Source of the DNA: an uncultured Bacteroidota bacterium
Lineage (GTDB): Bacteria > Bacteroidota > Bacteroidia > Flavobacteriales > Flavobacteriaceae
Direction: 5' to 3'
Assembly (NCBI GenBank): GCA_902510415.1
Contig: CABXBH010000010.1
Span: 1 to 36,857 of the forward strand
Length of the DNA stretch: 36,857 nt
Each line of letters opens with the position of its first letter. Positions within the stretch are counted from its first letter, which is position 1. The position numbers and the translations under genes were made by a program. The notes under the pieces are model-generated. The model had not been told where the DNA came from, ran no database searches, and was given only the letters and a program-made list of their open reading frames with translations. Shown piece after piece: positions 1-36,857 of this stretch.

Positions 1-2
1 AT

Positions 3-1055
3 AATAGTACCCGTGATATATATAATCAGGTTGAATATTTAACAAAATTTAATTTTTATAAATATGGATTATATGGTAATATCTCTAAAAGTTTTTTAGG
101 AAACAGATTAGATTTATCTGCAGGTATTAGAGCAGATGAAGACAGCTTTAGCATCGGTTCTAAAATGTTTGATAACATATCACCCCGAATATCCTCTTCG
201 TTTTCATTGACAAATGATCGAAAATTAAAATGGAACTCGTCTATAGGAACTTACTACAAAATTCCAACCTATACAGTTCTAGGGTTCAAAGATATTTCAG
301 GAAATTTTAGCAATAAAAATGCAAAATATACTAAAAGTAATCATATGGTTACTGGCTTTGATTATAGTTTAGGAAATGCATCAAAAATTTCTATTGAAAT
401 CTTTTTGAAAAAATATAGCCAATTTCCGATTTCAATAATTGACGGAGTATCGTTGGCAAATATGGGTGCAGATTTTGAAGTACTAGGAAACGAAGACATT
501 ACCACTGAAGGTGATGGAAAAACAAGTGGTATTGAATTTTTATTTCAACAGAAACTAAGCAATAATTTTTACGGCATATTCTCTTATACATTCTTTAAAA
601 GTGAGTTTACTGATATTAATGGAAATTATTTACCGTCTATATGGGATAGTAAACATCTTTCTTCTTTTAGTGGAGGTTATAAACTAAAGAGAAATTGGGA
701 AATTAGTTCAAGATGGCGTTTTGCCGGTAAAACTCCCTATGTGCCATACGATTTAGATGCAAGTTTAGAAAACTACCCCAACATGATTCTTGATTATTCT
801 CAACTTGGAAATGTTAAACTAGGTAATTTTTCTCAGGTTGATGTAAGAATTGATAAAAAATGGAATAAAGAAAAAATTTCTATTAATTTCTTTATTGAAA
901 TTTTAAATCTTCTAGCACAAAAAATTCCATCACCTACTGAGTATGGGTTAGATAGAGATAGTTTTGGAAACATTCAAACTCCTTTAAATCTGGTAGAAGT
1001 AGATGTTAACAGAGAATCAATTATTCCTTCATTTGGATTTTCCATAGATTTTTAG
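3..1055 (+). CDS. TonB-dependent receptor, C-terminal beta-barrel (5' end outside window)
   Basis: The reading frame is open from the first complete codon at position 3 to a TAG stop, so the gene starts upstream and only about 350 C-terminal residues are seen. The visible part is made of alternating aromatic/polar beta-strand segments, as in the 22-strand barrel of outer-membrane TonB-dependent receptors. These include a strand reading YKIPTYTVLGFKD, a late stretch RWRFAGKTPYVPYD, and a terminal strand FGFSIDF ending in phenylalanine, the usual signal for outer-membrane insertion by the Bam complex. The plug domain and TonB box are not in the window, so the ligand cannot be told. A methionine at 165 lies inside the barrel and is not the start. 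The next receptor gene, 212 bp downstream, has its own promoter-like sequence, so the two are probably separate transcripts. Confidence 0.85.
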   Translation, partial: NSTRDIYNQVEYLTKFNFYKYGLYGNISKSFLGNRLDLSAGIRADEDSFSIGSKMFDNISPRISSSFSLTNDRKLKWNSSIGTYYKIPTYTVLGFKDISGNFSNKNAKYTKSNHMVTGFDYSLGNASKISIEIFLKKYSQFPISIIDGVSLANMGADFEVLGNEDITTEGDGKTSGIEFLFQQKLSNNFYGIFSYTFFKSEFTDINGNYLPSIWDSKHLSSFSGGYKLKRNWEISSRWRFAGKTPYVPYDLDASLENYPNMILDYSQLGNVKLGNFSQVDVRIDKKWNKEKISINFFIEILNLLAQKIPSPTEYGLDRDSFGNIQTPLNLVEVDVNRESIIPSFGFSIDF

Positions 1056-1208
1056 CCTAATATATATTTTGAGTATAAATTGTTAATTTTTTGAATATTT
1101 CATTACTATTTAATCATTTTATTAATATATATTTTATTTAATAAAAAAATTGATGCAGAATTATTAATAAAAATTTATTTTTTTAAGCCAATTTTTTCTA
1201 ATTATGCA

Positions 1209-1238
1209 TTGTGTTAACAGATTATTAACATATATTTA
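1209..1238 (+). promoter_or_regulatory. Putative Bacteroidota-type promoter for the receptor/SGNH pair
   Basis: TTG at 1209-1211 and TATATTTA at 1231-1238 are 19 nt apart. This matches the Bacteroidota sigma-ABfr pattern (TTG, 19-21 nt, TAnnTTTG) except for A in the last position. It lies 30 nt before the ATG at 1268, inside a very AT-rich 212-bp gap that otherwise shows no gene. Chance matches are possible in such AT-rich DNA. Confidence 0.45.
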
Positions 1239-1267
1239 ACCTATTAAAAATTAAACATAAACAAATT

Positions 1268-4048
1268 ATGAGAACAATTCTTAAGATTTTAATAATGTTA
1301 GTTGGTGTTTTTTCTTATGCACAGACAACTGTTTCTGGAAGTGTAACGGATCAAAATAACCAGCCATTATCAGGCGCTACTGTAATTGTAGTTGGAACAT
1401 CTAGTGGTGTTGCAGCTGACTTTGACGGTAATTATTCTATTACTGTTGACATGAATGCTCCTTTTAGCATTGAAGCTAGTAGTGTAGGTTTTAAACCTTT
1501 TACTGTTGAAGTTACAGGCAGCTCAACTGTAAATATTGTTTTGCAGGATGATACTGCTCTTGATGAAGTAGTAGTTTCTGCTTCTAGAACTCCTCAAAGA
1601 GTTTTTGAATCTCCTGTAACTGTTGAGAGATTCGGAACCAAAGATATTAGAACTACTGCGTCTGCAGACTTCTATGATGGTCTTGAAAACTTGAAAGGTG
1701 TTGATATTAACGTAAATAGTTTCACATTTAAATCAATAAACACAAGAGGGTTTGCAACATTTGCAAACACTAGGTTTGTACAATTGGTTGATGGAATGGA
1801 CAATTCGGCTCCTGCTCTTAATTTCCCGTTAGGAAATTTACTTGGGATGGTAGAAACTGATGTACTTGATGTTGAATTAGTTCCAGGAACTTCTTCAGCA
1901 CTATATGGTGCAAATGCATTTAATGGAATTTTGTTGATGCGAAGTAAAAACCCGTTTGACCACCAAGGTGTTAGCGGTCAATATAAAAGAGGTGTAACAG
2001 TACAAGATGCTGCTGGCACTAACGAATTCCAAGATCTTCAAATTAGATGGGGACACAAATTTAGTGACAAGCTTGCAATGAAAGTGAATTTTGGTTACTT
2101 AACTGGAACTGACTGGATTGCGAATAGTGAAAAAGATAAATTGAATAGATCTGTATTCCCTGGGGATTACAATCATGATGGAATTAACATCTATGGTGAT
2201 GAAGTTGCAACCAACATATATGGTGTAGCTCAAGCTATGGTAGGTTTAGGTCTTTTACCAGCTGGTGGTGAAGCACTAGTTCCATCTGAAGTTGTAAGTA
2301 GAACAGGATACATTGAAACTGATATGGCAGAACCTGATGCAACAAGTAAGAAAGCCGATTGGGGAGTATATTATAGACCTGTTGAAGGAAGTAACCTTGA
2401 AATATCATACGTTGGAAAATGGGGTACTGGTAAAACTTTATACCAAGGTATCAACAGATATGCTATTAAAAACTTTTTAATGACACAACACAAACTTGAA
2501 GTAACTAATGATAATTGGTTTGCTAGAGCTTATGTAGTTGAGGATGATGCAGGTGACTCATATGACATGACATTTGCTGCAATTAATGTAAACAGAAGAT
2601 GGAAGCCAGACCTTAACTGGTTTGCAGAATATGTCGGAGGTATTGTAAATGGTCAATTATCAGGGATGAATATTGAGCAAGCACATGCATTAGGAAGACA
2701 ACTTGCTGATACTGGAAGATGGTTACCAGGTTCAGAGGAATTTAATTCTAACTTAGCTGAAGTAATACAAGATCCAGACCTAACAACTGGTGCAAGGTTT
2801 ACGGATAATTCTAAATTCTACCACTTGGATTACAACTACAATTTTGGTCACATGTGGGATTGGGCAGAAGTACAAGTAGGTGGATCTGCTAGAAGATATT
2901 CACTAAACTCTAGTGGTACAATATTCACTGATGTTGATGGACCTATTGAATACCAAGAAACTGGATTTTACACTCAGGCTGTAAAGAAAATGATGGATGA
3001 CAGAATGGTATTAACTGCTGCGATGAGATATGATAAATCAGAATTATTTGATGGTCAATTCTCACCAAGAGCTGTATTAAGTTATACCGCAGGAGAATAC
3101 AAAAACCTAAACTTTAGAGTTTCTTATCAGACAGGATTTAGAACTCCAACTACGCAAGACTTATTTATTGGTCTTGATGCTGGTCAAGCTAGATTAGTAG
3201 GTTCAGCTCCTGGGAATCCGGAAAGATATATCAGAGATTATGGAATTAGTGCTGCCGGTCAGGCTTTAGGTATTCCTGCAAGTGTAACAATTTCAGGTGC
3301 TGCTGCATATAACAATGCATACGAAGCTAGTTCAGTACAAGCGTTTGCTGCTACAGGTAATCCTGCTTTACTTAATGTTGCGCAGGTTGACTATGTTAAG
3401 CCAGAGCAAATGCAATCAATGGAATTTGGTTTTAGAGGTAAATTAAGTAGAACATTCACAATTGATGCAGCTGTATATAGAAACGACTTCCAAGATTTTA
3501 TAAATACTCAAGTAGTACTATCTCCTCTTTATGGTCAAGTTGGTGACGGTGGACTATCAGTATTAGCAATTGCTAATGGAGATTTTGAGACTTGGAGTTC
3601 TTATACTAACTCTCCTGCAGAAATTTCTTCATGGGGAATGTCTATAGGAATGGCTACCAAGATTTTTGGAGACTTTGATCTTTCAGGAAGTTATACAAAA
3701 TCAGAATTAGAATTTGAACAATCATTATATCCAGATTTTAGAACTAACTGGAATACACCTGAACACAAATTAAAAGCTCAGTTTGGAAACACAGAACTCT
3801 TTAAGAATTTTGGATTTAATGTTGCTTGGAGATATTGGAGTGAGTACTTATGGCAAGCATCATTTGGTGATGGTATGGTGCCAGAAACTCACATAATAGA
3901 TGCTCAGTTTAATCTTACGGTACCTAAATGGAAATCAACGATTAAAGTTGGTGCAACCAACATAGGTGGTGAAGAGTACTTTACAGCATTTGGTTCAGGA
4001 TTTATTGGTACACAGTATTATATTTCATGGACTGCAAATAACTTTTAA
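1268..4048 (+). CDS. TonB-dependent receptor with carboxypeptidase-like N-terminal domain
   Basis: Predicted outer-membrane, TonB-energised importer of 926 residues. A signal peptide ends near residue 19 (FSYAQ). It is followed by a CarboxypepD_reg-like beta-sandwich at about 20-100 (VSGSVTDQNNQPLSGATV), a TonB-box-like stretch LDEVVVSASR near 100, and a plug at about 110-235 with NTRGFATFANTRFVQLVDG and the conserved SALYGANAFNGILL. The rest is barrel, ending in ...TANNF with a terminal aromatic residue. The next gene, 19 nt downstream, encodes an SGNH-fold lipoprotein, so the pair resembles a SusC/SusD-like arrangement in which the surface lipoprotein is not SusD. The ligand is unknown. The ATG is preceded by an A-rich leader without a Shine-Dalgarno site, as usual in this phylum. 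Codons are richer in GCT, GGT and GAA than in neighbouring genes, which suggests strong expression (inference). Confidence 0.92.
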   Translation: MRTILKILIMLVGVFSYAQTTVSGSVTDQNNQPLSGATVIVVGTSSGVAADFDGNYSITVDMNAPFSIEASSVGFKPFTVEVTGSSTVNIVLQDDTALDEVVVSASRTPQRVFESPVTVERFGTKDIRTTASADFYDGLENLKGVDINVNSFTFKSINTRGFATFANTRFVQLVDGMDNSAPALNFPLGNLLGMVETDVLDVELVPGTSSALYGANAFNGILLMRSKNPFDHQGVSGQYKRGVTVQDAAGTNEFQDLQIRWGHKFSDKLAMKVNFGYLTGTDWIANSEKDKLNRSVFPGDYNHDGINIYGDEVATNIYGVAQAMVGLGLLPAGGEALVPSEVVSRTGYIETDMAEPDATSKKADWGVYYRPVEGSNLEISYVGKWGTGKTLYQGINRYAIKNFLMTQHKLEVTNDNWFARAYVVEDDAGDSYDMTFAAINVNRRWKPDLNWFAEYVGGIVNGQLSGMNIEQAHALGRQLADTGRWLPGSEEFNSNLAEVIQDPDLTTGARFTDNSKFYHLDYNYNFGHMWDWAEVQVGGSARRYSLNSSGTIFTDVDGPIEYQETGFYTQAVKKMMDDRMVLTAAMRYDKSELFDGQFSPRAVLSYTAGEYKNLNFRVSYQTGFRTPTTQDLFIGLDAGQARLVGSAPGNPERYIRDYGISAAGQALGIPASVTISGAAAYNNAYEASSVQAFAATGNPALLNVAQVDYVKPEQMQSMEFGFRGKLSRTFTIDAAVYRNDFQDFINTQVVLSPLYGQVGDGGLSVLAIANGDFETWSSYTNSPAEISSWGMSIGMATKIFGDFDLSGSYTKSELEFEQSLYPDFRTNWNTPEHKLKAQFGNTELFKNFGFNVAWRYWSEYLWQASFGDGMVPETHIIDAQFNLTVPKWKSTIKVGATNIGGEEYFTAFGSGFIGTQYYISWTANNF

Positions 4049-4067
4049 AAATTAAAATAAAATAATT

Positions 4068-5543
4068 ATGAAAATTAAATATTTATTATTGTCTGTTTTT
4101 ATGTTAGCTCTTTGGAGTTGTGAAACAGACATCGTTAATCCAGACGAAGTTTACCCAGACCCGTATGTTGAAATTGATTCTGGAGATGCTGACTTTAGCA
4201 CATATGTAGCTATGGGTGAAGGTATTACTGCTGGTATGACCGACAACTCTTTATTTATGGCGGGTCAGATGAATTCGTATCCAAATATTATGGCAGGAGT
4301 TATGTCAATGGCCGGAGGCGGTGAATTTACACAACCTTACACTAATGATAACGTTGGTGGTATGTTAGTCGCTGGAAATGAAGTATGGGGTGAAAGATTA
4401 TTTTTTAATGGAGCAGGACCAGCTGGTGTAAGCGGAAATATTACTAATGAAGCTACTAGTACGATGCCTGGACCTTATAATAATATGGCTTTTCCTTTTG
4501 TTAACGGAATCCATATGGTTGCACCTGGATATGGTAGTTTAGCTGGTTTAGCTGTTGGAGCTGCAAACCCATGGTTTGTAAGAGCTGCTTCAAGTGACGG
4601 CGCTACTGTTTTAGGAGATGCTGCAGGTCAAATGCCAACATTTGTTACTGTTATGCCAGGTAATGATTTTGCTGCATACGCAGGTTTCGGTGCAAGTGGA
4701 CTTTCTGGTACAATGTTAGATTTAACAAGTCCTCAAGGTATGTTAGTAGGTGTTGGAGCAACACTTCAAACATTAGGAGCTATGGTTCCTAGTGGAGTGG
4801 TTACAACTTTGCCAGACCCAACCAATACACCTCAATGGAACACAGTACCTTGGAATTCAATTCCATTAGATCAAGCAACAGCTGATCTTTTAAATGCTCA
4901 ATTAGGTGATCCTTACAACGGCGCATTATTTGTTGCTGCATTATTTGGTATTATTACACCAGAGGAGGCGGCTTTAAGAACTGTAACTGCTGTAGCTGGT
5001 CAAAATGGTGTAATTATCGATGATGAGAGCTTAACATTAATTGACCTTAGTGCATTAGGTGGGCCTGTACTTCCAAATATAAGACAAGCAAATGCGAATG
5101 ATAAAATTGGTATTACTGCTTTAGCACTTTTAGGAAACCCAGTAGATCCTACAAACCCAGCACTTGGTGTATGGGGTGTTTCTGCTCCACTTCCTGATCA
5201 ATTTACATTAATGGCAAATGAAATTTCTTATATTCAATCAGAACTTGCAACTGCAAATGCGGCTATTTCTGCTTCTGTTCCAAACGGATGGGCTCTTTTT
5301 GATTTAGGAGGATTATATAATGAACTTGTTACTACTGGAATTTTTGAAGATGATTTTAATATGACAGGTGATTTAGTATTCGGTGGGTTCTTTGGACTTG
5401 ACGGTTATCATCCGACTTCAAGAGGTAGTGCCTTAATTGCTAAAAAGATGATGGAAGCTATAGATGCTACATGGGGATCTAATCTTTCTGATGTTGGATT
5501 AGATGTTGGAGATTATCCTACTAATTATCCTGATGGTATATAG
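4068..5543 (+). CDS. SGNH/GDSL-hydrolase-like surface lipoprotein, nucleophile missing
   Basis: A 491-residue protein with a lipoprotein-type signal: hydrophobic stretch, then LWSC with Cys18. The region FSTYVAMGEGITAG (residues 43-56) aligns with SGNH block I, which in relatives I recall reads YVALGNSLTAG. Here the catalytic Ser position is Gly52 (codon GGT at 4221-4223). The block III region reads MPGND (196-200), keeping Asn199 but with Pro in place of the first Gly. Block V, DGYHPT with Asp445 and His448, is intact. The fold is therefore recognisable, but the usual serine-hydrolase mechanism looks lost, so a binding role for the adjacent receptor is more likely than catalysis (inference). 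It follows the receptor by 19 nt, and the unit ends at a strong terminator. An alternative is hydrolysis using another nucleophile. Family assignment is fairly sure; function is not. Confidence 0.8.
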   Translation: MKIKYLLLSVFMLALWSCETDIVNPDEVYPDPYVEIDSGDADFSTYVAMGEGITAGMTDNSLFMAGQMNSYPNIMAGVMSMAGGGEFTQPYTNDNVGGMLVAGNEVWGERLFFNGAGPAGVSGNITNEATSTMPGPYNNMAFPFVNGIHMVAPGYGSLAGLAVGAANPWFVRAASSDGATVLGDAAGQMPTFVTVMPGNDFAAYAGFGASGLSGTMLDLTSPQGMLVGVGATLQTLGAMVPSGVVTTLPDPTNTPQWNTVPWNSIPLDQATADLLNAQLGDPYNGALFVAALFGIITPEEAALRTVTAVAGQNGVIIDDESLTLIDLSALGGPVLPNIRQANANDKIGITALALLGNPVDPTNPALGVWGVSAPLPDQFTLMANEISYIQSELATANAAISASVPNGWALFDLGGLYNELVTTGIFEDDFNMTGDLVFGGFFGLDGYHPTSRGSALIAKKMMEAIDATWGSNLSDVGLDVGDYPTNYPDGI

Positions 5544-5570
5544 TCTCTAAAAAACAAACTAAATAAAAAA

Positions 5571-5599
5571 AGTCTGGAAATTTTCCAGACTTTTTTTTT
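5571..5599 (+). terminator. Intrinsic terminator after the receptor/SGNH unit
   Basis: AGTCTGG at 5571-5577 pairs perfectly with CCAGACT at 5585-5591. Further A-T pairs extend into the loop, and nine T residues follow at 5591-5599. It lies 28 nt after the stop at 5543. The A-tract at 5564-5571 gives a T-run on the other strand as well, but no gene there needs it. Confidence 0.9.
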
Positions 5600-5633
5600 G
5601 TTTATAATAGTTGATTATTTGTTAGAAAATCTA

Positions 5634-5664
5634 TTGAATATATTTCATAAAAAATCTATATTTG
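5634..5664 (+). promoter_or_regulatory. Putative promoter for atpD-atpC
   Basis: TTG at 5634-5636 and a perfect TATATTTG (consensus TAnnTTTG) at 5657-5664 are 20 nt apart. This is the expected Bacteroidota -33/-7 geometry, 43 nt before the atpD ATG and just after a terminator. Confidence 0.65.
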
Positions 5665-5692
5665 CGCTTTAATTAAGCATCAATATATTTAA

Positions 5693-7210
<1,518 letters not shown>

Positions 7211-7221
7211 TCTTTCTACAA

Positions 7222-7497
7222 ATGATATTAGAAATAATTTCCCCAGAAAAAATAATCTTTAGCGGCGAGGTAGAATCCGTTGCAGTACCTGGTGTTGATG
7301 GTGAATTTGAAATGTTAAATAATCACGCAGCAATTGTATCAAACTTAAAAAAAGGTGCGATAAAAGTTTATGGAAATATTACACTTGATGATACACAAAA
7401 AGAAGTTTTTGAAACGGGTGACAGGGGTTATCATTTAGCTATCAATTCTGGAACTGTTGAAATGAAAAACAACAAGGTAACCGCATTAGTGGAATAG
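7222..7497 (+). CDS. atpC: F1F0 ATP synthase subunit epsilon, short form
   Basis: Central-stalk subunit joining the rotating gamma subunit to the c-ring. It has 91 residues, beginning MILEIISPEKIIFSGEVESV and with the conserved PGVDGEFEMLNNHAAIVSNL of the N-terminal beta-sandwich. Proteobacterial epsilon is about 138 residues. Here the C-terminal two-helix domain, which can extend to inhibit ATP hydrolysis, is absent, a form known in Bacteroidota. It is 11 nt after atpD and surely co-transcribed. It converges with umuD with only 5 nt between the two stops. Confidence 0.96.
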   Translation: MILEIISPEKIIFSGEVESVAVPGVDGEFEMLNNHAAIVSNLKKGAIKVYGNITLDDTQKEVFETGDRGYHLAINSGTVEMKNNKVTALVE

Positions 7498-7502
7498 AAA
7501 TT

Positions 7503-7937
7503 CTACAGCTTCTTAATTACATTTGTTACAATTCCCCAAATGATTAGCTGATCATCATCTTTAACCTCAATCGGTTTATAACTCGAATTTTCAGGCTGTA
7601 ACCAAATTTTATTTCTTTTTACGACAAGTCTTTTTACTGTAAACTCGCCTTCTATAAAGCAAACTGCAATTTTATTATTACTTGGCTCTATGCTTCTGTC
7701 AATTACAATTAAATCTCCATCTTCTAAACCAGCATTAATCATTGACTCACCTGAAACTCTAGCAAAAAAAGTGGCTTCTTTATTTTTGATTAGCTCTTGA
7801 TCAAGGCTTATTCTTTCCTGCTTAAAATCACCTGCAGGTGAAGGAAATCCCGCTGATATTCCGGCATTGATTAAAAGTGCATCAAGATTAGTATTCTTGC
7901 TGGGTGTAAAAAAATTTAAATTGTTTTTATTTTTCAT
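7503..7937 (-). CDS. umuD: UmuD-like self-cleaving S24 peptidase (Pol V accessory subunit)
   Basis: A 144-residue LexA/UmuD-family protein. The cleavage region reads AGFPSPAGD, with the expected cut between Ala29 and Gly30 (E. coli UmuD has Cys-Gly followed by the same FPSPA). The Ser/Lys dyad is Ser65 (SGESM) and Lys102 (FTVKRL), 37 residues apart as in E. coli (60/97). After RecA-stimulated self-cleavage, UmuD' would join UmuC as an error-prone polymerase. Its ATG overlaps the end of umuC by 4 nt (ATGA), so it is translationally coupled and lies second in the operon, the reverse of the common umuD-umuC order. No LexA-type operator could be recognised upstream. Confidence 0.93.
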
Positions 7938-9187
7938 TTAATCTTAATAATATCATCAATTTTAGTTGTATAACAAGGTGATAAAAATTCCTGCTTCATT
8001 TTCCATTTTCGTTTTAAGTCTTGATTAGCTAACTTAATTTTTTCACCGTATTTAGAGTTGATGTAATCCATTGTCTTCATTAAAGGCTTATGTCTGTAAT
8101 CTTCATTTTCAAAAATACCAAGTTGATAGCTATTATTAGGGACAAGACTAGTCACAATTACACCAGCCTTTTTATAATCTATTTTATGCTGAAACATGTT
8201 TTCAATTGTCTTTAGAGCATAGTTATTTAAAACAAAAGAAGAGTTTGTTGGATATGGTAATGTTACAACCCTAGAACAAGAATGTTGTTGTAAATCTTTT
8301 CTGAAATAATTACTTCTTATAAATACAATCATAACATTACACAAAGAATTCTGTCTTCTTAACTTTTCAGCACAGGAAAGCGAAAAAGTTGAAACACTTT
8401 CTTTTAGTTTACTTAAATCTGAAATAGGTTTTTCAAAGGACCTTGTAGTGGCTATAGACTTCTTAATCTTCAAAGCATCTAAATCTAAATTTGATATACC
8501 TTTTAACTCTTGTTGAATCTTTAATTCAACAATTGATAAATTTGATTTGACCCATTGTTCAGGCAAATTCACAAAGTCTGATGCATTTTTACATCCTATA
8601 TTTTGAAGGCGCTTAGATAATCTTCTGCCTATTCCCCATATATCATTCAGAGAAAAATAATTTAATGCTTTAAATCTTTTATAATCTGTATCCAAAATAT
8701 ATACGTGTTTTGTTTGAGATGGAAATTTTCTTGCAATTTTATTTGAGATCTTTGCTAATGATTTTGTAGGAGCAATCCCTACAGAAGTTGGTATTCCAGT
8801 CCATTTCAAAATCTTATTTCTCATTTTTGAAGCATAGCTAAAAAGATCATAATTTTCAAATCCTTCAAATTTTAAAAAAGCTTCGTCAATACTATATATT
8901 TCAATATCTGAAATAAACTTTGAAATCGTTGTCATCACACGATGACTCATGTCAGCGTATAAAGGATAATTTGATGATAGAACAACTACATTATGCTTAT
9001 TGATAATCGACTGATATTTAAATATAGGAGCGCCCATCGGGATACCTAATTTCTTAGCTTCGTCACTCCTTGAGATAGCACAACCATCATTATTTGACAA
9101 AACAACTATAGGCCTACCGTTTAAACTTGGGTTAAAAACTCTCTCGCAAGAGACATAAAAATTATTACAATCTATTAGGGCAAACAT
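7934..9187 (-). CDS. umuC: Y-family translesion DNA polymerase (UmuC type)
   Basis: Catalytic subunit of a Pol V-type translesion polymerase, 417 residues from the ATG at 9187; a TTG one codon upstream is a less likely start. It begins [18 protein letters not shown] with the first metal-binding Asp. It then shows [20 protein letters not shown], the palm motif YSIDEAFL with the catalytic Asp-Glu, and [19 protein letters not shown] UmuC-type C-terminal part follows (little finger plus DUF4113-like end). Helix-hairpin-helix-like residues lie near [14 protein letters not shown]. It is the first gene of a two-gene operon with umuD and diverges from the receptor at 9315. It is likely SOS-induced by family analogy; no operator was found. 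Confidence 0.96.
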
Positions 9188-9255
9188 CAATATAAATATA
9201 AGTTTTTATCAATTTAAAAATCGTAAAATTCAAGAACTTATTTAACAAAAAATAG

Positions 9256-9287
9256 TTTGATTACACAATCTAAAATAAGTACTTTTA
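9256..9287 (+). promoter_or_regulatory. Putative promoter for the BtuB-like receptor
   Basis: TTTG at 9256-9259 and TACTTTTA at 9280-9287 are 20 nt apart. This matches the Bacteroidota -33/-7 pattern with one mismatch in the last base. It is 28 nt before the ATG at 9315, within the 127-bp gap between divergent umuC and the receptor. Confidence 0.4.
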
Positions 9288-9314
9288 GAAAATATAAATT
9301 TTTGAAATAGAATA

Positions 9315-11195
9315 ATGAAAAAACTACTATTATCATTTCTTATTTTTAACACGTTTGTAACACATTCAAATGCACAAGAAAGCGAAGATGAAATAAAATT
9401 AGACGAAATTGAGGTACTTTCTAGCCCTAGAATTGAAATTGAAAGTTTACAAAACTCCATTAGTGTTGTAAGCATTTCTAGAGAAGAAATTCAAAATAGC
9501 ACAGCGACGAATCTTAGTGAGTTGCTACAACAAATAGCAGGTATAGATATTAGAAGAAGAGGAGTTGAAGGAATGCAAGCAGATCTTTATATAAGAGGAG
9601 GCTCATTTGACCAAACATTATTATTAATTGACGGAATAAAAGTAGAAGACCCTCAAACAGGCCACCACATAATGAATATGACACTGCCCTTGGAGGTGAT
9701 AGAAAAAATAGAAATTACAAAGGGGGCAGCCAGTAGAATATATGGTCAAAATGCATTTACCGGAGCCATAAATATTATTACAATAAAAGACATTGACAAT
9801 AATATTTCTTTGAGTCTTTCATCTGGATCCTTTGCTCAAAAGAGAGCTGCGTTAACAATACAAAAAAAATTAGAAAATTCTGATTTACTAGTTAATTACA
9901 ACAGAAAAGAATCTGAGGGTTACAGATATAATACGGACTTTAAAAATGATGAATTTTTTATCAAAAGTAATTTTAAAATAAAGAATCAGAAGATCTCAGC
10001 TATTGGAGCATTTAATGAAAGGAAATTTGGTGCAAATGGATTCTATGCAAGCCCTGCAGCTATTGATCAATATGAAGAAACTCAAGCAAGTTTAATCGGG
10101 TTAAGTACTACCTTCAAAAAAGATGATCTGATTATAAAGCCGAAACTTTATTGGAAAAGAAATCAAGACATGTATGTGTATTTAAGACAAGATCCATCTG
10201 TTTACAGAAATATGCACATATCAAACAAAGTAGGTGCTGAAATTAATATGGTATTAAATAACGAACTTGGTATTTTAGGTATTGGGGTCGACATATCAAA
10301 CACTACATTGTCAAGTAATAATTTAGGTCAAAGAGACAGAAAAATGCTACACATTTTTGCTGAACAACAAATGAAGTTTTTTGATGATAAACTTGATTTA
10401 ACTCCAGGATTAACTATAACATATTTTTCTGATTTAGCAAATAGCACTGATCCTGATTTAGTATTACATAATTCAGACGGATGGATAAATATTCCACATA
10501 TATATCCAGGTATTGATTTAGGTTATAGTTTTAGTGAAAAATTTAAATTGTATAGTAATTTAGGGTATACTTTTAGAATACCCACTTACACAGATCAATT
10601 TTACAGCAGTCCAACAACAGAAGGGAATGAATTCCTAGTATATGAGAAAGCATTAACCTCTGAGCTTGGTTTAAAGTATACAAAAGAAAATTTTAATTTA
10701 ACATTTTCTGCATATAATAGAGCAGCATCCGACGTAATTGACTATGTTAAAAATGAAGAGTCAGAGCCCTGGCAAGCGAATAATATAAGGGATATTAATA
10801 CCTTAGGATTTGAGCTAAATATGGGATACAAATTTTATCTTGGTTCGTTTAATGCACATCAAATAAATATTGGTTTTAGTAATATAAATGATGATTTAAA
10901 AGAAACCGAATTTAACTTTTCAAGATATGCTTTGAACTCATTAAAGAATCAAATAACCTCAACATATTCGTTTGAGCTATTCGATAAAATTTCTTCTACG
11001 ATAGCCTTTAAGAATGCTAAGAGATTAAATGAAGATAAGTATACAGTTATTGATTTTAAAACTTCTTATAAATATAAAAAATTCACCCTATCAATTATAT
11101 TAAATAATATTTTAGATACAGAATATACAGAAACGAATTTAGTACCAATGCCTGGATTCAATTCTTTAGTCGGAATCAAATACTCTGTTAATTAA
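9315..11195 (+). CDS. TonB-dependent receptor, BtuB-like
   Basis: Outer-membrane importer of 626 residues, short for the superfamily and without a carboxypeptidase-like extension, like BtuB/vitamin B12-type receptors. The signal peptide ends near residue 21 (HSNAQ). Next come a TonB-box-like LDEIEVLSS and a plug with NLSELLQQIAGIDIRRRG, LYIRGGSFDQTLLLIDG, the segment VEDPQTGHHIMN and GAASRIYGQNAFTGAINI. The PQTGHH segment is shared with Bacteroidota receptors usually annotated as BtuB-like. The barrel ends in GIKYSVN, without a terminal aromatic residue. A corrinoid ligand is plausible, but no cobalamin riboswitch or B12 genes are visible nearby. Its 3' end overlaps the converging recX by 8 bp. 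Confidence 0.9.
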   Translation: MKKLLLSFLIFNTFVTHSNAQESEDEIKLDEIEVLSSPRIEIESLQNSISVVSISREEIQNSTATNLSELLQQIAGIDIRRRGVEGMQADLYIRGGSFDQTLLLIDGIKVEDPQTGHHIMNMTLPLEVIEKIEITKGAASRIYGQNAFTGAINIITIKDIDNNISLSLSSGSFAQKRAALTIQKKLENSDLLVNYNRKESEGYRYNTDFKNDEFFIKSNFKIKNQKISAIGAFNERKFGANGFYASPAAIDQYEETQASLIGLSTTFKKDDLIIKPKLYWKRNQDMYVYLRQDPSVYRNMHISNKVGAEINMVLNNELGILGIGVDISNTTLSSNNLGQRDRKMLHIFAEQQMKFFDDKLDLTPGLTITYFSDLANSTDPDLVLHNSDGWINIPHIYPGIDLGYSFSEKFKLYSNLGYTFRIPTYTDQFYSSPTTEGNEFLVYEKALTSELGLKYTKENFNLTFSAYNRAASDVIDYVKNEESEPWQANNIRDINTLGFELNMGYKFYLGSFNAHQINIGFSNINDDLKETEFNFSRYALNSLKNQITSTYSFELFDKISSTIAFKNAKRLNEDKYTVIDFKTSYKYKKFTLSIILNNILDTEYTETNLVPMPGFNSLVGIKYSVN

Positions 11196-11655
11196 TATCT
11201 CTTAATTTTTGATAGATAAGATCATTTTCCCAACCTCTGTAAGTGAAATAATTAATAAAGGATCTTTTCTTTTGATCTAAAGTGCCCTTTAAGAATTTAA
11301 TCTTGTTTGTCGAAAATTCATTGAAATATTCTATGTAATCCTCTTCGTTAATTTGATTGATATGTTCATTAATTATTTTTATATCAATACCTTTTGATCT
11401 CAACTCATACTTCAACTTAATTCTTCCCCATTTTTTTATTCTAAGCTTTCCTTGGATAAACATCTTAGTATATCTTTCTTCATTTAAGTAATCATTATCA
11501 ATCAAATATTCAACTATATTTTCGACCAATTGTGAACTTACTTTAAATGAATATAATTTGTTTTTTACTTCCTTGGTAAATCTATCTTGATAAAGACAAT
11601 AAGATTGAATTTTTTCAATTATTATCTTTTCATCTTCAGTAAAACTAATAGGCAT
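11188..11655 (-). CDS. recX: RecX family regulator of RecA
   Basis: A 155-residue, basic, three-helix-repeat protein. The family hallmarks are the segment around LRIKKWGRIKLKYELRSKGI and the earlier VEYLIDNDYLNEERYTKMF. RecX binds RecA filaments and limits strand exchange. The ATG at 11655 lies 11 bp inside the 3' end of the upstream receptor gene, so it is the last gene of the porZ-recO-receptor-recX run and probably translationally coupled. Unlike in many bacteria, recA is not adjacent. Its 3' end overlaps the converging BtuB-like receptor by 8 bp. Confidence 0.9.
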   Translation of the reverse strand: MPISFTEDEKIIIEKIQSYCLYQDRFTKEVKNKLYSFKVSSQLVENIVEYLIDNDYLNEERYTKMFIQGKLRIKKWGRIKLKYELRSKGIDIKIINEHINQINEEDYIEYFNEFSTNKIKFLKGTLDQKKRSFINYFTYRGWENDLIYQKLRDIN

Positions 11656-14068
11656 AGTTCAGAGAAAAAATAAAGTTTAAACCAGGTGCTGAAATTCCTG
11701 ATGAATAGGGTCTATATAATTTATTTGTTATATTCTCAACAGTAAAATTAATGTTTAGCATTTTGGAAAAGGAATATTGTGATCTAATATTAAATGTCAT
11801 CCACGATGGTGAGTGTGGGTTGCCATTTTCATCTAGTGCATACATATAAGGTTTCGCCCTTTCAGACTCTGCAAGATTACTAAATGATATTTTAGAATTA
11901 TAATTTAAGTATGTATCAATTGTAAAATCTCCATTATTATAAATAAAATGAAAATTACCGTAATTGGGTGGTATATGCCTAACTGGCATTGAAAAGGGTG
12001 ATTGATTTAATTCATATCCAGCAATTAAATTATGTTGGGATTTGATACGAAAGTTTTTGTTTAAAAACATATTTAACCCAAATTCCATTCCATAAATAAA
12101 AGACTTTGAGCTGTTTTGAAGCGCTTGAATTTGTGATAATTCTCCATCATAAAAAATTTCTGATACACCGTTACTCAATGTAAAATCATACCTTATAAAT
12201 GAATTATACAAATATGTGACATAGGATGAAAAATCTAATTCAATGTTATTCTTTGTTCTAAAGTAACCCCCAAACTCAATACCAAAAGATCTTTCTGGTT
12301 TTAAGTCAGGGTTTGGAACAACCACACTTCCAGGCTCAGAATCAAAAACCTTAGCAAGATCGTCTATGTTTGGAGATCTAAAAGCTGTATTGATATTAAA
12401 CTTCCAATTATTATAAATATTTCTAACCCAGCTTAGTCCTATACCTCCAACGAACGCTCCATTTTCAAGTGTTGTATTGTCATATATAAAATCATAATAA
12501 ATATTATTTTGAGATAAATCTGATTTTAATTCTGTTGAACTATATCTCACACCACTTTGGAAAAATACATCTTCAATAATTTTAGTCTTGTAATTAATAT
12601 AGAGTCCCAAGGAATTCAAAGATGAATTATCAGGATATCTTGTCGAAATTGGGGTTTCAGATAAATCACGCACATTAATACTTTTAGCAGATGAACCAAC
12701 TTTGTTTTCTATCATCTCTAGCCCATATGTAATGTTGGAATTTTCTGATATTTTTTTAAAAAAATCTAGATTAAAAGAAAATATATCCAATTTCTCTTCT
12801 CTTGATTTTAGAAAACCATCATTAAACCTTCTACTGTTTCTACTTTCTGAGAATTTCTGAAATGATGAGCCAAATTTTAATTCATCATAAAATTTAGTTT
12901 CTTTTGGAATAAAGGTTAATTGGCTATTGATTAATAGCCATTCCTGTGGCCCATAATACCACTCTGAATAATAAAGACCTTGCGTTCCGCCAACAACAAC
13001 TTGATTCTCATCATTTCTTATCAATCTATCATACCTAGGAATATTTCCAGTTCTTGAAAAATGAATACCTAAATCAATACTCAAATCGTTACTTGGTTGA
13101 TAAACAACTTTTTGCATAAAATTAGTTTGATTATATGCTGTATTTCTTTGAATTCTTGAGTTTGGATTTGTTATAATTATATCATCACCAGCTGAATTTT
13201 GACCAACATAGCTTGGTCTCAAATAATCTGTTGGCCCATTTTTACCCATGCTTAAATCGCCGAAATCTGATTTTGAGAAACTTGACAAAAATGCTACTTT
13301 CTCTAATCCGTAGTTTAAGTCTAAGTGATACATTTTTTCATTTGAAGCTGATGAATATCTAGAATTAAGGTTTATTTTGATATAGGGATTTGATTCGTTT
13401 GACAGCTTGGCTTTTTTAGTATAAAAATTCATAACTCCCCCAATGGCATCGCTTCCATATAAAACAGATGCAGAGCCCATAATAACCTCTGTGTTTTCGA
13501 TATTCAAAGGAGAAATTGATATCACATTATGTATGTTTCCTCCTCTGAAAATTGCATTATTTAGTCTTACGCCATCAACCGACAAGACTAATCTGTTAGT
13601 TGAAAGACCTCTTATCATTGGGCTCCCTCCCCCTAATTGACTTTTTTGTATAAATACATAACCTCCTCTCTCAAGCAAATCTGCACTTGTCATAGGATTT
13701 GTAAATTCAATAGTAGTTCTTTTAATTTGTGTAACTTTTTTAGGCACCTCTCTAAACTTTTGTGAAAATTTAGAAGCTGATATTACCACTTCGTCTAATA
13801 GTTCATTATCATAAAATAGGAGTATAGTCTCATCAAGTTTAGATTTTACAAATTTTTGTTCCTTGAATCCATATTGATTTATAATTATAGTATCAGAATT
13901 CGAAAATTTGTCTAGTCTTACATAACCATTTTTATCTGTTGTTTGATAATGATCTAAGTTGCTGGAAACTGATGCTCCAATTACTGGTTGATTATTTTCA
14001 TCAACAATCTTTAAATTTTGTGAGAAACCTATAATTGAAAAAAATAACAGAAAGTAAAATTTATTCAC
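11645..14068 (-). CDS. TonB-dependent receptor, haemoglobin/haem-receptor-like
   Basis: Outer-membrane receptor of 807 residues. The signal peptide ends near residue 16 (IIGFSQ). A short CarboxypepD_reg-like domain follows (VDENNQPVIGASV), then the TonB-box-like LLDEVVISASKFSQKF. The plug contains GGGSPMIRGLSTNRLVLSVD, GVRLNNAIFRGGNIHNVIS and GSASVLYGSDAIGGVMNF. RG-x-x-TNR, DGVR-NNAI-R and YGSDAIGGV are shared with receptors annotated as haemoglobin/transferrin/lactoferrin type, so haem or another iron source is a reasonable guess, not proved. The barrel ends FIFSLNYAY with a terminal aromatic residue. It starts 2 nt after recO and overlaps recX, so it is embedded in a repair/secretion operon. 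No Fur box was recognised. Confidence 0.88.
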   Translation of the reverse strand: MNKFYFLLFFSIIGFSQNLKIVDENNQPVIGASVSSNLDHYQTTDKNGYVRLDKFSNSDTIIINQYGFKEQKFVKSKLDETILLFYDNELLDEVVISASKFSQKFREVPKKVTQIKRTTIEFTNPMTSADLLERGGYVFIQKSQLGGGSPMIRGLSTNRLVLSVDGVRLNNAIFRGGNIHNVISISPLNIENTEVIMGSASVLYGSDAIGGVMNFYTKKAKLSNESNPYIKINLNSRYSSASNEKMYHLDLNYGLEKVAFLSSFSKSDFGDLSMGKNGPTDYLRPSYVGQNSAGDDIIITNPNSRIQRNTAYNQTNFMQKVVYQPSNDLSIDLGIHFSRTGNIPRYDRLIRNDENQVVVGGTQGLYYSEWYYGPQEWLLINSQLTFIPKETKFYDELKFGSSFQKFSESRNSRRFNDGFLKSREEKLDIFSFNLDFFKKISENSNITYGLEMIENKVGSSAKSINVRDLSETPISTRYPDNSSLNSLGLYINYKTKIIEDVFFQSGVRYSSTELKSDLSQNNIYYDFIYDNTTLENGAFVGGIGLSWVRNIYNNWKFNINTAFRSPNIDDLAKVFDSEPGSVVVPNPDLKPERSFGIEFGGYFRTKNNIELDFSSYVTYLYNSFIRYDFTLSNGVSEIFYDGELSQIQALQNSSKSFIYGMEFGLNMFLNKNFRIKSQHNLIAGYELNQSPFSMPVRHIPPNYGNFHFIYNNGDFTIDTYLNYNSKISFSNLAESERAKPYMYALDENGNPHSPSWMTFNIRSQYSFSKMLNINFTVENITNKLYRPYSSGISAPGLNFIFSLNYAY

Positions 14069-14070
14069 TA

Positions 14071-14775
14071 TTAAAATAATTTTCTAAGCACGTCTAAAGA
14101 TTTAACTACTTTAAAATTTTCAATATGTAAATTATAATACAATATAATATTATCAAGTAATTTTTTTCTCCTCATAGAAGTAATGGTTAGTTCATTACTA
14201 CTATCAAAATTTGTGCCTAAAATCATATTAAATGCTATCAAATCATCACCTTCTAGAACATATTTTGAATCCTTGATATTGGAATATAACCCATGTTGTA
14301 AATCAAAATATTTATAATGATTATTTTCTATGTCAGGGTAAAAACCTAAAAACTTAGATAAATCTATTAAAAAAGCTAAATGGAAATTTGGATTAAACAA
14401 TGATTTATCATAGTAAAAAATCGACTCCTCAATAAAGTCATATAACTCATAATCTTTTTCTTGATGAGTTAAAATTTTAGAAAGTATTTCAGATAAGAAA
14501 ATAACAACTCCCATTTTTTTAAAATCTGTATGAATAGTTTTAAAATTATTTTTCAAATCAAATTCTTTAAAATAATGTAGATTTCTTCTGTTATTAAGAT
14601 CAAATTCAATTTCTAAAACTGACAATTGTTGAAAATAATTTAATTTATTTTTTTTTGTACTCCCTCTAACAAGAAAGGATGTAACCCCTATATCTCTTAT
14701 CAATAATTTAACTATTAAATCATTATCCTTATACTTTAACTTACTTAATACAATTGCATTTGAAGAAATTATCAT
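14071..14775 (-). CDS. recO: DNA repair protein RecO
   Basis: A 234-residue RecO: an N-terminal OB-fold begins MIISSNAIVLSKLKYKDNDL and continues through GVTSFLVRGSTKKNK. It is followed by a helical domain with FLSEILSKILTHQEKDYELYDFI-type helices and LAFLIDLSKFLGFYPDI. RecO works with RecF/RecR to load RecA on SSB-coated gaps. I see no cysteines, so the zinc site of some RecO proteins is absent. The ATG overlaps the porZ stop by 1 nt (TAATG), and the following receptor starts 2 nt after its stop, so all are probably on one transcript. Confidence 0.93.
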   Translation of the reverse strand: MIISSNAIVLSKLKYKDNDLIVKLLIRDIGVTSFLVRGSTKKNKLNYFQQLSVLEIEFDLNNRRNLHYFKEFDLKNNFKTIHTDFKKMGVVIFLSEILSKILTHQEKDYELYDFIEESIFYYDKSLFNPNFHLAFLIDLSKFLGFYPDIENNHYKYFDLQHGLYSNIKDSKYVLEGDDLIAFNMILGTNFDSSNELTITSMRRKKLLDNIILYYNLHIENFKVVKSLDVLRKLF

Positions 14776-17150
14776 TATCTAATAATCATTAGTTTTAAAA
14801 TTTTAGTCTCATAAGACTGTAAGTCAGATAGCATAATAATATATACCCCAGAAGAAACCTGTATGTTTCTTAAATTTTTTCCATTCCAAAATGCAGTTCC
14901 TCCATCAATTTCTAAGTTAAAATTATTATACCTAGCATTTATATTTGATTGTGCCTCAGCTACCAAATTACCTTCAATATCTGTAATTTTAATATTAACA
15001 TTCTCTGTTAAGTTGGTAATTTTTACCTTATCAAATTGGGTGTTAAATGAAGGTCTAACAGGGTTTGGATAAATATAGGAGTTTGTAAAGTCATCCGAAC
15101 TAGATGAACTTCCTGTAGCAAAACTTACTAAACCCTGATCAGTAGCAAAATATACTTTACCGTTAATTTGATTCACACTTACATCGTTTATATTATTTGA
15201 AGGTAAAGGAGAATTTTCTTTTGTAAAATGATAAATGGTTTGTTGGCCATTGGGGGAAAAATAGAAAACTCCTGAACCTATGGTTGCAACCCATTTATTG
15301 TTAGCTCCATCAACTTCAATATCCGTTATATATTGCTGTTCTAATAATTCTCTTGGAATACCATCTTCAAGAATAACTATTTGCTGAGCGCTAACAATTG
15401 AAGTGTCAAAAAAACTTGAAGTATTATATAAGACTCTTAACCCTTGTATGGTTCCAATCCATAAATGATTATTGTTGTCAACAGCAATTGATTTAACATA
15501 TGAAGATGGCATATTAGATTGGTCTTGACTAAATACTTTTCTTAATAGAGGAGTTCCTGAATTATTATTAAATCCTATTAGGCCAGATCTAAGACTGGCA
15601 ATCCATATATTTCCATATGAATCTAGCTCAATATCGTTAAATCCTAGTTCATCTTGAAAACCATCATTTATTATTTGAGTAAAATCATAGCTGCTCCAAT
15701 TATTTGTTTCTACATTAAATGACTTTAAAGGGCTATCAACTCTTGAATTTAAAATCCATAAAATACCATTTTTGTCAAATTCAATATCAGAAATTCTAAT
15801 GCTCTCATAATCTGGATCACTGGTAACTAATGATTCTAATCCACTATTATTATTATCATATAATTCAACTAAATTAAAATTATCTAATTCAATTAATCCT
15901 CCATGAAATGAACTAACAAATACATTATTATTATTAAAAGGGTTTATTGCAATATTGTTAAGATTAACCGCTTGATCAGGAATACTATCTTTATTTATAT
16001 TTAACCACTCGCCTAAACTTTCACTATAGCTACTTAATCCGCTAAATTTTAAAGGGTAAGGGTTAAAATATTCACTGTATTCACCATAAGAAACCCAGGT
16101 ATTATTATTTAATGTTTCAACTGAAAATATATTGTTTTCGGTAGGACCATCTGGCTTTAAATAATTAAAATCATTAGTTAAATTATCTATTACTAAAACT
16201 CCTTTTTCATTAGTTCCAATATATGTTTTATTATTTTGTACCAAAGCAATATTAAAACTACTTGAGTATGTTTCAGAATCGAAAATATTAATTAATTGAG
16301 TTAAATCAGAATTATATATTAGGCATTGATTTCCCGAAAGAATGACAATTTCAGAATCAGATGAATTAATTTCAGTTATTTGATTTTCTAATGTTAGAAG
16401 ATTAATAATTTGGCCGTTTTCAATCATCATTAAACTTATGTCATCATAGAATAAAATTTTATTTTGATTTTTAAATAACTTTTTCACATCAGCATTATAT
16501 ATATTCTCCCAATTATTGTAATCAATTAAACTTACATCTAAGTCTGCTCTTAGTATACCTAAATTGGGGCTAGAAGCATATATATAGGCGTCGTCAACGA
16601 TAGTGCTTGTAATGTTTAATAACGATGCGAAATCACCAATATAATATGTATCGTCAAATTCAAATTCGCCAAGATTATAAACCGAAATTCCATAGCCGGT
16701 AGAAATAATCAATTGACTATCAGTTTCCGAAAAATGATTTATTTTTTTACTATTTGCCGGTATAGTGGGCTTGTTTAATATATCATAAATATTAATTATT
16801 GTATCTGTCGTTAAATCTATTATTTGTAAAAATCCGCTTTTGTATCCAATTGCAATGATATCGTTAGATTCACTATGATAAAACGCTGAAATTTCGTCTC
16901 CAGATAAACCGTTTAAAGTATCAAATTTTTCTGTTTGAAAAGAATATATATCATAAGAAAAAATTGAATTATATGAAGCAAAGTATATTTTAGATTGGGC
17001 TGAATCAATGCCAGAAATAAGATTATATGAAAAGAATGATTCCCAATTAGAATATGATGAGGAATGATTCTCAATGGAAAGTTTATTTTGTTGTGCTGTT
17101 ATTATATTCGCAAAAAGGCACAATAACAAAAATGGTTTAAAATTTAACAT
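14775..17150 (-). CDS. porZ: PorZ-like T9SS attachment-complex protein
   Basis: A 791-residue secreted beta-propeller protein. The signal peptide ends near residue 19 (NIITAQ). About 650 residues of propeller repeats of the two-component-regulator/PorZ type follow, with recurring ...ILWILNS, GNIWIASLRSGLIGFN, NHLWIGTIQGLRVL and NKWVATIGSGVFYF blades. A linker and a type A T9SS C-terminal sorting domain begin at IYPNPVRP and end ILKLMIIR. PorZ is a surface component of the T9SS attachment complex that delivers anionic LPS to the sortase PorU. The pairing with recO is, as I recall, frequent in Flavobacteriia and supports this over a generic propeller sensor. The gene heads the porZ-recO-receptor-recX run. 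A weak CATATTTG -7-like site lies at 17181-17188 on the minus strand. Confidence 0.78.
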   Translation of the reverse strand: MLNFKPFLLLCLFANIITAQQNKLSIENHSSSYSNWESFFSYNLISGIDSAQSKIYFASYNSIFSYDIYSFQTEKFDTLNGLSGDEISAFYHSESNDIIAIGYKSGFLQIIDLTTDTIINIYDILNKPTIPANSKKINHFSETDSQLIISTGYGISVYNLGEFEFDDTYYIGDFASLLNITSTIVDDAYIYASSPNLGILRADLDVSLIDYNNWENIYNADVKKLFKNQNKILFYDDISLMMIENGQIINLLTLENQITEINSSDSEIVILSGNQCLIYNSDLTQLINIFDSETYSSSFNIALVQNNKTYIGTNEKGVLVIDNLTNDFNYLKPDGPTENNIFSVETLNNNTWVSYGEYSEYFNPYPLKFSGLSSYSESLGEWLNINKDSIPDQAVNLNNIAINPFNNNNVFVSSFHGGLIELDNFNLVELYDNNNSGLESLVTSDPDYESIRISDIEFDKNGILWILNSRVDSPLKSFNVETNNWSSYDFTQIINDGFQDELGFNDIELDSYGNIWIASLRSGLIGFNNNSGTPLLRKVFSQDQSNMPSSYVKSIAVDNNNHLWIGTIQGLRVLYNTSSFFDTSIVSAQQIVILEDGIPRELLEQQYITDIEVDGANNKWVATIGSGVFYFSPNGQQTIYHFTKENSPLPSNNINDVSVNQINGKVYFATDQGLVSFATGSSSSSDDFTNSYIYPNPVRPSFNTQFDKVKITNLTENVNIKITDIEGNLVAEAQSNINARYNNFNLEIDGGTAFWNGKNLRNIQVSSGVYIIMLSDLQSYETKILKLMIIR

Positions 17151-17215
17151 AAAACACTAATGCTTATTTCTAATAAACGACAAATATGCCAGTATAATGT
17201 GTATAAAGTAAAAAA

Positions 17216-18559
17216 TTAGATTACTCCCTGTGCTAGCATAGCATCAGCAACCTTGACAAATCCTGCAATATTTGCTCCCTTTACATAATTAACATAGCCG
17301 TTTTTCTGCTTTCCATGTTCAATACATGAATTATGAATATTTAGCATTATTTCACGTAGCTTTTGGTCTACTTCTTCTCTTGTCCAATTATATCTTAGTG
17401 AATTTTGTGTCATTTCTAAACCTGAAGTAGCAACCCCTCCAGCATTTGCAGCTTTACCTGGAGCAAATAAGATCTTTGATTTTATAAAAATTTCGATTGC
17501 TTCCTTAGTAGAAGGCATATTAGCACCCTCACTAACACATGTACACCCATTATCTATCAGCTTCTTAGCATCTTTTCCATCTATTTCATTTTGAGTTGCA
17601 CAAGGTATGGCTATATCGCACTCTACAGACCAAGGGGTTTTTCCTTTTTTAAATATTGCCTTAGGATATTTTTTAACATACTCGCTAATTCTGCCACGCT
17701 TAATATTTTTTAGATTCATTATAAATTTCAATTTTTCTTCATCTATTCCTTCAGAATCATAGATATATCCCGAAGAGTCAGACATTGTTAAAACTTTACC
17801 TCCAAAATGTAAAATTTTCTCAGCTGCATACTGGGCAACATTACCAGAACCTGAAATAACCACTTTTTTACCCTTAATTCCATCGTTTCTCAAAGCTAAC
17901 ATATCTTGTACAAAATATACAGCTCCATAACCTGTTGCTTCAGGTCTTATTAAAGAGCCTCCCCATGACATACCTTTACCTGTAAGAACACCTGTAAATT
18001 CATTTGCAAGTTTTCTGTATTGACCATACATATATCCAATCTCCCTACTCCCAACTCCAATATCTCCAGCAGGAACATCAGTATTAGGACCAATATGCCT
18101 ATATAATTCTGTCATAAAAGCTTGGCAAAATCTCATAATCTCATGTTCGCTTCTTCCTTTTGGGTCAAAATCACTACCTCCTTTACCACCACCCATAGGT
18201 AATGTTGTTAAACTATTTTTGAAGACCTGTTCAAAAGCTAAAAATTTCAAAATACTCATATTAACTGATGGATGAAACCTCAAACCACCTTTATATGGTC
18301 CAATTGCTGAATTCATTTGAATTCTATAACCTCTATTTACCCAAATTTCTCCTTGATCATCAACCCATGAGACTCTAAATGTAACAGCTCTTTCAGCCTC
18401 ACACATTCTCATCAATATATTCTTGCCATGGTAAATGTCATTTTCAATAATATAAGGTATCACAGTTTCAGCAACTTCTTCAACTGCTTGCATAAACTCA
18501 TGTTCATGCCCATCTCTTTTACGAACTATATTTAAAAAAGTGTCAATCTTTCTTTTCAT
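17216..18559 (-). CDS. gdhA: Glutamate dehydrogenase, NADP-specific type
   Basis: Catalyses 2-oxoglutarate + ammonium + NADPH to glutamate (ammonium assimilation) in the cytoplasm. It has 447 residues, the exact usual length of hexameric NADP-GDH. Visible signatures are GPYKGGLRFHPSVN with Lys90, LPMGGGKGGSDFDPKGRS with catalytic Lys126, PNTDVPAGDIGVGSREIGYM, the Rossmann turn VVISGSGNVAQYAAEK, and C-terminal GGVATSGLEMTQNS. NADP preference is inferred from subfamily and length. It lies 105 bp downstream of the transsulfuration gene on the same strand; a weak AT-rich hairpin but no clear promoter is seen between them. Confidence 0.97.
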   Translation of the reverse strand: MKRKIDTFLNIVRKRDGHEHEFMQAVEEVAETVIPYIIENDIYHGKNILMRMCEAERAVTFRVSWVDDQGEIWVNRGYRIQMNSAIGPYKGGLRFHPSVNMSILKFLAFEQVFKNSLTTLPMGGGKGGSDFDPKGRSEHEIMRFCQAFMTELYRHIGPNTDVPAGDIGVGSREIGYMYGQYRKLANEFTGVLTGKGMSWGGSLIRPEATGYGAVYFVQDMLALRNDGIKGKKVVISGSGNVAQYAAEKILHFGGKVLTMSDSSGYIYDSEGIDEEKLKFIMNLKNIKRGRISEYVKKYPKAIFKKGKTPWSVECDIAIPCATQNEIDGKDAKKLIDNGCTCVSEGANMPSTKEAIEIFIKSKILFAPGKAANAGGVATSGLEMTQNSLRYNWTREEVDQKLREIMLNIHNSCIEHGKQKNGYVNYVKGANIAGFVKVADAMLAQGVI

Positions 18560-18664
18560 AATTAATAAATTTTGTAACTCTTCAGCGAGTAAAATTAAAT
18601 ATTAATTAAAATTAGGGATTTAAAATTTTTATTTTACTAAAAAAAAGTAGAATAATTAACAATT

Positions 18665-19804
18665 TTATAAAAAAGCATTTTTTAAATCATCGATTAAATC
18701 GTCGACGTCTTCAATTCCAACGCTCAATCTTATCAAAGAGTCAGTAACACCGGATTTTTCTCTTTCTTCTTTCGGAATACTAGCGTGAGTCATGGTTGCA
18801 GGGTGTCCACATAATGACTCAACTCCACCAAGAGATTCAGCTAAAGTAAATAAGTGAAGTTTTTCTAGAAATTTTATAGTTTGCTCTTTGCTGTAATCTT
18901 TAATTCTAAAAGAAAGCATTCCTCCAAAATCAGACATTTGTTTTTTTGCAACTTGATGATTTTTATGAGATTCTAAACCTGGCCAATATACTTTCTCAAC
19001 CATCTTGTGATCATTTAAAAAATGTGCAACTTTATGTGCATTTTCACAATGTCTCTGAATCCTTACATGCAATGTTTTAATTCCTCTCAAGGTCAAAAAA
19101 CAATCTTGAGGTCCAGGAACTGCACCACTTGAATTTTGAATAAAATATAATTTTTCAGCAATTTCATCATCGTTTAACATTAGAGCACCCAACACAACAT
19201 CACTATGACCAGCTAAATATTTAGTAGCTGAATGCATTACTATGTCAGCACCTAAATTTAAAGGGTTTTGTAAATATGGTGAAGCAAATGTGTTGTCAAC
19301 AACTAAGAGTAAATTGTTAGACTTACTAATATTTGAAAGTGCTGCAATATCAAAAACATTTATCATCGGATTTGTCGGCGTTTCAGCCCAAATTACTTTT
19401 GTATTTTCATTTATTAATGATTCTACATCAGCTATATTGTGTAGTGAGGTGAAATGAAATTTCACTCCATATTTTTCAAAAATCTTGGTAAATAAACGGA
19501 ATGTACCCCCATATAAATCGTTAGTACTTATTACTTCATCACCGGGGCTCAGTAATTTTATAATTGCATCAATCGCTGCCAAACCAGAAGAAAATGCAAC
19601 TCCATATTTAGCATTTTCAAGACTTGCAAATGAATTTTGTAAGGCAGTTCTTGTAGGGTTATGAGTTCTTGAATATTCAAAACCTTTATTAACCCCAGGG
19701 CTTTTTTGAGCATAGGTTGATGTCTGATATATTGGCTGCATAACAGAGTTAAATGCAGGGTCAATTTTTTGTCCTCCGTGAATTGTTTTAGTGTTAAACT
19801 TCAT
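18665..19804 (-). CDS. Cystathionine gamma-synthase/lyase family PLP enzyme
   Basis: A 379-residue PLP enzyme of the Cys/Met metabolism family, acting in transsulfuration (cystathionine formation or cleavage). It begins FNTKTIHGGQKIDPAF. It has YQTSTYAQKSP, the phosphate/substrate segment EYSRTHNPTR, FSSGLAAIDAI, the NDLYGGTFRLF loop, the cofactor Asp in VVDNTFASPYLQNP, and the PLP lysine Lys195 in HSATKYLAGHSD. The C-terminal domain has AESLGGVESLCGHPATMTH. Synthase (MetB) and lyase (CGL) forms are hard to separate by eye, so no symbol is given. A consensus promoter lies just upstream, divergent from the EamA gene. Only 75 bp separate the two starts, with no room for a standard SAM-I riboswitch. 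Confidence 0.94.
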   Translation of the reverse strand: MKFNTKTIHGGQKIDPAFNSVMQPIYQTSTYAQKSPGVNKGFEYSRTHNPTRTALQNSFASLENAKYGVAFSSGLAAIDAIIKLLSPGDEVISTNDLYGGTFRLFTKIFEKYGVKFHFTSLHNIADVESLINENTKVIWAETPTNPMINVFDIAALSNISKSNNLLLVVDNTFASPYLQNPLNLGADIVMHSATKYLAGHSDVVLGALMLNDDEIAEKLYFIQNSSGAVPGPQDCFLTLRGIKTLHVRIQRHCENAHKVAHFLNDHKMVEKVYWPGLESHKNHQVAKKQMSDFGGMLSFRIKDYSKEQTIKFLEKLHLFTLAESLGGVESLCGHPATMTHASIPKEEREKSGVTDSLIRLSVGIEDVDDLIDDLKNAFL

Positions 19805-19841
19805 GATGCTTTAAATTAAATGAGAGCATATTAGCTGCAAA

Positions 19842-19870
19842 CAAATGTATGGATTATCTTTAGAATTCAA
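19842..19870 (-). promoter_or_regulatory. Putative promoter for the transsulfuration gene
   Basis: On the minus strand, TACATTTG (19849 to 19842) is a perfect TAnnTTTG box. TTG at 19870 to 19868 lies 18 nt upstream. It is 38 nt before the start codon at 19804. A small inverted repeat ATGCT/AGCAT (19806-19810 and 19825-19829) lies in the leader; its role is unknown. Confidence 0.5.
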
Positions 19871-19879
19871 TTCAATATA

Positions 19880-20773
19880 ATGAACAAAAGAATCCTCGCT
19901 CTGCTTGCTGCATTATTAGCAACTTCAATTTTTGGATTTAATCATACAATTGCTAAAGAACTCATGCCAGATGTGTTGTCCCCTAATGCATTATTGTATT
20001 GCAGAGTATTGGGTGCAGCAATATGTTTTTGGCTTATTTCATTATTTGTAGAAAGAGAAAAGGTAGAACTTAAAGATTTTAAATTAATTTTTATTTGCGC
20101 AATTTTTGGTATGGGTTTGAATATGATTACTGCACTAAATGGCCTGTACAATTCAACTCCAATCAATAGCGCAATTATTACTACTCTCGCACCAATATTT
20201 ATTTTTCTGATTTCAGTAATTATTCTGAAAGAAAAAATTACTAAGAGAAAATATGTTGGTGTATTTATTGGATTTTGTGGAACATTGACGTTAATTCTTT
20301 TAAATGAAAAATCAGTCTCTACTGCTCCAAATATTAACTTGGGGAACTTTTATCTTTTTATAAATAGTATTGCATATGCACTATATTTTGTTTTAGTAAA
20401 ACCTCTTACCAAAAAATATAATATGATTACTATTATGAAATGGCTATTCTTCTTTTCAATATTTATAAATATGCCATTTGGATTGGTTGAGTTTTTCAAG
20501 ATTAATTGGGTTGAAATTCCTGGAAATTCTCTGCTTAAAATTTCATACGTTGTTATATGTACAACATTTCTTGTTTATCTATTAAACTTATATGCACTGA
20601 AAAACTTAAAGGCTACAACTGTTGGAATGTTTATTTATCTGCAGCCGGTTATTGGAATTCTATTTGCAATTTACAGAGGAGCTGATAAGCTAACACTCGC
20701 CGATACAACATCGGTAATTCTTGTTTTTACAGGTGTGTATTTAGTTTCTAAAAAAACTAGCAAAGCAACTTAA
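19880..20773 (+). CDS. EamA/DMT family inner-membrane transporter
   Basis: A 297-residue integral membrane protein with about ten hydrophobic helices in two five-helix EamA repeats. The first starts LALLAALLATSIFGFNHTIAK; the segment SPNALLYCRVLGAA and NGLYNSTPINSAIITTLAPI closes it. The second contains GNFYLFINSIAYALYFVLVKPL and ATTVGMFIYLQPVIGILFA. The drug/metabolite transporter superfamily exports amino acids, nucleotides or other small metabolites. The substrate cannot be read from sequence and the neighbours do not decide it. It diverges from the transsulfuration gene and precedes yicC by 37 nt. The ATG start is followed by a lysine/arginine pair, as usual for an inner-membrane protein. 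Confidence 0.92.
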   Translation: MNKRILALLAALLATSIFGFNHTIAKELMPDVLSPNALLYCRVLGAAICFWLISLFVEREKVELKDFKLIFICAIFGMGLNMITALNGLYNSTPINSAIITTLAPIFIFLISVIILKEKITKRKYVGVFIGFCGTLTLILLNEKSVSTAPNINLGNFYLFINSIAYALYFVLVKPLTKKYNMITIMKWLFFFSIFINMPFGLVEFFKINWVEIPGNSLLKISYVVICTTFLVYLLNLYALKNLKATTVGMFIYLQPVIGILFAIYRGADKLTLADTTSVILVFTGVYLVSKKTSKAT

Positions 20774-20784
20774 AAATCAATTCA

Positions 20785-20792
20785 TATATTTG
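20785..20792 (+). promoter_or_regulatory. Possible -7 element before yicC
   Basis: TATATTTG at 20785-20792 is a perfect TAnnTTTG, 18 nt before the yicC ATG at 20811. No TTG is seen at the -33 position, so this is weak. It overlaps the TTG at 20790 that could otherwise be read as a longer yicC start, which argues for the ATG. Confidence 0.3.
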
Positions 20793-20810
20793 CTACATAT
20801 ATCATTAAAA

Positions 20811-21686
20811 ATGATTAAGTCAATGACTGGCTATGCCAGTGAATCTTTCATAATTAATTCAACAAAATTTATTGTTGAAATAAAGTCTGTTAACAGTAAA
20901 ATATTAGACTTGAGCATAAGATTCCCACATTTTCTAAAATCCTATGAAAATGATTTAAGACAGGAAATTTCAAGTAAACTTTTCAGGGGTAAGATTGAGC
21001 TTAATGTTATTTCAGAAATAGGAAAAAACTCTGATGAAATAAGTGTAAATAAGGCAATCGTAAATAATTATATACAACAACTTAAGAAAATCAATAATCT
21101 TGATACTAGTGATTTTTCGAGTGAAAAAGAATATTTGAAGATTGCAATGAGACTGCCAAATGCATACTCATCAAAATCAATTGACTTGAATACTACTGAG
21201 GTTCAAATTATTATTGATAAAATTTCAATAGTTACAACAAATCTTAATGATTATAGGGCTAAAGAAGGTTCAGAAATGGAAAAAGATTTCAGAAATAAAA
21301 TTTCTCTAATTAAAAAGTTATTAGGCGATATTGAAAACATTGAAAAAGAAAGAATTTCAAAAAAAAGAGATAAACTGCTTGAAGAATTTAAAAAGATAAG
21401 TTTAGAAATTGATAACAAAAGGCTCGAGCAAGAAATGATATATTATTTAGAAAAATTTGATATAAATGAAGAAATAATCAGACTAAAAAGTAATATTTTA
21501 ATTTTTGAAGAGACGCTAGAGTCAAACGATCCAGTTGGTAAAAAACTTGGTTTTATTTGTCAAGAAATTGGACGTGAAATAAATACAATAGGTTCTAAAG
21601 CTAATGATGCAAACCTTCAAAAAAATGTTATTGAAATGAAAGACAACTTGGAAAAAATTAAAGAGAACATCTTAAATATACTTTGA
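20811..21686 (+). CDS. yicC: YicC-family endoribonuclease
   Basis: A 291-residue cytoplasmic protein. The start at ATG 20811 gives MIKSMTGYASESF, the conserved N-terminus of YicC (MI-SMTGYA). An in-frame TTG 21 nt upstream would add seven residues the family lacks. The C-terminal DUF1732 domain is visible: EEIIRLKSNILIFEETL, then DPVGKKLGFICQEIGREINTIGSKAND with the family's conserved CQE/GREINT residues. YicC proteins are endoribonucleases that cleave certain RNAs in E. coli and B. subtilis. The gene ends in TGATG overlapping gmk, the widespread yicC-gmk pairing, and heads a run with nadD and gpsA. Confidence 0.93.
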   Translation: MIKSMTGYASESFIINSTKFIVEIKSVNSKILDLSIRFPHFLKSYENDLRQEISSKLFRGKIELNVISEIGKNSDEISVNKAIVNNYIQQLKKINNLDTSDFSSEKEYLKIAMRLPNAYSSKSIDLNTTEVQIIIDKISIVTTNLNDYRAKEGSEMEKDFRNKISLIKKLLGDIENIEKERISKKRDKLLEEFKKISLEIDNKRLEQEMIYYLEKFDINEEIIRLKSNILIFEETLESNDPVGKKLGFICQEIGREINTIGSKANDANLQKNVIEMKDNLEKIKENILNIL

Positions 21687-22252
21687 TGATTGATTCAAAA
21701 TTCATAATTATTGCAGCCCCTTCAGGATCAGGAAAAACCACTATAGTTAATAAGCTTCTTAATGACAAGAGCTTAAATTTATCTTTTTCTATTTCAGCGA
21801 CGTCTAGAGCTCCAAGAAACAATGAAGTTGACGGAGTTAATTATTTCTTTTTAACGAATGAAGAATTTATTAAAAAGATTGAAAACAAAGAATTTGTTGA
21901 GTGGGAAGAAGTTTATAAGGATAATTTTTATGGAACTCTTACTTCTAAATTAGAAAACACCATTAATAAAAATTTAGTTTTTGATATTGATGTTATAGGA
22001 GGTTTAAATATTAAGAAAAAATTTCCGAAACAAACTATCACAATTTTTATTAAACCTCCAAGTATTGATGAGCTTGAAAATAGATTAAGAAATAGAAATT
22101 TAGATTCAAATGCTAGTATAAAAATCAGAATTGAGAAGGCTAAAGATGAGATTCTTTTAGCTGATCAATTTGATCATATTGTTGAAAATAATGTCCTTGA
22201 AAATAGTTTTAATGAAGTTTTAGAATTAGTTCAAAATTTTATAAATGAATAA
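21686..22252 (+). CDS. gmk: Guanylate kinase
   Basis: Phosphorylates GMP to GDP with ATP; essential for GTP supply. It has 188 residues from ATG 21686, which overlaps the yicC stop by one base (TGATG); a TTG codon just before is a poorer start. Visible features are the P-loop APSGSGKTTIV, the GMP-binding SATSRAPRNNEVDGVNYFF, the segment FVEWEEVYKDNFYGT, the lid-side RLRNRNLDSNASIKIRIEKA and ADQFDHIVENN near the end. These are full-length features of the family. It overlaps nadD by 8 nt. Confidence 0.97.
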   Translation: MIDSKFIIIAAPSGSGKTTIVNKLLNDKSLNLSFSISATSRAPRNNEVDGVNYFFLTNEEFIKKIENKEFVEWEEVYKDNFYGTLTSKLENTINKNLVFDIDVIGGLNIKKKFPKQTITIFIKPPSIDELENRLRNRNLDSNASIKIRIEKAKDEILLADQFDHIVENNVLENSFNEVLELVQNFINE

Positions 22253-22829
22253 AAAAAAGGTTGGTTTGTTTTTTGGAACTTTTGACCCCATTCACAATGG
22301 ACATATAAAAATTGCTGAATACATTACCGAGAAAAAATTAACAGACGAAGTTTGGTTAGTTGTTACGCCTGAAAATCCAATTAAGCTGATGAGTAAAATA
22401 TCCAATTTTAAGCATAGATTTAATATGGCTAGAATTGCGACTGAAAAACACGAAAATATAATGCCAAGTGATTTGGAGGTTAATTTAAAAAAACCAAATT
22501 ACACAATTGATACTTTAGAGTATATATCAAATAAATTAAAAGAAATTGAATTTAGTTTGATTATAGGAGAGGACAATTATAAGATTTTTGATACTTGGAA
22601 AGATTATGAAAAAATTCTCAGCAATTATAAAATTTTCATCTATCCACGAAAAGGAACACTTAAAGAGAGTCCTTATATAATTAACAAGAACGCAATGTAT
22701 ATCGGGGGGCCAAGAATTGATTTGAGTTCAACAAATATTCGTAATATATTATCTAAAAAAAGTGAACCAAAAGATTTAATCTCATTAGAAGTGATGCAAT
22801 ATATTCACGCTAATAAATTATACCAATGA
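22245..22829 (+). CDS. nadD: Nicotinate-nucleotide adenylyltransferase
   Basis: Makes deamido-NAD from nicotinate mononucleotide and ATP in NAD synthesis. It has 194 residues. The nucleotidyltransferase signature is GLFFGTFDPIHNGHIKIAEY with the (H/T)xGH motif HNGH. It is followed by VWLVVTPENPIK, the segment DTLEYISNKLKE, LIIGEDNYKIFDTWKDYE, and the C-terminal IDLSSTNIRNIL equivalent to ISST-x-IR. The ATG lies inside the last codons of gmk. The stop overlaps the gpsA start (ATGA), so translation of the cluster is coupled. Confidence 0.96.
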   Translation: MNKKKVGLFFGTFDPIHNGHIKIAEYITEKKLTDEVWLVVTPENPIKLMSKISNFKHRFNMARIATEKHENIMPSDLEVNLKKPNYTIDTLEYISNKLKEIEFSLIIGEDNYKIFDTWKDYEKILSNYKIFIYPRKGTLKESPYIINKNAMYIGGPRIDLSSTNIRNILSKKSEPKDLISLEVMQYIHANKLYQ

Positions 22830-23830
22830 ATAGAAAAAAACTTAAATACGGTGTTATAGGTAGCGGTAGTTGGGCAACTGCACTTATTAAAATACTTTCT
22901 GAAAATATTAACGAAATCAACTGGTATATTAGAAATACTAATAATATTGATTTTATAAAAAATAATTGCCATAACCCAAATTATTTAAGTGCTGTTGAAC
23001 TTAAGCTGAATAAGTTAAATATTTCAGCGAATATTTCTGAGGTTGCCAAAAAATCAGACGTAATAATAGTTGCTGTACCTTCAGAATATGTTAATGCTGA
23101 AATAAAAAAAATTGACATTGATATTTCAAATAAAATTATTGTTTGTGCTTTAAAAGGGATTGTACCTGAAACAAATCTTCTTTTTGGTGAACACATGTAT
23201 AAATTTTTTAATATTTCTCAGAATAATTTTCTTGTTATAGGTGGACCATGTCATGCAGAAGAAGTAGCCTTAGAAAAATTATCATATTTAACTATTGGCT
23301 CATCCAACATAAAACTATGTGAAAAAATATCAAATGACTTTATATGTAAATATATAAATGTAACTGCTTCAGATGATGTAATAGGAATTGAATATGCCAG
23401 TATGCTTAAAAACATCTATGCATTAGCTGTTGGAATATCAAACGGATTAGGTTATGGAGATAACTATCAAAGTGTTTTAATGAGTAATTCAATAAAAGAA
23501 ATGAATAGGTTTATTTCAAAAAGACATGAAATAAAGCGAGATATTAATAATTCTGCATACCTCGGAGATTTATTGGTTACTGGCTATTCAACATTTTCAA
23601 GGAATAGAATGTTTGGTAATATGATTGGTAAAGGATACACTGTTAGAGCAGCACAATCAGAAATGAAAATGGTTGCTGAAGGTTATATTGCAACTAAAAA
23701 AGCATTTTTATTGAATGAAGATTCTGCTAACAAAACAAAAACTCCAATTATTGATGCTGTATATAAAATATTATATGATAAGAGAAGCCCGCGAAAAATC
23801 TTTAAAGAATTAAGTAATATAATTAATTAA
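22826..23830 (+). CDS. gpsA: Glycerol-3-phosphate dehydrogenase [NAD(P)+]
   Basis: Reduces dihydroxyacetone phosphate to sn-glycerol 3-phosphate for phospholipid synthesis, in the cytoplasm. It has 334 residues. The N-terminal Rossmann site is KYGVIGSGSWATALIKIL. Others are IIVAVPSEYV, CALKGIVPETNLL, VIGGPCHAEEVALEKLS, the catalytic region EYASMLKNIYALAVGISNG with the conserved Lys, and LGDLLVTGYSTFSRNRMFG. It is the last gene of the yicC-gmk-nadD-gpsA run, overlapping nadD by 4 nt. Its 3' end overlaps the convergent DUF805 gene by 8 bp. Confidence 0.97.
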   Translation: MNRKKLKYGVIGSGSWATALIKILSENINEINWYIRNTNNIDFIKNNCHNPNYLSAVELKLNKLNISANISEVAKKSDVIIVAVPSEYVNAEIKKIDIDISNKIIVCALKGIVPETNLLFGEHMYKFFNISQNNFLVIGGPCHAEEVALEKLSYLTIGSSNIKLCEKISNDFICKYINVTASDDVIGIEYASMLKNIYALAVGISNGLGYGDNYQSVLMSNSIKEMNRFISKRHEIKRDINNSAYLGDLLVTGYSTFSRNRMFGNMIGKGYTVRAAQSEMKMVAEGYIATKKAFLLNEDSANKTKTPIIDAVYKILYDKRSPRKIFKELSNIIN

Positions 23831-24152
23831 TGCCCTTTGGATTTGCGCCGTATTCATTTTCTCCAGCAACTGAATCACCAAATAGTAGCCACAAGCCGTA
23901 AAAAGGAACTAGAATCCACCATCCGCTTGCACCCCTATCATGAGCTCTTTTAATAGCTTGAACTGTGGCCCAGTACATAACTGGAATAATAGAGAGATAT
24001 AAAACTCCAAGGCCGTAGGTAGCGCCATCTGTAATTCCTAAAAACCCTAGAATAAATCCAATTAGAAAAGTAGCCCCATAATAAATAATAATAGAAAGAG
24101 CATACTCAGTTCTTCTAATTCTTCCTTTGTATGAAAAAGTATTTTTAAACAT
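23823..24152 (-). CDS. DUF805 small membrane protein
   Basis: A 109-residue inner-membrane protein with about three hydrophobic helices: YALSIIIYYGATFLIGFIL, LGVLYLSIIPVMYWATV and WWILVPFYGLWLLFG. It carries the DUF805 pattern: FSYKGRIRRTEYAL at the N-terminus, IKRAHDRGASGWW in the middle and GENEYGANPKG at the end. The function of DUF805 is not established. It follows pheS by 26 nt on the same strand and may be read from the pheS transcript. Its stop overlaps gpsA on the other strand by 8 bp. Confidence 0.92.
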   Translation of the reverse strand: MFKNTFSYKGRIRRTEYALSIIIYYGATFLIGFILGFLGITDGATYGLGVLYLSIIPVMYWATVQAIKRAHDRGASGWWILVPFYGLWLLFGDSVAGENEYGANPKGIN

Positions 24153-24178
24153 TTGTTTTTTTTACAAGATAGGGAATA

Positions 24179-25195
24179 TTATAATGAGGATTTAAATTGG
24201 TCAAGAAATCTAACATCATTTTCACTTAATAGTCTTATATCATCAATTTGATGTAACAAAAGTGCAATTCTATCTATTCCCAAACCAAATGCAAATCCAG
24301 AATATTCATCGGAATCAATATTACAGTTTTCTAAAACATTTGGATCAACCATACCACACCCCATAATCTCTAACCACCCAGTTCCTTTAGTCATTTTATA
24401 GTCAGTTTCATTATTTAATCCCCAATACACATCAACTTCAGCACTAGGCTCAGTAAAAGGGAAATATGAGGGCCTTAATCTAATTTTTGACTTACCAAAT
24501 AATTGAGTCGTAAAATATTCTAAAGTTTGCTTTAAATCTGCAAAACTTATGTCTTTATCGATACAAAGACCTTCAATCTGATGGAAAAAACAATGTGAAC
24601 GAGCAGATATTGCTTCATTTCTATAAACCCTTCCAGGAGAAATTGTTCTTATTGGAGGTTTATTATTTTCCATGAATCTAACCTGAACAGAACTTGTGTG
24701 GGTTCTTAAAAGAAAATCAGGATTTTTTTCGATAAAAAATGTGTCTTGCATATCCCTTGCAGGATGATGTTCAGGCAAATTTAATGCACTAAAGTTATGC
24801 CAATCATCCTCTATTTCTGGGCCTTCACTAATTGTAAATCCAATATTTGAAAAAATGTCAACTATTCTATTTTTTACAATTGATATGGGATGGCGAGACC
24901 CTAATTCAATTGGTTCTCCCGTTCTAGAAATATCATTAATTGTTGTTTTGGTAGAACCAGGAGAAATTTGAGTTTTTAAAGCATCTAACTTAGATTGTGC
25001 TGTGTTTTTTAATTGATTTAAAAGTTGCCCAACATTTTTCTTTTTGTCATTATCTAATGACTTGAATTCAACAAAGTATGAATTAAGTAATCCTTTTTTA
25101 CCTAAATATTTAATTCTGAAGTCTTCAATTTCAACACTTGAAGTTGAATTAAAATCAATGATTTCTTTTATATCTTGTTTGATTCTATCTTCCAT
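24179..25195 (-). CDS. pheS: Phenylalanine-tRNA ligase alpha subunit
   Basis: Catalytic alpha subunit of the (alpha-beta)2 phenylalanyl-tRNA synthetase. It has 338 residues. An N-terminal coiled-coil arm (about 1-90, tRNA contact) precedes the class II catalytic core. Core features are [34 protein letters not shown], motif 2 with [36 protein letters not shown] and motif 3 [15 protein letters not shown]. pheT is not adjacent, a common situation in Flavobacteriia. A TAAATTTG box at 25218 to 25211 (minus) lies just before the ATG, but without a -33 partner. The upstream 116-residue gene is 29 nt away and may share its transcript. Confidence 0.97.
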
Positions 25196-25224
25196 AATAA
25201 ACTAATACTCAAATTTATAAAAAC

Positions 25225-25575
25225 TTAATGAATATAATTTGATTTATCAAAATAGTTAATGATAGCCTTTTTTATAAGAATTGTTTGCTCTCCAGGTTTT
25301 AGATTTGGTAATTTTTTGATTAATTTATAATGGGGCCATCCTTCATCATCAACAAAATCTAATTTATAGTAACCATAAACGCTCAATAATTTGCAAATAG
25401 CTATATGTATAATCTCGAGTTTTTTTTGTTTGCTGAATTTTTTTTGAAATTGACCTAATTCTTGAAGGCCTATCAAAAATATAATTGCATCGAAATCAAC
25501 AATCTCATCATCTAATAAATCTTCAGATATTTTTTTTTTTAATTTTTCCCACTTTATTTTTAACTCAGTTTTCAA
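25225..25575 (-). CDS. Small conserved protein of unknown function upstream of pheS
   Basis: I do not recognise a named family. It has 116 residues and is mostly helical and charged, without a signal peptide or membrane segment, so it is probably cytoplasmic. The N-terminus is Lys/Glu-rich (KIKWEKLKKKISEDL). A central part reads DAIIFLIGLQELGQFQKKF and HIAICKLLSVYGYYKL, followed by DDEGWPHYKL and a C-terminal helix EQTILIKKAIINYF. From memory, similar short genes sit between cvpA and pheS in other Flavobacteriia, but I cannot search for this. The ATG is at 25575 and the gene diverges from cvpA across an 82-bp gap. Intact frame and family-like spacing argue that it is real. Confidence 0.75.
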   Translation of the reverse strand: MKTELKIKWEKLKKKISEDLLDDEIVDFDAIIFLIGLQELGQFQKKFSKQKKLEIIHIAICKLLSVYGYYKLDFVDDEGWPHYKLIKKLPNLKPGEQTILIKKAIINYFDKSNYIH

Positions 25576-25657
25576 TGATTAACTTTGTTTGGATTATTCA
25601 TTACTAATATAAAAAAGTTAATATTTATTAAATTAACATACGATATAAATAATTTAC

Positions 25658-26155
25658 ATGGGTTATCTTGATATTTTTCTTCTTTTATTTTTAGGATGGG
25701 GGGCTTATAGTGGGTTTTCAAAAGGTCTTGTAAAAGAACTTTCTTCAATTTTGGGAATATTATTCGGTATTTTTTTAGCCAAAAATTATTATTCATTTCT
25801 TGACAAAAAACTATATAAATTATTTGAAACAGAAGCAGATTTTATATCGTTAATTTCAGCCAGCATAATATTTTTATTAACGATAATGATATTTAAAATT
25901 GTTGCAAATTTTGTAACGAAATTTTTAAAATTAATAGCGCTTGGATTACTCAATAAAATTATAGGAGCTTTATTTGGAGTTCTTAAATCAACTCTAATAT
26001 TATCCTTAATAATTTTTATTTTTTCTAAAATAAATAATGTTACAAATATTATTGACCGTGCAAAACTTCAAGAATCGATAGTTTACACGGAAATCGAAAG
26101 AATTAATAAAATTATTATTGAGAATAACTACGATGCAAAAGGCAATGAAGAATGA
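25658..26155 (+). CDS. CvpA family inner-membrane protein
   Basis: A 165-residue membrane protein with four hydrophobic helices. It begins MGYLDIFLLLFLGWGAYSGF, then GLVKELSSILGILFGIFLAKN, ISLISASIIFLLTIMIFKIV and the segment GLLNKIIGALFGVLKSTLILSLIIF. The YDIFLL...G...GF-KGL-E--S--G pattern is that of CvpA, known from colicin V production in E. coli and linked to envelope stress in other bacteria. The molecular function is unclear. It diverges from the 116-residue gene and pheS. Its 3' end overlaps the convergent NTF2-like gene by 28 bp, the largest convergent overlap in the window. Confidence 0.9.
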   Translation: MGYLDIFLLLFLGWGAYSGFSKGLVKELSSILGILFGIFLAKNYYSFLDKKLYKLFETEADFISLISASIIFLLTIMIFKIVANFVTKFLKLIALGLLNKIIGALFGVLKSTLILSLIIFIFSKINNVTNIIDRAKLQESIVYTEIERINKIIIENNYDAKGNEE

Positions 26156-26589
26156 TGAAGATCTATAACTAGATTATTATTTGAAAATTTATATCCAAAA
26201 GTATATTCAACTTTAACAGTATTACCGTTAGAGTCAGTAAAGAAATAATTACCCATTGCAATAGCTCTTTTTTCCTCTATTATAAAACCAGAATTTGAAA
26301 ATTCAACTTTAATCCATGGTTTCATTGCGAAACCATCATCTTCCTTACAATAAGAATTTTCTCCTCCTATAAAATAGGAAAAAGCCATATCAAATTCAGT
26401 CCTAAATTGCTCTTTAGAAGCTTTTGTAGGTTTAAATAAAACTTTACCGTTTTTAAAGTCATACATAGTATTTAAAAAAGAGGTTGTGAAATCAATGCAG
26501 TCCGATTTATTGTCCATTAAAGACCCCATTTTGACTATTCCATCACCCCATTTTTTTTGAGCTTCAATGATTTTGTTTTTTGTTATCAT
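26128..26589 (-). CDS. NTF2/SnoaL-like domain protein coupled to batE
   Basis: A 153-residue protein without signal or membrane segment, probably cytoplasmic. Residues 1-35 are helical (KIIEAQKKWGDGIVKMGSL). Then come YDFKNGKVLFKPTKASKEQF, AFSYFIGGENSYCKEDDGFA, AMGNYFFTDSNGNTVKVEYTF and a final LVIDLHHSSLPF. Helices followed by a curved sheet ending in LHHSS is the pattern of NTF2-like domains related to SnoaL and the CaMKII association domain. Such domains bind small ligands or assemble oligomers; a few are enzymes. Relatives are sometimes labelled phosphoribosyl-AMP cyclohydrolase, which I do not support. The ATG overlaps the batE stop by 4 nt, so it is translationally coupled as the last gene of the bat operon. 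Confidence 0.7.
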   Translation of the reverse strand: MITKNKIIEAQKKWGDGIVKMGSLMDNKSDCIDFTTSFLNTMYDFKNGKVLFKPTKASKEQFRTEFDMAFSYFIGGENSYCKEDDGFAMKPWIKVEFSNSGFIIEEKRAIAMGNYFFTDSNGNTVKVEYTFGYKFSNNNLVIDLHHSSLPFAS

Positions 26590-27365
26590 ATTGTTTTAAT
26601 TTCATTTTTATTTATCCACCCCTCTTGGCCATTAACCAATTTAATTTTAATCCATTGATTATTAAAATTATCAATTATTTTAACTTTTGTTCCTTGATGC
26701 AAAGTAAGTAAATTATCACTTCTATCATTTGGTTCCGCTTTAATTTCAATCTTTGCAGAAAAAATGATTGCATATTCTTCTAAATAATTTTTTTCATAAG
26801 ATTTTAAAGCTGTTTGCGACGTGATAATGGTTGTGAAAAGGAAAACGAATAATGAGATAAAAGTAATTCTTTTAATTAAAGGTTTTGTTGAAAATAAATA
26901 AATCACAAAAAAGAATAAAAACCCAAAAGATAATAATATTGATAACGTACCCCAATTTGAATAAGTTAGTATTCCTGACAATTGACTTAATTTTAAATCC
27001 ATTAAAGATTCTGGAACCTCAATGATATCATCCACTAAAGCATTATTAACCATTTCTAAATTATTTAAAACATCCTTATCAGAGTGGTTCAATTTTAAAG
27101 ATTTTTCATAAAATAAAATAGAATTAGGAATGTCGTTTATTTTGTAATATGAGTTAGCTAAATTAAAATATAATTCAGGTGAATGGAATCCAGCATCAAT
27201 AATTTCAAAATATTTTTCTATCGACTTCTCATATTTTGAATCATTATATAAATAATTTGCTTCTTGGAATTTATCGTTTAATGTTTGATTTATTTCCTGA
27301 TTAAAACAATTTTGAGAAAACAACAAAATTGAAATTATAAATAAGTAAAAATATTTTGCTTTCAT
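26586..27365 (-). CDS. batE: BatE: TPR/SH3-like membrane protein of the Bat operon
   Basis: A 259-residue inner-membrane protein. A signal sequence or N-terminal anchor (about 1-20) is followed by tetratricopeptide repeats at about 30-105 (FQEANYLYNDSKYEKSIEKY, PELYFNLANSYYKINDIPNS, ILFYEKSLKLNHSDKDVLNN). Two membrane helices lie at about 139-187. A C-terminal bacterial SH3 domain at about 195-259 reads AKIEIKAEPNDRSDNLLTLH and ends GWINKNEIKTI. This TPR-TM-TM-SH3b order is that of BatE. It overlaps batD and the NTF2-like gene by 4 nt each. Its exact role is unknown; by family it takes part in the envelope Bat complex. Confidence 0.9.
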   Translation of the reverse strand: MKAKYFYLFIISILLFSQNCFNQEINQTLNDKFQEANYLYNDSKYEKSIEKYFEIIDAGFHSPELYFNLANSYYKINDIPNSILFYEKSLKLNHSDKDVLNNLEMVNNALVDDIIEVPESLMDLKLSQLSGILTYSNWGTLSILLSFGFLFFFVIYLFSTKPLIKRITFISLFVFLFTTIITSQTALKSYEKNYLEEYAIIFSAKIEIKAEPNDRSDNLLTLHQGTKVKIIDNFNNQWIKIKLVNGQEGWINKNEIKTI

Positions 27366-29128
27366 TTTTTAATTTTTTCTGCTTTTTCAATAAACAATTT
27401 TGCCTTTTCAAAATCATCACTCATTTCGTTAATATTTAAAGGAGTATATCTTGCCAATTGACAATTTTCAAAAACCTGGAACAATAGAATAATCGCATTT
27501 TTATTAATTCCCAAAGTTTCTAATTTCTTTTTTATTTCTTCGTTTTTGAAATCCGAATTTTTGATATTCAATTTAGACTTTAAGTAGGTTGATAATGCTC
27601 TGTCAATAGATTCATAAAACTTCTCTTTATCTCCAATAAACTGCCTTGAATCATCTAAAAGTTTATAAGAAAGCTTCCTTGATAATTCAATTTGGTCTAT
27701 TTTTCTAAATTTATAATTGTGAAAAATCTTACTTATCAGAAGAATTATAATACATAATACAAAAGGTATAATTAATAAAACCCAATATTTTTTAGAATTT
27801 AAAAATATATAATTATCAATTTCTGAGAAAACTGTTTTGGTTTTAAATGATGAAAATTGATTTTTAGTTAATTGAATTTTATTGACATTATTATTATTTT
27901 CATTATTGCTTTCATCATTATCTCGCTCATTAAAATTTCCCTCAACATCAATATAAATAGGGTCAGAATAAATGGTTTTATATTCTGCTAATTCGGGGTT
28001 AAAAAAAGAAAATTTGGTCTCCGGAACTATATATTTTCCAGGTCGATTGGGAACCACAGTATACTCATTGTTGACCTTACCTCTTATTCCAGTTACTCTT
28101 ACCGAAATATCAGAAATTTTTTCTGGTTCATATACCTCTAAAGAATTAGGCAAGGCTATTTTTGGATCATCATATAAATTGAAATTTCCTCTTCCAGAGA
28201 CAATTACATTCAGCTGAAATGCTTCGTCTATAATTAATTTATTTTTATTAGATTTTATCTCAAAATTAAAATCGCCAACTGCACCTGAAAAATCCTTAGG
28301 TTTACCGTCTATTGGTAAAGGTCTTACATTTATCAATGAACTTCCCGCCGAAACAGTTTTACTTACACTTGACGATATAAGATTACCAAAAAAATCCCTT
28401 CTATTTGAAGGAACTTGTACTGACACATCTAAGGTTAGAGGTTCAATTTTTAGTTTTCCTGTCTTTTGAGGATATAATAACGTTTTTCTTAAAACAACAT
28501 ACCTATATGGCTCTCCTTTATAAGTTCCATTTTGAACATTAAGGGATGTAATATCTATATTATTACTCCAAAAATCTGCATATCTAGGAGCTTCTAGCTC
28601 TCTCCAATTATCAACCCCAGTATCAGATGAAACATATAATTTATAGGTTACAGAAATTGCCTCATTTAAAAAGGGGTTTTTATTAGATAATTCTGCAACG
28701 AGATGAATGTTTTTATCAGCTAAATAATTTGGGTCATTTGGATTTGTTGGTTTGTCTACAGCTGAGGTTACAGTAACTTTTACAGGGAGTGTTTTATAAA
28801 TATCGCCATCTACTTCAATAGATGCTTGTCCAATTTGAAATACTCCTTTTTTTATAGGTGATAGAAAATAAGCATATGTTTTGGAAAATGATCTTTTACC
28901 GTTAACCCAAGAATTTCTTATTGATTGGCTAGGACCTCCAACAATTCTGAAATTTTCAAATTTAGGAGGAATAAAATTATCTCCGTCTTTATCAACAGAA
29001 AATTCAATTTTTACTCTTTCATTTAATCCAAGAGTACTTTTGCTTAGCTCGGCATTAAAATTCACTTGTGAATAGGCCGAAAAGCTTAAGAGAAAAAGTA
29101 TGATATGTATTAAATTAATCTTTTTCAT
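27362..29128 (-). CDS. batD: BatD: large periplasmic protein of the Bat operon
   Basis: A 588-residue protein. The signal peptide ends near residue 20 (FSAYSQ). Several immunoglobulin-like beta domains face the periplasm, as in the BatD (oxygen tolerance) family: VNFNAELSKSTLGLNERVKI, FRIVGGPSQSIRNSWVNGKR, SVTYKLYVSSDTGVDNW, LRKTLLYPQKTGKLKIEPL and FSGAVGDFNFEIKSNKNKL. One membrane helix lies near 445-467 (WVLLIIPFVLCIIILLI). A helical cytoplasmic tail of about 120 residues follows. It overlaps batC by 1 nt and batE by 4 nt. A low-complexity Asn/Asp/Glu stretch lies just before the membrane helix. Family assignment is firm; the biochemical role is unknown. Confidence 0.92.
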   Translation of the reverse strand: MKKINLIHIILFLLSFSAYSQVNFNAELSKSTLGLNERVKIEFSVDKDGDNFIPPKFENFRIVGGPSQSIRNSWVNGKRSFSKTYAYFLSPIKKGVFQIGQASIEVDGDIYKTLPVKVTVTSAVDKPTNPNDPNYLADKNIHLVAELSNKNPFLNEAISVTYKLYVSSDTGVDNWRELEAPRYADFWSNNIDITSLNVQNGTYKGEPYRYVVLRKTLLYPQKTGKLKIEPLTLDVSVQVPSNRRDFFGNLISSSVSKTVSAGSSLINVRPLPIDGKPKDFSGAVGDFNFEIKSNKNKLIIDEAFQLNVIVSGRGNFNLYDDPKIALPNSLEVYEPEKISDISVRVTGIRGKVNNEYTVVPNRPGKYIVPETKFSFFNPELAEYKTIYSDPIYIDVEGNFNERDNDESNNENNNNVNKIQLTKNQFSSFKTKTVFSEIDNYIFLNSKKYWVLLIIPFVLCIIILLISKIFHNYKFRKIDQIELSRKLSYKLLDDSRQFIGDKEKFYESIDRALSTYLKSKLNIKNSDFKNEEIKKKLETLGINKNAIILLFQVFENCQLARYTPLNINEMSDDFEKAKLFIEKAEKIKK

Positions 29129-29907
29129 TACCAGTCTTTTTCAGAAACAACTTTCATACCTTTTTGTTTCTTATCATTAACTTTTGCTTGAACCTTCTTC
29201 TCGGCATTTTCCATTGCCTTCAATAAATTATTTATCTGTTGAGGTGAAAGTTTTGATTGTTGGTTATCATTTTGCTTCTTGTTATTCTCTTTATCCTTGT
29301 TCTCTTTATCCTTGTTCTCATCGTCCTTGTTCTCATCGTCCTTGTTCTCTTCATCCTTGTTCTCGTCATCCTTGTTCTTGTCATCCTTGTTCTTGTCATC
29401 CTTGTTCTCGTCATCCTTGTTCTCGTCATCCTTGTTCTCATCATCCTTGTTCTCGTCGTCCTTATTTTGCTGTTCTTCTTCACACTTTTTTGCTAAAGCT
29501 AAATTATAACGAGTTTCATCATCCTCAGGATTATTTCTCAAAGCATTTTTAAATGCCATAACTGCTTCTGAACACATGTTCTTTTTCATCAAGGAATTTC
29601 CTAAATTATGGTATGCGCTATGTTTTTCTAATTTATTTTTTGCAAGCTTTGTTGCTTCTAATTGTCTAGAAATTGCCTCATCATATAATTCTTCATTATA
29701 ATATTTATTTGATAAATTGTATGTTGCTCGTAAATCTTGAAGTGAATCATCAATAGCGGTTCTGTAATTTTTTTCAGCTTGCTCAAAATTATTTTTAGAA
29801 AACTTATTTCCCTTATTGTAAAATTTTGCATAATTTTCTGATTGAGCATATGTGTTTACACAACCAAATAGTAAAATAAAAAAAAGAAAAAATACATTAT
29901 TTTTCAT
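29128..29907 (-). CDS. batC: BatC: TPR protein with acidic/Lys repeat tail
   Basis: A 259-residue exported protein. The signal peptide contains LLFGC (Cys16), so it may be a lipoprotein; cleavage after NTYAQ is the alternative. TPR helices occupy about 25-140 (KFSKNNFEQAEKNYRTAI, AYHNLGNSLMKKNMCSEA, NNPEDDETRYNLALAKK). Residues 148-207 are twelve five-residue repeats of the form N-K-D-D-E with D/E/K variation. The tail after residue 215 has the BatC-type helix LNNLLKAMENAEKKVQ, approximately, and ends VVSEKDW. TPRs suggest protein-protein contacts with BatB/BatD. It overlaps batB by 11 nt and batD by 1 nt. The repeat number is likely to vary between strains (inference). Confidence 0.9.
   Translation of the reverse strand: MKNNVFFLFFILLFGCVNTYAQSENYAKFYNKGNKFSKNNFEQAEKNYRTAIDDSLQDLRATYNLSNKYYNEELYDEAISRQLEATKLAKNKLEKHSAYHNLGNSLMKKNMCSEAVMAFKNALRNNPEDDETRYNLALAKKCEEEQQNKDDENKDDENKDDENKDDENKDDKNKDDKNKDDENKDEENKDDENKDDENKDKENKDKENNKKQNDNQQSKLSPQQINNLLKAMENAEKKVQAKVNDKKQKGMKVVSEKDW
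29287..29466 (-). repeat. 15-bp in-frame tandem repeat within batC (12 units)
   Basis: On the plus strand the unit is close to TCCTTGTTCTCATCG, repeated 12 times with few changes. On the coding strand it encodes N-K-D-D-E-like units (residues 148-207). Because the unit is 15 bp, gain or loss of copies keeps the frame. The repeat has no stops in several frames, which creates long spurious reading frames on both strands. Confidence 0.95.
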
Positions 29908-30931
29908 TGAATAAATTTAAGTTTTTTAACCAAATTGTTTTACCGTCCCTCATAAAAATATCAATAAAAATAAACACAAAACCTATTAAAATAAACCATT
30001 GAAATTGATCTTCAAATTCAGAAAACTTTTGAGTATCAAATTCCTTTTTCTCAGTATTATCTAATATTTCAATTACCTTCTCTATAACTTCTTCCGTTAC
30101 TGTTCCATTTATATATTTGCCATTGGTTTTTTCAGAGATATTTTTAAGATAATTTTTATTAAGTTTAGTTATGACTACCTCATTATTTACATCTTTTTTA
30201 TAACTCATCACAATCCCGTTTTTCTTTATTGGAATTGGTGAACCCTTCTCTGTTCCAACCCCAATTGAATAAATTGTAATGTTATTTTTTGCGGCTAACT
30301 CTGCCATATCATAAGAAACATCGTTATGATCTTCACCATCCGAAACAATAAATAATAAGCGTTCAGTTGATTCATCCTGGTCAAAATATGTTGATGATAG
30401 TCTTATTGCTTCGTCAATTGCAGTTCCTTGTGAAGATAGCATATCAGTATTCATATTTTGAAGAAACATTTTGGCGGAAGAATAATCTGTAGTTAAAGGT
30501 AATTGAGGAAAAGCTTTTCCCGCATACGCTACAATACCTACTCTATCACCTACTAAATTATTAATTACCTGGCCTACTAATTGTTTCGACTTTTCCATTC
30601 TACTTGGGCTAATATCTTCTGCTAACATACTTTTAGAAACATCTACTGCAAAAACTATATCAACTCCTAGTCTTTGAAAAGTTTCAATCTTTGTGCCAAT
30701 TTTAGGGTTAATCAAAGCAATAATAAACATTGAAATTCCAATCAAAACAATAATACTTTTCAAGACCGGTTTTATGCTTGAAATATTTGGACTTAATCTA
30801 TCTAAATTAGATTTTAAAAAAAATAAATTTTGTGTTTTGGATTTCCAAGAACGATCAATTATAAATAAAATACTGATTATTACTATCAATAAAAACATCC
30901 ATGACCACGATATGTTCTCTAATTCATACAT
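29897..30931 (-). CDS. batB: BatB: VWA-domain membrane protein
   Basis: A 344-residue inner-membrane protein. Helix 1 is at about 10-26 and helix 2 at about 58-75 (SIIVLIGISMFIIALINP). A von Willebrand factor A domain at about 90-290 has the metal-ion MIDAS motif DVSKS (Asp97, Ser99, Ser101) and the later SDGEDHND aspartates. A last helix near the C-terminus reads FQWFILIGFVFIFIDIFM. BatB usually follows BatA and is shorter in the loop after the MIDAS. It overlaps batA by 1 nt and batC by 11 nt. VWA proteins beside MoxR ATPases are thought to assemble or activate envelope complexes; a direct oxygen-tolerance role is debated. Confidence 0.94.
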   Translation of the reverse strand: MYELENISWSWMFLLIVIISILFIIDRSWKSKTQNLFFLKSNLDRLSPNISSIKPVLKSIIVLIGISMFIIALINPKIGTKIETFQRLGVDIVFAVDVSKSMLAEDISPSRMEKSKQLVGQVINNLVGDRVGIVAYAGKAFPQLPLTTDYSSAKMFLQNMNTDMLSSQGTAIDEAIRLSSTYFDQDESTERLLFIVSDGEDHNDVSYDMAELAAKNNITIYSIGVGTEKGSPIPIKKNGIVMSYKKDVNNEVVITKLNKNYLKNISEKTNGKYINGTVTEEVIEKVIEILDNTEKKEFDTQKFSEFEDQFQWFILIGFVFIFIDIFMRDGKTIWLKNLNLFNEK

Positions 30932-31929
30932 TATATAAAACTTCTTAAAATTGTGAACTTCATAACCAATTCAAATACAATTAACAAAATAGCAGGCACA
31001 AGAAAATATCTAAATTTCTCATCAACCGAGTAATATTTAAATTCTTCAATTTCAGTCCTTTCTAACTTATTAATATCTGAATATATTTCTTCTAATCTAT
31101 TATTGTCTGTTGCTCTAAAATACTTACCTCCAGTCATTTCAGAAATTTGTGTAAGTAATTTTTCATCGATTTCAACCTGCACATTTGCATAATTAAACTT
31201 TCCTCGCACATCGATACCCACAGGTGATAATGCAAGTCCATTGGTTCCTAGTCCAATTGAATAAATTTTAATTTGAAATTCCTTAGCTAGTTCTGCAGCT
31301 GTAATTGGATCAATAAAACCAGCATTATTAACTCCATCAGTTAAAAGAATAATAACCTTACTTTTTGCTTTACTATCTTTTATCCTGTTCACGGATGTAG
31401 CTAACCCCATTCCAATTGCAGTTCCACCCTCAATAATATTATTATATTTAATTTCCCTCAAGGATTGTAAAATTATACTCTTATCTGTAGTCAATGGAGT
31501 TTTTGTATAACTTTCTCCAGCATATTCTACTAGTCCAATTCTATCTGAAACTCTATTTTTTATAAACTCATCTGCTACGTTTTTTAAAGCATCTAATCTG
31601 TTTGGCTTAAGGTCTTTTGCTAACATACTTGCCGAAACATCGATAGCCATAATAATATCAATTCCACTATTTGTTTTAACCCTTGTTGATGTGTCTATAA
31701 CTTGAGGTCTAGCCAGAGCAATAATTATTAATACCAGTGACACCAACCTTATGATTTTTAACGATGATTTTAATATTGAATAAAAGTTGTTTAGCCCTTC
31801 AAATGCATTAGTGTTAGAAAATCTGATTGAATTATTTATTTTGTTTTTATTGAAATAGTTCCATAAAATAACTATTGGAATCAAGGCCAACAAGAAAAAA
31901 TACTCAGGATTTAAAAATTCTAAATTCAT
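30931..31929 (-). CDS. batA: BatA: VWA-domain membrane protein
   Basis: A 332-residue inner-membrane protein. Two N-terminal membrane helices lie at about 8-25 (LLALIPIVILWNYF) and 56-74 (RLVSLVLIIIALARP). A VWA domain follows at about 88-285 with MIDAS DVSAS (Asp97, Ser99, Ser101), AKDLKPNRLDALKNVADEF, the Thr region GGTAIGMGLA, and LLTDGVNNAG. A C-terminal membrane helix reads YFLVPAILLIVFELVM. The N-terminus LEFLNPEYFFLLALIP matches the BatA family (aerotolerance regulator). It lies in the middle of an uninterrupted run of overlapping genes: 4-nt overlap with the preceding gene, 1 nt with batB. Confidence 0.95.
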   Translation of the reverse strand: MNLEFLNPEYFFLLALIPIVILWNYFNKNKINNSIRFSNTNAFEGLNNFYSILKSSLKIIRLVSLVLIIIALARPQVIDTSTRVKTNSGIDIIMAIDVSASMLAKDLKPNRLDALKNVADEFIKNRVSDRIGLVEYAGESYTKTPLTTDKSIILQSLREIKYNNIIEGGTAIGMGLATSVNRIKDSKAKSKVIILLTDGVNNAGFIDPITAAELAKEFQIKIYSIGLGTNGLALSPVGIDVRGKFNYANVQVEIDEKLLTQISEMTGGKYFRATDNNRLEEIYSDINKLERTEIEEFKYYSVDEKFRYFLVPAILLIVFELVMKFTILRSFI

Positions 31930-33557
31930 TTTTTTTCTTCTTTTAATACATCGATTGAACTTAAAATGCGGTTACCTATTTTATCAAGATATCTAACTTC
32001 ATGCTGTAATAAAACTATTGTCTTAAATCCTGTTTCGGTTAAAAAACCTATAACACTGTATTTCCCAGGAATAAAATTATTTTTACTGACTCTATAATCT
32101 GATGAACCTGAAATAATTAATCCTTTTGCTTTATTATTTGTTTCAAATTCATCAAATGCTAAAAGTATATTTTGTAACCCTTTTTCCTCCAAATCATCCA
32201 ATTTAGATTCTAAAACAAACTGAAAATTTTCTGGATTAATTTTAGTCTTTGAACTATAGTTAGAGACAAAGAGTTCTAATGACATTTCTGAATTAGAAAA
32301 ATAAAATTGGGAGTCTAAGTTAAAATCATCAAATAAAAATTTATAATTTTCATTTTTTCTAGTTAGCGCTTCTGGAGTTTGCAGGAAAATACCAGGTGAG
32401 CCATACTCCGAATTTATCCAAGGTTTTTCTAATAGTCTAACATTTTCGTTAAATGTAATTCTATCAAATGTATATTGAAAACCATTAAGAAATCCTGATA
32501 AAACAAATATTGTAAATAATAACAAAGTAAGAGAAAATGAAACAATCCTCAGTCTCTTGTTTCTTAGCCTATTTATTACCTCTTTTTGATAATTTAAATC
32601 TTTTAACTTTTGCTCTTCAGATGGCTCAGGAATTAATCTTGAAAAAATATTTATTTCTTCACTAATTACCTTTAAATCTTGTTCTATAATATGTTTTTCA
32701 GGTAAAAATTTTGCGAATTTCACTAGATCTGCTCTATTAAAAATTTCTTTAATTCTATTAATTGAATTTTTTGAAATAGAAACCTGCTTTAATTCCCTTA
32801 AGTTATTTAATCCTGTTATCAATTCATTAGTTGTACTTTCTAAAGCTCTATCATATACCCCTTTTTCAAAAAAACTTCTTAAGGAAAAAGTTAATTGAGA
32901 ATAAAAAAACTTAATTTCATGATTTGAATTTATCTTCATTTTTGCTAAGTCATTCATTCTATTTCTAACCAATTCTAAAGGACTTAAAGATGGGGTAATG
33001 TTTAATAAAGGATTAAAAAAATTGAAAATTTGCTTTCTAAAGTAAACAATAACTAAAATTAGAAATATAGCTATTAGTATTATTTGATAATTATTTTTTA
33101 ATCGAAGCTTAAATAATTCTAGGCTTGAAAACTTGCCATAAGATGGTTTTATTTCATACAAACCCTGTTTGGTTGTATCAACCTCAACCATATTGACTTT
33201 AATTTTTTTTGAATCAGTAGAAAAAAACTTATCTCCAATTTGAACTTTTATTTTTGGTATAATAAATTCTCCTTCGTCAAATGATGTAATCCCATATTTT
33301 TTTGAAAATATAAATCCTTCATTATTTTCAAGTGTATCAACTTTAGTTTCAGAAATTAATTCAAAAGGAACAAATGATGTTGAGTCAGGAAAGACAATAC
33401 TTTGTTTTTCATCCAGATTGATATCAATTTTATATAAAAGCTCGTTACCAATTAATATAGAATCAGATTCAACAGCTGCGCTAAGTTTTTGTGATTGAAT
33501 TGATTGGTTTAGAAAAAACGCAAAAGCAAGAAAATATATATTGATTAAAGTTTTCAT
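31926..33557 (-). CDS. Large membrane-anchored protein of the MoxR/Bat operon, function unknown
   Basis: A 543-residue protein. The signal peptide ends near residue 22 (QSIQSQ). A periplasmic beta-rich region at about 25-145 resembles the BatD/DUF4381-type domains found at this position in other Bat operons (SDSILIGNELLYKIDINL, DEGEFIIPKIKVQIGDKFF). Membrane helix 1 lies near 155-173 (YQIILIAIFLILVIVYF). A helical cytoplasmic stretch of about 160 residues includes SLRSFFEKGVYDRALESTT. Membrane helix 2 (about 335-355, IVSFSLTLLLFTIFVLSG) is followed by a long C-terminal periplasmic part with no domain I can name. Overlaps of 4 nt on both sides tie it to the DUF58 gene and batA. Confidence 0.8.
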   Translation of the reverse strand: MKTLINIYFLAFAFFLNQSIQSQKLSAAVESDSILIGNELLYKIDINLDEKQSIVFPDSTSFVPFELISETKVDTLENNEGFIFSKKYGITSFDEGEFIIPKIKVQIGDKFFSTDSKKIKVNMVEVDTTKQGLYEIKPSYGKFSSLELFKLRLKNNYQIILIAIFLILVIVYFRKQIFNFFNPLLNITPSLSPLELVRNRMNDLAKMKINSNHEIKFFYSQLTFSLRSFFEKGVYDRALESTTNELITGLNNLRELKQVSISKNSINRIKEIFNRADLVKFAKFLPEKHIIEQDLKVISEEINIFSRLIPEPSEEQKLKDLNYQKEVINRLRNKRLRIVSFSLTLLLFTIFVLSGFLNGFQYTFDRITFNENVRLLEKPWINSEYGSPGIFLQTPEALTRKNENYKFLFDDFNLDSQFYFSNSEMSLELFVSNYSSKTKINPENFQFVLESKLDDLEEKGLQNILLAFDEFETNNKAKGLIISGSSDYRVSKNNFIPGKYSVIGFLTETGFKTIVLLQHEVRYLDKIGNRILSSIDVLKEEKK

Positions 33558-34417
33558 CTGCTTTTAAAATATTTAAGTAATTTTTTTTGATAGTTATCAT
33601 TTGTATTACATTCAATGATTCCAGAACCAGATTTCTTGAAATAGTCAATAAATTCATTTCTTTTGTTTTGATAATATTCTGAATATTGTTTTCTAACAGA
33701 ATTTGAGCTTGTATTGACCGTTAGTCTTTTTCCTGTTTCATTATCATTGATATCAATTAATCCTAAATTCGGGATAACCTCTTCAGTTTTATCAAAAATT
33801 CTAATTCCCGTTACATCATGTTTTGAAGAGAATATTTTTAACGAATTTGAATAATCTTCAGAAATAAAATCAGAAATTACAAATGCAATGGATCTATTTT
33901 TTAAAATATTTGAGATAAACTTTAAAGGAATATTAATATCTGTTCTTTTACTCTTAGATTTAAATTCTAACAACTCTCTTATTATTCTAAGTACATGAGA
34001 TTTTCCCTTTTTTGGTGGAATATATAATTCAACAACATCTGAAAATAAAACCAACCCAACTTTATCATTATTTTTTGTCGCTGAAAACGCTAAAGTAGCT
34101 GCCAATTCTGTTACATACTCATTTTTAAACATAGAATTGGAACCAAAAAAATTAGATCCAGAAATGTCAATAATTAACATCATGGTTAACTCTCTCTCCT
34201 CTTCAAAAACTTTAATAAATGTATCGTTATATCTGGCAGTGACATTCCAATCAATAGCCCTTACATCATCTCCAAATTGATATTGCCTAACCTCACTGAA
34301 TGCCATACCTCTTCCTTTGAACGTAGATTGATATTCGCCACCAAAGATATGATCAGATAATCTCTTGGTTTTGATTTCTATTTTTCTGACTTTTTTTAAG
34401 AGATCTTTTGTATCCAT
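33554..34417 (-). CDS. DUF58 domain protein (MoxR partner)
   Basis: A 287-residue cytoplasmic protein of the DUF58 family. The hallmark segment at 27-62 includes GEYQSTFKGRGMAFSEVRQY and FGDDVRAIDWNVTAR. It is followed by a VWA-like fold with MIDAS DISGS (Asp84, Ser86, Ser88). There is no membrane segment. DUF58 proteins nearly always follow a MoxR AAA+ ATPase and are taken to be its adaptor or substrate. Here it starts 9 nt after moxR and overlaps the next gene by 4 nt. The VWA fold makes three such proteins in this operon (with BatA and BatB). Confidence 0.95.
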   Translation of the reverse strand: MDTKDLLKKVRKIEIKTKRLSDHIFGGEYQSTFKGRGMAFSEVRQYQFGDDVRAIDWNVTARYNDTFIKVFEEERELTMMLIIDISGSNFFGSNSMFKNEYVTELAATLAFSATKNNDKVGLVLFSDVVELYIPPKKGKSHVLRIIRELLEFKSKSKRTDINIPLKFISNILKNRSIAFVISDFISEDYSNSLKIFSSKHDVTGIRIFDKTEEVIPNLGLIDINDNETGKRLTVNTSSNSVRKQYSEYYQNKRNEFIDYFKKSGSGIIECNTNDNYQKKLLKYFKSR

Positions 34418-34426
34418 TTATAAGAT

Positions 34427-35422
34427 TTATGGAACTGCTATTTCATTTACAATTTTAGTTATGATATCAACCGATGACATGTTTTCAGCTTCAGCTTCAT
34501 AAGAAATTCCTATTCTGTGTTGTAAAACATCAAATACAACAGCACGGACATCATCAGGTATAACAAAACCTCTTCTATTGATAAAAGCATAACATTTTGC
34601 CGCCAAAGCAAGATTGATACTCCCTCTAGGTGATGCTCCAAAAGATATTAATGGTTTTAAACTTGATAAATTATATTTTTCAGCATATCTGGTTGCAAAT
34701 ATTATATCAAGAATATAGGATTCAATTTTTTCATCCATGTAAACTTCCCTAACCAGCTTCTGTGCAGTAGAAATCTTTTTGAGAGTGACAACTGGCTTAA
34801 CCTTATTCGTTGAGTTGTCTAGATTAGCTCTCATTATTAGTTTTTCATCATCGATTTCTGGATATGAAATAACCGTCTTTAACATAAATCTATCTACCTG
34901 AGCTTCCGGAAGGGGATAAGTTCCTTCTTGGTCAATAGGATTTTGAGTAGCCATTACCAAAAAGGGCTCTTCAAGTTTAAAGGTTTCTTCTCCAATAGTA
35001 ACCTGCTTTTCCTGCATGGCTTCTAAAAGAGCAGATTGTACCTTGGCTGGTGCTCTGTTTATTTCGTCTGCAAGAACAAAATTTGCAAATACAGGTCCTT
35101 TCTTCACAGTAAATTTGGACTGCTTAACATTGTATAACTGAGTTCCTACAACATCTGCAGGTAATAAATCGGGTGTGAATTGAATTCTACTAAAACTTCC
35201 ACTAATTGCTTTTGATAAAGTATTAATAGCTAGTGTTTTAGCTAATCCCGGGACACCTTCCAATAAAATGTGACCTTTTGCTAATAAGCCAATTAATAAT
35301 TTGTCGATCATGTTTTTTTGACCAACTATTACCTTATTCATTTCTGTTCTTAAGAGATCTATAAAAGCACTTTCTTTTTCTATTTTTTCATTAATTTTCT
35401 TAATATCAACTTTGTTTTCCAT
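34427..35422 (-). CDS. MoxR-type AAA+ ATPase
   Basis: A 331-residue cytoplasmic ATPase heading the bat operon. Walker A is GVPGLAKT at 56-63 and Walker B is VLADEINRAPAK with Asp119 and Glu120. Sensor 1 is MATQNPIDQEGTYPLPEAQ with DRFML following, and sensor 2 is SFGASPRGSINLALAAK. The lid domain contains GFVIPDDVRAVVFDVLQHRI. MoxR ATPases act as chaperones in assembling or metallating protein complexes with VWA partners, which fits the downstream DUF58, BatA and BatB genes. The ATG is at 35422; the promoter must lie in the 135-bp gap to the divergent dehydrogenase gene, but no clean consensus was found. Confidence 0.97.
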   Translation of the reverse strand: MENKVDIKKINEKIEKESAFIDLLRTEMNKVIVGQKNMIDKLLIGLLAKGHILLEGVPGLAKTLAINTLSKAISGSFSRIQFTPDLLPADVVGTQLYNVKQSKFTVKKGPVFANFVLADEINRAPAKVQSALLEAMQEKQVTIGEETFKLEEPFLVMATQNPIDQEGTYPLPEAQVDRFMLKTVISYPEIDDEKLIMRANLDNSTNKVKPVVTLKKISTAQKLVREVYMDEKIESYILDIIFATRYAEKYNLSSLKPLISFGASPRGSINLALAAKCYAFINRRGFVIPDDVRAVVFDVLQHRIGISYEAEAENMSSVDIITKIVNEIAVP

Positions 35423-35496
35423 AACTAAAATTTATTATAACTTTAAAATTGAATATGCAAAATGATAAATCATCGCATATATCTCTGTTAAGATTA

Positions 35497-35520
35497 GGTT
35501 AAAAAATGGCACTTTTAACC
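35497..35520. repeat. Perfect 8-bp inverted repeat between divergent moxR and SDR genes
   Basis: GGTTAAAA at 35497-35504 and TTTTAACC at 35513-35520 are exact reverse complements with an 8-nt spacer. It is 75 nt before the moxR ATG and 38 nt before the SDR start. It could be an operator for either gene. There is no T-run after it in either direction, so it is not a typical terminator. Confidence 0.6.
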
Positions 35521-35557
35521 AAATATTAACATTTTATATAATTTAAAACTATAAGAC

Positions 35558-36307
35558 TTGAAAACAATACTTATAACAGGAGCAACAAGCGGAATTGGAT
35601 TGGCGGCTGCTAAAAAGTTAGCAAACGATAAAAATCAACTTATTTTATGCGGTAGAAGACAACAAAAATTAGATGAAATTTCAAAAGAGCTTTCAGCAAT
35701 TACTAATGTATTATCACTTTGCTTCGATGTTTCAGATAAAAATGAAGTAAATAAAATTTTAGAAAATCTTACTGCTGAATTTAGTTCTATTGATATTCTT
35801 ATCAACAATGCTGGAAATGCACATGGACTCGATACAATTCAAGAGGGTTCACTTGATGATTGGGATAATATGATTGATAGTAATGTGAAAGGTTTGCTTT
35901 ATGTATCTCGTGTTATCATGCCAAAAATGATTGAAAAAGAAAGTGGACATATAATTAACATTGGCTCTCTTGCGGGTAGAGAAGTTTATGAAAAGGGTAA
36001 TATTTACTGCGCAACAAAACATGCAGTGAATGCTATTTCAAAAGCTATGAGAATTGACCTAAATAAAACAGGAATTAAAGTATCCGAAATTAATCCAGGA
36101 CTTGTAGAAACAGACTTTTCCAACGTTCGCTTTAAAGGAGATAATAATAGAGCTGAAAAGGTTTATCAAGGATATAAGGCGCTACAAGCAGATGATATTG
36201 CTGATATTATAGAATTCGTTATTAATAGACCAAGCCATGTCAATATTGCAGATATTTTAGTGCTTCCTCAAGCGCAAGCAACAAGCTCAATTATAGATAA
36301 GAAATAA
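35558..36307 (+). CDS. Short-chain dehydrogenase/reductase (classical SDR)
   Basis: A 249-residue NAD(P)-dependent oxidoreductase. The cofactor-binding TGATSGIG begins at residue 7. Other features are the Arg pair in CGRRQQKL that suggests NADPH, NNAGNAHG, INIGSLAG with the catalytic Ser, and the active-site YCATKHAV (Tyr and Lys). The C-terminal INPGLVETDF is typical. The overall pattern matches the YdfG-like group (3-hydroxy acid/serine dehydrogenases), but the substrate is not certain. The start is TTG at 35558: the frame has a TAA two codons upstream, there is no ATG before the Rossmann motif, and the reading KTILITGATSGIG fits the family. It is monocistronic between a divergent bat operon and the DUF6249-like gene with its own promoter. 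Confidence 0.93.
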   Translation: MKTILITGATSGIGLAAAKKLANDKNQLILCGRRQQKLDEISKELSAITNVLSLCFDVSDKNEVNKILENLTAEFSSIDILINNAGNAHGLDTIQEGSLDDWDNMIDSNVKGLLYVSRVIMPKMIEKESGHIINIGSLAGREVYEKGNIYCATKHAVNAISKAMRIDLNKTGIKVSEINPGLVETDFSNVRFKGDNNRAEKVYQGYKALQADDIADIIEFVINRPSHVNIADILVLPQAQATSSIIDKK

Positions 36308-36328
36308 AATTTGACAAAATTTTATAAT

Positions 36329-36372
36329 GTAACCTTTGCGTAACATAAAATAAAATGTTACGTTTGCGTTAC
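36329..36372 (+). promoter_or_regulatory. Promoter overlaid by four phased GTAAC/GTTAC half-sites
   Basis: TTTG at 36335-36338 and TACGTTTG (perfect TAnnTTTG) at 36359-36366 are exactly 20 nt apart, a consensus Bacteroidota promoter 28 nt before the ATG at 36394. Around it are GTAAC at 36329 and 36340 and GTTAC (the reverse complement) at 36357 and 36368. Each pair is 11 bp apart, one helical turn, and the two pairs face each other. The half-sites flank or overlap both promoter boxes, so a bound regulator would affect transcription directly. Confidence 0.65.
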
Positions 36373-36393
36373 ATTAATTAAAAAACTAAAATT

Positions 36394-36783
36394 ATGGGAG
36401 ATTTAATACCAATATTAGGAATACTAACAGGGATAATTGTCCCAATAGCTGTATTTCTTTGGCTATATCATGACGCAAAACATAAGAGACAAACTGTGCT
36501 AGAGATTGCTAAACACATAGATGATCCAGAAAAATTAGATGAGCTTTTGCATATTTTTGATGAAAGGAAAGATAAGCCAATAGATTATCGCAGAAATGGA
36601 GTTATAACAATATTTGTTGGTATTGGTCTCTATTTTTTTGGCTATATAGCTATTGGATTTATATTAAAAGGTGTTGGAGCTTTGGTAGGAGCAATAGGTC
36701 TAGGCACTTTGATTGCAGGATACCTTTATCCAAACACTAGTGAAGAACTAACTAATGCCGTTGATGAATTTGAAAAGAAATAG
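36394..36783 (+). CDS. DUF6249-like small membrane protein
   Basis: A 129-residue inner-membrane protein. Helix 1 at about 4-25 reads IPILGILTGIIVPIAVFLWL. A polar helical segment at about 27-65 is predicted to be cytoplasmic (DAKHKRQTVLEIAKHIDDPE, LDELLHIFDERKD). One or two hydrophobic helices follow at about 70-112 (NGVITIFVGIGLYFFGYIAI, GVGALVGAIGLGTLIAGYLY). The layout and wording fit DUF6249 proteins of Bacteroidota, whose function is unknown and which are often found beside transcription regulators. Here a helix-turn-helix gene follows within 5 nt. The ATG is preceded by a near-perfect promoter with a phased operator-like array. Confidence 0.82.
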   Translation: MGDLIPILGILTGIIVPIAVFLWLYHDAKHKRQTVLEIAKHIDDPEKLDELLHIFDERKDKPIDYRRNGVITIFVGIGLYFFGYIAIGFILKGVGALVGAIGLGTLIAGYLYPNTSEELTNAVDEFEKK

Positions 36784-36785
36784 TT

Positions 36786-36857
36786 TTGGGCAGAAATCAC
36801 AAAAATCTTTTAAATAATCTTCAAGAAATTCGAAAATCTGCAGGGTTAACTCAGCAA
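36786..36857 (+). CDS. Helix-turn-helix (XRE-type) regulator, N-terminal fragment
   Basis: The frame from TTG at 36786 to the end of the window reads 24 residues ending NLQEIRKSAGLTQQ. The pattern L-E-RK-AGLTQ-x is the first helix and turn of Cro/CI (XRE) HTH domains. No ATG is available: the frame is closed by a TGA at 36771-36773, and the only usual initiator after it is the TTG two nt after the DUF6249-like stop. The gene continues beyond the window. It is probably co-transcribed with the membrane protein and could bind the upstream repeats, but this is only a guess from position. Confidence 0.6.
   Translation, partial: MGRNHKNLLNNLQEIRKSAGLTQQ

Follow-up and report, generated by a model that had tools for sequence, protein, structure and literature searches.

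A pair of palindromic operators over the promoter of a DUF6249-XRE operon in marine bacteria, probably bound by its own CylR2-like regulator

Background

The closest described counterpart of the locus reported here is CylR1/CylR2, in which the repressor may receive its signal from a membrane protein predicted to have three helices (PMC3709268). CylR2 is placed among the 434-Cro-type folds (PMC8960796). More broadly, XRE dimers are reported to bind palindromes upstream of their own reading frames, nine of ten tested pairs having been bound, and the screen in that report covered 200 bp upstream of each XRE frame (PMC12565409). Because of this 200 bp limit it would miss operators that stand before a partner gene, as they do here, and a word search of its main text did not return 'GTAA'. 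In the literature available to us, to which most subscription papers did not belong, no GTAAC/TGTAAAG operator of CylR2-like proteins was described, and nothing was found on DUF6249, a word that occurs in a single paper there, on bean kinases.

Like the autoregulatory XRE proteins of PMC12565409, the present regulator probably has palindromic operators (O1 and O2) upstream of its own operon. Their half-sites stand about one turn apart within the promoter of that operon.

The array and its promoter

The array lies at the end of the window (that is, the whole stretch of 36,857 bases that was analysed), where the sequence reads ATGTAACCTTTGCGTAACAT, the spacer AAAATAAA and ATGTTACGTTTGCGTTACAT, in this order (Table 1). 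An exact sequence check confirmed the four half-sites and both promoter boxes of the preliminary description. O1 and O2 have 17 of their 20 letters in common and are 28 bp apart, and a 28-bp direct repeat with 79% identity holds the two palindromes. With up to three mismatches allowed, the four-block pattern gave a single match in the 36,857-base window and none in 100 shuffles. When the 86-bp intergenic DNA was put through 20,000 dinucleotide shuffles, a single 11-bp pair turned up in 10 of them and two pairs together in none.

An 11-bp phase had been claimed for all four half-sites; it holds within each pair, the steps across the array being 11, 17 and 11. The pairs had also been described as direct repeats with a period of one turn, of which the spacing of the half-sites in each operator stands. 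GTAAC and GTTAC are mutually reverse-complementary, so that five letters cannot separate 'direct' from 'inverted'. It is because of the flanks, ATGTNAC...GTNACAT around each pair, that each must be considered a pseudo-palindrome and not a direct repeat.

Bacteroidota sigma-A promoters are characterized by a -33 box, TTG or TTTG, and by its spacing to the -7 box. The promoter found here, TTTG-N20-TACGTTTG, fits this type (TAnnTTTG at -7 with an upstream TTTG); the promoter tool used scans for boxes of the E. coli type and did not list it. Since TAnnTTTG is placed at -12 to -5 in Flavobacterium psychrophilum (PMC9723704), transcription is predicted to start at approximately 36371, within O2. In the genome to which the window belongs (1.25 Mb, 68% complete), O1 and O2 are the only two perfect sites, and the operon of the XRE itself is the only target found.

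Table 1. Features of the array, the operon and its upstream neighbour in the window
Feature	Position	Strand	Basis and remarks
Operator O1, ATGTAACCTTTGCGTAACAT	36327..36346		Pseudo-palindrome centred on the -33 TTTG; half-sites GTAAC at 36329-36333 and 36340-36344; present in relatives too
Operator O2, ATGTTACGTTTGCGTTACAT	36355..36374		Pseudo-palindrome with the TTTG of the -7 box at its centre; half-sites GTTAC at 36357-36361 and 36368-36372; conserved
-33 box TTTG of a Bacteroidota-type promoter	36335..36338	+	Sequence; 20 bp before the -7 box
-7 box TACGTTTG, consensus TAnnTTTG	36359..36366	+	Sequence and published consensus (PMC9723704)
DUF6249 protein of 129 aa with three probable membrane helices	36394..36783	+	PF19762, E 2.6e-11
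Small XRE (CylR2-like) regulator gene, TTG start	36786..36857	+	24 codons, then contig end; probable binder of O1 and O2
SDR gene, upstream neighbour	35558-36307	+	Same strand as the operon

Genes of the operon

The AlphaFold model of the DUF6249 protein, which is of low confidence (mean pLDDT 67.8), has helices at residues 4-39, 65-87 and 89-111. The 24 residues of the regulator encoded in the window are identical to the first 24 of the protein of locus L018, which is complete at 72 aa, and the HTH_3 and CylR2 matches given here are those of the L018 protein; the Lys35 of the window regulator is likewise taken from its relatives. The L018 protein matched Pfam HTH_3 (PF01381) with an E-value of 1.7e-15, the models over cut-off being HTH_3, HTH_19, HTH_26 and HTH_31. 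Its phmmer matches in the PDB include CylR2 (1utx, E 1.2e-9; 2xiu, 4.1e-11) and a PbsX-family regulator (8e-12). A LytTR or response-regulator protein had been suggested as the binder of the repeats, but no such domain is encoded with the sites among the Pfam matches over cut-off, and the encoded HTH is of the XRE/HTH_3 type, close to CylR2. The downstream HTH protein, the other candidate of the preliminary description, has fared better: it is a CylR2-like XRE with relatives whose operators are palindromes of equal size, and it is the likely binder.

A role in anti-phage defence was considered and rejected, PADLOC giving no match for DUF6249 and merely generic HTH-type matches for the XRE. An origin from a phage or plasmid was likewise rejected, as searches of phage and plasmid collections gave no DUF6249 match. 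The array pattern was matched by two viral contigs, with an identical 41 bases inside a coding frame, and we judged these to be chance matches. Elsewhere in the window, on the minus strand between 29897 and 35422, is a cluster which, from the translations, we take to encode VWA-like proteins, a DUF58-like protein and a MoxR-like ATPase.

Conservation within the genus

DUF6249 was found in nine of the 21 genomes of the genus, and the XRE in the same nine, comprising eight strong matches and the window's genome (G000), where the gene is at the contig end. At no more than two mismatches per site, the operator pair is present in eight of the nine genomes with the operon and always precedes the first DUF6249 gene; in the ninth (G020) the contig stops before the upstream DNA. 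None of the 12 genomes without the operon has the pair, G019 having a single site, with two mismatches. What stands between array and regulator differs: G002 has two DUF6249 paralogues and the others have one or the other. In most genus loci (L010-L018) the cassette lies beyond the SDR gene. In L019 and L020 it is found in another gene context, presumably adjoining an SCO1-like gene as named from its sequence, and a variant array is retained. The two contexts suggest that the cassette moved together with its operator.

Arrays beyond the genus

Two loci in the Gammaproteobacteria, from SAR86 (L022) and Luminiphilus (L023), have DUF6249, XRE and the array, with a spacing of 27 and 26 bp, respectively. 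A pattern drawn from the outer parts of the array matched two of 395 Bacteroidota genomes, namely that of the window and G373, and one of 369 Gammaproteobacteria, the already known G452; the reversed pattern, used as a control, had no matches in the same genome sets. G373 was an unforeseen match, and its array is again upstream of DUF6249 and XRE. Since the pattern was drawn after the window, L019, L020, L022 and L023, independent support is limited to G373 and to the loci of the SAR86 order and of the G373 family.

The regulator search identified matches in 3 of 321 Gammaproteobacteria and 40 of 345 Bacteroidota at an E-value of 1e-15, and in 59 of 151 SAR86-order genomes and 27 of 92 genomes of G373's family at 1e-13, the Bacteroidota, Gammaproteobacteria and SAR86-order sets being samples of larger groups. 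From these, a set of 100 loci was assembled which comprised all Gammaproteobacteria, Bacteroidota and G373-family matches and the best 30 of the 69 SAR86-order rows. The next 24 SAR86-order matches were added later (one further row is L049) and the 14 weakest rows were left out. Three loci duplicate a place already represented (L048 = L023, L051 = L041, L092 = L022). The recognition helix reads RKS in 39 of the first 100 loci.

Among the close relatives outside the genus with lysine at residue 35 (K35 loci of Bacteroidota and SAR86/Luminiphilus), TGTAAC...GTTACA occurs upstream in 37 of 39. These are made up of 34 of 36 in the first 100 loci (25 within 1.1 kb, eight within 1.5 kb, and L110) and all three further K35 loci with DUF6249 among the next 24 matches. 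The two without it, L083 and L114, lack upstream DNA. DUF6249 itself is upstream in 38 of the 39, L114 having too little DNA. Left out of the close K35 loci were L049, L052, L053 and L156-L172, none of which has a DUF6249 match; the array is absent from L049, L052 and L172, all without DUF6249. On the tree L049 falls inside the close clade, on a long branch.

In total, 43 arrays were compared, with lengths of 45 bp (30 arrays), 46 bp (12) and 44 bp (one); 33 had been selected by the outer half-sites only, and 10 (the genus, L019 and L020) also by TTTGC and TTT[GA]C. No variation is seen in the outer half-sites or in the TTT and C within each operator, partly as a result of how the arrays were selected. 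The TTTG boxes end in A or G, and the inner half-sites drift and are weakly kept. The four-fold GTNAC array of the preliminary description is thus that of this genus, most of the 43 arrays having GTNAC at the outer half-sites only, but its central proposal, a regulator array over a consensus promoter, is borne out by the retention of the array upstream of DUF6249 orthologues. Loss of the half-sites beside retained promoter boxes had been named as evidence against a regulator; the opposite is observed, the half-sites outlasting the promoter boxes, with the outer ones persisting where TTTG reads TTTA. No sigma-70 promoter was established in the arrays of the Gammaproteobacteria.

In a SAR86 clade with K35 regulators but without DUF6249, 16 of 17 loci (L156-L171, not L172) have a GTAAC...GTTACA array of greater width. 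It always measures 59 bp end to end, compared with 43-45 elsewhere, and the 59-bp pattern had two matches on the reversed sequence among the 27 loci scanned. A conserved GAGTAG or GGGTAG precedes the right half-site in L156-L171, and the recognition helix is the same as in the close K35 loci. In other SAR86 loci (L093, L097, L100, L101, L103, L104, L107 and L148), extra genes for small predicted membrane proteins stand beside DUF6249, between array and XRE; their products have 80-115 aa, plus one of about 147-151 aa.

Regulator residue 35 and the half-site base

The more distant XRE relatives are encoded after other membrane-protein genes, and at many of these loci ATGTAAAG-N4-CTTTACAT is found near the promoter; six of these membrane-protein genes had no Pfam match over cut-off. 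When the 100 loci were scanned with the seventh base of the half-site left blank, 69 had a site upstream and three had one in the downstream control; 31 had no full-score site within 1 kb. A general palindrome scan gave a palindrome in part of the loci. Where Gln-type loci have two nearby full-score sites, these are 21, 28 or 41-46 bp apart.

The blank base was A in 116 of 130 half-sites at Gln35 loci. At Lys35 loci it was C in 42 of 68 and A in 26, the A being mostly in inner half-sites. Counted by locus with a site, C occurs in a half-site in 33/33 K35 and 4/46 Q35 loci (the latter being L057, L122, L126 and L131). Of eight columns compared, residue 35 had the most information per bit (0.76), column 9 being slightly higher in total. 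The recognition helices read RKS and RKT in the Lys group, and RQT, RQS and RQA in the Gln group. Four SAR86 loci (L151, L153, L154 and L155) have a DUF6249 operon with a Val35 regulator; none has TGTAAC...GTTACA, and all four have a pair of TGTNA-type sites that end in CTTTACA and lie 27 bp from each other. TGTAAAG-like sites accompany Gln35 or Val35 regulators. On the tree, which does not include the Val35 loci, the Lys/Gln split needs two changes of residue 35 and could have a single origin, so the correlation between residue and base rests on few events.

The window's genome contains a second membrane-protein/XRE operon, on contig C13 from 8523 (L004:1501-2635). It is of the Gln type, with the XRE helix RQTII, and is preceded by ATGTTAAGCTTGCTTTACAT and TTGTAAAGTAAACTTTACAT, a TGTAAAG-type pair around the -7 box TACTTTTG. 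The XRE proteins of L064, L066 and L072, with the helix RKTIS, are accompanied by another palindrome, TGATACC...GGTATCA or close to it, which on its sequence is a putative further operator class of the same XRE family.

Could the array be bound by some other DNA-binding protein, such as a CRP/FNR-like protein, a LytTR protein or a response regulator, the adjacent XRE being incidental? Several regulator families have half-sites of similar spacing, and the 24-aa fragment in the window is by itself insufficient proof of a regulator. We nevertheless consider this very unlikely, given that the half-site follows residue 35 of the XRE even among DUF6249 operons, that distant relatives of the XRE have operators of the same frame, and that array and XRE stay together over two phyla with the membrane genes and the context changing.

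Proposed mechanism

We propose, with a probability of roughly 0.87, that O1 and O2 are the autoregulatory operators of the CylR2-like XRE of their own operon, with DUF6249 as its likely partner. The sites, their overlap with the promoter, the co-occurrence of array and genes, the conservation of operator and regulator across phyla and the match between residue 35 and the half-site are observed; binding, repression and the role of the partner are inferred. One XRE dimer would occupy each 20-bp pseudo-palindrome, its two recognition helices lying in successive major grooves on the ATGTNAC half-sites, one turn apart. With the -33 box at the centre of O1, and the -7 box at that of O2, which also covers the predicted start, a dimer on either operator should exclude RNA polymerase, and the XRE would thereby repress its own operon. 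DUF6249, made from the same transcript, would likely relieve or set this repression upon a membrane or envelope signal; it probably signals to the XRE, by analogy with what has been proposed for CylR1/CylR2. Cooperative binding of the operator pair on one face of the DNA had been suggested, but 26-28 bp (about 2.5-2.7 turns) is not a whole number of turns, and dimer-dimer contact on one face is not implied.

Perhaps the XRE, once bound, acts chiefly as an activator, or as activator and repressor by turns, with O1 as an activator site. The two operators do have unequal symmetry, and XRE proteins can activate (PMC12565409); both operators, however, coincide with contacts of RNA polymerase, and O2 covers the -7 box and the predicted start, where binding would normally repress, and this alternative appears highly improbable. 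Least probable is that the inverted repeats act as RNA, through a hairpin in read-through from the upstream SDR gene serving as terminator or riboregulator: the 86-nt stretch folds at -19.8 kcal/mol (z -5.15) and pairing step 13 changes on both sides (T-A in 28 and G-C in eight of 43), but a T-T mismatch is conserved at stem steps 9 and 10 in 43/43, step 7 is C-C in 39/43, step 15 is unpaired in 33/43, the window scan found no terminator-like site, and a transcript of the operon itself, predicted to start at the array's end, would hardly include the array.

The conservation of operator and regulator across phyla while the membrane genes are exchanged may have a wider explanation, which we offer tentatively and at somewhat less than even odds. 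The operator pair and the Lys35-type XRE frame could form a transferable membrane-sensing module that has moved between Bacteroidota and Gammaproteobacteria. Different small membrane proteins would have been inserted into this fixed frame, and the operators would have remained intact through transfer, their internal promoter boxes being adapted to the RNA polymerase of each host. Lys versus Gln or Val at residue 35 of the recognition helix might then be a general switch of half-site specificity between C and A.

The arrangement is real, well conserved and common to unrelated marine bacteria, and it is a variation on a familiar switch. For the uncharacterised DUF6249 family in marine bacteria it names a specific regulator, operator and promoter as candidates. 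One regulator residue is matched to one operator base, a pairing that occurs naturally with Lys, Gln and Val and can be tested in vitro. In addition, operators before a partner gene escape scans that look just upstream of the regulator. The basic autoregulatory logic was already known; the match between regulator and operator and the conservation across phyla are of use and open to experiment.

Comparison with known systems

Cassettes of a membrane protein and a COG1476-type XRE in Bacteroidota are similar to the locus described here in having 20-bp palindromes upstream, in many loci in two copies. In the Gln35 cassettes these mostly read ATGTAAAG-N4-CTTTACAT, whereas here Lys accompanies ATGTAAC and the operators are 26-28 bp apart.

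The likeness to CylR1/CylR2 of Enterococcus faecalis lies in the homology of the XRE and, more tentatively, in the membrane protein encoded with it. CylR2 (1utx) is a 66-residue XRE that matches the present regulator at E 1.2e-9; it is produced together with a membrane protein that is predicted to have three helices, and it binds a promoter (PMC3709268). Here DUF6249, with three long helices in a low-confidence model (pLDDT 67.8), precedes the XRE. The CylR regulators are transcribed divergently from the lantibiotic operon which they control (PMC3709268), whereas the upstream neighbour here, an SDR gene, has the same orientation as the operon, and there is no divergent lantibiotic operon. We therefore class the system as one that works like CylR1/CylR2 and not as a member of it.
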